NCBI RefSeq assembly: GCF_002119805.1
Contig: NZ_CP021059.1
Coordinates: 620,001-684,000 of the forward strand
Origin: Macrococcoides canis
GTDB lineage: Bacteria > Bacillota > Bacilli > Staphylococcales > Staphylococcaceae
Length of the DNA stretch: 64,000 nt
Direction of reading: 5' to 3'
Translations under genes and position numbers: made by a program
Notes under the pieces: generated by a model
Databases searched by the model: none
Told to the model about the DNA's origin: nothing
The model's input: only the letters and a program-made list of their open reading frames with translations
Shown: in pieces, positions 1-64,000 of the stretch
Layout of the letters: every line of letters starts with the position of its first letter
Numbering within the stretch: position 1 is the stretch's first letter

Positions 1-797
1 AATATCATCATGATCGTAAATCCTACCATGAGTCCCATCGTAGCTAAGTCTGTATTATCCCCGGATTGAGATTCTGGTATAAGTTCTTCTACGACAACAA
101 ATATCATTGCACCTGCTGCAAATGCAAGTGCATACGGTAAAATTGGTGTCACAAGCAGAACTGCGCCTGCTCCGATAACTGCAAATATCGGTTCGACGAT
201 AGCTGAACCGTGTCCAAGATTGAATGCTTTCATCTTAGACTTCCCGTCACCATGAATAGGTAATGATAACGCTGAACCTTCAGGAATATTTTGAATACCG
301 ATACCGATTGCGAGCCCGATTGCGCCCATTAGTGCAGCACTATTTCCACTGGCAACACCGCCAAATGCCACACCTAATGCCAATCCTTCAGGAATATTAT
401 GCATCGTAATAGCTAAGAATAAAAGTGTAGATTTCTTAAGATTTGTTGATGGACCTTCATTAACGTGTCCAGGATTAGATGCATTTGGATGGATATGCGG
501 AATAATGACATCGAGCAGGCGAATGAAGATACCTCCTAATAAGAATCCGATTGCAGCGGGTAACCATGGTATCACGCCATTCTCTTCACTAAAACTGATT
601 GCAGGTGACAACAGTGACCAGAAAGATGCGGCAATCATAACGCCTGCTGCAAAGCCTTGCATCGTATTCAGTACTTTCGTATTCACAGTTTTGAAGAAAA
701 ATACGATAGACGCACCAAGTCCCGTCATCAGCCAGGTAAAGATTCCGGCGATGCCAGCCTGTACCATTGGTGATAATTGACTAAACCATTCGAACAT
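1..797 (-). CDS. ZIP family metal transporter (C-terminus cut by window start)
   Basis: My own reading of the minus strand from an ATG at 797, preceded by TAAGGAGG, gives an open frame of 265 codons that runs off the window start. The protein is strongly hydrophobic and contains two HN(I)PEG-type motifs, MHNIPEG and IQNIPEG, which supply the metal-binding His and Glu of ZIP transporters (ZupT/GufA branch). A His-containing loop (VIIPHIHP) lies between the first three and the later helices, as in the family. ZIP proteins move divalent metals such as zinc into the cytoplasm; the substrate here cannot be told. It is divergent from the ABC-F gene. The last helix or so is missing. Family assignment is firm. 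Confidence 0.9.
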   Translation of the reverse strand, partial: MFEWFSQLSPMVQAGIAGIFTWLMTGLGASIVFFFKTVNTKVLNTMQGFAAGVMIAASFWSLLSPAISFSEENGVIPWLPAAIGFLLGGIFIRLLDVIIPHIHPNASNPGHVNEGPSTNLKKSTLLFLAITMHNIPEGLALGVAFGGVASGNSAALMGAIGLAIGIGIQNIPEGSALSLPIHGDGKSKMKAFNLGHGSAIVEPIFAVIGAGAVLLVTPILPYALAFAAGAMIFVVVEELIPESQSGDNTDLATMGLMVGFTIMMI

Positions 798-925
798 ATG
801 TACCTCCTTATAAAAAAACGTTATAATATTATATTGATATTTATAATACATAACTATATCATAAACGTATTTAATGAGATATTGTTTCTTGTTCGAAATA
901 AAGATAATAAGTGGGAGTTTATATT

Positions 926-2800
926 ATGGAAGCATATAAAATAGAAAATCTGACAAAGCAGTATGGGGTTAAAACAGTTTTTGAAAACCTCAGCTTAAGC
1001 ATTTCAACTGGTGATAAAATTGCCCTCGTTGGTATCAATGGAACAGGTAAAAGCGCGCTGTTAAAATGTATTGCTGAAATAGAGGAGCATAATGGAACGG
1101 TAACGCATCCTAATGGATTTACAATCGAGTATGCAGCGCAATCACCTGTACTGGATGAATCACTATCAATTACTGATAATGTGCTGGACCGCACGCATCC
1201 AGTGATGCAGTTATTTAAGAAGTATAATCACATATTAAAACAGATGGAAACAGATTATAATGAAGCACTGGCACATGAACTTAGTGAAGTTCAGACACAG
1301 ATTGAACAAATGGATGGATTTACATACCGCAGCTCAGCAGAAGCGATTCTTACAAAACTAGGAATATTGAATCTTGAAGCACCAGTATCTACACTTAGCG
1401 GTGGTCAGAAGAAACGTGTTGCGCTTGCAAAATCATTACTTAAGGCACCAGACTTGCTGCTGCTTGACGAACCAACAAACCACCTTGATTTTGAATCTAT
1501 ATACTGGCTCATTCAGTTCATAAAAAACTATAACAAGGCTGTACTTGTCGTGACACATGACCGTTACTTTCTTAATGAGATTACGAACCGTATTGTAGAA
1601 TTAAGAAATGGTAAGCTATATCAGTATCGTGGTAACTACGAAGATTATATCGTTCAAAAAGCAGAAGATGAACTTATCCTTGCCAATCAGGAACAGAAAG
1701 AAAGACAACTGTATAAACAGGAACTTGCCTGGATGCGTAAAGGTGCGAAAGCGAGAACGACGAAGCAGCAGGCGAGAATTGACCGTTTCAGTGATATAGA
1801 GGATAAAGTAAAAGCACAGAAGAAATCTGAAACGATGGAAATCAATCTTCAAAATAAACGTCTCGGTAAGCAGGTATTTGAACTAGAATCGGTTGGCATG
1901 CACTTTGATGACAAAGTGTTATTTGCAGGCTTCAGCGATATTGTGCAGACGACAGACCGCATCGGTATCGTTGGGCAGAACGGCACTGGAAAATCAACGC
2001 TATTGAATTTGCTGGCTGGCGAACTATCACCGAAGACGGGAACGATCAAAACAGGCCAGACGGTTAGAATCGGCTATTATCGACAAATAGAAATGGAACT
2101 GGAAAAAGATATGCGCATGATCGACTTCTTAAGAGAGAAAGCTGAAATTGGCTTCACTTCTACAGGTGAGAAGATCTCTGTTACGCAGCTGCTGGAACGT
2201 TTCTTATTTCCTTCTGCTGTTCATGGCACCTATATTAGCAAACTGAGCGGTGGAGAACGTAAACGTCTCTATTTGTTAAGCATATTAATTCAAGGACCTA
2301 ACGTATTATTACTGGATGAACCGACGAACGATCTGGATACTGAGACATTAACCGTCCTGGAACAGTATCTTGAGACATTTAAAGGCGCTGTCATCACAGT
2401 CAGCCATGACAGATATTTTCTGAATAAAGCAGTGACATCTTATTGGTATGTACATGAAAATACGGTTCATAAAATTTTAGGAGATTTTGAAGATTACTTG
2501 CATTTCAAATCACAGATAGAGAAAAATATTACAGTACAGTCGCCAGAGAAAAATGACAAACATACAAATCAAGAAAAGGAAAAGAAACGTGTATCCTATA
2601 AAGATAAACGTCGCTTTGAATTTTTGACAGATGCAATTGAAACATTGGAACAGGACATTGAAGATATCGATGCTGCAATTGCACAAGAGACGACGAATTA
2701 TGATAAACTCAATCAATTGACGTCTGAACGTCAGGAGAAAGAAACGTTATATGAAACATACTTTGAAGAATGGGATGAACTTTCTGCACGAATGGAGTAG
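926..2800 (+). CDS. ABC-F family ATPase, Uup-like
   Basis: This 624-residue protein has two ABC ATPase domains and no membrane segments. Domain 1 has Walker A GINGTGKS, signature LSGGQKKR and Walker B with DEPTNHLD; domain 2 has GQNGTGKST, LSGGERKR and DEPTNDLD. A charged linker joins them, and the last roughly 80 residues look like a coiled coil, as in Uup. ABC-F proteins act on ribosomes or DNA intermediates rather than in transport. A GTG at 911 is in frame, but the ATG at 926 is preferred because GTGGGAG at 911-917 is then its ribosome binding site. Only three bases separate it from recQ, so the two are probably cotranscribed. The exact role is unknown. Confidence 0.92.
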   Translation: MEAYKIENLTKQYGVKTVFENLSLSISTGDKIALVGINGTGKSALLKCIAEIEEHNGTVTHPNGFTIEYAAQSPVLDESLSITDNVLDRTHPVMQLFKKYNHILKQMETDYNEALAHELSEVQTQIEQMDGFTYRSSAEAILTKLGILNLEAPVSTLSGGQKKRVALAKSLLKAPDLLLLDEPTNHLDFESIYWLIQFIKNYNKAVLVVTHDRYFLNEITNRIVELRNGKLYQYRGNYEDYIVQKAEDELILANQEQKERQLYKQELAWMRKGAKARTTKQQARIDRFSDIEDKVKAQKKSETMEINLQNKRLGKQVFELESVGMHFDDKVLFAGFSDIVQTTDRIGIVGQNGTGKSTLLNLLAGELSPKTGTIKTGQTVRIGYYRQIEMELEKDMRMIDFLREKAEIGFTSTGEKISVTQLLERFLFPSAVHGTYISKLSGGERKRLYLLSILIQGPNVLLLDEPTNDLDTETLTVLEQYLETFKGAVITVSHDRYFLNKAVTSYWYVHENTVHKILGDFEDYLHFKSQIEKNITVQSPEKNDKHTNQEKEKKRVSYKDKRRFEFLTDAIETLEQDIEDIDAAIAQETTNYDKLNQLTSERQEKETLYETYFEEWDELSARME

Positions 2801-2803
2801 GTT

Positions 2804-4570
2804 ATGAAACACATATTACAAGAGTATTTTGGTTATTCGAGCTTTAGGCCTGGGCAGCAGCAATTGATAGATTATGCGATAAATAATGTCCCGACACTTG
2901 GTATTCTTCCGACAGGTGGCGGGAAATCTATATGCTATCAAGTGCCGGGTATCTACAAAGGGGGATTGACGCTCGTCATAAGCCCCCTCATCTCATTGAT
3001 GAAAGACCAGGTGGATGCACTGAATGCGAGTGGTATTAAAGCAAGCTATATCAATTCTTCACTATCGAAACAGGAAGTACGTGAAGTCGAAACGCAATTA
3101 ATGTCAGGTGAGTGCCAATTTCTGTATGTTGCGCCTGAACGATTTGATAATCATTATTTTCAGAAGATGCTCTATTCCCTTGATATTCGACTTGTCGCTT
3201 TCGATGAGGCACACTGTATCTCAAAATGGGGGCATGACTTTAGGCCGAGCTACCGTGACGTCGTCCAAAAAGTGATGACGTTACCTCATCAATTCACGCT
3301 TATGGCATTAACAGCGACGGCTACCGTAGATGTTAAAGAGGATATATGCAGTTTACTGCACATTCAGCTTGACCATGTTATTGAAACGAGTACAAGAAGA
3401 GAGAACTTGAAGTTCATCGTAGATCCGACGTATCAGAAACAAAAGATGGTCATTGATTATATACAGCGTCATAGTGATGCATCAGGCATTATCTATGCCA
3501 GTACAAGAAAGCAAGTAGAGATGTTAAGTGAAGTATTTGAAGTGAATCAGATTCGCCATGCGATCTATCATGCAGGACTTAAGAAAGAAGAAAAAGAACG
3601 TAATCAGAGCGCCTTTGTTCGTGATGATATCCCGGTGATGATTGCAACGAATGCCTTTGGAATGGGGATAGATAAGTCAAATGTCAGATATGTCATCCAT
3701 TACAATATGCCACAAGATATAGAAAGCTATTATCAGGAAGCAGGTCGTGCCGGGCGTGATGGGTTAAACAGCGAATGTATCTTAATGTTTTCGGAAGCGG
3801 ATATAAAGCTGCAGCATTTCTTTATAGAAACTGCGCCTGAAGCGGTGCAGGAACTGAAGAAGGATAAGTTGAATAAGATGATTCAATATACGAAGACGAA
3901 GCGATGTCTGCAATCGACCATCATCAATTATTTTAATCCGAATGAACATCTGAAAAATTGTGGACAATGCTCAAACTGTGTGAAGCAGGATGAGAACTAT
4001 AATATGACAACGGAAGCGAAACAAATATTAAGCTGCCTAATTCGCATAAAGATTCCGGTAACAAAGGTTCTGCTTTCTAAAGTGCTGCACGGAGAATCTG
4101 ATGATCAGATCCACAACGAATCACTTGAATCACTATCTACTTTTGGCTTGTTGAAGAACTATGAAGCAAGTGCCGTTCAATCATTTATCGATACTCTGAT
4201 CTTTAATGGTTATATCAGAATACATGACAACTATCTATATTGTGATGAGGCAGCAAAAGCAATCTTATTTAAAGATGAACAGGTGATGACATATTATAAA
4301 CCGAATCAATACAATGAAAAAGTCAAGATTACGACGATCGGTGCTGTAGATAATACGTTATTAAAGGCGCTGAAGACAGCACGTAAAGAGTTAAGTGAAC
4401 GGCTGGATATACCACCGTTTACTATATTTTCTGATCATACGCTTGAGCTTTTTGCCGATAAGAAGCCGGTTTCTAAAGAAGATATGATATTGATCGAAGG
4501 TGTCGGGTCTTATAAACTTAAGCATTACTGTCCAAAATTTATTGAAGTAATTCAGAAGTATGTAAGCTAA
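2804..4570 (+). CDS. recQ: ATP-dependent DNA helicase RecQ
   Basis: This 588-residue superfamily 2 helicase unwinds DNA 3'-5' during recombinational repair. Walker A lies within LPTGGGKSICYQ near residue 40 and the DEAH-type box reads DEAHC near residue 135. The helicase C domain carries the arginine-rich motif QEAGRAGRDG. A RecQ zinc site follows, with CGQCSNC plus an upstream Cys, then a winged-helix region. The C-terminal 75 residues resemble an HRDC domain (IEGVGSYKLKHY). Length and domain order match staphylococcal and Bacillus RecQ. It follows the ABC-F gene by three bases. The start ATG has a weak site in TGGAGTAGG. Confidence 0.95.
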   Translation: MKHILQEYFGYSSFRPGQQQLIDYAINNVPTLGILPTGGGKSICYQVPGIYKGGLTLVISPLISLMKDQVDALNASGIKASYINSSLSKQEVREVETQLMSGECQFLYVAPERFDNHYFQKMLYSLDIRLVAFDEAHCISKWGHDFRPSYRDVVQKVMTLPHQFTLMALTATATVDVKEDICSLLHIQLDHVIETSTRRENLKFIVDPTYQKQKMVIDYIQRHSDASGIIYASTRKQVEMLSEVFEVNQIRHAIYHAGLKKEEKERNQSAFVRDDIPVMIATNAFGMGIDKSNVRYVIHYNMPQDIESYYQEAGRAGRDGLNSECILMFSEADIKLQHFFIETAPEAVQELKKDKLNKMIQYTKTKRCLQSTIINYFNPNEHLKNCGQCSNCVKQDENYNMTTEAKQILSCLIRIKIPVTKVLLSKVLHGESDDQIHNESLESLSTFGLLKNYEASAVQSFIDTLIFNGYIRIHDNYLYCDEAAKAILFKDEQVMTYYKPNQYNEKVKITTIGAVDNTLLKALKTARKELSERLDIPPFTIFSDHTLELFADKKPVSKEDMILIEGVGSYKLKHYCPKFIEVIQKYVS

Positions 4571-4634
4571 TTAGTTGTTTATCTTATAGTGTTTAGGTTA
4601 TATGTATTACATTAAATTCTTTAAGAGGTGCGAC

Positions 4635-5555
4635 ATGATAAAATTTAAACATGTTTCGAAACGTTACGGTGAGAATACGGTTGTAGATGATATCAACTTT
4701 GAAATTGAAGAAGGAGAATTTTTTGTTATTATCGGACCTTCAGGTAGTGGAAAGACAACGACATTAAAAATGATCAATCGCTTGATTCCTTTGTCAGAAG
4801 GTTATATTTACTTTAAAAATCGACCTATCAGTGACTACAAGCTTGATGAGATGCGCTGGGATATCGGCTATGTACTCCAACAAATTGCACTATTCCCTCA
4901 TATGACAATTAAAGAGAATATTAGTCAAGTGCCTCTTATGAAGAAGTGGCCGCAAGAACGTATCGATAAAGATGCAGTGCGCTTATTGAATATGGTAGGA
5001 CTTGAAAGTGAAGCATATTTACAACGTTACCCTGATGAATTATCCGGTGGACAGAAACAACGTGTAGGCGTTGTTCGTGCTTTAATGGCAGACCCTCCTG
5101 TTATTTTGATGGATGAACCTTTCAGTGCACTGGATCCTATCTCACGCGAAAAGCTGCAGGATGATCTTATTCGACTGCAATCCGAAATTAAGAAGACGAT
5201 TATCTTTGTAACGCATGATATATCTGAAGCCTTGAAGCTTGGTGATAGAATATGTCTGATGAATAATGGAAAGATAGAGCAGATTGGGACACCTGAATCA
5301 TTCATTAATGCTCCGAATAATGAGTTTGTTAAGACATTTATGGGAAATGCGGTACGTGTGAATCAATATGCCAGAAATGTAATGAGACCTCTCGATGTAG
5401 CTACGTCCGCACAAGTAGCACCGGATACTTCATTGCAGGAAGTCTATGCCTTACTCACTGAACATGAATATATTGCTGTGATAGAAGATACAAGAAGAAT
5501 TGGTGTTATCTCACGTACAGATGTATTGCGTGCGCTGAGTAAGGAGGCGATGTAA
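4635..5555 (+). CDS. Glycine betaine/choline/ergothioneine-type ABC transporter, ATP-binding subunit with CBS domain
   Basis: This 306-residue ATPase energises the importer encoded by the next gene. It has Walker A GPSGSGKTT, Q-loop, signature LSGGQKQR and Walker B VILMDEPFSALD. The last 60 or so residues resemble a CBS module (IAVIEDTRRIGVISRTDVLRA), which in OpuA/OpuC-type ATPases senses ionic strength or nucleotides. The frame opens at 4602, but AGAGGTG at 4625-4630 places the start at the ATG at 4635. The stop and the next start overlap by one base (TAATG). The family includes OpuBA/OpuCA and EgtV; the substrate cannot be fixed from the ATPase. Confidence 0.9.
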   Translation: MIKFKHVSKRYGENTVVDDINFEIEEGEFFVIIGPSGSGKTTTLKMINRLIPLSEGYIYFKNRPISDYKLDEMRWDIGYVLQQIALFPHMTIKENISQVPLMKKWPQERIDKDAVRLLNMVGLESEAYLQRYPDELSGGQKQRVGVVRALMADPPVILMDEPFSALDPISREKLQDDLIRLQSEIKKTIIFVTHDISEALKLGDRICLMNNGKIEQIGTPESFINAPNNEFVKTFMGNAVRVNQYARNVMRPLDVATSAQVAPDTSLQEVYALLTEHEYIAVIEDTRRIGVISRTDVLRALSKEAM

Positions 5556-7069
5556 TGAATTCACTATGGCAGACATTTTCAGAACGTAAATATGAGTTAT
5601 TGCAGGCATTGTTCGAACATATTCAAATTTCTTTTATTGCCTTACTAATTGCAACATTAATCGCGATCCCAATTGGAATCTATTTAACACGTCATTCGAA
5701 GATTGCTGAACCGATTATTAATGTGACAGCTGTATTGCAGACAATTCCATCTCTTGCTTTACTCGGATTGATGATTCCACTATTTGGTATTGGACGAGTA
5801 CCGGCAATTATAGCACTCGTTATCTATGCTTTACTACCGATTCTGCGCAATACATATACAGGGATTAAAGAGGTAGATCCTTCATTGAAAGAGGCAGCTA
5901 GTGGCATCGGTATGAATACATTCCGTCAGTTAACTAAGGTTGAAATTCCTTTAGCGATGCCGGTCATTATGGCTGGTATCAGAACAGCGATGGTCCTCAT
6001 CATAGGAACTGCAACGCTTGCAGCATTTATAGGAGCTGGTGGTTTAGGAGATTTAATTCTTCTTGGTATTGACCGTAATAACACAAGCATTCTTCTGTTA
6101 GGTGCAATTCCTGCAGCACTGCTAGCATTACTATTTGATTTTCTGTTAAAACGTATGGAGAAATTGAGCTACAGAAAACTTATCTATATTCTCGGTACGA
6201 TGCTGCTTGTATTCTTGCTTGTAGCAGTGGGACCATTATTATTTGGTAAAGAAGAAAAGATGAAATTTGCAGGTAAGCTCGGAACTGAACCTGAGATTAT
6301 TACAAATATGTACAAATATGTTATTGAAGAAAAGACAGATGTCTCAGTTGAAGTTTCACCAGGTATGGGTAAGACGACATTTTTATTCAATGCATTGAAA
6401 TCGGACAATATTGATGGTTATCTGGAGTTTACAGGAACAGTGCTTGGAGAAATCACTAAAGAAGATCCTGAAGCAACGACAGAAGCTGAAGTTTATCAGC
6501 AGGCTAATGAAAGTCTAAAGAAAAAATATGATATGGCTTTACTAAAACCGATGAAATATAACAACACGTATGCACTGGCAGTGAAGAAAAGTTACGCTGA
6601 AGAACATAACTTAAAAACGATATCTGACCTAAAAAAGGTAAAAGATGACATTAGAGTAGGATTTACATTAGAGTTTAATGATAGAAATGATGGTTATAAA
6701 GGTATCCAGAAGAAATATAACATTAAGTTTAACAATGTGAAGACAATGGAACCGAAGATTCGTTATCAGGCAATCGATCAGAATAAGATTGATCTGATGG
6801 ATGCTTATTCAACGGATGCGGAACTTAAGAAATATGATATGGTCGTGCTGAAAGATGACAAACATCTATTCCCGCCATATCAAGGTGCGCCTTTATTGAA
6901 ACAGAGTACAATCGACAAACATCCAGAAGTCGTCGATGCATTAAACACACTTTCAGGTAAGATTACAGATGAAGAAATGCAGAAGATGAACTATGAAGTT
7001 GCGTATAACAACAAGACTCCAGAAAGTGTCGCAAAGGCATACTTGAAAAAAGAAAAGATAATAAAATAA
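5555..7069 (+). CDS. Fused permease and substrate-binding protein of an osmolyte/ergothioneine-type ABC importer
   Basis: This 504-residue fusion has an N-terminal permease half (about residues 1-205, five or six helices, with a coupling motif around EAASGIGMN) and an extracellular C-terminal binding domain (about residues 235-504) joined by one more helix. The binding domain includes GKLGTEPEIITNMYKYVIE and EFTGTVLGEI, typical of OpuCC/OpuBC-type proteins. Fusing permease to receptor is shared by choline/betaine transporters and by EgtU, the ergothioneine importer subunit. Which substrate is used is undecided. AAGGAGG at 5541-5547 precedes the ATG. A terminator hairpin follows directly. Role as an ABC import subunit is firm. 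Confidence 0.9.
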   Translation: MNSLWQTFSERKYELLQALFEHIQISFIALLIATLIAIPIGIYLTRHSKIAEPIINVTAVLQTIPSLALLGLMIPLFGIGRVPAIIALVIYALLPILRNTYTGIKEVDPSLKEAASGIGMNTFRQLTKVEIPLAMPVIMAGIRTAMVLIIGTATLAAFIGAGGLGDLILLGIDRNNTSILLLGAIPAALLALLFDFLLKRMEKLSYRKLIYILGTMLLVFLLVAVGPLLFGKEEKMKFAGKLGTEPEIITNMYKYVIEEKTDVSVEVSPGMGKTTFLFNALKSDNIDGYLEFTGTVLGEITKEDPEATTEAEVYQQANESLKKKYDMALLKPMKYNNTYALAVKKSYAEEHNLKTISDLKKVKDDIRVGFTLEFNDRNDGYKGIQKKYNIKFNNVKTMEPKIRYQAIDQNKIDLMDAYSTDAELKKYDMVVLKDDKHLFPPYQGAPLLKQSTIDKHPEVVDALNTLSGKITDEEMQKMNYEVAYNNKTPESVAKAYLKKEKIIK

Positions 7070-7078
7070 ATTTATTAA

Positions 7079-7108
7079 AAAGATAGCAAAAATTTGCTAT
7101 CTTTTTTT
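7079..7108 (+). terminator. Rho-independent terminator after the ABC importer operon
   Basis: GATAGCAAA and TTTGCTATC form a hairpin with a short A-rich loop, followed by a run of seven T. It ends the two-gene importer unit. Confidence 0.85.
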
Positions 7109-7150
7109 ATTTTCTCTATCATAATATAAAAACAAACAGGAGGAGCTACT

Positions 7151-8203
7151 ATGAAACCACAACTAGAAAGTCTAGGCGTCTATAAGGCGGGATTATCAGA
7201 GGAAGCATTAAAACGCAAGTTTAATGTTGAAGGAGAATTCAGCAGGCTCTCATCGAATGAAAATCCGATCGGTCCTTCACCGGAAGTATATAAAGCGATA
7301 CATTCACAACATGCACTCAACTATTATCCAGATCCGGAGGCGGTAAACTTAAAAGCAGCGCTTGCAGAGTTCTATCACGTAAATAGTGAACAAATTCTTA
7401 TAGGAGCTGGACTTGATGAGATTATCATGATGATCTCTCGTGCACGTCTGAATCCTAAAGGTCATATATTGACGAGCGAAGGAACGTTTATTCAATATAC
7501 AACTCACGCTTTGATTGAGGATAATGAGGTAGTCACTGTACCTCTGAAAGAAGGAAAGTTTGATCTGCAAGGTTTCAAAGATAAGATGAATGAAGACACA
7601 AGTATCATCTGGATCTGTAACCCAAATAATCCGACAGGTACTTATGTTACTGCAGCGGAATTGACTGCATTTTTAGAAACTGTACATGAAGATGTAATGG
7701 TTGTACTCGATGAAGCATACTTTGAATTTGTGCTACGTGAAGATTATCCGGATGGCGTAGCGTTACTTGAACGTTTCCCGAACTTAATCGTGCTCAGAAC
7801 ATTTTCTAAAGCTTATGGATTAGCAGGGCTACGCGTAGGTTATGCCATAACATCTCAAGCATATATTGATGTGTTCAATAAAGTAAAACTGCCATTTAAT
7901 GTAACAACACTATCACTAGTGGGCGCAATTGCAGCATTGAAAGACCAGCAATATTTAAAGGAATATGTTGTTCATAATGATAATGAACGTAATAAATTCT
8001 TTGAAGCCGACTATAAAGAACACCTTATTGACAGCGTAACAAACTTTATATTTGTTAAGACAGATCAGCCCGAAGCATTATTCGAAGCTCTGATCAAAGG
8101 TGGCGTAATTGCTAGACCGATGCCGGGTGGGGTAAGAATCTCGATTGGTACGCGTGAGGATAATGAGAAAGTGCATAAAGTGCTCAATTTATTCTTCAGT
8201 TAA
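7151..8203 (+). CDS. hisC: Histidinol-phosphate aminotransferase-like, PLP-dependent
   Basis: This 350-residue class I/II aminotransferase matches HisC in length and motifs. LSSNENPIGPS lies near the N-terminus, WICNPNNPTGTY is the substrate/PLP loop, LDEAYFEF carries the PLP-contacting Asp and Tyr, and TFSKAYGLAGLRVGY contains the Schiff-base lysine. The C-terminal arginine motif reads GGVRISIGT. HisC transfers amino groups between glutamate and imidazole-acetol phosphate; many Firmicute enzymes also serve phenylalanine and tyrosine synthesis. No other his gene is nearby, so it is an orphan and the aromatic role is plausible. AGGAGG precedes the ATG. It is probably a single-gene unit. Confidence 0.85.
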   Translation: MKPQLESLGVYKAGLSEEALKRKFNVEGEFSRLSSNENPIGPSPEVYKAIHSQHALNYYPDPEAVNLKAALAEFYHVNSEQILIGAGLDEIIMMISRARLNPKGHILTSEGTFIQYTTHALIEDNEVVTVPLKEGKFDLQGFKDKMNEDTSIIWICNPNNPTGTYVTAAELTAFLETVHEDVMVVLDEAYFEFVLREDYPDGVALLERFPNLIVLRTFSKAYGLAGLRVGYAITSQAYIDVFNKVKLPFNVTTLSLVGAIAALKDQQYLKEYVVHNDNERNKFFEADYKEHLIDSVTNFIFVKTDQPEALFEALIKGGVIARPMPGGVRISIGTREDNEKVHKVLNLFFS

Positions 8204-8268
8204 TCAAATTACTACAATTAGCAGTGTAGATTGCTTATAATAATAGTAATATAAGAAAAAGGATGATT

Positions 8269-8802
8269 ATGATGAGACAGTCTATTGCAATTGATATGGA
8301 TGAAGTACTTGCAGATACGTTGAAGAAAGTGATCTTTCAGTTTAACGAAAGTGCAGGCATGTCCTTAACGAAAGAAGATTTGTACGAAAAGAAACTTCGT
8401 ACAGAATATCCAGAACACGTGGATAAGTTAGACAAACTGTTACTGGATCGAGGTTTCTTTAGAGATTTAGAAGTATTTCCTGATGCTGTGCGTGTCGTAG
8501 AGCGACTTAACCATCATTACGATGTTTACATTGCTACAGCTGCTATGGATGTGCCTACATCGTTCGATGCAAAATACGAATGGCTAAGAGAACATTTCCC
8601 ATTTTTAGATCCGCAGCATTTTATCTTCTGCGGTAACAAAGGCGTAGTTGGAACAGATTATCTGATCGATGATAATCCAAGACAACTGCGTGCATTTAAA
8701 GGTAAAGGGATTATCTTCGATGCGGTACATAATCAAAGTGTCTCTGAATTTGACAGAGTGAAATCATGGAATGATGTTGAACGTTACTTCTTTGATAAGT
8801 AG
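8269..8802 (+). CDS. 5'(3')-deoxyribonucleotidase-like HAD phosphatase
   Basis: This 177-residue HAD-superfamily protein begins with the nucleophile motif IAIDMDEVLADT (DxD). It continues with the small-domain pattern FPDAVRVVERL, the motif ATAAMD, and the acidic motif YLIDDNPRQL. This set matches the 5'(3')-deoxyribonucleotidase family, which dephosphorylates dNMPs and is widespread in staphylococci. Three ATG codons are in frame (8263, 8269, 8272). The AAAAAGG at 8256-8262 abuts the first, so 8269 is preferred, also by similarity to staphylococcal homologues. Substrate specificity is inferred from family only. Confidence 0.82.
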   Translation: MMRQSIAIDMDEVLADTLKKVIFQFNESAGMSLTKEDLYEKKLRTEYPEHVDKLDKLLLDRGFFRDLEVFPDAVRVVERLNHHYDVYIATAAMDVPTSFDAKYEWLREHFPFLDPQHFIFCGNKGVVGTDYLIDDNPRQLRAFKGKGIIFDAVHNQSVSEFDRVKSWNDVERYFFDK

Positions 8803-8830
8803 CGATTATCTATATGCTTTATATTTGAAG

Positions 8831-9006
8831 CGACAAAAGAGGGTGAGACATAAGTCTCAGCCCTCTTCTGTTTAACAGCTTAAACGGCGGAACAGAAGTT
8901 GCCCCTACGACAAAAGCCGAACAAAAACTATAAATCAAAGAACGATTTATTAGTTTTGTTCGGTTTTTGCTTGTGGCAGAACACTTCTGTCCCAGCCTCT
9001 TTGTCG
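8831..9006. repeat. 176-bp inverted-repeat element (full-length copy)
   Basis: The interval between the convergent nucleotidase and lipid kinase genes is filled by a structured element. Its ends are imperfect inverted repeats: CGACAAAAGAGGGTGAGACA at the left matches the reverse complement of the right end, CGACAAAGAGGCTGGGACAG. Inside are GAGAC-ATAA-GTCTC, then GTTTAA-CAGC-TTAAAC, then a long hairpin at 8912-8969 (GCCGAAC pairing with GTTCGGT). A shorter relative lies at 25331-25403. It carries no credible ORF. It may also terminate both flanking genes. The TGTCCCAGCCT end resembles intergenic repeats I know from staphylococci. Confidence 0.7.
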
Positions 9007-9028
9007 TAATCATGATTTCATATATTTA

Positions 9029-9937
9029 TTAAAATAACGTATTCACTGGTGCAGTTAATATTTTAAGTTTATTTGGAACAATCGTAACATTAAGTGGTGT
9101 CACAAGATCGATTTCTCCGTCTACATCGACTGCTAACTCATCTTTTGTTTTGAGGTGAACATGTTTGCCGGAGATATGTTCGATATTCTGGCTGATTTCA
9201 TTCCAGTTGACTTCTGATTTTTCGCCAATCATATCTGTAAATGTTTTCAGGCCGCTATCTTTAAAGATGAATACATTAAGGACGCCGTCGCTAGGGGAGA
9301 GCTCAGATAACGGGATACGGTTTCCGCCGACAAACTGACCATTTGCGATAACGATCATTGAAGATGTACCCTCTGATTTGTTGCCATCAACTTCAATTTC
9401 ATAATCGAAGAAGGTAGGGTTAGAAACATTTTTGATCATAGAGAAGAAGTAGCTGAATTTTCCTAGTTTACTCTTTACTTGCGGATTGACTCCTTCAGAG
9501 TTATCAACCATGAGACCCATTCCCGCAAAGTTCAGTGCAAAGCGTTCATTTGTCTTTAGCACATCATAATATTTAACTTCTGACTCGAGTAGCTGCGTAG
9601 CGGCACGGACAGGGTTCGGATTTAGATTTAACGTTTTTGTAAAATCATTAAATGTGCCGCCAGGAAGTATTCCGATAGGTTTATGATAACCTCCATCAAT
9701 CATACCGTTAATCAGTTCGTGTACAGTCCCGTCACCACCAAGGATCAGAAAGATATCATATGGCTGTGAAGACTGAGTAAGTAATTCATAGATTTCCCCT
9801 TGCTTTAAACTTCTATAGACTGTAAGGTGGGTAATCATCTGTGAAAGTTGTTTTGTAACTTCTCCAATGATTTCGTGGACATCGCCTTGACCTGCTTTAT
9901 CATGATAAAATAATATGCCATTTTCAAATGTATGCAT
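9029..9937 (-). CDS. Diacylglycerol/lipid kinase family protein (YegS/DgkB-like)
   Basis: This 302-residue protein has the lipid-kinase catalytic motif LILGGDGTVHEL near residue 80, followed by GILPGGTFNDF, which together bind ATP. The C-terminal half is the beta-rich domain of the YegS/DgkB/BmrU group, ending in a conserved acidic stretch DVDGEIDL. Members phosphorylate diacylglycerol or related lipids at the membrane. The substrate is not evident: essential DgkB proteins and BmrU-type paralogues share these motifs. GAAGGTG lies upstream of the ATG. It is followed on the minus strand by the inverted-repeat element. Confidence 0.85.
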   Translation of the reverse strand: MHTFENGILFYHDKAGQGDVHEIIGEVTKQLSQMITHLTVYRSLKQGEIYELLTQSSQPYDIFLILGGDGTVHELINGMIDGGYHKPIGILPGGTFNDFTKTLNLNPNPVRAATQLLESEVKYYDVLKTNERFALNFAGMGLMVDNSEGVNPQVKSKLGKFSYFFSMIKNVSNPTFFDYEIEVDGNKSEGTSSMIVIANGQFVGGNRIPLSELSPSDGVLNVFIFKDSGLKTFTDMIGEKSEVNWNEISQNIEHISGKHVHLKTKDELAVDVDGEIDLVTPLNVTIVPNKLKILTAPVNTLF

Positions 9938-9997
9938 ATTGACACCTTCTTCTTGTTATTTGTTATGTTGTATTATATACCTCATTTGTCCAAATTA

Positions 9998-10024
9998 AAA
10001 ACACAGTGCATAAGCACTGTGTTT
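9998..10024 (-). terminator. Hairpin terminator at the end of the first dtpT gene
   Basis: AAACACAGTGC-ATAA-GCACTGTGTTT is a perfect 11-bp stem that overlaps the dtpT stop codon. On the minus strand it runs into T-rich sequence (TTTTAATTTG). Confidence 0.8.
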
Positions 10025-11534
10025 AGTGGATACCATCCATTTTCTTTGAAATCCATCTGTTGATTAATAATATGATGACAAACAATACGATGGCAATCGC
10101 ACCAATAAACATAAAGTATTTCGTATATCCAAGTGGTTCTATCAGTTTAACGAACTGTGCATTTAAACCTTGAGCAGTAGCGTTTGATAAGAACCATAGA
10201 CTGAGCATCTGTGAGTTAAATGCTATAGGTGCCAATTTAACAGATACTGATGAACCTGTTGGTGATAAACATAATTCACCGATGACACATAGTAAGAATG
10301 ATAAAAAGAGCCATAAAGGATTGATCAGTTGTGTTTCATTTTGTGTTAATGGAAGAATCATTACTAAGAAACTCAGACCTGCAAATAATATTCCTAAAGT
10401 AAACTTAAATGGTGTTGTTGGATTGCGCTTCCCTAGTTTAATCCATAAAGTTGAAATGATTGGTGCCAGTATTACGATAAATAATGGATTTAATGATTGG
10501 AAGAATGCAGCTGGTACTGAATAATCGATACCGAACAACGGTTTTAAGTCGAGTTGAGTTCTTTCAGCTGCAAACAATGCGAGAGTATTAGCACCTTGTT
10601 CCTGGATAACCCAGAACATTACGCTCGCTAAGAATAATGGAATATATGCGAGCAACCTTGAACGTTCAGTTGATGTCACATCTTCACTTCGGTACATTGT
10701 AGACCAATAAATAATTGGAAGAACGACACCAAGAATTGTTACAACAAATGAGAACGTATTAAATGTAAGAATGCCCATCATTAATGTCACAGCGATGACA
10801 ACAATAAGTACAATTGCAGCGAGTATAATATTTTTAGTGTAACGTTTCTTTTCTTCGCCTTGTAATAAATGCGTTGGTTCATTTCCAACTAAACCGAGTG
10901 ATTTACGGTTGAAGATGATATATACAATTAATGCCAATGCCATACCGAGCGCTGCTGCTAGAAATCCGATATGATAGTTATATTGTTTCTGTAATGCTCC
11001 AACTACTAATGGTGAAAGAAACGCACCCATATTAACAGACATATAGAAGATGACAAAACCGCCATCCATACGACTGTCATTTTTATGATACAGTCCACCG
11101 ACAACATTAGAGATGTTAGGCTTCATAAATCCAGATCCTACAATAATCAAAAACATAGATGCTAAAAATGCCGGCACGCCAAACGGTAAGCTCATTGCAA
11201 TATGTCCAAGCATAATCAACGTTGCGCCGTATAATAGTGCTTTTCTTGAGCCGATTAATCTATCTGCAACCCAGCCACCAAGAATTCCTGTCATAAAGAT
11301 TAAAGAACCATACATCGCACCGATACTTGCGGCAGTTGTCTTATCCATACCAAGACCTCCGTTAGCCACCGTATCATACATGTAATAAATTAATATCGCA
11401 CGCATACCGTAATAACTGAAGCGTTCCCAGAACTCTACGAAGAATAGTATTCCTAATCCTCTAGGATGACCGAAGAAACCTGTCTGAGGTACACTTTCAA
11501 CCATCTCTTCACGAGAGTATTTCGTTGTTTCCAT
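10023..11534 (-). CDS. dtpT: Proton-dependent di/tripeptide transporter (POT family), copy 1
   Basis: This 503-residue membrane protein belongs to the POT/PTR family of the major facilitator superfamily. The signature EFWERFSYYGMRAIL (ExxERFxYY) is in helix 1, GGWVADRLIGSRKALLYGA follows helix 2, and the cytoplasmic-gate motif region GFMKPNISNVVGGLY is present. About 14 helices are expected. It imports di- and tripeptides with protons. The ATG follows GGAAGGTG. The next gene upstream on the same strand is a clear paralogue, 283 bp away. One dtpT is usual at this place in S. aureus; two here is unusual. Confidence 0.93.
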   Translation of the reverse strand: METTKYSREEMVESVPQTGFFGHPRGLGILFFVEFWERFSYYGMRAILIYYMYDTVANGGLGMDKTTAASIGAMYGSLIFMTGILGGWVADRLIGSRKALLYGATLIMLGHIAMSLPFGVPAFLASMFLIIVGSGFMKPNISNVVGGLYHKNDSRMDGGFVIFYMSVNMGAFLSPLVVGALQKQYNYHIGFLAAALGMALALIVYIIFNRKSLGLVGNEPTHLLQGEEKKRYTKNIILAAIVLIVVIAVTLMMGILTFNTFSFVVTILGVVLPIIYWSTMYRSEDVTSTERSRLLAYIPLFLASVMFWVIQEQGANTLALFAAERTQLDLKPLFGIDYSVPAAFFQSLNPLFIVILAPIISTLWIKLGKRNPTTPFKFTLGILFAGLSFLVMILPLTQNETQLINPLWLFLSFLLCVIGELCLSPTGSSVSVKLAPIAFNSQMLSLWFLSNATAQGLNAQFVKLIEPLGYTKYFMFIGAIAIVLFVIILLINRWISKKMDGIH

Positions 11535-11817
11535 AGTTTCACCTTCCGTAATAAAAAAATTCTGAAAATTAATGTTATTTCAGAATATAATTTTACCATT
11601 AAATTAATATCATTCAATAACTTTTTAAAAAGACGAAATTTTCAAAAATTTAATATATTGGTTCAATTTAAAGGGTTAAAGTATTAGATTTAATGCTTTA
11701 ATATAATATGTAAATTAAACGATATAATTTTAGTATAATAATTTAATATAATTAGTAGTGCAAAAACACCCTTAAAGCATATTATATACTTTAAGGGTGT
11801 TTTGAATTATAGAGTTA
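11535..11817. other. AT-rich spacer between the two dtpT paralogues
   Basis: This 283-bp gap holds the terminator of the upstream paralogue (11762-11803). The rest, about 230 bp, is AT-rich and presumably carries the promoter of copy 1. I see no coding sequence or clear operator. Confidence 0.6.
11762..11803 (-). terminator. Terminator after the second dtpT paralogue
   Basis: CACCCTTAAAG pairs with CTTTAAGGGTG-type sequence across an AT-rich loop, and on the minus strand it is followed by GTTTTTG. It separates the two peptide-transporter transcription units. Confidence 0.8.
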
Positions 11818-13332
11818 TTAGTGAATCCCTTTCATGAAGCGTTTCATAAATGGACTGATAACAAGCAGGAGGATACCTAACCCGATCGTTACCATACCGA
11901 TGTTTCCAAAATACGTCGCTTTTGACACCGTATCGTAATATTTAACGAGTACTTGCCCGTTAAATAATTGAGCTACCGTGTTTGATAAGAACCAGACACT
12001 CATCATCTGTGAAGCGAATGCACTAGGTGCAAGTTTTGTTGTAACTGACAGTCCAGTTGGTGATAAGCAAAGTTCAGCCATTGTAACGAGCAGATAGCTT
12101 AGAACGAGCCACATCGGATTCATTAAAGCATCGCCGTTATGTGTTAAAGGATAAACCATTACTACGTAACTGAAGCCGGCAAGGAATAATGCAATACTGA
12201 ATTTTACGACAGTTGGAGGATTGAAACGACCAAGTTTAACCCATAACCATGCAAAGACAGGTGCTAATGTAACAATAAATAGTGGATTCAGTGACTGGAA
12301 CCACGCTGGTGGAATTTCAAAATGAATTGCACCGTTTGTTACTTTTGCGAGATCAAGTTCAGTATTCTTATCTGCAAATGCTGCTAAAATTGTTGAACCT
12401 TGTTCCTGTATACTCCAGAAAACAACAGAAGCTAAGAATAACGGGATATATGCTCCGACACGAGATTTCTCATCTGCAGTCGTTTTCTTTGAGAAGAACA
12501 TCATCATAAAATAAACTATTGGTAAAGCAATACCAAGAACGGTAACAAGCGTCATTACACTTTGCAGGTTCAGTTGTCCGATACTTGCTGCAATGATGAA
12601 ATAAATTACAAAGATAAGTACGATAAGACCGATATACATCATTGTTTTCTTTTTCTCAGCTGGTGTTACTGGATTTGGTATATCAGTTCCTGATAAACCT
12701 AAAGTTGGTTTAGCACGAAGGATATATACGATTAATCCGAAGAACATACCGATCGCAGCTACTGCAAATCCGTAATGGAATCCGACATTTTCCTGTAACC
12801 AGCCAACGATTAAAGGAGAAATGAAAGCACCTAAATTGATAGACATTACGAATAATGTAAATGCTGCATCGACTTTAGGGTCATTCTTTTCGTAGATTTC
12901 ACCGACATTCGATGAAATATTCGGTTTAAGTAAACCTGTTCCTAAAATAATAAAGAGTAAGGCTATAAGTAATAATGTAAAATTATTTGGCAATGATAAC
13001 AATATGTGCCCGATCATAATCAGGATTGCACCATATAGTATTGCCTTACGTGTACCGATAAATCTATCAGCTAGCCATCCACCGATAACACCACTCATAT
13101 AGATCATCGCACCATAGATAGATACGATTTGTAATGCAAGTGCATCCGGCAAGCCGAATCCACCGTCTTTTACCGCATAGTATAAGTAATACACTAATAT
13201 TGCTTTCATACCATAATAACTGAAACGTTCCCAGAATTCAGTTACCATTAATGTAAACAGACCTTTAGGATGTCCGAAGAATCCAGTTCTCGGCATACTA
13301 TTTACAATTTCTTCCCTTGTATGTTGAGACAT
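11818..13332 (-). CDS. dtpT: Proton-dependent di/tripeptide transporter (POT family), copy 2
   Basis: This 504-residue POT transporter carries the same signatures as its neighbour: EFWERFSYYGMKAIL, GGWLADRFIGTRKAILYGA and GLLKPNISSNVG. The two proteins align end to end by eye with well over a third identical residues, including GFFGHPxGL near the N-terminus and ELCLSPTG late in the sequence. They arose by duplication but are now clearly distinct. Each has its own terminator, so they are probably expressed separately. A stretch GAAGGGGGAAATAG before the ATG supplies the ribosome binding site. Substrate range may differ between copies. Confidence 0.92.
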   Translation of the reverse strand: MSQHTREEIVNSMPRTGFFGHPKGLFTLMVTEFWERFSYYGMKAILVYYLYYAVKDGGFGLPDALALQIVSIYGAMIYMSGVIGGWLADRFIGTRKAILYGAILIMIGHILLSLPNNFTLLLIALLFIILGTGLLKPNISSNVGEIYEKNDPKVDAAFTLFVMSINLGAFISPLIVGWLQENVGFHYGFAVAAIGMFFGLIVYILRAKPTLGLSGTDIPNPVTPAEKKKTMMYIGLIVLIFVIYFIIAASIGQLNLQSVMTLVTVLGIALPIVYFMMMFFSKKTTADEKSRVGAYIPLFLASVVFWSIQEQGSTILAAFADKNTELDLAKVTNGAIHFEIPPAWFQSLNPLFIVTLAPVFAWLWVKLGRFNPPTVVKFSIALFLAGFSYVVMVYPLTHNGDALMNPMWLVLSYLLVTMAELCLSPTGLSVTTKLAPSAFASQMMSVWFLSNTVAQLFNGQVLVKYYDTVSKATYFGNIGMVTIGLGILLLVISPFMKRFMKGIH

Positions 13333-13446
13333 TCTATTTCCCCCTTCAAATATAAATACTATAACAAGATAATATTGTACACCTAAAAGAATATTTAGAC
13401 AATTCGAATTTTGAAATAATTATAAAAATAATAGAAATAATAAAAA

Positions 13447-13484
13447 TAACGAAGCAAAGTTGTTGGAAATGCTCTGCTTCGTTA
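13447..13484 (-). terminator. Terminator after queF
   Basis: AACGAAGCA and TGCTTCGTT flank a loop and form a hairpin. On the minus strand it is followed by ATTTTTATTA, ending the DMT transporter-queF unit. Confidence 0.7.
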
Positions 13485-13491
13485 CACTATG

Positions 13492-13989
13492 TTATCTATT
13501 TGTAATTGTTTCTGGATATAGATCATGATTCATCAGGCGGTATGATGCCATTTCTTCATATTTAGTTCCTGGGCGCCCGTAATTTGTATACGGATCGATC
13601 GAGATTCCGCCACGTGGTGTGAATTTTCCCCATACTTCAATATAATGAGGATCCATAAGCTCGATAAGGTCGTTCATTATGATGTTCATACAGTCTTCAT
13701 GAAAGTCTCCATGGTTTCTGAAACTGAACAGATAAAGCTTTAATGACTTTGATTCAACCATCTTGATATTCGGTATGTAGCTGATATAGATAGCTGCAAA
13801 GTCAGGTTGCCCTGTAATCGGGCATAGACTCGTAAATTCAGGACAGTTGAACTTAACGAAGTAGTCGCGTCCTTGATGTTTATTGTCAAATGATTCTAGA
13901 ATCGAAGGATCATATTCGTATAAATATTTATTGTTCTGGTTACCGAGTAATGTAATATCTTGTAATTCTTCTTTTTGTCTTCCTGACAT
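13492..13989 (-). CDS. queF: NADPH-dependent 7-cyano-7-deazaguanine (preQ0) reductase QueF
   Basis: QueF reduces the nitrile of preQ0 to the amine of preQ1 in queuosine synthesis. The 165-residue protein is the short, unimodular Bacillus-type form. The catalytic Cys56 and Asp63 lie in [11 protein letters not shown], and the QueF motif follows as [16 protein letters not shown] with Glu79. The open frame extends upstream to 14049, but AGGAGG before the ATG at 13989 fixes the start. It lies 13 bp after the DMT transporter gene on the same strand, so they are probably one operon. No queCDE genes are in the window. Confidence 0.95.
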
Positions 13990-14002
13990 AATTGCCTCCT
14001 GA

Positions 14003-14857
14003 TTAGTTATGTTTAACTTTTGCTTTAACAAACATGTAGTAGCTCGCAAAGAATATTATAATATATCCGAGATAACTTAGTAAGTCTGGTGTTTCATTAA
14101 ATAGAATAAATCCGATGACCGCACTGAACAATACCGTCGTATAGAAGAATATTGAAATATCTTTTGCTGGTGCATAGCTATACGCTATTGTAAGACCAAA
14201 TTGACCAAGTGTTGCGAAGACCCCTGATAATATCAAGTAGACGATCTGTTGAACAGTCATCGGTTCGTAAGTTAAATATGTCAGAGGGATGAGTACAATT
14301 GTTGACACGAATGAGAAATAGAATACGGTCGTATAAAACTTTTCTTTTGAACCGAGTACGCGTAATGTCGTATATGCAAGACCTGCAAACATTGCACCTA
14401 GTACACCGATGATTGCAATATACATGTCTGAACTGAAATTCGGTTTAATGATAAACAGGGCACCAATAAATGCAATCATCATACTGATGAATTGATACTT
14501 CTTAATATATTCCTTTAAAAACCAGGCACAAAAGAGAATTGTAAAGAACGGGCTGAGTTTATTCAGCATATCAGCATCACTTAACACCATACGATCAATT
14601 GCGTAATAGTTAAGAAGGACACCTATCATTCCGAAGACACTTCTCAAAATAAGGGTCAACTGGTTTTCTCTATGTCCAAAAAGCGGGGCTTTGTACTTAT
14701 ATACAAAATACAGTGGGAGAATCATGCCGATAATATTGCGAAACAGCGACTTCTGTATAACAGGTAAATCTCCAGAAAGTTTAACGAAAGCACCCATTAA
14801 ACTGAAACCAACCGAAGCAGCGACCAACCATAAAATTCCTTTTATTTTATTATTCAT
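14003..14857 (-). CDS. DMT superfamily transporter (EamA type)
   Basis: This 284-residue protein is almost entirely hydrophobic with about ten predicted helices arranged as two repeats, the EamA layout. It begins with the typical [21 protein letters not shown]. EamA proteins export or import metabolites, and the substrate cannot be read from sequence. It lies 13 bp upstream of queF in the same direction, which raises the possibility of a link to 7-deazaguanine uptake or to a queuosine-related metabolite. AAAGGAG precedes the ATG. I see no class I preQ1 riboswitch signature in its leader. Confidence 0.85.
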
Positions 14858-15006
14858 TCGTATGCTCCTTTGTTAGTGATATGAATATTTTTTCAATAAA
14901 TTATGTACAAAATTTCTTTCGATTATCAAAGTGAGTAGTAGCAAAGGATTGCTCGTTTTTTGAAAAAGTCAACCCCGAAAATATATATTTTTACAAGGTT
15001 TTAACG

Positions 15007-15034
15007 TTGAAAACCCCTTTATAAATGCTATAAT
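15007..15034 (+). promoter_or_regulatory. Promoter of nrdIEF
   Basis: TTGAAA at 15007-15012 and TATAAT at 15029-15034 are separated by 16 bp. This is a near-consensus housekeeping promoter. The first NrdR box begins three bases downstream of the -10. Confidence 0.75.
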
Positions 15035-15036
15035 TA

Positions 15037-15083
15037 TTCGTATATCTTGTGGTTGTTGAAAAATACACCACTATATCTTGTGT
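15037..15083 (+). promoter_or_regulatory. Tandem NrdR boxes upstream of nrdI
   Basis: Two 16-bp NrdR-like boxes lie at 15037-15052 (TTCGTATATCTTGTGG) and 15068-15083 (CCACTATATCTTGTGT). The second differs from the known consensus ACACwATATATwGTGT at two positions; the first is weaker, but its centre is conserved. Their starts are 31 bp apart, about three helical turns, which is the usual NrdR arrangement. They lie just downstream of the -10 box and so should repress transcription. Confidence 0.8.
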
Positions 15084-15104
15084 TCGGTATTAATGCGAAC
15101 ACAA
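15078..15104 (+). other. Hairpin in the nrd leader overlapping the second NrdR box
   Basis: TTGTGTTCG and CGAACACAA form a perfect 9-bp stem with loop GTATTAATG. It begins inside NrdR box 2 and would lie near the 5' end of the nrd mRNA. No T run follows, so it is not a terminator. Its role is unknown: RNA stability or a DNA-level dyad are options. Confidence 0.55.
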
Positions 15105-15212
15105 CACTTGCGAATTGCTAAATGTCAAGCAGATAATACATATATTTTTGGTTATTATTGAAGTTGTTTTCAAGAAAGATAACCCTATCTGCTCTTATAT
15201 GAGAGGAGTGAT

Positions 15213-15605
15213 ATGATGCTGATCGTCTATTATTCGCTAACAGGGAATGTTAAACGCTTTATACAGAAAACGAAATATACAAGGACGTTAACACTGGAAC
15301 AAGCTGAAGGTATAAACGAACCGTATATCATTGTAACAGGAACGATAGGGTTTGGCGAGATACCAGATTCAGTGAAACAGTTTCTCGATCGTCACAGTAC
15401 AAATTTAATGGCTGTAGCAGCGAGTGGTAACAGAAACTGGGGACAGAACTTTGCACGTGCAGGGGACTTGATAAGTAGCACGTATCACGTACCATTGTTA
15501 ATGAAGTTTGAATTGCACGGAAATGATAAAGATGTGAAAGAATTTAATATAAAGGTGGAAGAAATCAGTGAAAATCGCACAAGAGAAGCAGTACAATCAT
15601 ATTGA
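15213..15605 (+). CDS. nrdI: Class Ib ribonucleotide reductase flavodoxin NrdI
   Basis: NrdI is a small flavodoxin that delivers the oxidant needed to build the dimanganese-tyrosyl cofactor of NrdF. The 130-residue protein begins [16 protein letters not shown], where SLTGN is the FMN phosphate-binding loop, and has the conserved [12 protein letters not shown] and [15 protein letters not shown] motifs that contact the flavin. Length fits the family. GAGAGGAG at 15201-15208 precedes two adjacent ATG codons; the first is used here. Its 3' end overlaps nrdE by 38 bases, which suggests translational coupling. Confidence 0.95.
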
Positions 15606-17673
15606 ACTAAATAACCAGGTAACGAAGCGTCGAGAAGACGGCTTTTTTGATATTGATAAGGATCAGGAAGCGCTTAAAGTATACTTAGAAGAGATTAATG
15701 ATAAGACGATAACTTTTGAAACACCGATTGCACGCCTTAAGTATCTTGTTGAACAAGATTTTTATTATGATTTATTCAAAGAATATAATGAAGCTGAGCT
15801 GAATGACATTATTAAATTTGCAGAAGGTATCGAGTTTAACTTTGCAAGCTATATGTCTGCAAGTAAATTCTTTAAAGATTATGCCCTTAAAACAAATGAT
15901 AAGCAGCAATATCTAGAGGACTATAAAGAGCACGTCATCATCGTCAGCTTATATTTGGCTAAAGGGGATGCAGATAAAGCAAAGCAGCTAATCTCTGCAA
16001 TGATCGAGCAGCGCTATCAGCCAGCGACACCTACATTTTTAAATGCAGGTCGTGCACGACGCGGGGAACTTGTATCATGTTTCTTACTGGAAGTTGATGA
16101 TAGTTTAAACTCAATCAACTATATCGATTCAACTGCGAAACAATTATCTAAAATTGGCGGCGGTGTGGCGATTAACTTATCAAAGTTACGCGCACGTGGC
16201 GAAGCAATTAAAGGTATTAAAGGTGTCGCTAAGGGCGTATTACCTGTTGCTAAAGCACTTGAAGGTGGATTTAGTTATGCAGATCAGTTAGGACAACGTC
16301 CGGGTGCAGGAGCTGTCTACTTAAACATCTTCCATTATGATGTGCTTGAATTCTTAGATACGAAGAAAGTAAATGCCGATGAGGATTTACGTTTATCTAC
16401 AATTTCTACAGGCCTTATCGTACCAAGTAAATTCTTCGATTTAGCGAAAGAAGGCAAAGATTTCTTCATGTTTGCCCCTCATACAGTTGAACGTGAATAT
16501 GGTTTAACTTTAGATGATTTAAATATCGATGAAATGTACGATGAACTTGTGGAAAATCCAAATATTATGAAGAAGTCTAAAGATGCACGAGAAATGTTGA
16601 ACTTAATCGCTCAGACGCAGCTTCAGTCAGGTTATCCTTACTTGATGTTTAAAGATAATGCGAACAAAGTACATGCGAATTCAAATATCGGTCAAATTAA
16701 GATGAGTAACTTATGTACAGAAATCTTCCAGCTACAAGAAACATCAATTATCAATGATTACGGTACTGAAGATGAGATTAAACGAGATATTTCATGTAAC
16801 TTAGGGTCACTGAATATCGTGAATGTAATGGAATCTAAGAAATTTAAAGATTCAGTACATATCGGTATGGATGCATTAACAACTGTAAGTGATGAAGCGG
16901 ATATTAAGAATGCGCCTGGTGTTGCCAAAGCAAATCGCGAGCTGCATTCAGTGGGACTTGGCGTTATGAACTTACATGGATACTTAGCGAAGAATAAAAT
17001 TGGATATGAATCTGAAGAAGCGGAGGAATTCGCAGCGACGTTCTTTATGATGCTGAATTATTATTCATTAGAGCGTTCTATGGAAATTGCACTTGAACGT
17101 CAAGAGACATTTGCGGACTTCGAAAATTCTGATTATGCATCTGGTACGTATTTCGATAAATATATTACAAAAGATTATAGACCTGCAACGGATAAAGTTG
17201 CAGAACTATTTGAAGGCATTACAGTGCCATCACCAGAAGATTGGGCAGACCTTAAAGAAAAAGTCATGAAAAACGGATTATTCCATGCCTACCGTCTTGC
17301 AATTGCACCGACTCAAAGTATTTCATACGTACAAAATGCTACAAGTTCGGTTATGCCGATAGTAGATCAGATTGAACGTAGAACGTATGGCAATGCTGAG
17401 ACATTCTATCCGATGCCATTCTTATCACCTGAAACGATGTGGTTCTACAAGTCTGCATTCAATACCGATCAAATGAAATTAATTGATTTAATCGCAACCA
17501 TTCAGGAACATATAGATCAAGGAATCAGCACAATATTATTTGTAAACAGTGATATTTCTACGAGAGAACTTGCAAGACTTTACGTATATGCACATCATAA
17601 AGGATTAAAGTCACTATATTACACAAGAAATAAACTGCTAAGCGTAGAAGAATGTACGAGCTGCGCAATCTAA
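15568..17673 (+). CDS. nrdE: Class Ib ribonucleoside-diphosphate reductase, alpha subunit NrdE
   Basis: NrdE holds the active site that reduces NDPs to dNDPs. The 701-residue protein has the substrate motif [16 protein letters not shown], the active-site cysteine in [16 protein letters not shown], the NLCTEIFQL and SCNLGSLN segments with further conserved cysteines, and the C-terminal pair CTSC that is re-reduced by NrdH-type redoxins. No N-terminal ATP-cone is evident, as expected for class Ib. The start is a GTG at 15568 inside nrdI, nine bases after AAAGGTGG. A small hairpin separates it from nrdF. Confidence 0.96.
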
Positions 17674-17678
17674 ATCAT

Positions 17679-17702
17679 TAAAGGCTGAGTCATCAGCCTT
17701 TA
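17679..17702 (+). other. Intercistronic hairpin between nrdE and nrdF
   Basis: TAAAGGCTGA-GTCA-TCAGCCTTTA is a perfect 10-bp stem. The following TAAAATATG is a poor T run, so it is more likely a partial terminator or RNA-processing/stability element that sets the nrdE:nrdF ratio. Confidence 0.6.
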
Positions 17703-17734
17703 AAATATGCAAATCAATCAAAAGGACTGAAACT

Positions 17735-18703
17735 ATGATAGCCGTTAACTGGAATACACAAGAAGACATGACAAATATGTTCTGGAGACAGAATATCTCA
17801 CAGATGTGGGTAGAATCAGAATTTAAAGTTTCAAAAGATATAGCAAGCTGGAAAGAGTTGACTGAAGATGAGAAGTATACATTCAACCATGCGCTTGCAG
17901 GCCTTACAGGATTAGATACACACCAGGCAGACGATGGGATGCCACTCATCGGTCTGCATACGAAAGATTTACGTAAAAAAGCAGTATATTCATTTATGGG
18001 GATGATGGAGCAGATTCATGCCAAAAGTTATTCTCATATTTTCACGACACTCTTACCCTCTGCTGAAACAAATGAATTACTTGATAACTGGGTCGTGAAT
18101 GAGCCGCATCTAAAGTTTAAATCAGAAAAGATCGTTTCTAGATACCATAAACTTTGGGGCAAAGAAGCAACGATATATGATCAGTATATGGCGCGTGTTG
18201 CCAGCGTGTTCTTAGAGACGTTCTTATTCTATAGCGGCTTTTATTATCCACTATACTTAGCTGGTCAAGGTCGCATGACGACGAGTGGAGAGATTATTCG
18301 TAAGATTCTGCTGGATGAATCTATTCACGGTGTATTTACAGGACTGGATGCACAAAGTTTACGTAATGAACTATCAGATGATGAGAAGCTGCGTGCAGAT
18401 AAAGAGATGTATGATTTATTAAAGGAACTCTATGCAAATGAAGAAAGTTATACGAAGATGCTGTACGACCGTGTCGGATTAACAGAAGATGTATTAAACT
18501 ATGTGCAGTATAACGGTAATAAAGCATTAGCAAACTTAGGATTCGAACCTTATTTTGAAGAGAAGGGCTTCAATCCAATCATTGAGAATGCTTTGAACAC
18601 ATCTACGAAAAACCATGACTTCTTCAGTGTTAAAGGCGACGGTTATGTCATCGCATTGAATGTTGAAGCGTTAACAGATGAAGATTTTAATTTTGAATCG
18701 TAA
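17735..18703 (+). CDS. nrdF: Class Ib ribonucleoside-diphosphate reductase, beta subunit NrdF
   Basis: NrdF carries the dimetal-tyrosyl radical that starts each NrdE turnover. The 322-residue protein shows metal-ligand motifs spread along the chain, including MMEQIHAKSYSHI (Glu and His ligands), an ETFLFYSGFYYPLYLA segment and ILLDESIHGVF (Glu and His). WNTQEDMTNMFWRQNI at the N-terminus is typical of NrdF. AAAGGAC precedes the ATG. It is the last gene of nrdIEF and is followed by a terminator. No nrdH or nrdR gene lies here. Confidence 0.95.
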   Translation: MIAVNWNTQEDMTNMFWRQNISQMWVESEFKVSKDIASWKELTEDEKYTFNHALAGLTGLDTHQADDGMPLIGLHTKDLRKKAVYSFMGMMEQIHAKSYSHIFTTLLPSAETNELLDNWVVNEPHLKFKSEKIVSRYHKLWGKEATIYDQYMARVASVFLETFLFYSGFYYPLYLAGQGRMTTSGEIIRKILLDESIHGVFTGLDAQSLRNELSDDEKLRADKEMYDLLKELYANEESYTKMLYDRVGLTEDVLNYVQYNGNKALANLGFEPYFEEKGFNPIIENALNTSTKNHDFFSVKGDGYVIALNVEALTDEDFNFES

Positions 18704-18711
18704 ATTATGTC

Positions 18712-18741
18712 GAGCTTGTGACAACTGTCGCAAGCTTTTTT
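18712..18741 (+). terminator. Terminator after nrdF
   Basis: AGCTTGTGACA pairs with TGTCGCAAGCT (one wobble) across a two-base loop centre, followed by six T. Confidence 0.85.
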
Positions 18742-18833
18742 AAATAGTAAGAATTGTCACAAATTGGACATTGCATCGAAAATTTAATATCCCCATAATA
18801 AAAAGCGTATTAAATTTCAGGAGGAATAATAAA

Positions 18834-19553
18834 ATGAAAAAAATGCTGATGACTGGATTATGTATAGCTGTTCTGGCTGCATGCAGCAATGATGAAAAAC
18901 ATGAAGCACATGAAAATCATGCCTCACAGGAATCAAAGGACGTTGCACCTCTAACTGTGGACCTGACAATACCTGAGCATGTAGAAAAAGGGAAAGCAAC
19001 TGAAATTAAAGCCCTTGTAAAGCATGGAAAAGAAAAGGTAGACGATGCTGATGAAGTGATGTTTGAAATTATTAAAGACGGAGATTCAAAAAATTCAGTA
19101 AAAGAAACGATAAAAGAAGGCAAAGATGGCGTTTACACGTTGAAATATACTTTTAAAGAAGATGGTAATTATAATATAATCAGTCACGTTACCGCATTTA
19201 ATCAACATACGATGCCGAACAAAGAAGTAACAATCGGTACTGAACATGAGGCGCATCATCATGCAGGTATGATACATATCATGGATATTAAAGCCGAGAA
19301 AGATAAAGAAACAACACTCATGATGCATGTGATGGATGCAAAAGGCAAGCCGCTAACAGACGCATCCGTTGCCAGGTTTGAAGTAAAGTCTCCTTCAGGT
19401 AAGACTGAGTGGGTGGACTTACAGGAAAGTAAGCTTGGGGAATATGAAACAAAACATACATTTGCTGAAAGTGGTAAATATACAGTCACAGCACATGCTG
19501 AAAAGCAACCCGATTTTCATGTGCATAACGATGCGCAATTTGAAGTAAAATAA
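18834..19553 (+). CDS. Lipoprotein with two YtkA-like domains
   Basis: The 239-residue product has an N-terminal lipoprotein signal peptide with lipobox LAAC (Cys17), so it should be anchored outside the membrane. Two similar beta-sandwich segments follow, roughly residues 40-130 and 150-239, each with the pattern DGVYTLKYTFKEDGNYNI or GEYETKHTFAESGKYTV, which I recognise as YtkA-like. Histidine-rich stretches (HEAHENHA, HEAHHHAGMIH) suggest metal binding, possibly copper. AGGAGG before 18834 defines the start. It is monocistronic. The function is unknown. Confidence 0.8.
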   Translation: MKKMLMTGLCIAVLAACSNDEKHEAHENHASQESKDVAPLTVDLTIPEHVEKGKATEIKALVKHGKEKVDDADEVMFEIIKDGDSKNSVKETIKEGKDGVYTLKYTFKEDGNYNIISHVTAFNQHTMPNKEVTIGTEHEAHHHAGMIHIMDIKAEKDKETTLMMHVMDAKGKPLTDASVARFEVKSPSGKTEWVDLQESKLGEYETKHTFAESGKYTVTAHAEKQPDFHVHNDAQFEVK

Positions 19554-19564
19554 GTGTATCAATA

Positions 19565-19608
19565 AAAACGAGCTTGAGATATAAAGTATGATATCTCAAG
19601 CTCGTTTT
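19565..19608. terminator. Bidirectional terminator between the YtkA-like gene and murB
   Basis: Two perfect 18-bp arms (AAAACGAGCTTGAGATAT and its complement) flank an 8-base loop. A runs on the left and T runs on the right let it serve both convergent genes. Confidence 0.9.
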
Positions 19609-19619
19609 AGCTATTTATA

Positions 19620-20543
19620 TTATTGTTCTTCCAATGTTTCTCCGATAATTCGGACCTCTGGTTCTAGCTCGATACCTGAATTTTTATAAACAGTTTCCTG
19701 AATATGCGCGATCATATGTTCATAATCCGTTGCAGTTCCTTCGTTCACATTCACGATGAATCCCGCATGTTTTTCGGAGACTTGGACGCCACCGATGATA
19801 TGACCTTGTAATTGTGCGTCTTGAATAAGTTTCCCAGCGAAGTGGCCAGGTGGACGTCTGAACACACTGCCGCATGATGGATATTCGAGTGGCTGCTTAG
19901 TTTCGCGACGTTCAGTGAGTATATCCATTTGTGACTGGATGGATTGAATATCCCCTGGAGCAAGCTTAAAAGTAGCCTCAAGTACGACAAAATGTTCTTT
20001 TTGGATGATGCTTGTGCGATAGTCAAGTTCTAATGCGTGATTATCAAGGGTGATAATCTCACCTTCATGGTTAATAACTAAAGCATGATCAATCACATCC
20101 TTAATTTCACCACCGTAAGCGCCAGCATTCATAAATACAGCACCGCCGACAGAACCGGGAATACCACATGCAAATTCAAGCCCAGTTAAATGATGGTCTC
20201 TCGCAGTTCTGCTGACATCGATAATTGCTGCACCGCTACTAGCTGTTATACTGTCCCCGTTTACTTTGATTTCAGTAAGGTTCAGTAAACTGATGACGAT
20301 GCCTCTAATGCCGCCATCTCTTATGATGATATTTGAACCATTTCCTAAAAATGTAACCGGGACATCATTTTGCTTAGCTACATTTAATGCCGCCTGTACT
20401 TCTGCATAGCTTGTCGGTATGACATATATATCGGCATTGCCACCAGTTTTCGTATAAGTATATTTCTTTAATGGTTCATTGATTTTTATATGTTCTGACT
20501 GAATAGATGATTTCAGTTGATCGACTATAGTATGTAAATGCAT
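19620..20543 (-). CDS. murB: UDP-N-acetylenolpyruvoylglucosamine reductase MurB
   Basis: MurB reduces UDP-GlcNAc-enolpyruvate to UDP-MurNAc with NADPH, the second step of peptidoglycan precursor synthesis in the cytoplasm. The 307-residue protein is the Bacillus/staphylococcal type. [10 protein letters not shown] and [16 protein letters not shown] form the FAD-binding domain, [27 protein letters not shown] is the core, and [20 protein letters not shown] holds the catalytic Ser. An in-frame start exists at 20570, but AAAGGG at 20554-20559 favours the ATG at 20543, matching other MurB N-termini. Confidence 0.95.
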
Positions 20544-20597
20544 AAATGTTCGCCCTTTCATTGAATTCATTCCTCATTATAGCAAAGGATGGCGGAA

Positions 20598-21095
20598 TTA
20601 GACAGAAAGACGTTGACGAAACCATGACGATTTTTCATCTTCATACTGTTTCAAGTTGAGATGTGTATCAATGTTCTGTTTAAAATGATTATATTCCTCA
20701 ATATGATCCAGTAAATAGCGGTGCCCCTCCAAATATTGAAATTGTTTTTTACTGTCTTTCTCCACGATATGAAGTCGGATTTGTTCGTTAAGTGTCTTTA
20801 GACTGTCAAACTGAGAAAAGACACATTTCTTCTTATATGGGTGGTGTAATCTATAAAATCCAGATAAGTTCAAACGTTTTTCATCTAGTGTCGTTATTTC
20901 ATGTAGACGGTTCACAATTACAAGAATATCGATAATCCCTGAAGTATATGCGCCTTTTATTGCAGTCGAGCCGATATGATACGTTTTAATCACCGGTGAA
21001 TCAAGTAGATTTAGTAATCTATGCTGGATTATTTCGTATGCTGATACATAGCTGTCTGGTGAATGGTTGATAAAATTATTAGGTTTTATTTTCAA
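20598..21095 (-). CDS. GrpB/UPF0157-like nucleotidyltransferase-fold protein
   Basis: The product of about 165 residues contains HIGSTAIKGAYTSGIIDILV, which matches the HIGSTAVPG...K.IIDI signature of the GrpB (UPF0157) family with a nucleotidyltransferase fold. The usual Lys before IDI is replaced by Gly-Ile. The end, SSWFRQRLSV, is also divergent. Start choice is uncertain: a TTG at 21095 has AAAGGACGG just upstream, whereas the ATG at 21113 has no binding site. It lies 54 bp upstream of murB on the same strand and may be cotranscribed. Function unknown. Confidence 0.65.
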   Translation of the reverse strand: MKIKPNNFINHSPDSYVSAYEIIQHRLLNLLDSPVIKTYHIGSTAIKGAYTSGIIDILVIVNRLHEITTLDEKRLNLSGFYRLHHPYKKKCVFSQFDSLKTLNEQIRLHIVEKDSKKQFQYLEGHRYLLDHIEEYNHFKQNIDTHLNLKQYEDEKSSWFRQRLSV

Positions 21096-21185
21096 TGTAA
21101 ACCGTCCTTTCATGTTCAAAAAAATAAATCATGTTTTCATTCTATCCATTTTTAGGTATAATATTGATATCTAAGGAGAGCCGAT

Positions 21186-22085
21186 ATGAATAAAATTAAT
21201 ATATTTATATATTTAATAATGAGTATATCAATTATTCTTGCAGCTTGTGGGGATAAAGTAACATCTGATATTAAAGATTATAAAGCGGAAATGCAGGATG
21301 TACAATCAGAGGAAAAGAAACTTGTACATGAAATAGATAAATTGGGATTAGATAAAGCTGATCAATTGCTCGGGGCGGAAGTTACAGAAGAAAAGAAAAA
21401 GAAATTGAAGTTAATTGAAGCATCAATACAGAATAAGATAAAGCCTCAACTCAAAATTTATGAACAGAAAGTAAAAGAAATTAATCCTGAAACGTCTGAA
21501 GTACAGGATGTTCATAACATTTATAAACGAAACTTAAGCAAGAAAAAAAAGTTTATTCTGGATCTGGAACAATATATGAAGTTATTCAATCAATCGATTC
21601 ATTCTAACGAGAAGATACTTCAGTATACAGAAGTATTTGAAAAGAATAAGGCGCTGAGTGAACAATATGCAGATCAAGTTTCAGCGAGTGGGAAAGACGC
21701 AAAAGAATATGAGCTATTAGCAGATGTGATTAATGACAATAGTGAACAGCTTAAAAGCAAAGTGGAATATTTATCAACTGATAGAACGGTGAAACAAAAA
21801 CAGCAGTATATTGAAACTAAGCTACTACCATTTCTTAAATCAAATGTTGATAAACTCAATCAGACACAAATTTCTTCTAAACATGTTTTAGGTGTACGTA
21901 AAGCAACCATTGAAATTTATTATAGTCTGATGAATTATTATAAGGAACGCAAGATTGCGATGGATATTGAAACAAAGCTGCAAAATATGCCGATCCAGGA
22001 TATTCTGGAAAATACAAAATATATCCAGTCAATAGATGATAAGTATTATGAAGCATTAAGAAAGCTCGAAGAAAAAAATAAATGA
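21186..22085 (+). CDS. YkyA family lipoprotein
   Basis: This 299-residue protein has a lipoprotein signal with lipobox LAAC near residue 21 and a mature part that is highly charged and helical with heptad-like runs, consistent with coiled coils. It resembles the YkyA family of putative cell-wall-binding lipoproteins found at this place in staphylococci. It should sit on the outer face of the membrane. AAGGAGAG precedes the ATG. It converges with the small membrane-protein gene, sharing a short hairpin. No enzyme motif is visible. Confidence 0.8.
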   Translation: MNKINIFIYLIMSISIILAACGDKVTSDIKDYKAEMQDVQSEEKKLVHEIDKLGLDKADQLLGAEVTEEKKKKLKLIEASIQNKIKPQLKIYEQKVKEINPETSEVQDVHNIYKRNLSKKKKFILDLEQYMKLFNQSIHSNEKILQYTEVFEKNKALSEQYADQVSASGKDAKEYELLADVINDNSEQLKSKVEYLSTDRTVKQKQQYIETKLLPFLKSNVDKLNQTQISSKHVLGVRKATIEIYYSLMNYYKERKIAMDIETKLQNMPIQDILENTKYIQSIDDKYYEALRKLEEKNK

Positions 22086-22104
22086 TACCATATAATGGTA
22101 TCAT
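22081..22104. terminator. Shared short terminator hairpin
   Basis: AATGATACCA and TGGTATCATT form a 10-bp stem with a four-base TATA loop, followed by T-rich sequence on both strands. It overlaps the YkyA-family stop codon and abuts the next, convergent gene. Confidence 0.7.
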
Positions 22105-22319
22105 TTATTTTTTAGATATTGCTGTTCCTTCTGTTTCTTTGATATGATGATATTTTTAGAAATTACTGTAATCACCCAGACGATAAATGCAGCAATAATG
22201 ATGAATGAAAGTCCACTATGATTTTTGAAATCAATGACAAACAATACTACATAGATAAACAGACATAAATTGATGGTATCTACAAAAGTCCAGCGTTTTA
22301 ACGGATATTTTTGATTCAT
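22101..22319 (-). CDS. Small two-helix membrane protein
   Basis: This 72-residue protein has two hydrophobic segments (about residues 13-29 and 37-54) and a lysine-rich cytoplasmic tail (KKQKEQQYLKNK). A proper GGAGG before the ATG supports that it is translated. Similar small proteins occur at this location in staphylococci. I do not recognise a family with a known role. Confidence 0.7.
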   Translation of the reverse strand: MNQKYPLKRWTFVDTINLCLFIYVVLFVIDFKNHSGLSFIIIAAFIVWVITVISKNIIISKKQKEQQYLKNK

Positions 22320-22463
22320 TATAGCCTCCAGTAAATATATTTATTTCATTATATCATGTGTATTATATTAAGATAAGGGTATAATAAATATTAACGAGAT
22401 TGCTAAATATGTAGAAGCGTGATATATTTTATCTTTGAAAGCACAGATAGGTGGAAAAATAAG

Positions 22464-22784
22464 ATGATGATTAAAATTAATACAATCGAGCAGTTCGAAA
22501 AATTATTAGAAGAACATACGAATGTATATTTGCTGAAACACTCTGATACTTGTCCGATTTCTGCAAGTGCATATGATCAATTCGAGAACTTTATGTATGA
22601 AAGAGATATTAATGGGTATTACTTGATTGTTCAGCAGGCGAGAGAACTTTCAGACTATATTGCTGATATAACTAAAGTAAAGCACGAATCTCCTCAAGCT
22701 TTTTATTTCTCGGATAAAGCTGTGAAATGGCATGATAGTCATAGAAATATTACAATAGCAAATCTTTCTAAAGCAGAAGAATAG
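22464..22784 (+). CDS. brxC: Monothiol bacilliredoxin BrxC/YtxJ family
   Basis: This 106-residue thioredoxin-fold protein has the single active-site cysteine in HSDTCPIS (Cys30), the TCPIS signature of YtxJ/BrxC. Such proteins remove bacillithiol from S-bacillithiolated proteins or act downstream in that redox path. SPQAFYF is the cis-Pro loop region. The frame opens earlier, but AGGTGG at 22449-22454 favours the ATG at 22464. A small hairpin follows. Bacillithiol use fits the Staphylococcaceae. Confidence 0.85.
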   Translation: MMIKINTIEQFEKLLEEHTNVYLLKHSDTCPISASAYDQFENFMYERDINGYYLIVQQARELSDYIADITKVKHESPQAFYFSDKAVKWHDSHRNITIANLSKAEE

Positions 22785-22812
22785 AAGGTATGATGCTTAA
22801 TCAAAACAATTG

Positions 22813-22839
22813 ATAACTAATAGAATTTCTATTAGTTAT
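22813..22839 (+). terminator. Terminator after brxC
   Basis: ATAACTAATAGA pairs with TCTATTAGTTAT, followed by TTATTTTT. It lies just before the ribosome binding site of the next gene. Confidence 0.7.
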
Positions 22840-22857
22840 TTATTTTTGGAGGAAACG

Positions 22858-23928
22858 ATGAAGATATTAATAGCGATGGATACTTTCTTTAACACGTTGT
22901 ATTCACATCATGCGAATCAATACGTCTATGATGGGATAAAGACAGAAGGCTCAAATGTAGTGATGGTCCCATTATTTGAGAGTGACAAAAATATGATTGA
23001 TGCGCTGCTTACATGGGAGAAGGGTGCAAAACTCACGCGTCAAGTATTCGATGGCAATTTAAATGAAACTGATATTCAAGTCGCACGCGTTGCCCACGAT
23101 ACAATGCTGATTGATGCAGGGCAGTTTTTGAATAGTGAGGTGCCTGAAGAAACATCAAGTTATGGACTAGGCAAGCTGATAATGAATGGTGTGGATATGG
23201 GAATTACATCATTTATCATCTCATTAGGAAATGTTACTGTATTTGATGCGGGTGCTGGGATGCTGCAGGCATTAGGTGCTAAGTTCTATGATCGTGATCA
23301 CCAGTTAATCGATAGTGTGATGCATCAAGGCCTGCTTAAATTTGTGCGTTATATGCAGTTTGATGATCTGGATTCAAGGCTTGCGCATGTGAATTTCAAA
23401 ATTATTTCTGATCATGAATATCACAATTACGGTAAGAAAAGTCAGATCAGTGCACAAGACTATGCTTTTGACGTTAAACAGCGACTAGATAATAGTATAT
23501 GGTATATTCTGCAGCAATTTAAAAAGCACGGCATTGATTATACAGATTCTCCATATGGTGGAGATGGTGGAGCGCTCAGAACGATATTTGAACAATATTT
23601 TAAAGCAGATATCAGAACTTCTGCCCAACTCATCTTTGAGAGAACGCATATTGAAACTTTATTAGAGGAAGCTGATATGATTATTTATGGTGGGGGCAGT
23701 AACGAAGAGACGTCTGGATCATTGATTGTGAGTGAAATCAACAAGCGCATCGACGACAATAAGCAGTATATTTACCTATCTGCAGGCAAACAGTTTCTTG
23801 CGCATCATATAAAGGATAGCGTCGTGTCATTGAATGTCTATCCAGAAGTTACAGCGCATACAGAAGATATACAGATTGGACTGCAGTTACAGCAAGCGAT
23901 TCAAAATATCATGAAATTAAGTAAGTAA
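22858..23928 (+). CDS. Glycerate kinase family protein with degenerate motifs
   Basis: This 356-residue protein aligns along its length with GlxK/GarK-type glycerate kinases: SYGLGKLIMNGVDMGITSFII and DAGAGMLQALGAKFYD match the family well. However, the glycine-rich GIGGSATNDGG block is SLGNVTVFDAG here (about residues 122-132). The N-terminal KGSL-type motif is FFNTLYSHH, and the late GEGxxDxQT block is GGGSNEETSG. The fold is therefore likely, but glycerate phosphorylation is doubtful. GGAGG precedes the ATG at 22858. It lies after brxC with its own leader. Confidence 0.75.
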   Translation: MKILIAMDTFFNTLYSHHANQYVYDGIKTEGSNVVMVPLFESDKNMIDALLTWEKGAKLTRQVFDGNLNETDIQVARVAHDTMLIDAGQFLNSEVPEETSSYGLGKLIMNGVDMGITSFIISLGNVTVFDAGAGMLQALGAKFYDRDHQLIDSVMHQGLLKFVRYMQFDDLDSRLAHVNFKIISDHEYHNYGKKSQISAQDYAFDVKQRLDNSIWYILQQFKKHGIDYTDSPYGGDGGALRTIFEQYFKADIRTSAQLIFERTHIETLLEEADMIIYGGGSNEETSGSLIVSEINKRIDDNKQYIYLSAGKQFLAHHIKDSVVSLNVYPEVTAHTEDIQIGLQLQQAIQNIMKLSK

Positions 23929-23936
23929 TACAAATA

Positions 23937-23984
23937 AGACCCGGACAATGCACAGGCAGATTTCTGCCTGCAATGTCCGGGTCT
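23937..23984. terminator. Bidirectional terminator between glycerate kinase-like gene and pepT
   Basis: AGACCCGGACA at the left pairs with TGTCCGGGTCT at the right; an inner stem GGCAGA/TCTGCC caps it. The whole is a long hairpin shared by convergent genes. Confidence 0.88.
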
Positions 23985-24018
23985 TGTTGTAGCATGTGAA
24001 TGAAAAAGAGATTGATGT

Positions 24019-25242
24019 TTAAGCTTTTTCTTCAAACTTCTGTAATATACCCACGATATTCATAACAGCGCGTTCCATATCATCAACAGATACATATTCA
24101 TAAGGACCGTGATAATTTTCTCCGCCTGTGAATAGGTTAGGTGTCGGTAAGCCCATGTATGATAATTGACTACCATCAGTACCACCACGAATCGGCTCAA
24201 CAATCGGTTCGATGTTTAACGTCTTCATAACTTCAAGAGGGATATCAATAAGTTCTGGATGAGGTGTGATTTTCTCACCCATATTGTAATACTGATCGTT
24301 AATCTCGATATGCGCAGCATCTTCACCAAATTCATTCTGAATGGATGTTATAATTTCGCGCATCGTTGCTTTACGTGTTTCAAACTGTTCACGCGAATGG
24401 TCTCTTATAATATATGAAAGCTGTGCACGTTCAACATTTCCATTCAACGCCATTAAATGGTAGAATCCTTCATAACCTTGTGTGTGTTCCGGGACTTCAT
24501 TGGCTGGTAAAGAAGACTGGAAACGTACTGCTAGATTAAGTGCATTGACCATCTTATCTTTAGCGCTTCCTGGATGGACATTCACTCCGTTAAATGTCAC
24601 TTCAACACCTGCTGCATTGAAACTTTCGTACTGTAGTTCTCCTCGACGTCCCCCATCGACAGTATATGCAAAATCACAACCGAAACGCGCTACATCAAAT
24701 TTATGCGGTCCACGTCCAATTTCTTCATCTGGCGTAAAGCCGAAACGAATCTTACCGTGTTTAATTTCAGGATGTGTGATCAAATATTCTATCGCAGTCA
24801 TAATCTCAGCAATCCCTGCTTTGTTATCCGCTCCAAGCAACGTAGTACCGTCTGTTGTAATTAACGTGTGTCCTTTGTACAAAGAGAGTTCCGGGAATTT
24901 TTCAGTTTCAATCTTCAGTCCATTCTTTAAAGTGATATCATCGCCGTTGTATGACTGAATGATCTGAGGATTGACGTTAGTACCTGTAAAATCAGTAGCT
25001 GTATCAACATGCGCTAACAATCCGATAACAGGAACTTCTTTATCAGTATTTGATGGCAATGTTGCAAACAAGTAACCATATTCGTCGATATCAGTTTCAA
25101 GACCTAATTGTTCAATCTCCTGTTTAAGCTGATTAAGAAGATTCCATTGCTTATCCGTTGATGGTGTTGCTGTGCTTGCAGCATCTGACTGTGTGTCGAT
25201 AACTACATAAGAAGTAAGTCTCTCAATTAATTTTTCTTTCAT
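24019..25242 (-). CDS. pepT: Peptidase T (tripeptide aminopeptidase)
   Basis: PepT releases the N-terminal residue of tripeptides in the cytoplasm. The 407-residue M20 metallopeptidase has zinc-ligand motifs [36 protein letters not shown] with the catalytic Glu, and TVDGGRRGE, plus the dimerisation domain segment [14 protein letters not shown]. The C-terminal [25 protein letters not shown] carries the last His-rich region. The ATG at 25242 follows AGGAGG. With two peptide transporters in the window, it would process imported tripeptides. It ends at the shared terminator. Confidence 0.95.
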
Positions 25243-25330
25243 ATGTATTCCTCCTGTCTTCTTTACTATTATTCTATACTTAAAATGAATATGTGTCATG
25301 AATAAACTACGAAATCCGAAAGAAAAAATA

Positions 25331-25403
25331 AAGCTAGAGACATAAGTCTCTAGCTTCTTCTGTTTAACAGCTTAAACGGCAGAACACTATTGTCACAGTC
25401 TTT
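25331..25403. repeat. Short inverted-repeat element, relative of 8831-9006
   Basis: AAGCTAGAGAC-ATAA-GTCTCTAGCTT is an 11-bp hairpin. It is followed by CTTCTGTTTAACAGCTTAAA and CGGC, identical to 8866-8888. The next bases, AGAACACTATTGTCACAGTC, match the right end of the larger element (8978-8997) with four differences. The middle, about 89 bp, is absent. It lies between the ThrE-like and pepT genes on the minus strand, where the first hairpin may act as a terminator. Confidence 0.7.
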
Positions 25404-25860
25404 AATTTACTGGTTTGTTCTTATGTTTAAAATGCATATACAATTTCAATGAAGTTAAAAATAACATTTCACCGATTAACAGTCCGAATGCAATCGCTCC
25501 AGAAGATAATGTCGCCTGACTTCCTTTAATAATTGCTTCACTAAAATCAGAGATAATTAAGTTCTTTGTAGCATCGTAAGCGACGCCACCGGGAACGAGT
25601 GGTATGATGCCCGATACATTAAAGATGATAACAGGGCGCTTGTATATTCGAGCAAGTATATGTGCACAAAGACTAAGCGCAAAGCTTCCGAGGAATATAC
25701 TCACAGCATCAGATAATCCATTCGTATTCGCTATGTAATAGACAATCCAGCCGACAGCTCCGACAAATCCACAAGCAATGAGTAGCTTTCTAGGCGCATT
25801 AAAGATAATTGCAAAGAATAAGGTCGCGAAAAAACTGATGAAAGTTTGAAAAAGAATCAT
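25402..25860 (-). CDS. ThrE/YjjB-type threonine/serine exporter, small subunit
   Basis: This 152-residue membrane protein corresponds to the C-terminal half of ThrE (DUF3815/YjjB type). It has about four helices and the family motif IIPLVPGGVAYDATKNLI. Split exporters of this kind work as a pair with a YjjP-type protein. It overlaps that gene by four bases (ATGA), with GGAGG inside the end of the upstream gene, so the two are translationally coupled. Substrate is inferred from family. Confidence 0.85.
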   Translation of the reverse strand: MILFQTFISFFATLFFAIIFNAPRKLLIACGFVGAVGWIVYYIANTNGLSDAVSIFLGSFALSLCAHILARIYKRPVIIFNVSGIIPLVPGGVAYDATKNLIISDFSEAIIKGSQATLSSGAIAFGLLIGEMLFLTSLKLYMHFKHKNKPVN

Positions 25861-26627
25861 AATGTACCTCCAAAGATAATGAAGATCACGCCGACACCTG
25901 CACCAATTGCGAAAGCTGTAAGTGCGGCTTCTACACCTTTAGTTATCCCGGCAATGAGCTGTCCTGCCATCATATCACGAATCGCATTTGTAATTGGAAC
26001 CCCTGGTACAAGGGGCATAACACCAGAGATGATAATCTTATCGACCGATTCGCTGAAAAAGTACTGCACACATGCAATAGCGATTAAAGCAATTACAACT
26101 GAACCAGCAAACTCAGCGAAAAAACGTATCTTAAAATATGCACCGATCTGCTCACAAATATAATATCCAGCTAATCCGCTGATAAATGCAGGAATTGCAT
26201 CTGATGGACTACCGTCAAACATAAATAGAAACAGTAATGATACGATTCCTGAAGACAAAACTTTCAGCCAGAATTTGTACTGCAGATTTTCTTTATCTAA
26301 TATATCCAGCGCCATCTTCGCCGCTTCCAAAGAAACTTTTCCTGATGTGATTGCTCGTGAGATTTCGTTAACTTCTGAAATCTTTTCGAGGTCGGTCGTA
26401 CGGTCTGACACGCGATATAAACGTGTTGAACTTTTTTCGTTAAGAGAGAAGATGATGGCAGTTGGTGTTACAAAACTATGTGTATTATGCAGTCCATAGA
26501 ATTCTGCGATTCGCGTCATCGTATCTTCTACACGATATGTTTCCGCACCTGATTCGAGAAGAATTCTACCTGCAAGCATTGCAACATCTTTTACTTTTTG
26601 TTCATCGTAAAGTTGATTTGAAAGCAT
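25857..26627 (-). CDS. ThrE/YjjP-type threonine/serine exporter, large subunit
   Basis: This 256-residue protein corresponds to the N-terminal part of ThrE (DUF1212/YjjP). The cytoplasmic N-terminal 110 residues include ESGAETYRVEDTM and FVTPTAIIFS, followed by about five helices with the motif GVMPLVPGVPITNAIRDMMAGQ. It partners the next gene, which overlaps it by four bases. AAAAAGGAG precedes the ATG. It is third in the yitT-GGDEF-thrE operon, with only 14 bp to the GGDEF gene. Confidence 0.87.
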   Translation of the reverse strand: MLSNQLYDEQKVKDVAMLAGRILLESGAETYRVEDTMTRIAEFYGLHNTHSFVTPTAIIFSLNEKSSTRLYRVSDRTTDLEKISEVNEISRAITSGKVSLEAAKMALDILDKENLQYKFWLKVLSSGIVSLLFLFMFDGSPSDAIPAFISGLAGYYICEQIGAYFKIRFFAEFAGSVVIALIAIACVQYFFSESVDKIIISGVMPLVPGVPITNAIRDMMAGQLIAGITKGVEAALTAFAIGAGVGVIFIIFGGTL

Positions 26628-26641
26628 CTTTTTCTCCTTTT

Positions 26642-27706
26642 CTACTTAATGATAGGATTGAACATTATAGTGTCGGCACCTTGATTTTTTGCAGCATGCA
26701 ACATTTCATCTGCCTCTTTAAAGATTTTACGGTGTGTCTTGATTTCAGTTTTTGGGATGTATCCGACCCCGATCGTTACTGTAAGGTGAATCGTCTCTCT
26801 GTTTTGTAGGTGGAAAGTAGAGTTTATTACACCATTTTTTATACTTTCTGCAATCTTTACTGTATCATTTAATGATTTATCATTAAAGATAACCGAAAAT
26901 TCTTCTCCGCCATTTCTGAAAATTTTAGACTGTACAGGGACATAGTTGTTCAGAACTTGTGACATCTGCTTTAATACAGCATCACCAGCGTCATGTCCAA
27001 ACTTATCATTGACCTCTTTAAAGTCATCGATATCAATAAGTAAAAGCGAGAGTGACTGTTTCTGCTCTGAGGATTGTCGACTGATAATATTTAAATATCT
27101 GTCAAATGCACGTACATTGCCTAGACCGGTTAAATAATCCACGACATGTTCCTTGTTGAAGCGGCTCAGCATTTTCTGTACACGCCATATATCCGCAAAC
27201 ATGACGCTCGAACTTAATGAAAGTATGAAACTAGAAATGACTAAAAGTATCATCTCGTTAATGAGGAACGTCTGTGTAATGAACGCGTATACAGCGATAA
27301 TCAGGATACTGATCAAGTTCAGGAGTTGAATGGCCTGAATATCCTGCAGCTTGATAAAAGGGCCTATCATGCTCACGATCGTTGCGATAATCAGCAAGTA
27401 GAGTGCGCCCTGAATTGAAGTTCCTAATAAATATATATCCACAAGGACAAGCAAACATGCACTTAAAAATGTATAAAAAAAGTTTGTAAATCTACCGAGA
27501 AAAAGTAATGGTACAAATGCCAGGTTGAATGCTATTTCTTTATAGGTGATCGGATAGGTCATCAACAGGACTGCGATAATGGTCATCAATATCGTGATGT
27601 AAGGTTTCTTGAAGACGATTTCTCTATCTTCAAAAAACTGAATTCTATGGAAAAGATAAATACCGCTGACGGTTACAGCGATATTATAGATAATTGCTTC
27701 AATCAT
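26642..27706 (-). CDS. gdpS: Membrane GGDEF-domain protein (GdpS-like)
   Basis: This 354-residue protein has about six N-terminal helices (residues 1-165) of the 5TM-LYT type and a C-terminal GGDEF domain (about 180-350). The domain has DYLTGLGN (190-197), IDIDDFKEVND (224-234) and an intact GGEEF signature (266-270), so it could make c-di-GMP by motif. The S. aureus counterpart GdpS is the only GGDEF protein there, and its reported effects on biofilm do not depend on c-di-GMP synthesis, so activity should not be assumed. AAAGGAG precedes the ATG. It sits between yitT-like and thrE-like genes. Confidence 0.88.
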   Translation of the reverse strand: MIEAIIYNIAVTVSGIYLFHRIQFFEDREIVFKKPYITILMTIIAVLLMTYPITYKEIAFNLAFVPLLFLGRFTNFFYTFLSACLLVLVDIYLLGTSIQGALYLLIIATIVSMIGPFIKLQDIQAIQLLNLISILIIAVYAFITQTFLINEMILLVISSFILSLSSSVMFADIWRVQKMLSRFNKEHVVDYLTGLGNVRAFDRYLNIISRQSSEQKQSLSLLLIDIDDFKEVNDKFGHDAGDAVLKQMSQVLNNYVPVQSKIFRNGGEEFSVIFNDKSLNDTVKIAESIKNGVINSTFHLQNRETIHLTVTIGVGYIPKTEIKTHRKIFKEADEMLHAAKNQGADTIMFNPIIK

Positions 27707-27720
27707 ATATAATCTCCTTT

Positions 27721-28578
27721 CTATTTTGAACGGTAAATTTTCGCAGTGCTGAATCCTCTTCCTATTATTTCTGAAGTATTGATAAAGATTACGAAAGAAT
27801 CTGGTTCTTCTTCAGTTATCAGATTTTTAAAATAGATGGCTTCTTTTTGTTCCATGACAGAAAATAATATCGTTTTCCCGTCGCGGTCAAATCCACCAAA
27901 TGCATTGACTGACGTTACTCCGCGTTCAATCTTGTTATGAATAATATCTATGACGCTTTCTTGTTTAGATGTAATGACAAAGACAAGTTTGTTATCTCCT
28001 GTTCGAAGTTGAACGATATCGATTACTTTACTTGTAACGAATATAGAAATTAATGCATATAATGCAAGTTCGAAGTTAAATACGAAAGCACTTAATATCA
28101 CGACAAATGCATCGACGATGAGCTGGGCATATCCACTTGATAGACCACTATACTTCTTGACGATTTGAGCAAGTGTTGCTGTACCACCTGTAGAACCATT
28201 TCCTCTATATACTAGTCCAAGGCCGATACCAAGAACGATACCCCCATAAAGTGAAGCTAATAAGGCATCTTTAGGTCCATATTGCACAATATGCTGTGTC
28301 AAAAAAATTGTTAGCGGCACGATGAACGTTGCAATTAAAGTCTTGAGACTGAATGAACGTCCTAATGTAAACCAACCAATAATAAAAATAGGTAAATTGA
28401 AGATAAACTGCACAATCGATGGGTCTAATTGGAATAGGTGATTAAGTATCGTACTTAAACCAGAAATTCCACCTGCAGCAATCCTGCCTGGTAATAAAAA
28501 TAGATTGTAGCTAATGCCTACAATGATTGACCCGATAAAAGTATAGAAAATATCCATTATCGTTCTGTTTAATTGCAT
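27721..28578 (-). CDS. YitT family membrane protein
   Basis: The 285-residue product has five or six N-terminal helices typical of the YitT/DUF161 family (GISGLSTILNHL, GLVYRGNGSTGGTATLAQIV). A soluble C-terminal DUF2179 domain follows (about residues 215-285, with GVTSVNAFGGFDRDGKTILF). Function is unknown in general. GGAGAGGG before the ATG at 28578 defines the start, although an ATG at 28596 is in frame. It appears to be the first gene of a four-gene minus-strand operon with gdpS and the split ThrE exporter. Confidence 0.85.
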   Translation of the reverse strand: MQLNRTIMDIFYTFIGSIIVGISYNLFLLPGRIAAGGISGLSTILNHLFQLDPSIVQFIFNLPIFIIGWFTLGRSFSLKTLIATFIVPLTIFLTQHIVQYGPKDALLASLYGGIVLGIGLGLVYRGNGSTGGTATLAQIVKKYSGLSSGYAQLIVDAFVVILSAFVFNFELALYALISIFVTSKVIDIVQLRTGDNKLVFVITSKQESVIDIIHNKIERGVTSVNAFGGFDRDGKTILFSVMEQKEAIYFKNLITEEEPDSFVIFINTSEIIGRGFSTAKIYRSK

Positions 28579-28711
28579 ATTACCCTCTCCATCCATTAAA
28601 AAATTAGCAAAGCCAGCTGCTTCACTAAAATAAGTTTATAATCAGACCTTAACCGTATTATTATGAAATAAATAAAATGCATAGTCAATTATTACTTGTT
28701 ACATAAATTAA

Positions 28712-28739
28712 TTGATAACATCATTAATTGTGATATTAT
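28712..28739 (+). promoter_or_regulatory. Promoter of tagO
   Basis: TTGATA at 28712-28717 and TATTAT at 28734-28739 are separated by 16 bp, 29 bp upstream of the tagO start codon. Confidence 0.55.
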
Positions 28740-28768
28740 AAAGAAGAATGAACTCAAGAGGTGTACAC

Positions 28769-29815
28769 ATGCTCACATTAAAATTAATCATTATTACAGC
28801 ATTATTCTCTTTTATACTTACACCTATAATTATCAGATTTTCATACTTCATTGGAGCTGTTGATAAACCTAATTACCGTAAAGTACATACAAAGCCGGTA
28901 TCGATGCTCGGTGGAGTGGTAATACTATGTGCATTTCTGGTCGGTATGTGGATTGGACAGCCAGTTGAAAAAGAAATATATCCAATTATTATCGGTGCGT
29001 TGCTCATACAAATAACGGGTCTTATTGATGACTTCATTGACCTTCCGGCTATTGTTAAGCTCATTGCACAAATCGGGGTTGCAACAATTGTCGTCTATCA
29101 CGGAATTACGTTAGACTTAATCACTTTACCATTCGGTATCGTAATCGAATTTGGTATATTAAGTATTCCGATGACGATATTATGGATTGTGGCTGTAACC
29201 AATGCAATCAATCTTGTAGATGGTCTGGACGGTCTTGCAGTAGGGGTGTCTGGTATCGCCTTGGCAACGATAGGGTTTATCGCCATCATACAGCAGAATA
29301 TATTTATCATGATGCTTTGTAGTGTGCTCATCGGAGCACTACTCGGGTTTTTGAAATATAATTTTTATCCGGCACGCATCTTTCTTGGAGATAATGGAGC
29401 GTTAATGCTGGGGTTTATTATCGGGGTTCTTAGTCTGCTTGGGTTTAAGAACATCACGTTAATTTCTCTGTTTTTCCCAATTATTATCCTTGCAGTGCCG
29501 TTTATCGACATGTCATTTGCAATGATTCGTAGATATAGACAAGGTAAGCCGATTATGCAGGCGGATAAATCACATCTGCATCACAAATTACTGCAGCTAG
29601 GCTATACGCATCCTCAGACTGTGATGCTCATCTATTCAATTGCAGCATTGTTTAGTGTCGCTTCAATCATCCTGTATTTATCATCAGTGTGGGGTGCGAT
29701 ATTAATCGTTCTGCTGTTGATTATCACGATTGAATTAATTGTGGAGTTTACTGGATTAATAGATGATAACCATCAGCCATTACTCAATTTTATGCGCAGC
29801 ATTATAAAGAAATAA
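28769..29815 (+). CDS. tagO: Undecaprenyl-phosphate N-acetylglucosaminyl-1-phosphate transferase TagO/TarO
   Basis: TagO transfers GlcNAc-1-phosphate onto undecaprenyl phosphate at the inner membrane face, the first step of wall teichoic acid synthesis. The 348-residue protein has about ten or eleven helices and the polyprenyl-phosphate transferase motifs GLIDDFIDLP, NAINLVDGLDGLAVG, FLGDNGALMLGF and ADKSHLHHKLLQLG (His-rich cytoplasmic loop). In staphylococci this gene was called llm. The ATG at 28769 follows AAGAGGTG. A terminator overlaps its stop codon. Confidence 0.93.
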   Translation: MLTLKLIIITALFSFILTPIIIRFSYFIGAVDKPNYRKVHTKPVSMLGGVVILCAFLVGMWIGQPVEKEIYPIIIGALLIQITGLIDDFIDLPAIVKLIAQIGVATIVVYHGITLDLITLPFGIVIEFGILSIPMTILWIVAVTNAINLVDGLDGLAVGVSGIALATIGFIAIIQQNIFIMMLCSVLIGALLGFLKYNFYPARIFLGDNGALMLGFIIGVLSLLGFKNITLISLFFPIIILAVPFIDMSFAMIRRYRQGKPIMQADKSHLHHKLLQLGYTHPQTVMLIYSIAALFSVASIILYLSSVWGAILIVLLLIITIELIVEFTGLIDDNHQPLLNFMRSIIKK

Positions 29816-29844
29816 CATCTAGAGCGTCGCTCTAGATGTTATTT
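29810..29844. terminator. Bidirectional terminator between tagO and yigZ
   Basis: AAATAACATCTAGAGC and its exact complement form a 16-bp stem with a GTC loop, with T runs on both strands. Confidence 0.9.
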
Positions 29845-30470
29845 TTAATATCGAATGGAAGCATCAATTCAGATTCCACGTGAATGACTGGGTTGCCTTG
29901 CGTGAGTTCTGTAACAAAGCTGAAGAATTCATCTTTATCCTCAGAAACAAGTTGTACATCGTATATGACCTTATCCGTATAGGTTTGATTTGTGATGATG
30001 AATTTGTCATCGATAGCGTGTTCAAACTTTCCGGAAAGTTCGTATGGTAATGTGACCTGAATAATCATCCCGTTCTTATAGATGACTTTACCAGTCTGCT
30101 GGATCGCTTCAGACACGCCACCCTGATAGGCACGGATTAAACCACCACTGCCAAGCTTGATGCCACCAAAGTAACGTGTGACAATGGCCACAACGTTATG
30201 AACGTCATTTTTCTTTAAAGATTCTAACATCGGTACTCCTGCGGTACCACTAGGTTCACCATCATCATTCGCCTTTTGGATCTGATGGCTGTCACCAATT
30301 GTATAAGCTGAGCAGTTATGATTTGCATCTTTATGCAATGCTTTTATTTCATCGATCTTTGCCTTTGCTTCAGCTTCACTTTCGATTTTAAAGAGATATG
30401 TAATAAATCGCGATTTATTAATGATCGTTTCTTGTTCAATATTCTGCTTAATTGTGATAAAGTTTTTCAA
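29832..30470 (-). CDS. YigZ/IMPACT family protein
   Basis: This 212-residue protein has the UPF0029 (YigZ/IMPACT) N-terminal domain with INKSRFITYLFKIESEAEA, DDGEPSGTAGVPMLE and VTRYFGGIKLGSGGLIRAY, then a smaller ferredoxin-like C-terminal domain. In eukaryotes IMPACT modulates translation control; the bacterial role is not settled. The open frame begins with a GTG at 30479, but that codon is itself part of GAGGTGA. A TTG at 30470 with this site upstream is the more likely start. It converges with tagO. Confidence 0.85.
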   Translation of the reverse strand: MKNFITIKQNIEQETIINKSRFITYLFKIESEAEAKAKIDEIKALHKDANHNCSAYTIGDSHQIQKANDDGEPSGTAGVPMLESLKKNDVHNVVAIVTRYFGGIKLGSGGLIRAYQGGVSEAIQQTGKVIYKNGMIIQVTLPYELSGKFEHAIDDKFIITNQTYTDKVIYDVQLVSEDKDEFFSFVTELTQGNPVIHVESELMLPFDIKNNI

Positions 30471-30603
30471 GTAGGTCACCTCATTATATTATAATCATTA
30501 TTTTAACAAAAATTTTAAAATTCTATCATATATCTTTATCCTTTATTTTTATATATAAACTGTATAAAATATAAAATGGGATGTATTGGAATGGAGGGTA
30601 CAA

Positions 30604-31455
30604 ATGAAAACGGCAATAATTACTGATTCAACGAGCTATCTTTCACAGGAAATGATTGAACGTTATGATATTCGCATCATTTCACTTAATGTCATATTCA
30701 AAGATCAAGTCTTTGTTGAAGCTGAATATGCAGCAGAGCAATTCTATGAGCGCATGCGTTCTGAGAAACAACTACCTACGACAAGTCAGCCGACGACAGG
30801 TGAATATATTGCATTATTAGAACAGCTGAAGGCAGAAGGATATACAGATTGTATTGCGATTCACTTATCAAGTGGTATCAGCGGAACGTATCAGAATGCG
30901 ATTGCTGCAGGAGAAATGGTAGAAGGCATCAATATGTATGCCTTTGACAGTGAAATTGCATGTATGGTCGCAGGTATGTATACACTTCGTGCTGCAGAGC
31001 TCAAGGATACGTTCTCACCAGAACAGATTATCGAAGAATTAAAGCTGATAAGAGCAAATTCGAAAGCGTACTTTCTCGTTGATGATTTGAAGAACCTTCA
31101 AAAAGGTGGACGTCTTAACGGTGCACAAGCAATTATAGGAAGTATGCTGCAAGTAAAACCGATATTACATTTTGAAGATAAGGTCATCGTTCCTTATGAT
31201 AAAGTGCGTACTAAGAAAAAAGCAGTGCAGTTCGTCCAGGATAAAATTAAGCAAGAGGTAACAGCGCCAGCTACGATTGTAGTCATACATGCCAATGCAG
31301 ACGATGAAGCTGAGGCAATCATGCAGCATTTTAAAACGCATATGCCGGATGTAGATGTCATCAAAAGTTATTTCGGGCCTGTTATTGGTACACATCTCGG
31401 AGAAAAAGCACTGGGTGTTGGTTATGTACACCACAAATTTGATATTTTTCAGTAA
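30604..31455 (+). CDS. DegV family fatty acid-binding protein
   Basis: This 283-residue protein starts AIITDSTSYLSQEMIERYDI, the DegV signature. It also has TSQPTTGEYIALLEQL, HLSSGISGTYQNA with the Ser that contacts the lipid carboxylate, and GGRLNGAQAIIGSMLQVKPIL. DegV (FakB-type) proteins carry fatty acids to FakA kinase for phospholipid synthesis; paralogues are common and specificity cannot be told. GGAGGG precedes the ATG at 30604. It is followed by an unusual hairpin with a duplicated arm. Confidence 0.9.
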   Translation: MKTAIITDSTSYLSQEMIERYDIRIISLNVIFKDQVFVEAEYAAEQFYERMRSEKQLPTTSQPTTGEYIALLEQLKAEGYTDCIAIHLSSGISGTYQNAIAAGEMVEGINMYAFDSEIACMVAGMYTLRAAELKDTFSPEQIIEELKLIRANSKAYFLVDDLKNLQKGGRLNGAQAIIGSMLQVKPILHFEDKVIVPYDKVRTKKKAVQFVQDKIKQEVTAPATIVVIHANADDEAEAIMQHFKTHMPDVDVIKSYFGPVIGTHLGEKALGVGYVHHKFDIFQ

Positions 31456-31469
31456 AGTCTTTCATATTA

Positions 31470-31520
31470 TTATTTCAGCACACTTATTTCAGCACACTTA
31501 TTTAAGTGTGCTTATTTTTA
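31470..31520 (+). terminator. Terminator with duplicated left arm
   Basis: The 14-base unit TTATTTCAGCACAC occurs twice in tandem (31470-31483, 31484-31497) and is followed by TTATTTAAGTGTGCTT. Either copy of AGCACACTT can pair with AAGTGTGCT; the nearer gives a 9-bp stem, followed by TATTTTTA. It ends the degV unit. Confidence 0.75.
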
Positions 31521-31531
31521 TGGAGGGAAAT

Positions 31532-32749
31532 ATGCGGCAACAAATTACGAATAACGGTACCATGCCTTCAGTAATAAAGAAAGGAAATAAATATCACTGT
31601 AACTATTGCTTGAACGATAGACATTATTTGTTTCACAGCTATTACCACGAAGGGATAAAAAAGGAGATAGTATATTGTCGCGCTTGTCTCTCGCATTATG
31701 CGACAACTGAAAACTTTATAACACTTGAACCTTGCCGGAAGAAGGCGGAAGCTGTGAGTCTGCAAATCCCTTTTGAGCTTACAGCACAGCAAAAACGTGC
31801 AAGTGATTATATTGTGAATCAGTTTCATAAGAATGAAGACAGTCTGCTCTATGCTGTGACTGGTGCAGGTAAAACAGAGATGATGCTGCAGGCTGTTGCT
31901 GAAGCAAGAAGGCTAGGGTGTAATGTTGCGATTACAGCACCGAGAACAGATGTTGTAAAAGAATTAGCACTACGCATACAGGAATATATGCCGAAGACAC
32001 AAATTGATATACTGTATGGTGGCCATCAGGCGCTAACAGAAGGACACCTCGTCGTAGCAACTGTGCATCAGCTGATTCAGTTTAACCAGCATTTTGAACT
32101 CATTATCGTAGACGAAATTGATGCCTTTCCGATGAACTATGATCCACGTCTATCGAAAGTGCTTGAACGCGCTTTGCATGAAAATGGAACAATCATCTAT
32201 CTGTCAGCAACACCACCAGCGCGATTAATGAGACTTCCTCATATTTATTTACCATCACGCTATCATAATCGCCCCTTACCACTACCGAAACTTCACTATT
32301 ACAAAATCGATAGCAGATCGTTACAGCAGAAGCTAAAAAATATTGCTAATACGACGCTTATCTTCTTCAATGATATTAAACAAATGGAAAAATATTATGC
32401 TGCACTTCCTGAACATATCCAAAATGATGGGACGATCGTCTACTCAAATGATGATGAACGCCATGATAAAGTAGAAGCGATTCGACGTGGTGAGTATCGT
32501 TTTATATTTACAACGACCATATTGGAACGTGGATTTACACAGGAGAACTTATCAGTCTGGGTCATCAATAGTGAACAGTTTACGTGGGACAGTCTCGTAC
32601 AGATAGCAGGCAGGGTTGATAGAAAAGGGACAATTGCAAATGGAGAAGTCATCTTCTACCATGAAGGGCTGAGTGCCCACATGACAAGAGCAATACACAC
32701 AATTAAAAGGATGAACAAAAAACATGATCAAACGATGTCTGCAGTGTGA
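31532..32749 (+). CDS. comFA: Competence helicase ComFA
   Basis: ComFA is a superfamily 2 ATPase that helps move single-stranded DNA through the competence channel at the inner membrane. The 405-residue protein has an N-terminal four-cysteine zinc site (Cys23, Cys26, Cys49, Cys52), Walker A AVTGAGKTEM, a DEID box, SATPPARL (motif III) and the C-terminal motif QIAGRVDRKG. The ORF extends upstream into degV, but GGAGGG before the ATG at 31532 defines the start. comFC overlaps its end by 26 bases. Whether this organism is transformable is not shown. Confidence 0.93.
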   Translation: MRQQITNNGTMPSVIKKGNKYHCNYCLNDRHYLFHSYYHEGIKKEIVYCRACLSHYATTENFITLEPCRKKAEAVSLQIPFELTAQQKRASDYIVNQFHKNEDSLLYAVTGAGKTEMMLQAVAEARRLGCNVAITAPRTDVVKELALRIQEYMPKTQIDILYGGHQALTEGHLVVATVHQLIQFNQHFELIIVDEIDAFPMNYDPRLSKVLERALHENGTIIYLSATPPARLMRLPHIYLPSRYHNRPLPLPKLHYYKIDSRSLQQKLKNIANTTLIFFNDIKQMEKYYAALPEHIQNDGTIVYSNDDERHDKVEAIRRGEYRFIFTTTILERGFTQENLSVWVINSEQFTWDSLVQIAGRVDRKGTIANGEVIFYHEGLSAHMTRAIHTIKRMNKKHDQTMSAV

Positions 32750-33404
32750 AGCGCAAATACCTATCACCTTAACAATCAATACATTATTCCATCAGCCGAA
32801 ATTATTATGTGAACAGTGCACTGCATCATTTATGAAAGTTGAGACGAAACGCTGCAGCCACTGTCATAAGAAACTTGCTGACGATGAAAAGGAATGCAGA
32901 GACTGTCTGTTTCTTGCGAAATATAACGTAAAAATAGAAAAAATCTATACGATTACAGATTACTCACCGTCTGTAAAATCTATGATCATACAATATAAAG
33001 GGATGGGCGACTATGCTCTCAGCAAGGCATTTGCGGAAATTCTGTTAATGCATTACCCAGCGCACTTCTTTAGACAGTACGACTATATCATCGCAATGCC
33101 GATATCAGAAACACGACTGCATGACAGAGGATTCAATCAAGTCGCTGCAATATTAGACGCAGCACACATACCCCATCATGATGTATTAGCAACACATTAT
33201 CGTGATAAACAATCTAAGATGACGAAAAAAGAACGACTAAAACAGAAGAATCCTTTTTATATGAAACAACCGCTAAAAGACGGTTCACGTATATTACTGA
33301 TAGATGATATTTATACAACAGGCTTAACTGTACATCAGGCAGCGAGTGTATTATTATCCAATAAAGATTGTAAAGTAGAAGTGTTAGCGTTTGCAAGAGC
33401 CTGA
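32724..33404 (+). CDS. comFC: ComFC family phosphoribosyltransferase-fold protein
   Basis: This 226-residue protein has four Cys pairs near its N-terminus (residues 5/8, 29/32, 44/47, 58/61) that form zinc sites. Its C-terminal phosphoribosyltransferase fold has the PRPP-loop motif ILLIDDIYTTGLTV. ComFC/GntX proteins work with ComFA in DNA uptake. MPISETRLHDRGFNQV is a family hallmark. It overlaps comFA by 26 bases, implying coupled translation. The hpf promoter begins inside the end of this gene. Confidence 0.92.
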   Translation: MIKRCLQCEAQIPITLTINTLFHQPKLLCEQCTASFMKVETKRCSHCHKKLADDEKECRDCLFLAKYNVKIEKIYTITDYSPSVKSMIIQYKGMGDYALSKAFAEILLMHYPAHFFRQYDYIIAMPISETRLHDRGFNQVAAILDAAHIPHHDVLATHYRDKQSKMTKKERLKQKNPFYMKQPLKDGSRILLIDDIYTTGLTVHQAASVLLSNKDCKVEVLAFARA

Positions 33405-33418
33405 ATATTTGGTAAAAT
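33391..33418 (+). promoter_or_regulatory. Promoter of hpf
   Basis: TTGCAA at 33391-33396 and TAAAAT at 33413-33418 are 16 bp apart, with an extended TGG before the -10. The -35 lies inside the 3' end of comFC. Confidence 0.65.
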
Positions 33419-33468
33419 AGAAGTAGGAAGAAACATCATAAGAATAGTTTCAAAAGGAGCGATGCTTT

Positions 33469-34029
33469 ATGTTTAGATTTGAAATTCATGGTGATAATAT
33501 CACTGTAACAGACGCAATCAGAAATTATATCGAGGAGAAACTTAGCAAACTTGAAAGATACTTCACGAACGTGCCGGAAGCGAATGCACATGTGAAGATT
33601 AAAACTTATCAAGACGGTAAATCTAAAGTAGAAGTAACAATTCCTCTTAAAAATGTGACATTGCGTGCAGAAGAACGTCACGACGATCTGTATGCAGCAG
33701 TCGACTTAATCGTTGAGAAGTTAGAACGTCAAATGCGTAAACATAAAACGAAAGTAAACCGTAAATTCCGTGAAAAAGGTGTGGAAAATGATATTTTCCC
33801 TGTATTACCTGATACAGAACCCGAAGAGGAAAAAGGGGATGAAATTGAAATCATCCGTTCTAAGCAATTTGATCTTAAACCGATGGATGCTGAAGAAGCA
33901 GTGTTACAGATGAATATGTTAGGACATGATTTCTTTATCTTCAACGACGGAGAAACAAATGAAACTAATATCGTTTACAGACGTAAAGATGGTAAGTATG
34001 GATTAATTGAAACATCAGTTGAGCGATAG
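33469..34029 (+). CDS. hpf: Long-form ribosome hibernation promoting factor HPF
   Basis: HPF dimerises inactive 70S ribosomes into 100S particles in stationary phase. The 186-residue protein is the long form. The N-terminal domain (about residues 1-100) includes [18 protein letters not shown] and [19 protein letters not shown]. An acidic linker follows. The C-terminal dimerisation domain (about 125-186) has [22 protein letters not shown]. It lies between comFC and secA, as in staphylococci. A binding site AAAGGAG precedes the ATG and an 18-bp terminator follows. Confidence 0.95.
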
Positions 34030-34034
34030 TAATT

Positions 34035-34074
34035 AATGAAAGAAGCCGGAACCTTAGTTCCGGCTTCTTTCATT
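34035..34074 (+). terminator. Terminator after hpf
   Basis: AATGAAAGAAGCCGGAAC and its exact complement form an 18-bp stem with a CTTA loop and a T run within the right arm. Confidence 0.9.
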
Positions 34075-34248
34075 GCATGACTTGCATTTTGCTATAGCTC
34101 ATAACGCTTTAGTCATAACCTTATTGACGGTATTCCAAAAGCTGAGCTTACGACAAAATCCAATCCATGCAGAAAACACAGACCATTTTCTTTGCATGTC
34201 TTGCATTTTGCTATAGCTCATAACGCTTTTGTCATAACCTTATTGACG
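34075..34248. repeat. Pair of 55-bp direct repeats upstream of secA
   Basis: The copies at 34075-34129 and 34194-34248 begin GCATGACTTGCATTTTGC and GCATGTCTTGCATTTTGC and end TTATTGACG. They differ at two of 55 positions. The 64 bp between them are not repeated. No ORF, hairpin or terminal inverted repeat explains them. Together with the hpf terminator and the secA promoter they account for the 309-bp gap. Confidence 0.85.
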
Positions 34249-34263
34249 TCATAACCTTTATAT

Positions 34264-34292
34264 TTCAATTACAATTAAATCCATGCTATAGT
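34264..34292 (+). promoter_or_regulatory. Probable secA promoter
   Basis: TTCAAT at 34264-34269 and TATAGT at 34287-34292 are 17 bp apart, with an extended TGC before the -10. The -35 is weak. It is 46 bp upstream of the secA ATG. Confidence 0.5.
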
Positions 34293-34338
34293 TATATGTT
34301 GTATACAAATGTACTTTGTAACTAAAGGAGAGAACACG

Positions 34339-36867
34339 ATGGGATTTATTAAGAAGATGTTTGACGGCAATAAGAAAGAAGTAAAGTCCTTAAGAAAAGT
34401 TGCTGATCAAGTGCAGGCTTTCGAAGACGAAATGAAAGCTTTATCAGATGAAGCATTACAGAATAAAACGAGAACATATCAAGAAGAATTACAAAAGATA
34501 GAAGATTATAAAAAACAGGAAGCTTATTTAAATAAAATTTTACCTGAAGCATACGCTGTTGTGCGAGAGGCGTCACGTCGTGTTTTAGGAATGTTCCCTT
34601 TCCCGGTGCAGATTATGGGTGGAACGGCAATTCATCGTGGTGATATTGCTGAGATGAGAACCGGTGAAGGTAAAACGTTAACTGCGACAATGCCTGTTTA
34701 TTTAAACGCGCTTACAGGTCGTGGTGTACACGTTGTAACAGTCAATGAATATCTTTCAAGCGTACAAGCAGAAGAAATGTCTCATCTATATAATTTTTTA
34801 GGGCTAACGGTAGGTGTTAACTTAAACAGTTTAACAACTGAAGAGAAACGTGCTGCTTATGCTTGTGATATTACATATAGTACAAATAATGAACTTGGAT
34901 TTGATTACTTACGTGATAACATGGTGACGTACAAGGAAGAGCGCGTTATGCGTCCATTGAACTTCGCGATTATCGATGAGGTTGACTCGATCTTAATTGA
35001 CGAAGCCCGTACGCCTTTAATCATTTCTGGTCAGGCTGAGAAGTCGACGAGTATGTACATTCAGGCCAATGTCTTCGTTAAGATGCTGAAAGATGAGGTT
35101 GATTACAACTATGATGAGAAGACTAAAGGGATACAGTTAACTGAAAATGGTATCGATAAAGCGGAGCGTATGTTTAAGGTAGATAACTTATATGATGTGA
35201 AGAATGTGAACTTGATGCATCATATTAATATTGCATTAAAAGCGCAGCGTTCTATGTTAAGAGATATCGATTATGTTGTAGAGGATGGCGAGATTGTTAT
35301 CGTCGACCAGTTTACAGGTCGTACAATGCCGGGACGTCGATTCTCTGAAGGGTTACATCAAGCGATTGAAGCGAAAGAAGCGGTTGAAATTCAAAATGAA
35401 TCTAAGACGATGGCGTCCATTACATTCCAGAACTTCTTCCGTATGTATAATAAATTATCAGGTATGACAGGGACAGCAAAGACTGAGGAAGAAGAACTAC
35501 TGAACATCTATAATATGGCTGTTACTCAGATTCCTACAAATAGACCTGTACAACGTATTGATGGTGCTGACTTGATCTATGCTTCAGAAAAAGGGAAATT
35601 CCATGCTGTTGTGGATGAAGTCATCCGTCGTCATAAAGAAGGACAGCCTGTATTATTAGGTACTGTAGCTGTTGAAACAAGTGAATATATTTCAGAGTTA
35701 TTGAAGAAAAAAGGAATTCGTCATAATGTATTAAATGCGAAGAACCATGAACGAGAGGCTGAAATTGTACAAAATGCAGGTCAAAAAGGTGCGGTGACGA
35801 TCGCGACGAACATGGCAGGTCGTGGTACAGATATCAAGCTCGGAGAAGGCGTTCAGGAAATCGGTGGCTTAGCAGTTATCGGTACTGAACGTCATGAGTC
35901 TCGACGTATTGATGACCAGTTACGTGGTCGTGCAGGACGTCAAGGAGACCCAGGTTATTCTAGATTCTATTTATCATTGCAAGATGAACTGATGGTTCGT
36001 TTCGGTTCAGATCGTATGTCTACGATGATGACAAAGCTTGGAATGAATGATAATCAGCCGATTGAATCTAAGATGGTGTCACGTGCTGTGGAATCAGCTC
36101 AAAAACGTGTCGAAGGAAATAACTATGATAGCCGTAAACGTACGTTAGAATACGATGATGTATTGCGTAAACAACGTGAAATCATCTATGCAGAACGTAA
36201 CGAAATACTTGAGAAGGAAGATTGTTCAGAGCAGGTGAAAGCAATGATTGAACAATCTGTGCGTCGTGCAGTGGACTATCACTTTACGGGTGATGAGAAT
36301 GCGCATGATTATGAAGCATTCAAAAATTACGTAGAAGATATGTATTTAACAGAAGGTGCATTATCTGTCGACGAGATTAATCGACGCGATAACGAAGAAA
36401 TCTATGATATCGTAATGAATAAAGTTATGGCGCAATATGAACATCAAAAAGAAGAATTGCAGGAGCAGTTCCATGAATTTGAACGTATGATCATGTTACG
36501 TACAATTGATATGAAATGGACGGATCATATCGATACGATGGATCAGTTACGTACAGGAATCCATCTACGTAGTTACGGTCAGATTAATCCGCTTCGCGAA
36601 TATCAGAATGAAGGATTAACATTGTTCGATACAATGCTTGAATCTATTGAAGATGATGTTTCGAAATATATTTTGAAATCAATTATCGATAGAGGAGAAC
36701 AAGTGGAACGTGAACAGGTCGGTAAAGGTGAAGCGATGGTTGCAAACGATGGCAAAGAAAAAGTGAAGAAGCAGCCTAAAGTTAAATCAGAACCGGATAT
36801 CGGTCGTAACGATCCTTGTCCTTGCGGTAGTGGAAAGAAATATAAAAATTGTCACGGAAGAGAGTAG
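34339..36867 (+). CDS. secA: Preprotein translocase ATPase SecA
   Basis: SecA drives secretory preproteins through SecYEG at the membrane. The 842-residue protein has Walker A MRTGEGKT near residue 105, the DEAD-type box [16 protein letters not shown], preprotein cross-linking and helical scaffold domains, motif [16 protein letters not shown], and a C-terminal zinc-binding tail [16 protein letters not shown] for SecB-like or lipid contacts. AAAGGAGAG precedes the ATG at 34339. prfB begins six bases after its stop, as in Bacillus. This is the housekeeping SecA1. Confidence 0.97.
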
Positions 36868-36873
36868 ATTGAT

Positions 36874-37975
36874 TTGGAACAATTTGAGATAAAAAATACG
36901 CTTGAAACTTTAGCTGAAAAGATTGATAGTTTCAGGGGGTCTCTTTGACTTAGAAGAAAAAGAGACGAATATTAAGGAATATGAAGAAATGATGGCTGAC
37001 CCTGATTTCTGGAATGATGGAGACAAGGCTCAGGATATCATCAATAAGAATAATGCTTTAAAATCCGTTGTTCAGGAGTTTAATACGCTCGAAGAGGGAC
37101 TGGAAAACAGTGAAGTACTGTTTGAGATGTATAAAGAAGAATCAGATGAGGATACACATCAAGAACTCGTTGAGCAGCTTAATACGCTGCAGCAAATCGT
37201 AAATGACTTTGAACTTAAGATGTTATTGAGTGGAGAATTTGATGCGAATAATGCGATATTGGAACTACATCCAGGTGCTGGTGGTACGGAATCGCAGGAC
37301 TGGGGCGAAATGCTATTAAGAATGTATCAGCGATTTGCAGATAAAAAAGGCTTTAAGGTAGAAACTGTAGATTATCTGCCAGGAGATGAAGCGGGTATTA
37401 AAAGTGTGACGTTGCTGATTAAAGGCCACAATGCTTATGGTTATTTAAAAGCGGAAAAAGGCGTTCATCGTCTCGTTAGAATCTCTCCATTTGATTCATC
37501 TGGACGTCGTCATACTTCATTCGTCTCATGTGATGTAACACCAGAGTTTGACAATGACAATATTGAGATTGAAATCAATACAGAAGATATTAAGATTGAT
37601 ACGTATCGTGCAAGTGGTGCTGGAGGTCAGCATGTTAATACGACGGATTCAGCCGTGCGTATTACACATCAGCCGACAGGAATTGTAGTAACTTGTCAGA
37701 ATGAACGTTCTCAAATAAAGAATAGAGAACAGGCGATGAAGATGCTTAAAGCGAAACTTTATCAAAAGAAAATAGAAGAACAAGAAGCAGAACTTGCAGC
37801 TATTCGTGGTGAACAAAAAGAGATTGGTTGGGGAAGTCAGATTCGTTCATACGTGTTTCACCCATATTCTATGGTAAAAGATCACAGAACAAATGCGGAA
37901 ACTGGAAATACGAATGCAGTCATGGATGGCGATATCGATCTATTTATCGATGCATATTTAAAGAGTCAGCTGTAA
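36874..37975 (+). CDS. prfB: Peptide chain release factor 2, with programmed +1 frameshift
   Basis: RF2 reads UGA and UAA stop codons. A short first frame starts at a TTG at 36874 (product [10 protein letters not shown]...) and meets an in-frame TGA at 36946-36948. The site AGGGGGTCTCTTTGAC has the internal Shine-Dalgarno-like AGGGGG and CTT TGA C slip sequence; shifting by +1 continues as DLEEKETNI. The full product is about 366 residues, with the GGQ peptidyl-hydrolysis motif in [10 protein letters not shown]. Alone, the second frame lacks a sensible start. Low RF2 raises frameshifting, so the gene is autoregulated. Confidence 0.95.
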
Positions 37976-38050
37976 TATTATTTTATAAATTTTCCCTTTA
38001 TATGAATTATGGGCTATAATGTAAGTAATCATATATTAGGGGGCTGACCA

Positions 38051-38362
38051 ATGAAAAAATTATATGCAGGTGTCATTGCTTTATCCGTATTAGGTCTTGC
38101 AGCATGTGGAGATAAGGAAGCAGAAAAAAAGACGACTTCATCTGATCCTGGACAAGAAATTTATGCAAATAATTCATGTGTTGGGTGTCATGGACGTGAC
38201 CTGGAAGGGGCGAGCGGTCCGAATCTCCAAAAGGTAGGCAGCAAGTATTCTGAGCAGCAAATTCACGACATTATCATTAAAGGTAAAGGGAATATGCCAG
38301 CCAAAGTAGTCGATGGCGAAGATGCCAAAAAAGTAGCGGCATATTTAGCAAAACAGAAGTAA
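38051..38362 (+). CDS. cccB: Membrane-anchored cytochrome c (cytochrome c551, CccB-like)
   Basis: This 103-residue lipoprotein has lipobox LAAC (Cys19), then a small class I cytochrome c domain with haem-binding CVGCH (Cys43, Cys46, His47) and probable axial Met82 in GNMP. It carries electrons on the outer face of the membrane. B. subtilis cccB occupies the same place after prfB. S. aureus lacks c-type cytochromes, to my knowledge, so this supports Macrococcus or another oxidase-positive lineage. It has its own GGGGG-type ribosome binding site and a strong terminator. Confidence 0.93.
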   Translation: MKKLYAGVIALSVLGLAACGDKEAEKKTTSSDPGQEIYANNSCVGCHGRDLEGASGPNLQKVGSKYSEQQIHDIIIKGKGNMPAKVVDGEDAKKVAAYLAKQK

Positions 38363-38374
38363 TATTCATATATG

Positions 38375-38412
38375 AAGTAGGTGAAACGATAATCGTTTCA
38401 CCTACTTTTTTT
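38375..38412 (+). terminator. Terminator after cccB
   Basis: AAGTAGGTGAAACGAT and its complement form a 16-bp stem, followed by seven T. Confidence 0.9.
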
Positions 38413-38468
38413 GCTGTATGACGATATTTCTGAAAAATTACGGACTATGTTAGAGTCATAACGTTTAT

Positions 38469-38485
38469 ATTACAAAAATATTACA
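38469..38485 (-). promoter_or_regulatory. WalR box upstream of the LysM-NlpC/P60 gene
   Basis: Read on the minus strand this is TGTAAT-N5-TGTAAT, a full match to the WalR consensus TGTWAH-N5-TGTWAH. It ends 26 bp before an extended -10 (TGG then TATATT at 38512-38517). WalKR controls cell-wall hydrolase genes in staphylococci. Confidence 0.8.
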
Positions 38486-38570
38486 TTGGTAAATATTATG
38501 TAACTCTATGGTATATTATGTCTTGTAGAAATTTACTAAGAACATTAAAACTCAGGAGGCAACACATATA

Positions 38571-39530
38571 ATGAAAAAAGCATTAGTTACGATTGCAGGG
38601 ATCACAGCGGTTACAGGAGTAGCTTCACAAGCATATGCAAGTGAACATCATGTTCAAGCAGGTGACACATTATGGGCGATTGCACAAGAGAATGGTACAA
38701 GTGTAGATGCACTTAAAGCATTAAACAACTTAAACAGCGATCTTATCCTAGTTGGACAAACATTAAAGGTAGAAAATACAGATACTTATACAGTTAAACA
38801 AGGCGATACATTACAATCAATCGCATCTCAATTTGATTTAACAGTTAATGATATTATGGCATGGAATAACTTAACATCAGAAACGATTGAAGTCGGTACA
38901 GAATTGAAATTAACAGCACCAGTTGCTGAAGTTCAGTCAGAATCAGTACAACCTATTACAGAGACAAGCGCTCCAGTACAACAAGCAGAAGCACCAGTAC
39001 AAACTGCAGCTCCAGTACAGCCTGTAGCTCAACAAGCTTCAGCACCAGTACAAACAACAGTTCAATATGCAGCACCAGTACAAACTGCAGCACCGGCAGC
39101 ACAATCATACGAAGCGCCAGCAGCTCAGTCATACGAAGCGCCAGCACAACAATCATATAAAGCACCAGCGAAAAGCTATAACGCACCTGTAAATGGTAAT
39201 GTGGCACAAATCGCAAATAGTGTAGCGGCTGGAAAATCATATGTTTACGGTGCAAACTCTGCATCTGCAGTTGACTGTTCAGCATTTGCTCAACAAGTAT
39301 TAGCAGCGCAAGGTAAATCGATTCCGCGTACTACATATGCTCAAATGGCAGCAGGTACACGTGTTTCAACACCACAAGCAGGAGATTTAGTATATTTCAA
39401 TGGTGGAAGTCACGTTGGAGTTTACATTGGTAATGGTCAAATGATCGACGCTTTAAATCCATCTGAAGGTATCGGACAACGTTCAGTAAGCTATGTGAAT
39501 GGAACGGTTGACGGTTATTATAGATTCTAA
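38571..39530 (+). CDS. Secreted LysM-NlpC/P60 peptidoglycan hydrolase
   Basis: This 319-residue protein has a cleavable signal peptide (about residues 1-23, cut near AYA). Two LysM repeats follow (about 25-68 and 72-115, each with QAGDTL or KQGDTL). A low-complexity Ala/Pro/Gln linker (about 118-205) repeats APVQ and SYEAPA units. The C-terminal NlpC/P60 domain has catalytic Cys236 in DCSAF and His281 in GSHVGVYIG. It binds peptidoglycan and cuts stem peptides. The WalR box upstream fits a growth-phase autolysin. In S. aureus the nearby hydrolase is of CHAP type. Confidence 0.92.
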   Translation: MKKALVTIAGITAVTGVASQAYASEHHVQAGDTLWAIAQENGTSVDALKALNNLNSDLILVGQTLKVENTDTYTVKQGDTLQSIASQFDLTVNDIMAWNNLTSETIEVGTELKLTAPVAEVQSESVQPITETSAPVQQAEAPVQTAAPVQPVAQQASAPVQTTVQYAAPVQTAAPAAQSYEAPAAQSYEAPAQQSYKAPAKSYNAPVNGNVAQIANSVAAGKSYVYGANSASAVDCSAFAQQVLAAQGKSIPRTTYAQMAAGTRVSTPQAGDLVYFNGGSHVGVYIGNGQMIDALNPSEGIGQRSVSYVNGTVDGYYRF

Positions 39531-39563
39531 AAAATCACGGGGCATATGTCCCGTGATTTTTTA
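39528..39563 (+). terminator. Terminator after the LysM-NlpC/P60 gene
   Basis: AAAAAATCACGGG pairs with CCCGTGATTTTTT around GCATATGT; the stem overlaps the stop codon. Confidence 0.88.
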
Positions 39564-39637
39564 GTCTTAACATTTCATTTGAAGTTGCAATCATTATGTA
39601 ACAATCTGTTATTTTATGTTAGTTATATTAATCGTTT

Positions 39638-39654
39638 ATTACATGTAAGTTACA
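39638..39654 (-). promoter_or_regulatory. WalR box upstream of the CHAP gene
   Basis: On the minus strand this reads TGTAAC-N5-TGTAAT, matching the WalR consensus. It ends 26 bp before TAATAT at 39681-39686, which is again preceded by TGG. The spacing equals that of the box at 38469. Confidence 0.78.
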
Positions 39655-39720
39655 TTGAAATGTAGCCTTTTTTTATGTGGTAATATCTATTTAGTTAATA
39701 AAACGACCGGAGGATATTAC

Positions 39721-40164
39721 ATGAAAAAAGTGTTACTTTCAATCATTGCAGTAATCATGCTAGGGACAGCAACAGAAGCAATACATCCAGACAGTGAACA
39801 GGCACATGCCGCTTATTATAATCCCATAAAGAAAGCTGGCTATAATTATTATTATAAAGGAAGCTGTGTATATTATGCGTTCAATAGACGCGCACAACTT
39901 AATCGTCCTGTAAGCAATAATTGGAACAGTGCGAAATACTGGCCATCCAAAGCACGAAGAATGGGCTATAAAGTGAGTCGCACACCTGTTTATGGCGCGG
40001 TCATGATTTCTCAGACGGGCTACCATGGTCATGCTGCAGTTGTAGAACGTATAAATCGTAATGGAAGTATTCTCGTATCTGAAATGAACTTTCCACGTAA
40101 TGGCGTGAAGACTTATAGAACGATTTCAAAAGCTCAGCGTTCTCAGTTTGAATATATCTACTAA
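39721..40164 (+). CDS. Secreted CHAP-domain amidase/endopeptidase
   Basis: The 147-residue protein has a signal peptide cut near AHA (about residue 30), followed by a single CHAP domain. Catalytic Cys49 is in GSCVYYAFNRR and His104 in HGHAAVVE with Glu109, the expected triad order. It resembles the C-terminal half of SsaA-like proteins and has no cell-wall-binding repeats of its own. GGAGG precedes the ATG at 39721. The WalR box and position beside another hydrolase suggest joint use in wall remodelling. Confidence 0.9.
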   Translation: MKKVLLSIIAVIMLGTATEAIHPDSEQAHAAYYNPIKKAGYNYYYKGSCVYYAFNRRAQLNRPVSNNWNSAKYWPSKARRMGYKVSRTPVYGAVMISQTGYHGHAAVVERINRNGSILVSEMNFPRNGVKTYRTISKAQRSQFEYIY

Positions 40165-40179
40165 TAATAGAAAAATGAT

Positions 40180-40216
40180 TAAATCTTACGCACGGTTCGT
40201 GTTGTAAGATTTTTTT
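40180..40216 (+). terminator. Terminator after the CHAP gene
   Basis: AAATCTTAC and GTAAGATTT flank an inner CACG/CGTG stem, followed by seven T in the right end. Confidence 0.85.
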
Positions 40217-40241
40217 GTTATAATATGTCATGAGGTGTTCT

Positions 40242-40781
40242 ATGAAAAGATTAATAACGATTCTATTAGCTGCTATATTTGTTGCACTTGCATCCTATTC
40301 GATTTATACTGTAATACAATTTAATAAGAGTAATGAGGAGTCTGGCAATATTGTAACGCATAATCATCCGCTTAACGATCGACAGATTGGAGATGTAGCT
40401 GTTACAAGTTTGCACGGTCAGAAAAAGGAGATTGCATCATTATTAAAACATGATATTACGATCATCAATATTTGGGCGTCATGGTGCGATCCTTGTAAGA
40501 AGGAGATGCCCGAGCTTGTAACATACGGAAAGGAAAAGCCGAATCATGTTGGTCTTATCGGATTCAATGTACAGGATAATCCAGAAAAAAGAGATGCGTT
40601 TATCGATAAATATAAACCGACGTATCCAATGTATACATTAGATGAAGCGATGATGAAACGATATAAAATCTACAATATTCCTACAACGTTGTTCGTCGAT
40701 AAACAAGGCAAAGTATTAAAGACATATGTAGGAGAGCTTGATCAACAAAAATTAGAAGAGATTATCAGACAGATTCAATAG
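40242..40781 (+). CDS. Membrane-anchored TlpA/ResA-like thioredoxin
   Basis: This 179-residue protein has one N-terminal helix (about residues 4-25) and an extracytoplasmic thioredoxin fold with WASWCDPCKKEMPE (Cys82, Cys85). The cis-Pro loop is NIPTTLFVDKQG. TlpA/ResA-type proteins reduce apocytochrome c cysteines or other exported thiols. A c-type cytochrome gene lies 2 kb upstream, so a role in haem attachment is plausible but unproven. GAGGTG precedes the ATG at 40242. It starts a short operon with the HD gene, 10 bp on. Confidence 0.87.
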   Translation: MKRLITILLAAIFVALASYSIYTVIQFNKSNEESGNIVTHNHPLNDRQIGDVAVTSLHGQKKEIASLLKHDITIINIWASWCDPCKKEMPELVTYGKEKPNHVGLIGFNVQDNPEKRDAFIDKYKPTYPMYTLDEAMMKRYKIYNIPTTLFVDKQGKVLKTYVGELDQQKLEEIIRQIQ

Positions 40782-40791
40782 GAGGGATTCA

Positions 40792-41439
40792 ATGGGTGTC
40801 CATCAATATTTCAAAAGTTTGTCGGATCTGGAGAAGTTAATAAGATGTCCTGGCAAATTCAAATATCAGGAGCACAATGTTGCCGCACATTCGTTTAAGG
40901 TGACAAAGATTGCACAATATTTAGCAACTGTTGAAGAGTATCATGGCACAGAGATTAACTGGAAAAATGTGTACGAGAAAGCATTAAATCATGATTATCC
41001 TGAAATCTTCACCGGAGATATTAAGACGCCCGTTAAATATGCGTCGAAAGAACTGAAACGCTTATTTAGTGAAGTTGAAGAAGAAATGATCGGTAAGTTT
41101 ATTGACAGTGAATTTCCTGAAGCTTATAGAGCAATATACCGTGAGCGTTTAAAAGAAGGTAAAGATGATACGATAGAAGGTCAGATACTGTCTGTAGCTG
41201 ATAAGATTGATCTATTATATGAATCTTTTGGTGAAATCCAAAAGCGTAATCCAGAACCGTTATTCTTTGAAATATATGACAAAAGTTTAAGAACGATCAT
41301 ACAATTTAAGCATCTTTATTGTGTGCAGGATTTTCTTGATAATATTCTTCCGGATATGCTGCAGGAGAAGTTTATACCGAGATCTGAACTGCGTGAAATA
41401 ACGATGGCTATTTTGCAGCAGAAGGATAACTTACAATGA
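40792..41439 (+). CDS. HD-domain hydrolase (YfbR-like)
   Basis: The 215-residue protein has metal-binding motifs of the HD superfamily: NVAAHSFKV (His), ALNHDYPEIFTGD (HD pair) and ILSVADKIDLLYESF (final Asp). This arrangement matches YfbR-like 5'-deoxynucleotidases. It may dephosphorylate dNMPs, but substrate is not shown. AGGAGGG precedes the ATG. It overlaps csbA by four bases (ATGA). A similar gene precedes uvrB in staphylococci. Confidence 0.82.
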   Translation: MGVHQYFKSLSDLEKLIRCPGKFKYQEHNVAAHSFKVTKIAQYLATVEEYHGTEINWKNVYEKALNHDYPEIFTGDIKTPVKYASKELKRLFSEVEEEMIGKFIDSEFPEAYRAIYRERLKEGKDDTIEGQILSVADKIDLLYESFGEIQKRNPEPLFFEIYDKSLRTIIQFKHLYCVQDFLDNILPDMLQEKFIPRSELREITMAILQQKDNLQ

Positions 41440-41669
41440 CGATATGGTATATATTAGCCTGTACGTTACCTGCATTGATGGTAATTTGTTTCAGTATGAT
41501 TGTACGTAATAAATATACAGGGTTACTGTTGTCGGTTATTGTTATCGGCGTATCTGTTTACGAAGGGTTCTTTCATTCGCAGATGATTGTATTTTTAGAT
41601 ACGCTGAGCTTAATCGTCGGCTATTTATTTGTAGAGATGTACAGCCTTGATAAAGAAAATCAGACATAG
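41436..41669 (+). CDS. csbA: CsbA-like small membrane protein
   Basis: This 77-residue protein has three hydrophobic segments and a short charged tail. It lies just before uvrB, where B. subtilis has csbA, and has similar size. The function of CsbA is unknown; in B. subtilis it is a SigB-dependent gene. Here it is coupled to the HD gene by a four-base overlap, and a terminator hairpin follows it. Confidence 0.75.
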
Positions 41670-41704
41670 CAGGTTGAATATTAAAGATGATTTTAAGACA
41701 GAAT

Positions 41705-41752
41705 CCGATAAGCGTAAGACATTGAACAGTGTCCATGCGTTTATCGGGTTTT
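41705..41752 (+). terminator. Terminator after csbA
   Basis: CCGATAAGCG pairs with CGTTTATCGG, and inside it GACATTG pairs with CAGTGTC. The compound hairpin ends in TTTT and separates csbA from the SOS promoter. Confidence 0.75.
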
Positions 41753-41777
41753 ATCGTATATGGTACAAATTGATTTA

Positions 41778-41791
41778 CGAACAAATGTTTG
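41778..41791. promoter_or_regulatory. LexA (SOS) box of uvrBA
   Basis: CGAACAAATGTTTG matches the Firmicute LexA consensus CGAACRNRYGTTYG. It overlaps the -35 hexamer at 41789-41794, so LexA would block the promoter until DNA damage. Confidence 0.92.
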
Positions 41792-41818
41792 TACCTTACA
41801 CGAATATTTTGGTAAAAT
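41789..41818 (+). promoter_or_regulatory. Promoter of uvrBA
   Basis: TTGTAC at 41789-41794 and TAAAAT at 41813-41818 are separated by 18 bp, with TGG extending the -10. The start codon lies 23 bp downstream of the -10. Confidence 0.75.
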
Positions 41819-41841
41819 GTAAATCGATGAGGAGGGGACGT

Positions 41842-43812
41842 ATGGAACATCATGACTTTAAAATACATTCAGACTATCAGCCAGCAGGAGATCAGCCTGA
41901 TGCGATAGAGAAAATTGTACAAGGAATTAAAGAAGGTAAACGCCATCAGACACTGCTAGGTGCTACTGGTACAGGTAAAACGTTCACGATGAGCAATGTG
42001 ATTGAACGTGTTGGTAAACCTACGCTGATAATGGCGCATAATAAAACGTTAGCAGGTCAGCTCTACAGTGAATTTAAAGAGTTTTTCCCCGAGAACAGAG
42101 TTGAATACTTTGTTAGTTACTATGATTATTATCAACCGGAAGCATATGTACCTTCTACAGATACATTTATCGAGAAAGATGCATCGATTAACGATGAAAT
42201 TGATAAGTTACGTCACTCGGCAACAAGTGCTTTATTTGAGCGCGACGATGTAATCATTATCTCGTCCGTCAGCTGTATATATGGTTTAGGGAACCCGGAG
42301 GAGTATCGTGATCTTGTTGTCAGCGTCCGCGTAGGCATGGAGATGGAACGCAACCAATTATTACGCAAGCTGGTAGATGTACAGTATACACGTAATGATA
42401 TAGATTTTCGTCGTGGTACATTTCGTGTGCGAGGAGATGTCGTGGAAATCTTTCCTGCATCTCGCGACGAGCAGTGTATTCGTGTCGAGTTTTTCGGTGA
42501 CGAAATAGAGCGTATACGAGAAATCAACTATTTAACAGGTGAAGTGCTGAAGGAACGTGAACACTTTGCGATATTCCCGGCAAGTCACTTCGTAACACGT
42601 GAAGAGAAGATGAAGCTTGCAATCGAAAGAATTGAGAAGGAACTAGAAGAACAGCTGAAGAAGTTTCGAGATGAAGGAAAGCTGCTTGAGGCACAGAGAC
42701 TTGAACAACGTACGAACTATGATCTTGAAATGATGCGTGAAATGGGCTTTTGTTCAGGAATTGAAAACTATTCTCTACATCTGACTTTAAGACCTAGAGG
42801 ATCGACGCCTTATACATTGCTGGATTATTTCGGTGATGACTGGTTGATTATGATGGATGAGTCTCATGTTACGGTACCGCAAGTTCGTGGTATGTATAAT
42901 GGAGACCAGGCGAGAAAGAATGTGCTCGTTGATCATGGTTTCAGATTACCGAGTGCACTGGATAACCGTCCACTGAAGTTTGAAGAATTTGAACAGAAAG
43001 GACACCAGTTTCTCTATGTATCTGCCACACCTGGACCATATGAGATTGAACATACAGACGAGATGGTCGAACAAATAATACGTCCGACAGGATTGCTGGA
43101 TCCTATTATTGAAGTACGCCCATCACAACATCAGATAGATGATTTGATGGAAGAAATTCGAATTCGTATCGAAAAGAATGAACGTGTGCTGATTACGACT
43201 TTAACTAAGAAGATGAGTGAAGATTTAACGACTTATCTAAAAGAAGCAGGTATAAAAGTGAATTATCTGCATTCAGAGATCAAGACGTTAGAACGTATAG
43301 AGATTATCCGTGACCTAAGACTAGGTGTATTTGATGTATTAGTAGGAATCAACCTGCTCAGAGAAGGTCTGGATATTCCGGAAGTGTCGCTTGTAGCGAT
43401 ATTAGATGCGGACAAAGAAGGCTTTCTACGCAGTCAGCGTTCATTAATTCAGACGATTGGACGTGCTGCCCGAAATGAGCAAGGTCGTGTTATTATGTAC
43501 GCGGATAAGATAACGGATTCTATGCAATTTGCCATTGATGAAACATCGCGTCGTCGTTCGATACAAGAAGCATACAATGAGAAACATGGGATTACACCGA
43601 CAACAATCAATAAGAAGATTCGTGATGTCATCAGTGCGACGATAGAAACAGAAGAAGTCAAACCTGTACAGAAGAAGAAACTAACGAAGAAGGAAAGAGC
43701 ACGTACAATAGAGCAGCTTGAACATGAAATGAAAGAAGCGGCAAAAGCTTTAGACTTTGAACGTGCTACAGAACTCAGAGATGCACTATTTGAGTTAAAA
43801 GCAGAAGGGTGA
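41842..43812 (+). CDS. uvrB: Excinuclease ABC subunit B
   Basis: UvrB verifies damage and loads UvrC in nucleotide excision repair. The 656-residue protein has Walker [11 protein letters not shown], the beta-hairpin region [21 protein letters not shown], motif [16 protein letters not shown], helicase C motifs ([26 protein letters not shown]) and a C-terminal UVR domain (about the last 35 residues) that binds UvrC. An upstream in-frame extension is ruled out by GGAGGGG before the ATG at 41842. It lies four bases ahead of uvrA under one LexA-regulated promoter. Confidence 0.97.
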
Positions 43813-43816
43813 GCGC

Positions 43817-46636
43817 ATGAAGAATAAATCTATAATCGTTAAAGGCGCAAGAGCGCATAATTTAAAGAATGTTGATATTGAAATCCCGAGAGATAAACTG
43901 ATCGTTATGACGGGATTATCAGGATCAGGTAAATCGAGTCTCGCATTTGATACAATCTATGCTGAAGGTCAGCGTAGATATGTGGAGTCATTAAGCGCAT
44001 ATGCCAGACAGTTTTTAGGGCAGATGGATAAACCTGATGTGGATACAATAGAAGGGTTATCACCTGCAATTTCTATTGACCAGAAGACAACAAGCAAGAA
44101 CCCGAGAAGTACGGTTGCAACAGTTACCGAAATTTATGATTATTTAAGATTGTTATATGCCAGAATCGGTACACCATATTGTCCGAATCATGGTATCCCT
44201 ATCGAGTCACAGACAGTGCAGCAGATGGTAGATCAAGTGATGGCGCTGGAGGAACGTACAAAGATACAGGTCATGGCCCCAATTGTTCAAGGAAGAAAAG
44301 GAACGCATAAGAAACTTATAGAAGATATCTCGAAAAAAGGGTATGCACGAATCATGGTAGACGGTGAAGTTTATGATGCTTCTGAAACAATCGATATCAA
44401 TAAAAATACGAATCATGATATTTATGTCATCGTAGACCGCCTTGTTGTGAAACCGGGCATTGAAGCGCGACTTGCAGATTCTCTTGAAAATGCGCTGAAA
44501 CTTGCAGAAGGCAATGTTGTCATTGATCTGATTGATGGAGATGAACTTAAATTTTCAGAGCATCATGCGTGTCCGATTTGTGGATTTTCTATTGATAAGC
44601 TAGAACCTAGAATGTTCTCGTTTAATAGCCCGTTTGGTGCTTGTCCGGATTGTGATGGATTAGGGACAAAATTAACGGTCGATTTAAATCTTGTTATTCC
44701 TGATGATAGTAAATCTTTAGCAAATGGTGCATTAGTGCCTTGGGAACCTATCAGTTCGAACTATTATCCGACATTGCTCAAGCAGACGTGTAAGCATTTT
44801 GGGATTTCCATGAAAGCACCTTTTAGAGATTTATCTAAGAAAGATCAGGACATCATCTTATATGGACATTCAGATGATATTACGTATACATTCAGACAGG
44901 ATAATGGTGTATCACGTAAACGTGTAATGAAGTTTGAAGGTATAGTGAATAATATCGAACGTAGATATAAGGAAAGTCCATCAGAATATACACGTGAACA
45001 GATGAAGAAATATATGGTGGATGAAGCATGTCATACATGTCATGGCTATCGTCTTTCTAAAGAAGCGATGAGCGTTAAGATTAATGGCCAGCATATCGGA
45101 GAAGTTGTGACGTTATCTATCGGGGAAGCATTACAATATTTCAGTAAGCTTGAACTTTCAAAAAAAGAACAGCAAATTGCAGAACTCGTTCTGAAAGAAA
45201 TCACTGAAAGGTTAACGTTCTTATATAATGTAGGACTTGAATACCTGACATTAAACAGAACAGCAGGAACGCTTTCTGGTGGAGAGGCACAACGTATCCG
45301 ACTCGCAACACAAATCGGTTCAAGATTAACAGGTGTCATGTATGTACTGGATGAACCGTCTATAGGTTTACATCAGAGAGATAACGACCGTCTCATTGAA
45401 ACGTTGAAATCGATGAGAGATATTGGGAATACTCTTATTGTCGTTGAACATGATGAAGATACGATGCTTGCCGCTGATTATTTGATTGATATTGGTCCAG
45501 GAGCCGGCGTGCACGGTGGAGAGATTGTCGCACAAGGGACACCTAAGCAAGTGATGAAGAACAAGAAATCGCTGACAGGTCAATATTTAAGTGGTGCAAA
45601 AAAAATTGAACTACCAGAAGAAAGACGTACACCGGATGGAAGATTTTTAACGGTAGAAGGTGCAACGAGTAATAACTTGAAGGATGTGGATGTACAGATT
45701 CCGCTTGGTATGATGACCGTCGTAACTGGAGTATCAGGCTCCGGAAAGAGTACGCTTGTTAATGATGTGCTGTATAAGGCACTTGCTCAGAAGCTATATA
45801 AGACGAAGGAAAAGCCGGGTCCACATAAAGCTGTGAAAGGTATAGAACATATTGATAAGATAATCGATATCGATCAGTCGCCGATTGGTAGAACACCACG
45901 ATCAAATCCTGCGACGTATACGAGTCTCTTTGATGATATCCGTGATGTCTTTGCGCAGACGAATGAAGCGAAGCTAAGGGGTTACCAAAAAGGACGCTTC
46001 AGCTTTAACGTTAAAGGCGGGCGCTGTGAAGCGTGTCACGGTGACGGTATTATCAAGATAGAGATGCACTTTCTTCCTGACGTCTATGTACCATGTGAAG
46101 TGTGTCATGGTAAGCGTTATAACCGCGAAACGCTGGAAGTGAAATATAAGGATAAGAATATTGCAGATATTCTAGAGATGACGATTGAAGACGCTTATCA
46201 TTTCTTTGAGAACATCCCTAAGATTAAGCGCAAACTTAAGACGATTATGGATGTCGGACTAGGGTATATTCAGCTTGGACAACCTGCCACAACACTTTCT
46301 GGGGGTGAGGCACAACGTGTCAAACTGGCTTCAGAACTGCATAAACGCAGTACGGGTAAGACGTTATATATTCTAGATGAACCGACGACTGGATTACATG
46401 TGGATGATATTGCAAGACTGCTGAAAGTTTTACAGCAACTTGTTGAAAATGGTGATACGGTTCTGATTATCGAACATAATCTGGATGTCATCAAGATGGC
46501 AGATTATATTGTCGACCTTGGTCCTGAAGGTGGAGATAACGGTGGACAAATTATCGCTAGCGGTACGCCAGAACAGATTATGCAAGTGCGTGAATCATAC
46601 ACTGGTCAATATTTAAAACAGCATATAGAGAAATAA
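43817..46636 (+). CDS. uvrA: Excinuclease ABC subunit A
   Basis: UvrA dimers scan DNA for lesions and hand them to UvrB. The 939-residue protein has two ABC ATPase modules: Walker [10 protein letters not shown] with zinc cysteines in HACPICGFS and ACPDCDGLG, and Walker [10 protein letters not shown] with zinc motif [10 protein letters not shown]...PCEVCHGKR. Signature motifs are LSGGEAQR, twice. It follows uvrB by four bases, the two forming an SOS-induced operon. A GGGTGAG ribosome site spans the uvrB end. Length is normal. Confidence 0.97.
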
Positions 46637-46670
46637 CTTTTAGAGAGCATTGTCTGATTATCTCTAGCTA

Positions 46671-46724
46671 AACCCGAGCACTGTAGAAATTGTTAATAAT
46701 TTTCTGCAGCACTCGGGTTTTGTT
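46671..46724 (+). terminator. Terminator after uvrA
   Basis: AACCCGAG and CTCGGGTT form the base of a long hairpin whose upper stem includes GTAGAAA/TTTTCTGC-type pairing; TTTTG follows. Confidence 0.82.
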
Positions 46725-46736
46725 GGTGATTATGAA

Positions 46737-46765
46737 TTGTAAATTGATATAAAGTTATTTAATAT
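46737..46765 (+). promoter_or_regulatory. Promoter of the hprK operon
   Basis: TTGTAA at 46737-46742 and TAATAT at 46760-46765 are 17 bp apart, 27 bp upstream of the hprK ATG. Confidence 0.55.
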
Positions 46766-46792
46766 TAGTGATAAGAGAAAGTGAGGAAAATT

Positions 46793-47722
46793 ATGATAAC
46801 AAGTATAGAACTGATCGATAAATTTGACCTTAAATTTTTAGCGGGTAATGTCGCAATAGAAATCCCTGTAGCGAATGCAGACATTTCGCGACCTGGTCTT
46901 GAGATGGCAGGCTTCTTCTCTCATTATTCTTCTGATCGCATACAAATATTAGGCACGACTGAGATGTCTTTCTTTGAAACATTATCAAAGGAAGAACGTG
47001 CAGAAAGAATGGTAAAGCTTTGTCGTAAGGAAACGCCTTGTATTATCCTATCAAGAAATATTCCGGCGCCTCCGGAACTTATAGATGCTTGTAACCGTAA
47101 AGGGACGCCACTTCTTCAGAGTAAAGAGGCAACGACGAGTTTAATCAGCAAGATAACATCTTATCTTGAAAGTGAGCTCGCACCTGAAACGACGATGCAC
47201 GGTGTTCTGGTCGATGTATATGGGGTAGGTGTATTGATCACCGGTGATTCTGGCGTAGGTAAGAGTGAGACAGCACTTGAACTTGTCAAACGTGGACATC
47301 GCCTCGTTGCAGATGACAATGTAGAAATAAAAGAAGTTTCACGTAATGTACTGATGGGTAAAGCACCAAAGCTGATAGAACATCTGCTTGAAATTAGAGG
47401 ACTCGGTATCATCAATGTAATGACGTTATTCGGTGCAGGGAGCGTCCTTCCAGAGAAGCGTCTCATGCTCAATATCAATCTGGAAACATGGGGTAAAGAT
47501 AAAGTTTATGATCGCATCGGATTGATCGAAGAAAAATTATCGATTCTTGATTCTGAGATTACGAAGAAGACGGTCCCTGTCAGACCAGGGCGTAACTTAG
47601 CGGTAATTATAGAAGTTGCTGCGATGAACTATCGTCTCAATAAGATGGGAACGAACACTGCAAAAGATTTTAATGAACGACTGAACGAACAAATTAGAAA
47701 GCAGTCGATAAAGGAGATTTAA
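46793..47722 (+). CDS. hprK: HPr kinase/phosphorylase
   Basis: HprK phosphorylates and dephosphorylates Ser46 of HPr and so sets carbon catabolite repression. The 309-residue protein has an N-terminal regulatory domain and a C-terminal catalytic domain with His136, Walker [10 protein letters not shown] (151-159), the bifunctional signature [15 protein letters not shown] and [16 protein letters not shown] four-residue upstream extension is ruled out by GTGAGG before the ATG at 46793. lgt begins one base after its stop; the operon hprK-lgt-acyltransferase-TPR matches other Firmicutes. Confidence 0.96.
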
Positions 47723-47723
47723 C

Positions 47724-48563
47724 ATGACACCATTTGATCCAGTTGCATTTGAGCTCTTTGGCTATCCAGTAAGATGGTATGGTATTATTATTGCGTTTGG
47801 TATATTAATCGGATACATTATCGCTCAAAAAGAAACAGAGAAAAAACATTTTAAAGAAGATACATTGATTGATATTGTCATGTGGTCCGTCGTTTCAGGG
47901 ATAATTTGTGCACGTATCTATTATGTATTGTTTAAATGGGATTATTATCAGGATCATTTGTCTGAAATTCCAATGATTATGAACGGTGGCATTGCGATTC
48001 ATGGGGGACTTATCGGTGCAATAGGTATGGCATATTTCTTATGTAAGAAGAAAGGCATATCATTTTTTCAGCTTGGAGATATTGCGGCACCAAGTATCAT
48101 ACTCGGACAGGCAATTGGCCGATGGGGCAACTTTATGAACCAGGAAGCACATGGTGGCGTGGTTTCGAGAGATTTCCTGGAGTCGCTGCACTTACCGAAG
48201 TTTATTATCAATCAGATGAATATTGATGGAACATATTATCATCCGACCTTCCTCTATGAATCACTATGGAGCTTTATTGGATTTGTTATATTATTACTGA
48301 TCAGAAAACGTCTGAAGATCGGTCAGACCTTTCTTCTGTATACGATATGGTATTCGATTGGACGTGTGTTTGTAGAAGGATTAAGAACAGATAGTTTAAT
48401 GCTTACATCGAATCTCCGTATTGCACAAGTGATTTCAATCGTAATTATGGTTGCAGCGATCTTGATATGGCTTTATCGTAATTATAAATATCGTCTCCCG
48501 CGTTACGGTGAAGTGAATGAACCTTTGAGGAGCTCTGCGGATGCGTCATTTAAATCGCTATAG
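47724..48563 (+). CDS. lgt: Prolipoprotein diacylglyceryl transferase
   Basis: Lgt attaches diacylglycerol to the lipobox cysteine of prelipoproteins in the membrane. The 279-residue protein has seven helices and the family signature [14 protein letters not shown], plus [12 protein letters not shown] with the conserved His-Gly and FLYESLW. It would act on the lipoproteins encoded in this window (YtkA-like, YkyA-like, CccB). It is coupled to hprK by a one-base gap and overlaps the acyltransferase gene by 23 bases. Confidence 0.96.
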
Positions 48564-49014
48564 ATTAGAAGGTCCTAACCCATTGTGGCAGATGTATAAG
48601 ACAGTTTCATTCGTTAAAGTCTGCCGTAACTTTATTGTAATTGAATTGTGCCGCATTCTGCCATCAGTGAAATGGAAGCATTACCTGCTCAGAAAATGTC
48701 TAAAGATGCAGCTCGGGCAGCATGTGTCGTTTGCATATAAGGCGATGCCTGACTTGATGTTTCCTGAACTGATTAAAATCGGTGATAATTCAATCATAGG
48801 GTATAACGCAACATTGCTTGCACATGAATATTTGACGGACGAGTATCGCACTGGACCGATTACGATTGGAAAAGATGTATTGATTGGTGCAAATGTTACG
48901 ATCTTGCCAGGTGTGACAATAGGTGATGGTGCAAAAGTAGGAGCAATGACGGTTGTAACGAAAGATATTCCTGCGCATGCCTTTGCATATGGTAATCCGA
49001 TGCACATAAAATAA
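48541..49014 (+). CDS. Hexapeptide-repeat acetyltransferase (YvoF-like)
   Basis: This 157-residue protein has a left-handed beta-helix acyltransferase C-terminal half with hexapeptide repeats ([44 protein letters not shown]). The first 50 residues are positively charged with few clear motifs. It resembles YvoF in B. subtilis, which lies in the hprK-lgt cluster, but the intervening ppaX gene is missing here. The acceptor is unknown. It overlaps lgt by 23 bases and precedes the TPR gene. Confidence 0.85.
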
Positions 49015-49035
49015 TAACGAACGGAGGTGAGATGG

Positions 49036-50454
49036 ATGAGTAATGTTATCCGTTTTCCGGCGAATGAAGATGAGTATTACCAGATTGGAATTAAGAAGCA
49101 GAGTGAACATCATTACGAAGAAGCCATCTCATTCTTCATAAAATCACTGGATTTAAATCCTAAATACGATACAGTACAGCAGATTGCTACTTGTTTTTCA
49201 GAACTTGGTAATTTCGATAAAGCACAGCATTATCTTATTGATTATTTTAAAGATGATTTTAATGAAGAAGATGTCTTCTATGATCTCAGTCAACTCTATA
49301 TTAGACAACGTGATCCAAATAAAGCATTTTTATTTGGTATGTATTACTGTCTGCTTACAGATGACCGTGCATATCTTGAAGAGCTGACAACAATGTTCGA
49401 AGTCGTTTATAATGATGTCACTAAAGTAGAGGTAGAAAGTGAAAACTTTGTCGTCCATTATATCTTTCAGTATTTTTTTGAACATATGAATTATGATCTT
49501 GCATTAGAGTGGATTGAATTTCAGCCCTATGAAATTCAGATGCGTACCGAAGTACGGAACTTAAAGGCGATGACCTTACTGTTTAATAGCAAGTATCATG
49601 AAGCGGCAAAGATATTAAAGCAGTTACTCGAAGAAAATCCAGCAGATATCAATGCGCTCTGTCACTATACATTACTGCTATACAATACACATCAGACGAA
49701 AACGTATCAATCCTATTTAAAGAAGCTTAGAACGATAATCCCGATCAATGACGATGAAAAATTCAAATTGGGCATCGTGCTGAGTTTCCTGAAAGAGTAT
49801 ACAGAATCCTATCAACTGCTGTTTCCATTGTATCAAAAAGGAAAGTTTCATAATTCACAGATGCTGCATGCGTTAAGTTATTCGAGCTATGCACTTGGTT
49901 ATGTCATTCAGTCGGATATGTTCTTTCAGCAGCTCAGTGAAATCGTAAGTCATCCGGGTGTAAGTCCACGTAAGATGGCAGAAGGTGAAGCCTATATTAT
50001 AGATGAAGTTATGCCGCTGTTAAATAGCGAAGATCAGCATCGTCGTCTTATCGGTATCTTTCTGTTATCGCGTATTAAAGATAAGACGTTGATGATCAAT
50101 CAGAACGTATGGAATCAGCTTGAAGAGATGAGTGATTATGAGAAGTTATATCTCTCGTATATCTTTCATAACATTCAGCTTGTCAAACTAGATTTCATTC
50201 ATAGAGGACTTGAATTAATCCATGACCAGAATGGCGATCTGGAGCTGATGGAACGATGGATAGATATGGCAGAATCCGTAATTGAGAAAAAATTAGATCT
50301 TAAACAGATTAATGCATATACAGCAGTGTGCTACTTTGTGTATGAAAGATCCCGAAATGAAAAGTTATCAAAACGTGCAGCGATAGAGAAGTTTAACACG
50401 ACACGATATCATTTTATGAAGGTGTATGATCAGTTCAAGCAAAATAATATTTAA
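49036..50454 (+). CDS. TPR-repeat protein (YvcD-like)
   Basis: This 472-residue protein contains tetratricopeptide repeats, clearest at residues 10-80 (YEEAISFFIKSLDLNPKYDTV, NFDKAQHYLIDYF) and about 180-215 (YHEAAKILKQLLEENPADINAL). It has no signal peptide or membrane segment and is probably a cytoplasmic scaffold. A GTG at 49027 is in frame, but it is part of GGAGGTG, so the ATG at 49036 is the start. It ends the hprK-lgt gene group ahead of trxB. Confidence 0.82.
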   Translation: MSNVIRFPANEDEYYQIGIKKQSEHHYEEAISFFIKSLDLNPKYDTVQQIATCFSELGNFDKAQHYLIDYFKDDFNEEDVFYDLSQLYIRQRDPNKAFLFGMYYCLLTDDRAYLEELTTMFEVVYNDVTKVEVESENFVVHYIFQYFFEHMNYDLALEWIEFQPYEIQMRTEVRNLKAMTLLFNSKYHEAAKILKQLLEENPADINALCHYTLLLYNTHQTKTYQSYLKKLRTIIPINDDEKFKLGIVLSFLKEYTESYQLLFPLYQKGKFHNSQMLHALSYSSYALGYVIQSDMFFQQLSEIVSHPGVSPRKMAEGEAYIIDEVMPLLNSEDQHRRLIGIFLLSRIKDKTLMINQNVWNQLEEMSDYEKLYLSYIFHNIQLVKLDFIHRGLELIHDQNGDLELMERWIDMAESVIEKKLDLKQINAYTAVCYFVYERSRNEKLSKRAAIEKFNTTRYHFMKVYDQFKQNNI

Positions 50455-50480
50455 AAATGTGGAATTCATGTATATTATAA

Positions 50481-51437
<957 letters not shown>

Positions 51438-51448
51438 TATATTTCTAC

Positions 51449-51480
51449 AAATAGATACGCATTTCGTGCGTGTCTATTTT
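51449..51480 (+). terminator. Terminator after trxB
   Basis: AAATAGATACGCA pairs with TGCGTGTCTATTT (one wobble) around TTTCG, followed by TTT. Confidence 0.85.
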
Positions 51481-51523
51481 TATGAATTCATGTAGAATGA
51501 AATTAAGATGAGGAGGAATGTAT

Positions 51524-52426
51524 ATGTCGAACGAAGATACATATAAACGACTAGTCGTTGTCACTGGTATGAGCGGTGCAGGGAAAAGTGTAGCAATTCA
51601 ATGTCTTGAGGACCTTGGTTATTTCTGTGTTGATAACCTACCTCCTATATTGCTGCCAAAGTTTATCGAGCTGATGCACAATAATACAGAGTCACTGTCT
51701 CGCGTGGCTATCGGAATTGACTTGCGCGGAAAGGATTTCTTTAACAGCTTACAGGATGAAATTCAAAATATTATCAATTTAAATGATGTGCTCGTGCAAG
51801 TTTTATTCGTCGAAGCAAGCGATCAAATATTAGTTTCACGTTATAAAGAAACGAGACGTACACATCCACTTCAAGATAACATTTCATTGATTGATGCGAT
51901 ACAGGAGGAGAGAAAGCTGCTTGCTGATTTAAGAGGGGTTGCAACGCACATTATTGATTCCTCTGAATTTAAGCCGAAAGCATTACGCTCTAAGGTGATT
52001 GAAATCTTTGGCTCTGGTAAAGATAATATCTTTACGATTAATGTGATGAGCTTCGGCTTTAAACATGGATTGCCCATCGATGCAGATATCGTGTTCGATG
52101 TGAGATTCCTGCCGAATCCATATTACATAGAAGAGATGAGGACATTAACAGGACTCGATCCCCTCGTTTATGACTATGTCATGAAATGGAAAGAGACTGA
52201 AATGTTCTACCAGAAATTAATCGATCTGCTGAAGTTCGTTATTCCTGGCTACATGCGCGAAGGTAAAAGCCAGGTTGTAATCGCTATAGGATGTACAGGT
52301 GGACAGCACCGTTCAGTTGCGTTAAGTGAACGTATCAGCAATGAATTAAAGGATTTCTTTGATTTTGAACTTCATACTCGCCATAGAGATGCACTCATCG
52401 AGGGAACGATCAATGAAAAGGCTTAA
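51524..52426 (+). CDS. rapZ: RapZ/YvcJ family RNase adapter, nucleotide-binding
   Basis: This 300-residue P-loop protein has Walker A GMSGAGKS near residue 18, a Walker B-like segment GIDLRG, and the C-terminal domain motif [20 protein letters not shown]. coli RapZ guides RNase E to sRNA GlmZ, whereas the Firmicute YvcJ role is less clear. The ATG at 51524 follows AGGAGG. It overlaps yvcK by 14 bases, and the order rapZ-yvcK-whiA is conserved across Firmicutes. Confidence 0.93.
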
Positions 52427-53405
52427 AGTCTGTCTTATCGGCGGGGGTACAGGTCTTTCAGTTATGGCGAGAGGACTTAAAGAATATCCTGTTGATATTA
52501 CAGCCATTGTAACGGTTGCGGATGATGGAGGGAGTACAGGTAAGATCAGGGATGTTATGGATATCCCTGCACCTGGTGACATAAGAAATGTACTCGCAGC
52601 CTTAAGTGACGTAGAACCAATGCTTGAGAAATTATTTCAGTATCGTTTTAATTCAGATACGCTGGGTGGGCACCCGGTCGGTAACTTGATGATAGCAGCG
52701 ATGACAGATGTCACGGATGATTTTGGTCATGCAGTCAAAGAACTGAGTAAAATCTTGAATGTAAAAGGAACAGTGATTCCTTCAACAAATACGAGTCCGA
52801 TATTGAATGCCGTCATGGAAGATGGTGAAATTGTTGTCGGAGAATCTCTGATTCCTTTAAAACTTAAAAGAATAGATAATGTCTTCTTGACACCGGGCTA
52901 TATTAAACCTGTGCAGGAAGCGGTAGAAGCAGTTCTGGAAGCTGATCTCATTGTGATGGGACCCGGCAGTCTTTATACAAGTATAATTCCGAATTTAGTC
53001 ATCCGTGAACTAGGGGATGCTATTATTGAAAGTAAGGCGAAGAAGCTCTATGTCTCTAATATTATGACGCAACCAGGTGAAACGACAGATTACACGGTAT
53101 CTGACCATATCGAAGCGATTCATAAACATGTCGCATCTCCATTTATTCAGTTTGTCATTGCCAATGAACTGGTGCTTCAAAATAAGATTAACGAGAATTA
53201 TGCAAAGCGTAATTCAAAATTTGTAACGTGTGACTCTGAGAACATTCAGCGTATGGGTATCACACTTATTACTGATGATGGGCTCGTTGAAATCAACGAA
53301 GAAGGTGCAGTACGACATAATAACGAAGTGCTCGCCGAAATGATTTATGAATTAGCATTAAGTGAAATCAGTACAATTGAATTCACTCAGAAAGAGGGAG
53401 AATAA
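52413..53405 (+). CDS. yvcK: YvcK/GlmR family UDP-sugar-binding regulator
   Basis: The 330-residue protein starts [23 protein letters not shown], the YvcK/CofD-like nucleotide-sugar motif, followed by [13 protein letters not shown] and [13 protein letters not shown]. In B. subtilis GlmR (YvcK) binds UDP-GlcNAc and stimulates GlmS, linking carbon flow to wall synthesis. The start ATG at 52413 lies inside rapZ, with GAGGG upstream. Only one base separates its stop from the whiA start. Confidence 0.93.
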
Positions 53406-53406
53406 A

Positions 53407-54357
53407 TTGTCATTTGCTTCAGAGATGAAGAATGAATTGACGCGGATAGAGACAGACCTTTGCTGTAGTAAAGCAGAGCTTGCCGCGCTCATTCGAATGA
53501 ACGGAAATTTAAACATACAGAATATGCAGTGGGTGATTAATGTACAATCAGAAAATGCAGCCATTGCACGCCGTGTATATAGTCTGACAAAGAAGATATT
53601 CGGTGTTGATATTGAATTACTTGTACGTAAGAAAATGAAGTTAAAGAAGAATAATGTCTATATTTGTCGTATCAAGATGAAGACTAAAGAAATTCTTGAT
53701 GAACTGAGTATATTGCAGGATGGCCAGTTTGTGCAGCATATCGATCAGTCTCTGATCAAAGACGAATGCTGTAAGCGAAGTTATTTAAGAGGGGCATTTC
53801 TAGCGGGTGGATCTGTAAATAATCCGGAGACATCGTCGTATCACCTTGAAATATTCTCATTATACGAAAGTCACTCTGAAGGCTTAACTGAACTGATGAA
53901 TGGTTACGGACTGAATGCGAAAACTCTGGAACGCAAGAAAGGCTATATTTCGTATTTGAAAGAAGCAGAAAAAATATCAGACTTTCTGAGTATCATCGGT
54001 GGCTATCAGGCACTGCTTAAGTTTGAAGATGTCAGAATCGTCAGGGATATGCGCAATTCCGTAAATCGCCTCGTCAATTGCGAAACAGCTAACTTAAATA
54101 AGACGATTGGTGCTGCAATGCGCCAAGTAGAGAATATTAGGTTGATTGATGAAGAAATTGGTATCGATGAACTTCCAGAACGATTAAGGGAGATTGCGAG
54201 ACTGCGTGTGCAGCATCAGGATATCTCGCTCAAAGAACTGGGTGAGATGGTTTCTACCGGTGTAATATCGAAGTCTGGCGTCAATCATCGACTAAGAAAA
54301 ATCGATGAGATTGCGGAGAAACTAAGAAATGGCGAACATATTGAACTGAAGAAATAA
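53407..54357 (+). CDS. whiA: DNA-binding protein WhiA
   Basis: WhiA pairs a LAGLIDADG-like N-terminal domain (about residues 1-200, including [23 protein letters not shown]-type sequence) with a C-terminal helix-turn-helix (about 225-305, [26 protein letters not shown]). In Gram-positives it affects cell division and chromosome segregation. The 316-residue product starts at a TTG at 53407, immediately after the yvcK stop, with GAGGGAG upstream. It ends the rapZ-yvcK-whiA operon at a terminator shared with clpP. Confidence 0.94.
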
Positions 54358-54385
54358 AATAATAGTTATGATGTATTTTAACGAT

Positions 54386-54432
54386 AAAAAAGAGCGTGTA
54401 CTAAGTAATCTTACTTAGCACACGCTCTTTTT
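54386..54432. terminator. Bidirectional terminator between whiA and clpP
   Basis: AAAAAGAGCGTG pairs with CACGCTCTTTTT, with an inner CTAAGTAA/TTACTTAG stem around a TC-rich loop. Convergent genes share it. Confidence 0.9.
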
Positions 54433-54436
54433 AATT

Positions 54437-55021
54437 TTATTCTGCTGGATGCATAACTTCGTCGATTAAGCCATAAGCTTTCGCTTCATCTGCTGTTAAG
54501 AAGTTGTCACGATCTGTATCTTTTTCAATCTTTTCGATAGGTTGACCTGTGCGTTCAGCTAAGATGCGATTAAGTTTTTCGCGTGTCTTTAAAATATGAC
54601 GTGCCGCAATTTCAATTTCAGTTGCCTGACCTTGTGCGCCACCTAACGGCTGGTGAATCATCACTTCAGCATTTGGTAGAGCGAAGCGTTTCCCTTTTGC
54701 TCCGGCTGCAAGTAAGAATGATCCCATTGATGCAGCCATACCGATACAGATTGTCTGTACGTCAGGTTTGATGTGCTGCATTGTATCATAGATAGCCATA
54801 CCAGCAGTCACGCTACCACCAGGTGAGTTGATGTATAAATAGATATCTTTCTCTGCATCTTGTGCTTGTAAGAATAATAACTGAGATACGATAGAGTTTG
54901 CCACGTTATCATCGATTGCTGATCCTAACATGATGATGCGGTCCTTTAACAGACGTGAATAAATATCATATGCGCGTTCTCCGCGATTTGTTGATTCGAT
55001 TACTGTAGGTATTAAGTTCAT
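54437..55021 (-). CDS. clpP: ATP-dependent Clp protease proteolytic subunit ClpP
   Basis: ClpP forms the tetradecameric barrel that degrades proteins unfolded by ClpX or ClpC. The 194-residue serine protease has Ser98 in GMAASMGSF, His123 in VMIHQPLGG and an Asp near residue 172, with the N-terminal MNLIPTVIE axial segment. AAGGAGG precedes the ATG. A perfect CtsR operator overlaps its promoter upstream, so it should be heat- and stress-induced. Monocistronic. Confidence 0.97.
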
Positions 55022-55063
55022 TAATAAATCCTCCTTAAGGTTCGTTTAAATTTCGTTAAATTT

Positions 55064-55093
55064 AATATACACTATAAAGTCAAAGATAGTCAA
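55064..55093 (-). promoter_or_regulatory. Promoter of clpP
   Basis: On the minus strand TTGACT (55093-55088) and TATATT (55069-55064) are 18 bp apart. The CtsR operator covers the -35 and part of the spacer. Confidence 0.7.
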
Positions 55094-55094
55094 A
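55078..55094. promoter_or_regulatory. CtsR operator of clpP
   Basis: AGTCAAAGATAGTCAAA is a full match to the CtsR heptad-repeat consensus RGTCADNNANRGTCADN. CtsR represses clp genes until heat or protein stress. Confidence 0.9.
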
Positions 55095-55182
55095 AATAGC
55101 GCTCATATCATTAATTATTTTAACGTTAATGCTAATATAATAGTAGTATTTAGTTTGAAATCATAATAAAAGGAGAATATCT

Positions 55183-55422
55183 ATGAAAGAACTTACTTTA
55201 CTTGTAGGGAATCAGTGTGGACTTTGCAATGATGCTAAAATTCAAATCGCACTTGCACAAGAAGATGCTGATTTTGCTGTGCACGAAATCAATATCAATA
55301 GTGATGCAGCATTAGAGGAACAATACTTTATGTCGATTCCGGTGTTATTACATAATGATGTTGTGATTCAGGAAGGGCATATTGATTTTGTGACGATTCT
55401 GGAATATTTAAGCGAAAACTAA
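55183..55422 (+). CDS. Glutaredoxin-like protein with CxxC (DUF836 family)
   Basis: The 79-residue protein has a thioredoxin-like fold pattern: a first strand ELTLLVGNQCGLCNDAKIQI with a CGLC redox pair, the SIPVLLHND cis-Pro loop, and a C-terminal helix. It matches the small DUF836/glutaredoxin-like family found before cggR in Bacilli. Partner proteins are unknown. AAAGGAG precedes the ATG. A promoter for cggR begins within 40 bp of its stop. Confidence 0.82.
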   Translation: MKELTLLVGNQCGLCNDAKIQIALAQEDADFAVHEININSDAALEEQYFMSIPVLLHNDVVIQEGHIDFVTILEYLSEN

Positions 55423-55458
55423 AGAAAACGTATTCATAGAGTTTTTAGAAGCTTTTAC

Positions 55459-55487
55459 TTGCTTACTATAAACGAACTTGCTATTAT
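55459..55487 (+). promoter_or_regulatory. Promoter of the cggR-gapA unit
   Basis: TTGCTT at 55459-55464 and TATTAT at 55482-55487 are 17 bp apart. The CggR operator lies 33 bp downstream of the -10. Confidence 0.7.
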
Positions 55488-55498
55488 GTATGTGTAAC

Positions 55499-55537
55499 GT
55501 AAGTTACTTTTTGACCCTAGCGGGACAAAATCGGTCC
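55499..55537 (+). promoter_or_regulatory. CggR operator
   Basis: CGGGACAAAATCGGTCC (55521-55537) matches the second half of the B. subtilis CggR operator (CGGGACATATAATGTCC) at most positions. The preceding bases TTACTTTTTGACCCTAG resemble the diverged first half. It lies between promoter and start codon, suiting CggR's roadblock mode, relieved by fructose-1,6-bisphosphate. Confidence 0.8.
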
Positions 55538-55561
55538 ATGACTAATTAAGGAGGGGTGGAT

Positions 55562-56578
55562 TTGAATGCTTTATTTGAGGTTCAAAAGAAGCTTGTCCCT
55601 GATTTAGTTGACAAGATGTACAGAAGATTTCAGATACTCTCTGCGATTGAGCTGCATGAGCCGATAGGTAGACGTGCGCTTAGTGAAACAGTTCATCTGA
55701 GTGAACGTATTCTTAGAACTGAGACAGATATATTAAAAACGCAAGGTCTGATTACCATTACATCTAAAGGCATGTCAGTAACTGACAGTGGTAAAGATGT
55801 TCTTGATAAGATGAAAGCTTCGATGGATAGTCTGACAAGGCTGGAACATGTTGCGCATGCTATAGAAAGCCGCTATGGCATTCAAAAGGTAATCGTTGTA
55901 AGCGGTGATGCAGACAACGATGATGAAGTGAAACTGAGGATGGGTCAGGCAACGAGCGAATATCTGGAAAGTTGTTTTAAAGACGGTACTAAAGTGACTG
56001 TAACAGGAGGATCGACAATGGCGTATATTGCGCGTTCGATGCGTCCTACTGATAAATCTATCAATTTCATTCCTGCGCGTGGAGGATTAGGTGAAGAAGT
56101 TTCTTTTCAAGCCAATGCAATAACACATTTGATGGCTGAACAGACGGGTGGGACGTTCGAAGTTCTCTATGTCCCAGATCAAGTAAGTGAAGCAGGTTAT
56201 AATGCACTTCTTGAGGAACAGTCTGTCAGACGTGTATTACAGCATATTCAACAGGCAGATATTGTACTGCATGGCATTGGTTCAGCGCATAAGATGGCTG
56301 AAAGAAGGCACTCATCACCACAAGTTATGGAGAAGCTGATGGATGGAAATGCTGTTGCTGAAGCTTTCGGTTATTATTTTGATGAGGATGGCAACATCGT
56401 CTATCGTGTAAGAACAATTGGTATACATCTTGATGACCTCACTGAAGACAAAAGAATCATTGCCGTAGCAGGAGGGAATAGTAAGAAAGAAGCGATTGCT
56501 TCCTATCTGAAGATAGCTCCGAAACATACGGTATTGATTACAGATTCAGTTGTAGGTGACTGGCTGATGAATCAGTAG
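55562..56578 (+). CDS. cggR: Central glycolytic genes regulator CggR (GapR)
   Basis: CggR is a SorC-family repressor that binds fructose-1,6-bisphosphate. The 338-residue protein has an N-terminal winged helix (about residues 25-75, PIGRRALSETVHLSERILRTE) and a sugar-binding domain with VTGGSTMAYIARSM and GIGSAHKMAERR. A GTG at 55556 is in frame, but it lies within GGAGGGGTGG, so the TTG at 55562 is taken; the N-terminus MNALFEVQKKL then matches B. subtilis CggR. It precedes gapA, as in other Bacilli. Confidence 0.94.
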   Translation: MNALFEVQKKLVPDLVDKMYRRFQILSAIELHEPIGRRALSETVHLSERILRTETDILKTQGLITITSKGMSVTDSGKDVLDKMKASMDSLTRLEHVAHAIESRYGIQKVIVVSGDADNDDEVKLRMGQATSEYLESCFKDGTKVTVTGGSTMAYIARSMRPTDKSINFIPARGGLGEEVSFQANAITHLMAEQTGGTFEVLYVPDQVSEAGYNALLEEQSVRRVLQHIQQADIVLHGIGSAHKMAERRHSSPQVMEKLMDGNAVAEAFGYYFDEDGNIVYRVRTIGIHLDDLTEDKRIIAVAGGNSKKEAIASYLKIAPKHTVLITDSVVGDWLMNQ

Positions 56579-56715
56579 CTTCAAAGGAAATTTCGATGTC
56601 AGAAGTGTAATATTTTTATTTTTCTGTGTATTTTGATTATAATAGGCATGTATGATGAATTTGGTAGTAAAGGGTATATCCCTTAAAAATAGACATTTAA
56701 AGGAGGCCATACATT

Positions 56716-57729
56716 ATGGCAGTAAAAGTAGCAATTAACGGATTTGGTAGAATCGGACGTTTAGCATTCAGAAGATTACAAGAAGTAGAAGGTATTGAAG
56801 TAGTAGCAGTTAACGATTTAACAGATGATAAAATGCTCGCGCATTTATTAAAATATGATACAACACAAGGGCGTTTCAAAGAAGAAGTAGAAGTTATTGA
56901 AGGCGGATTCCGTGTCAACGGTCGCGAAGTTAAATCATTCGAAAATCCTAACCCAGCTGAATTACCATGGGGCGAGCTTGGAATCGACGTAGTATTAGAA
57001 TGTACTGGTTTCTTCACGGATAAAGAAAAAGCTCAAGCGCATATCGAAGCAGGCGCTAAAAAAGTATTAATCTCTGCACCTGCTAAAGGCGACTTAAAAA
57101 CTGTAGTATATAACGTTAACCACGACGTATTAGATGGTTCTGAAGAGATCGTTTCTGGTGCTTCATGTACTACTAACTGTTTAGCACCTATGGCTAAAGT
57201 ATTAAACGATGAATTTGGTATCATTGAAGGATTAATGATGACAGTTCACGCATTTACTGGTGACCAAAACACATTAGATGCACCACACGCAAAAGGTGAC
57301 TTCCGTCGTGCACGTGCTGCTGCAAACAACATCGTTCCTAACTCAACAGGTGCTGCTAAAGCAATCGGTTTAGTTATCCCTGAATTAAAAGGTAAATTAG
57401 ACGGATCAGCTCAACGTGTTCCAGTTCCAACTGGTTCAGTAACTGAGTTAACTACAATCTTAGAAAAAGAAGTTTCAGTTGAAGAAGTTAACGCTGCAAT
57501 GAAAGCTGCTTCTAACGAATCATTCGGTTACACTGAAGACGAAATCGTATCATCAGACATTATCGGTATTACTTACGGTTCATTATTTGATGCAACACAA
57601 ACACGTGTAATGACTGTTGGTGAACACCAGATGGTTAAGACAGTTGCTTGGTACGATAACGAAATGAGCTACACTGCACAATTAGTTCGTACGTTAGAAT
57701 TCTTAGCTGAACAAGCACAAGCTAAATAA
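56716..57729 (+). CDS. gapA: Glyceraldehyde-3-phosphate dehydrogenase, glycolytic GapA
   Basis: GapA converts glyceraldehyde-3-phosphate to 1,3-bisphosphoglycerate with NAD. The 337-residue protein has the Rossmann motif [14 protein letters not shown], catalytic Cys151 in [13 protein letters not shown] and the His-containing segment. Position after cggR marks it as the glycolytic, not the gluconeogenic, enzyme. Codon use is strongly biased (for example GGT and TTA), as expected of a very highly expressed gene. AAAGGAGG precedes the ATG and a terminator follows. Confidence 0.97.
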
Positions 57730-57745
57730 TAATTTATTCACGCGT

Positions 57746-57780
57746 AAGCGGGGGAAGATTTCGCTTCTCCTGCTTTTTTT
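57746..57780 (+). terminator. Terminator after gapA
   Basis: AAGCGGGGGAAG pairs with CTTCTCCTGCTT (with G-T pairs) and seven T follow. It probably lets some transcripts read into pgk. Confidence 0.8.
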
Positions 57781-57792
57781 AATAAGTTATTT

Positions 57793-57800
57793 GGTATAAT
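57793..57800 (+). promoter_or_regulatory. Extended -10 promoter element before pgk
   Basis: TGG followed directly by the perfect -10 TATAAT at 57795-57800. No good -35 is evident; the hexamer position overlaps the gapA terminator. It suggests separate expression of pgk-tpiA-gpmI-eno. Confidence 0.55.
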
Positions 57801-57835
57801 TATATTGTAAGAATATATTATTAGGAGGCCATAAC

Positions 57836-59026
57836 ATGGTTAAAAAGATTGTTTCAGATTTAGAGTTAAAAGATAAAAAAGTACTCGTACGTGCAGATTT
57901 CAATGTACCGATGAAAGATGGGAACATTACGAACGATAATCGTATCGTTGAAGCATTACCTACTATTAAATATATTATCGAGCAAGGCGGGAAAGTGATA
58001 TTATTCTCTCACCTTGGTAAAGTGAAAACTGAAGAAGATAAAGCGAATTTATCACTTCAACCTGTAGCCAATCGTTTATCTGAATTACTGAATAAAGATG
58101 TTCAGTTCGTAGCTGAAACGCGCGGAGAAAAGTTAGAGTCAGCAATTAACGCATTACAGTCAGGTGAAGTATTATTATTCGAAAATACACGCTTTGAAGA
58201 TGTTGACGGCAAAAAAGAAAGCAAGAACGATGCTGAGCTCGGTAAATACTGGGCATCACTTGGAGATGTATTTGTTAATGATGCTTTCGGTACTGCTCAC
58301 CGTGAGCATGCATCGAATGTCGGAGTTGCAACACATCTAGATACTGCTGCAGGATTCTTGATGGAGAAAGAAATTAAGTTTATCGGTGGTGTCGTTGAAA
58401 ACCCAGAACGTCCTTTCGTTGCAATTTTAGGTGGAGCGAAAGTTTCTGACAAAATTGGCGTTATCGAAAACTTACTTGAAGTTGCTGATAAAGTATTAAT
58501 CGGTGGCGGCATGGCGTATACATTCTTAAAAGCGCAAGGTAAAGAAATTGGTCATTCATTATTAGAAGAAGATAAGCTTGAATTAGCGAACGATTTATTA
58601 GCGCGTGGAGAAGGTAAGATTGTATTACCAGTTGATGCTGTTGTTACAAAAGAATTCTCGAATGACGGTGAAGTTAACGAAGTTGCAATCGATCATATTC
58701 CAAGTGACTTACAAGCATTAGATATCGGACCGAATACAGTTGAATTATTCGCTAAAGAACTTGAAGGTGCTAAAACTGTCGTATGGAATGGACCGATGGG
58801 TGTATTCGAAATGAGCAATTTTGCAAAAGGTACTGTAGGCGTATGTAAAGCAATCGCTGAACTGAAAGACGCAACTACGATTATCGGTGGTGGGGATTCA
58901 GCAGCTGCAGCGATGGACCTTGGATTCGCTGATAAGTTTACACATATCTCAACTGGCGGTGGCGCTTCATTAGAATATCTAGAAGGTAAAGCGCTACCTG
59001 GTATTAAATCAATTTCTGACAAATAA
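57836..59026 (+). CDS. pgk: Phosphoglycerate kinase
   Basis: Pgk makes ATP from 1,3-bisphosphoglycerate. The 396-residue protein has [12 protein letters not shown] and the substrate Arg motif near residue 20, [18 protein letters not shown], the hinge, and [13 protein letters not shown] in the nucleotide-binding C-domain, with [15 protein letters not shown] precedes the ATG. It starts pgk-tpiA-gpmI-eno, separated from gapA by a terminator. tpiA follows 15 bp later. Confidence 0.97.
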
Positions 59027-59787
<761 letters not shown>

Positions 59788-59788
<1 letters not shown>

Positions 59789-61323
59789 TGAAAAGCCCGA
59801 CAGCTTTAATCATATTAGATGGTTTTGCAAACCGTAAAGAAACATTTGGGAATGCAGTCGCTCAGGCGCATAAACCAAATTTTGACCGTTACTACAATCG
59901 ATATCCACATAGCGAACTGAAAGCGTCTGGATTAGATGTAGGACTTCCTGAAGGACAGATGGGGAATTCAGAAGTAGGTCATTTAAATATCGGTGCAGGC
60001 AGAATTGTCTATCAGTCTTTAACACGTATCAATAAATCAATTGAAGATGGAGATTTCTTTAAGAATCAAGTGTTGTTAGATGCAATGCAGCATGTGAAAG
60101 AAAATCATACAGCACTGCACTTGATGGGATTATTATCTGATGGTGGCGTACATAGTCACTATGAACATTTATTTGCATTACTTAAACTTGCGAAGGAGCA
60201 AGGTGTCGACAAGGTGTATGTCCATGCATTTTTAGATGGTCGAGATGTCGGTCAGCAGACCGCACTTAAGTATATCGAAGAAACTGAGAAACAGTTTAAA
60301 GAGATTGGTATCGGTCAATTTGCTTCTGTTTCTGGCCGTTACTATGCGATGGATAGAGACAAACGCTGGGATCGAGAGCAACTGGCATATGATGCCATGA
60401 CATACGGTAAAGGTGTAGAATACAATTCAGCATCTGCAGGTGTAGAAGCAAGTTATGCAGAAGGTGTGAACGATGAGTTCGTTATTCCGTTTGTGGTTAA
60501 AGACCACGAAAGAGGAGAAGAGAACACTGGTGTGAACGACGGAGATGCGATGATCTTCTTCAACTTCAGACCTGACCGTGCAGCACAACTTTCAGAAGTA
60601 TATACGAACGAAGAATTTGACGGCTTTAAGATGGATAAGCGTCTGATCGGAATTAAGTTCGTGACATTTACAAAGTACAACGATCAAGTGAAAGCGGATG
60701 TTGTATTTGAAAAGGTAGATTTAGTGAACACAATCGGTGAAGTGGCTGCAAACAATAACTTATCGCAGCTACGTATCGCTGAAACAGAGAAGTATCCACA
60801 CGTAACATATTTTATGAGCGGTGGTCGTAACGATGAGTTTCCAGGTGAACGCCGTGTGTTAATCGATTCACCGAAAGTTGCAACATACGACTTACAGCCT
60901 GAAATGAGCGCGTATGAAGTACGCGATGCATTACTTGCTGAACTGGATAAAGGCGATTTAGATCTGATCATTCTAAACTTTGCAAATCCTGATATGGTTG
61001 GACATTCTGGTATGCTGGAACCGACGATTAAAGCGATTGAAGCAGTAGATGAATGTCTCGGTGCAGTTGTAGACAAAATTCTAGAGATGAATGGTGTTGC
61101 AATCATTACAGCAGATCACGGAAATTCGGATGAAGTATTAAAGCTTGATGGTAGTCCGATGACGGCACATACAACGAATCCAGTACCTGTTATTGTAACG
61201 CGTGAAGGTGTTACGTTGCGTGAAGGCGGTCGTCTCGCTGATCTCGCACCGACATTAGTCGATTTATTAGGTGTTGAACAACCTGAAGATATGACTGGTA
61301 CGTCGTTGATTCAAAAAGGTTAA
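59788..61323 (+). CDS. gpmI: 2,3-bisphosphoglycerate-independent phosphoglycerate mutase
   Basis: GpmI converts 3- to 2-phosphoglycerate using two manganese ions. The 511-residue protein has [20 protein letters not shown] with a metal Asp, [19 protein letters not shown] with the phosphoserine, and the C-terminal metal-binding [10 protein letters not shown]. Substrate-domain motifs include [18 protein letters not shown]. Length is typical. It begins at the TAATG shared with the tpiA stop. eno lies 91 bp downstream. Confidence 0.96.
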
Positions 61324-61414
61324 TGTTATACAGAAAATGAAATACAAATAATTGATTATTTCTAATAAATCAATAATAATAAATGAGAACACAAATTGAG
61401 AGGAGTTTTTATAA

Positions 61415-62719
<1,305 letters not shown>

Positions 62720-62729
62720 TTGTAGTTAT

Positions 62730-62765
62730 GAAGGAGAGACGTGACGACGTCTCTTCCTTTTTTTA
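62730..62765 (+). terminator. Terminator after eno
   Basis: AAGGAGAGACGT pairs with ACGTCTCTTCCTT (one bulge) around GACG, followed by five or more T. Confidence 0.85.
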
Positions 62766-62773
62766 TGTATATA

Positions 62774-62782
62774 TGGTAAAAT
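62774..62782 (+). promoter_or_regulatory. Extended -10 promoter element before secG
   Basis: TGG then TAAAAT at 62777-62782, 31 bp upstream of the secG ATG. The -35 position overlaps the eno terminator and is not convincing. Confidence 0.5.
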
Positions 62783-62812
62783 GTTAAAAGTTATCATATA
62801 GGAGGACGACAC

Positions 62813-63046
62813 ATGAACACGCTATTAACAGTATTATTAATTATAGATTGTTTCGTATTAATCACAGTTGTACTTTTACAAGAAGGTAAGAGTAGTGGTT
62901 TATCGGGTGCGATCAGCGGTGGTGCTGAAACACTTTTCGGTAAACAAAAACAACGTGGTGTAGAATTAATATTAAATAGAATCACAATTGTTGCATCGGT
63001 ATTATTATTCTTAATTACTATTGCCATTGGTTACTTTAATATTTAA
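62813..63046 (+). CDS. secG: Protein-export membrane protein SecG
   Basis: SecG is the small accessory subunit of the SecYEG channel. The 77-residue protein has two helices separated by the conserved cytoplasmic loop [29 protein letters not shown]. The gene opens the secG-est-rnr cluster found in Bacilli. AGGAGG precedes the ATG. A short terminator follows, so it may be partly expressed alone. With secA earlier in the window it supports general secretion. Confidence 0.95.
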
Positions 63047-63049
63047 CAG

Positions 63050-63078
63050 AAGTCCGGACAATCGCGTTCGGGCTTTTT
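63050..63078 (+). terminator. Terminator after secG
   Basis: AAGTCCG pairs with CGGGCTT (one G-T), loop of 13 bases, followed by five T. Confidence 0.7.
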
Positions 63079-63141
63079 TATTTAAATCTGTTCGTAAAAA
63101 ACTTACAATAGTAGATGAAGTTATTATAAGGAGAATGTTTT

Positions 63142-63882
63142 ATGAAAATGAGATTACCGGAACCGTTCTTTTTTGAAGAGGGAAAAAGAGCAGTACTATT
63201 ATTACATGGATTTACAGGAAATTCATCAGATGTGAGACAGCTTGGGCGATTCCTGCAGAAAAAAGGGTATACAAGTTATGCACCGCATTATGAAGGTCAC
63301 GGCGTACCTCCAGAAGAACTGCTTGCATCAAGTCCGCATGTATGGTGGAGCCAGGTGCTTGAAGCGTATGATTTCCTTGTAGGAAAAGGGTATAATGAAA
63401 TTGCAGTAGCAGGACTGTCGCTTGGTGGTGTATTTGCGTTGAAGCTTGCACAATACCGAGATGTGCTAAGCGTTGCTACACTATGCAGTCCAATGTATAT
63501 CAAGACAACTGGTAATATGTATGAGGGTGTACTGGATTATGCTCGTGAATTTAAGAAACGTGAAGGTAAATCGGAAGCTCAGATCAATCAGGAAATGGAA
63601 GCATTCCAGCCGACAGATATGCTTGTAGATTTACAGCAGACGATACAAGACGTACGAGATACAGTAGATAATGTATATGCGCCATTGTTTGTCGCACAAG
63701 GACGACTGGATACGATGATTAATCCGGATTCGGCGAATATCATCTACAATGAAGCAGAAAGCGATGACAAAGAGATACATTGGTATGAACAAAGTGGTCA
63801 CGTTATTACGATAGATAAAGAGAAAGAACAGTTATTTGAAGATTATCATCAGTTTTTAGAACGTCTAGACTGGTCAAATTAA
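63142..63882 (+). CDS. est: Carboxylesterase of the Est30 type
   Basis: This 246-residue alpha/beta hydrolase has the oxyanion motif [12 protein letters not shown] (about residues 19-30), nucleophile Ser93 in [11 protein letters not shown], acid residue in GRLDTMI and His in QSGHVITID. It resembles the thermophilic Bacillus Est30 family, which hydrolyses short-chain esters; the natural substrate is unknown. It lies between secG and rnr, as in Bacilli. AAGGAG precedes the ATG. rnr follows 12 bp on, probably in one transcript. Confidence 0.93.
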
Positions 63883-63894
63883 AGGAGGAATTAT

Positions 63895-64000
63895 ATGCAT
63901 CTGTATGAACATGAAGTAATTGCATATTTAAAATCATTAAAGGGTAGTGCAGTTATGATAGAAGCAATTGAAGCGCATCTAAATCTTGAGAGTGCAGATG
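63895..64000 (+). CDS. rnr: Ribonuclease R, N-terminal fragment (cut by window end)
   Basis: An ATG at 63895 preceded by AAAGGAGG opens a frame that runs off the window end after 35 codons. The product begins MHLYEHEVIAYLKS and continues through a predicted helix. By itself it is too short for firm motif evidence; the assignment rests on gene order (secG-est-rnr-smpB in Bacilli) and on a start resembling the RNase R N-terminal helix-turn-helix domain. RNase R is a 3'-5' exonuclease. Confidence 0.75.
   Translation, partial: MHLYEHEVIAYLKSLKGSAVMIEAIEAHLNLESAD

Follow-up and report, generated by a model that had tools for sequence, protein, structure and literature searches.

Two adjacent wall-hydrolase genes have identically spaced promoter elements

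The window analyzed here, a stretch of 64,000 nucleotides from the complete 2.36-Mb genome of Macrococcoides canis, contains two neighboring genes for secreted wall hydrolases, each preceded by a minus-strand WalR-type box and an extended −10 element (Table 1). Direct inspection and a pattern search found both boxes, the identical gap between box and −10, the TGG with its −10 hexamer, and the TTG straight after each box exactly where a sequence-only reading of this DNA had placed them. Both boxes are perfect matches, TGn adjoins a TAnnnT hexamer at both promoters, and the distance from box to ATG is 85 bp for the LysM-NlpC/P60 gene (box 1) and 66 bp for the CHAP gene (box 2). The additional half-site next to box 1 amounts to a one-mismatch box 37 bp from the −10.

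Table 1. Positions of boxes, promoter elements, and genes in the window.
Feature	Position	Strand	Description	Basis
WalR box 1	38469-38485	minus	TGTAAT-N5-TGTAAT, TGTAATATTTTTGTAAT	read from sequence and pattern search
WalR box 2	39638-39654	minus	TGTAAC-N5-TGTAAT, TGTAACTTACATGTAAT	read from sequence and pattern search
TTG directly after box 1	38486-38488			sequence
TTG directly after box 2	39655-39657			sequence
Extended −10, box 1	TGG 38509-38511, TATATT 38512-38517	plus	26 bp after box 1	
Extended −10, box 2	TGG 39678-39680, TAATAT 39681-39686	plus	26 bp after box 2	
Third, imperfect half-site	38458-38463	minus	ATAACG on plus strand, 11 bp upstream of box 1	
LysM-LysM-NlpC/P60 secreted wall hydrolase	38571-39530	plus	319 aa	
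CHAP-domain secreted wall hydrolase	39721-40164	plus	147 aa	

By their domains (LysM plus NlpC/P60; CHAP), both proteins are wall-metabolism targets. The two hydrolases had been described as having different catalytic folds, which is wrong: CHAP and NlpC/P60 domains belong to one papain-like superfamily, and a second NlpC/P60 gene of this genome also matches the CHAP model weakly. Three strict boxes occur in the window compared to 0.75 expected, a number reached in 5 of 100 shuffles; by themselves the window boxes are only mildly unusual, and what stands out is the geometry. The third strict box (13490-13506) lies upstream of a minus-strand gene, presumably transporter-like, and lacks the 26-bp layout.

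The local gene order is secA, prfB, cytochrome c, LysM-NlpC/P60, CHAP, thioredoxin-like, HD-like, and uvrB, where secA, prfB, uvrB, and HD are names that we presume from the encoded proteins. The prfB, cytochrome c, LysM-NlpC, CHAP, and uvrB genes occurred all together in 11 of 25 related loci searched, and the closest named relative among the loci compared was Macrococcoides caseolyticum DSM 20597, whose CHAP protein is 89% identical. The window genome encodes WalR (model NF040534, 454 bits, cut-off 340) and WalK (model NF033092, 811 bits, cut-off 725) in one operon, followed by YycH.

Reverse boxes at 26 bp from an extended −10 in three genera

To see at which distances boxes and −10 elements occur, we collected all strict boxes (DTWACA-N5-DTWACA) from three genomes, each of a different genus, namely the window genome (46 boxes), the Staphylococcus-type genome G090 (65 boxes), and G018 (63 boxes), and counted TGnTAnnnT at every distance from 3 to 80 bp in both orientations. 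The distance of 26 bp had been fixed beforehand from the window finding, so G090 and G018, which belong to other genera, serve as tests. In the window genome, 3 of 46 strict boxes were reverse boxes (the orientation seen in the window) with TGnTAnnnT at exactly 26 bp, compared to an average of 0.16 at other distances and 0.08 expected from the background rate. The corresponding numbers were 5 of 65 in G090 and 4 of 63 in G018, giving a pooled 9 of 128 for the test genomes compared to a mean of 0.34 (Poisson tail about 1e-10, which is optimistic because paralogue rows are not fully independent). For all three genomes together, the reverse-26 bin held 12 of 174 boxes, whereas the other reverse bins had a mean of 0.49 and a maximum of 3. 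The 26-bp geometry is not a product of chance.

Eleven of the 12 reverse-26 sites precede NlpC/P60 or CHAP hydrolase genes. In the window genome these are the LysM-NlpC/P60 gene, the CHAP gene, and the only other NlpC/P60 gene found there by family search; in G090 and G018 they are five and three CHAP genes, respectively. The twelfth site (L258, in G018) lies inside an open frame and was set aside as an intragenic chance match. Such a combination of box, 26 bp, and TGn−10 had been proposed to define a regulon, and its recurrence before these 11 genes in three genomes supports a small one. The layout was found at one of the four CHAP genes scoring over the cut-off in the window genome, and a scan upstream of the other three revealed no such layout. 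In a genome outside the family, neither the reverse-26 layout nor the forward-21 layout described below was present among 20 boxes.

The box alone was rejected as a regulon marker. Strict boxes were fewer than matches to a reversed control pattern in two of the three family genomes (65 compared to 95 in G090 and 63 compared to 82 in G018, with 46 compared to 29 in the window genome), making the box a poor predictor, and most strict boxes in G090 and G018 may be chance hits.

Conservation of the layout among relatives

We compared 46 distinct upstream rows of LysM-NlpC, CHAP, and NlpC-paralogue genes from Macrococcus, Salinicoccus, and Phocicoccus, including the window and allowing boxes with at most one mismatch. 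The reverse box was at 26 bp in 36 rows, at 27 bp in 6, and at 25 bp in 1, with none in the remaining 3; three Macrococcus-clade LysM-NlpC orthologues (L038, L039, and L048) lack the layout. Among the best 30 of more than 150 CHAP family matches, 23 had a reverse box at 26 bp, corresponding to all 16 Macrococcus-clade loci (window included) and 7 of 14 loci of genus g5, the other 7 g5 loci among these best matches being without the 26-bp layout.

Promoters with a reverse box at this position are referred to here as class R, and a set of 55 distinct class R promoters was gathered because the layout was present. Over this set, box and ATG are between 64 and 178 bp apart. In 31 of the 55 promoters, the box is preceded at 11 bp by a third half-site with no more than one mismatch; 1000 shuffles gave 3 on average and never more than 9.

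In G090, a LysM-CHAP class R gene lies directly downstream of prfB, as in the window, and we take the Staphylococcus aureus gene in this position to be SAUSA300_0739. SAUSA300_0739 itself appears among the validated S. aureus WalR targets (PMC10746227). This species has 14 CHAP genes, six of which are reported to be WalKR-controlled (ssaA, SAOUHSC_00671, SAOUHSC_00773, SAOUHSC_02576, SAOUHSC_02883, and sle1; PMC3046168). The window CHAP protein likewise has 14 matches in G090, and the five class R genes of that genome probably correspond to the first five genes of the published list.

Upstream of ssaA-like genes in two genera (L232-L233 and L296-L297), we observed paired reverse boxes, at separations of 128 and 129 bp. 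TGnTAnnnT occurs at 26 bp from the near box only; at the distal box L232, the sequence 26 bp away is TATAAA, with no TGn. In a published ssaA reporter, activity fell when the distal of two boxes alone was mutated (PMC10746227). If L233 corresponds to ssaA, as appears likely, then the functional box is not the one located 26 bp from the TGn−10, which counts against the explanation we favor below.

The −35 region of class R promoters

The sequence-only reading had noted that a −35 at the TTG would be 20 bp from the −10. We found TTG after the box in 14 of 55 class R promoters, 10 of these 14 belonging to CHAP genes of the Macrococcus clade; the 13 class R promoters of Staphylococcus-type genera all lack it there. 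At 20 bp from the −10, the mean match to TTGACA was 2.56 of 6 positions, compared to 1.71 expected from composition, and 15 of 55 promoters had at least four matches. At the usual distances of 16, 17, and 18 bp, mean matches were 1.22, 1.13, and 0.78 of 6, respectively, all under the expected 1.71, and 3, 0, and 0 promoters had at least four matches; the 55 class R promoters show no −35 at 16–18 bp. The weak TTG-like element is therefore real in one lineage, where it may contribute as a weak −35 at 20 bp in Macrococcus, but as a general −35 the TTG was ruled out by its frequency overall and by its absence from the Staphylococcus-type promoters.

Transglycosylase promoters carry half-sites in the forward orientation

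Strict boxes in forward orientation were found at transglycosylase genes in all three genomes (L023, L123, and L124 in the window genome, L229 and L241 in G090, and L248 in G018). In the strict-box scan, TGnTAnnnT was at 21 bp from a forward box in 3 of 174 cases, compared to a mean of 0.47 for other bins, with another bin reaching 4. This forward-21 signal is weak alone, and the claim of a second promoter class, termed class F, rests on a gene-based test. In several transglycosylase promoters the outer half-site is imperfect.

For the gene-based test, we assembled 37 distinct upstreams from the 29 loci of a PF06737 search (L308-L336) and from L147-L149 of the window genome. Among these 37, which were picked by gene family and are related to each other, 33 carry a TGTWAH half-site whose end is exactly 21 bp upstream of TGnTAnnnT, and no other distance was represented more than 16 times. 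The four misses comprise one entry each of L147 and L308, apparently with wrong internal starts, plus L312 and L313, in which TGnTAnnnT was not found at the class F position. Of these 37 upstreams, 16 also have a forward half-site 52 bp from the −10, and 14 have one at 63 bp. These extra half-sites, roughly three and four turns of the helix farther upstream, could possibly hold a second WalR dimer.

Published work on isaA provides the sole check of the class F layout against a reported start site. The WalR site of isaA is reported at 49 nt from the transcription start (PMC6624279), and of the isaA sites the one nearest the start matters most (PMC10746227). For L241, which we took to be isaA, the layout predicts 17+21+6+5 = 49, counting from the first box base, and thus fits the published distance.

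Forward boxes also predominate at LytE-like genes in the wider Bacilli. In 29 upstreams (L338-L366, two of them from the family), several of which have doubtful starts, we allowed at most one mismatch and found the reverse-26 arrangement once (L362), whereas 10 of 13 forward matches were at 10, 21, 32, or 43 bp. This 11-bp register may reflect a wider WalR rule in Bacilli, seen here in few and partly related genomes.

A model for activation, and alternatives

We consider it probable, at roughly 80%, that both window sites are promoters activated by WalR and built to one rigid plan, class R, with the regulator positioned upstream of an empty −35 slot. In this model, a head-to-tail dimer of WalR~P would bind DTWACA-N5-DTWACA on the coding strand, or a trimer where a third half-site sits 11 bp further up. 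With the last box base 26 bp upstream of TGn-TAnnnT, WalR would lie just upstream of the would-be −35, and RNA polymerase would be held by the TGn−10 together with a WalR contact to sigma-A region 4, the alpha-CTD, or both. WalR~P would thereby replace the −35 contact, a form of recruitment, and active WalK would turn on cysteine endopeptidase/amidase genes together. Activator-dependent extended −10 promoters, as originally proposed for the window, gain support from the recurrence and conservation of the layout, with WalR as the likely activator in Macrococcus. Co-control of the two hydrolases is likewise supported. Several observations count against the model besides the ssaA reporter result: the CHAP and LysM-NlpC loci that lack the layout, the missing enrichment of strict boxes in G090 and G018, the weak TTG-like element at 20 bp in Macrococcus, the likeness of paralogue spacers, and the genome outside the family with neither layout. 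In Streptococcus mutans, moreover, VicR sites show no clear link between position and mode of regulation (PMC4168254).

The class F promoters of transglycosylase genes would be a mirror version, with TGTWAH ending 21 bp before TGnTAnnnT. By arithmetic, the center of the ACA core in class R is 28 bp, and that of the TGT core in class F 26 bp, upstream of the first −10 base, which would place the recognition helix at nearly one position, about −38 to −40 from the start, in either dimer orientation. We tentatively extend this to a single fixed WalR contact point ~26–28 bp upstream of the extended −10 that serves both orientations and is largely sorted by enzyme class, with reverse-26 at many NlpC/P60 and CHAP genes and forward-21 at lytic transglycosylase genes, although we regard this generalization as doubtful. 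Exceptions to the split by class include three g5 CHAP loci (L168, L177, and L179), whose forward boxes are imperfect; L294, whose CHAP gene has a distant forward box in addition (L295); a CHAP gene with a distant reverse box (L298); and the LytE-like genes outside the family, most of which have forward boxes. If the generalization were true, a given level of WalR~P could elicit different responses from classes R and F, and this would set the ratio between enzymes that cut peptides and those that cut glycans.

The constant spacing might instead be a legacy of shared descent, in which a single ancestral WalR promoter was copied along with the NlpC and CHAP genes and its 26-bp gap was inherited without being functionally needed. 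Several class R genes are indeed paralogues, mean spacer identity between paralogues within a genome exceeds that of shuffles in all three genomes (0.41–0.46 compared to 0.28–0.31), and single spacer pairs reach 0.70. Shared descent thus appears to contribute to the likeness of the spacers. As the full explanation we judge it rather unlikely, however, because other spacer pairs in G090 fall to 22–30% identity with no change in length, the distance from box to ATG varies widely, and the layout is shared by two enzyme families across several genera.

Two further alternatives concern the role and identity of the regulator. Extended −10 promoters can function without a −35, and the window promoters might therefore work unaided, either as plain extended −10 promoters or with the TTG serving as a −35 at a spacing of 20 bp, the WalR box being accessory or repressing. 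The TTG after both window boxes and the above-composition TTGACA match at 20 bp are compatible with this idea, but the rarity of the TTG among class R promoters speaks against it, as does the association of S. aureus WalR sites upstream of the −35 with activation (PMC10746227), and we consider it very unlikely.

It is highly improbable, in our estimation, that WalR is not the protein recognizing the boxes and that PhoP, or some other OmpR-family member whose repeat resembles that of WalR, binds there instead. The coding-strand motif DTWACA-N5-DTWACA does resemble the Bacillus subtilis PhoP box, TTWACA, and boxes of the TTWACA type are found at four genes (L029, L273, L184, and L247) that we take to encode PstS-like and Na/phosphate-cotransporter-like proteins. 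These four boxes are probably PhoP sites that happen to match the WalR pattern; none has TGnTAnnnT at 26 bp. In class R, by contrast, 48 of the 55 first half-sites and 45 of the 55 second half-sites begin with A or G; the T of a PhoP-type half-site is present in only 7 and 10, respectively, and the window boxes begin with A/A and A/G. S. aureus CHAP genes, moreover, are reported to be controlled by WalKR (PMC3046168).

Relation to known systems

At PhoB-activated promoters, the pho box takes the place of the −35 itself, whereas the WalR boxes described here lie just upstream of that position. The promoters are otherwise alike in that Escherichia coli PhoB recognizes OmpR-family direct repeats for which structural models lead one to expect strict core-promoter spacing (PMC10294691). 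Another precedent is HP1043/HsrA of Helicobacter pylori, an OmpR-family dimer that binds hexamers with a 5-bp spacer at promoters with no −35-like box (PMC5253667). The −10 of HP1043 promoters sometimes has an extended TG, and binding is immediately upstream of the −10 (PMC5253667). The recruitment model agrees with these precedents and with the published association between activation and WalR sites upstream of the −35.

S. aureus and its relatives depend on WalKR as their essential two-component system. The S. aureus WalR (YycF) regulon shares with the window the same box, the same gene families, the gene downstream of prfB with the layout (seen in G090), and activation from upstream of the −35 position. 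For S. aureus, position classes of WalR sites have been reported, with no link of orientation to the mode or size of regulation (PMC10746227); the published view is thus that position, not orientation, decides the effect of WalKR. In the parts of PMC10746227, PMC3046168, and PMC6624279 that were available, however, fixed distances of 26 or 21 bp to TGnTAnnnT are not stated. Nor were they found in the accessible literature on WalR sites, spacing, and extended −10 elements, although supplements, among them Table S4 of PMC10746227, may hold them, and the available text of the B. subtilis studies (PMC7299342 and PMC6853874) gives no distances. WalR activation of autolysin genes is a known kind of regulation; what is unusual is an exact layout across a family, partly split by enzyme class.

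The geometry first noticed in the window is correct and more general than had been suspected, and its recurrence before wall-enzyme genes across the staphylococcal family suggests a strict wiring rule for WalKR. A base-exact rule (reverse 26 or forward 21, an extended −10, and no normal −35) selects few hydrolase sites from among the 46–65 boxes per genome, many of which are chance matches. Such a rule would predict start sites nearly to the base and make the proposed contact between WalR and polymerase testable by changes in spacing.

Other strict boxes in the scanned genomes

Two further sets of strict boxes were noted. Three overlapping boxes on both strands (L002-L004) lie between divergent genes at 197449-197476 of the window genome, one of these genes being presumably acyltransferase-like. 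A strict reverse box also precedes a gene that we take to be LtaS-like in all three scanned genomes (L017, at 617864-617880 of the window genome, L204, and L255). In S. aureus, WalR has been reported to repress ltaS (PMC10746227).
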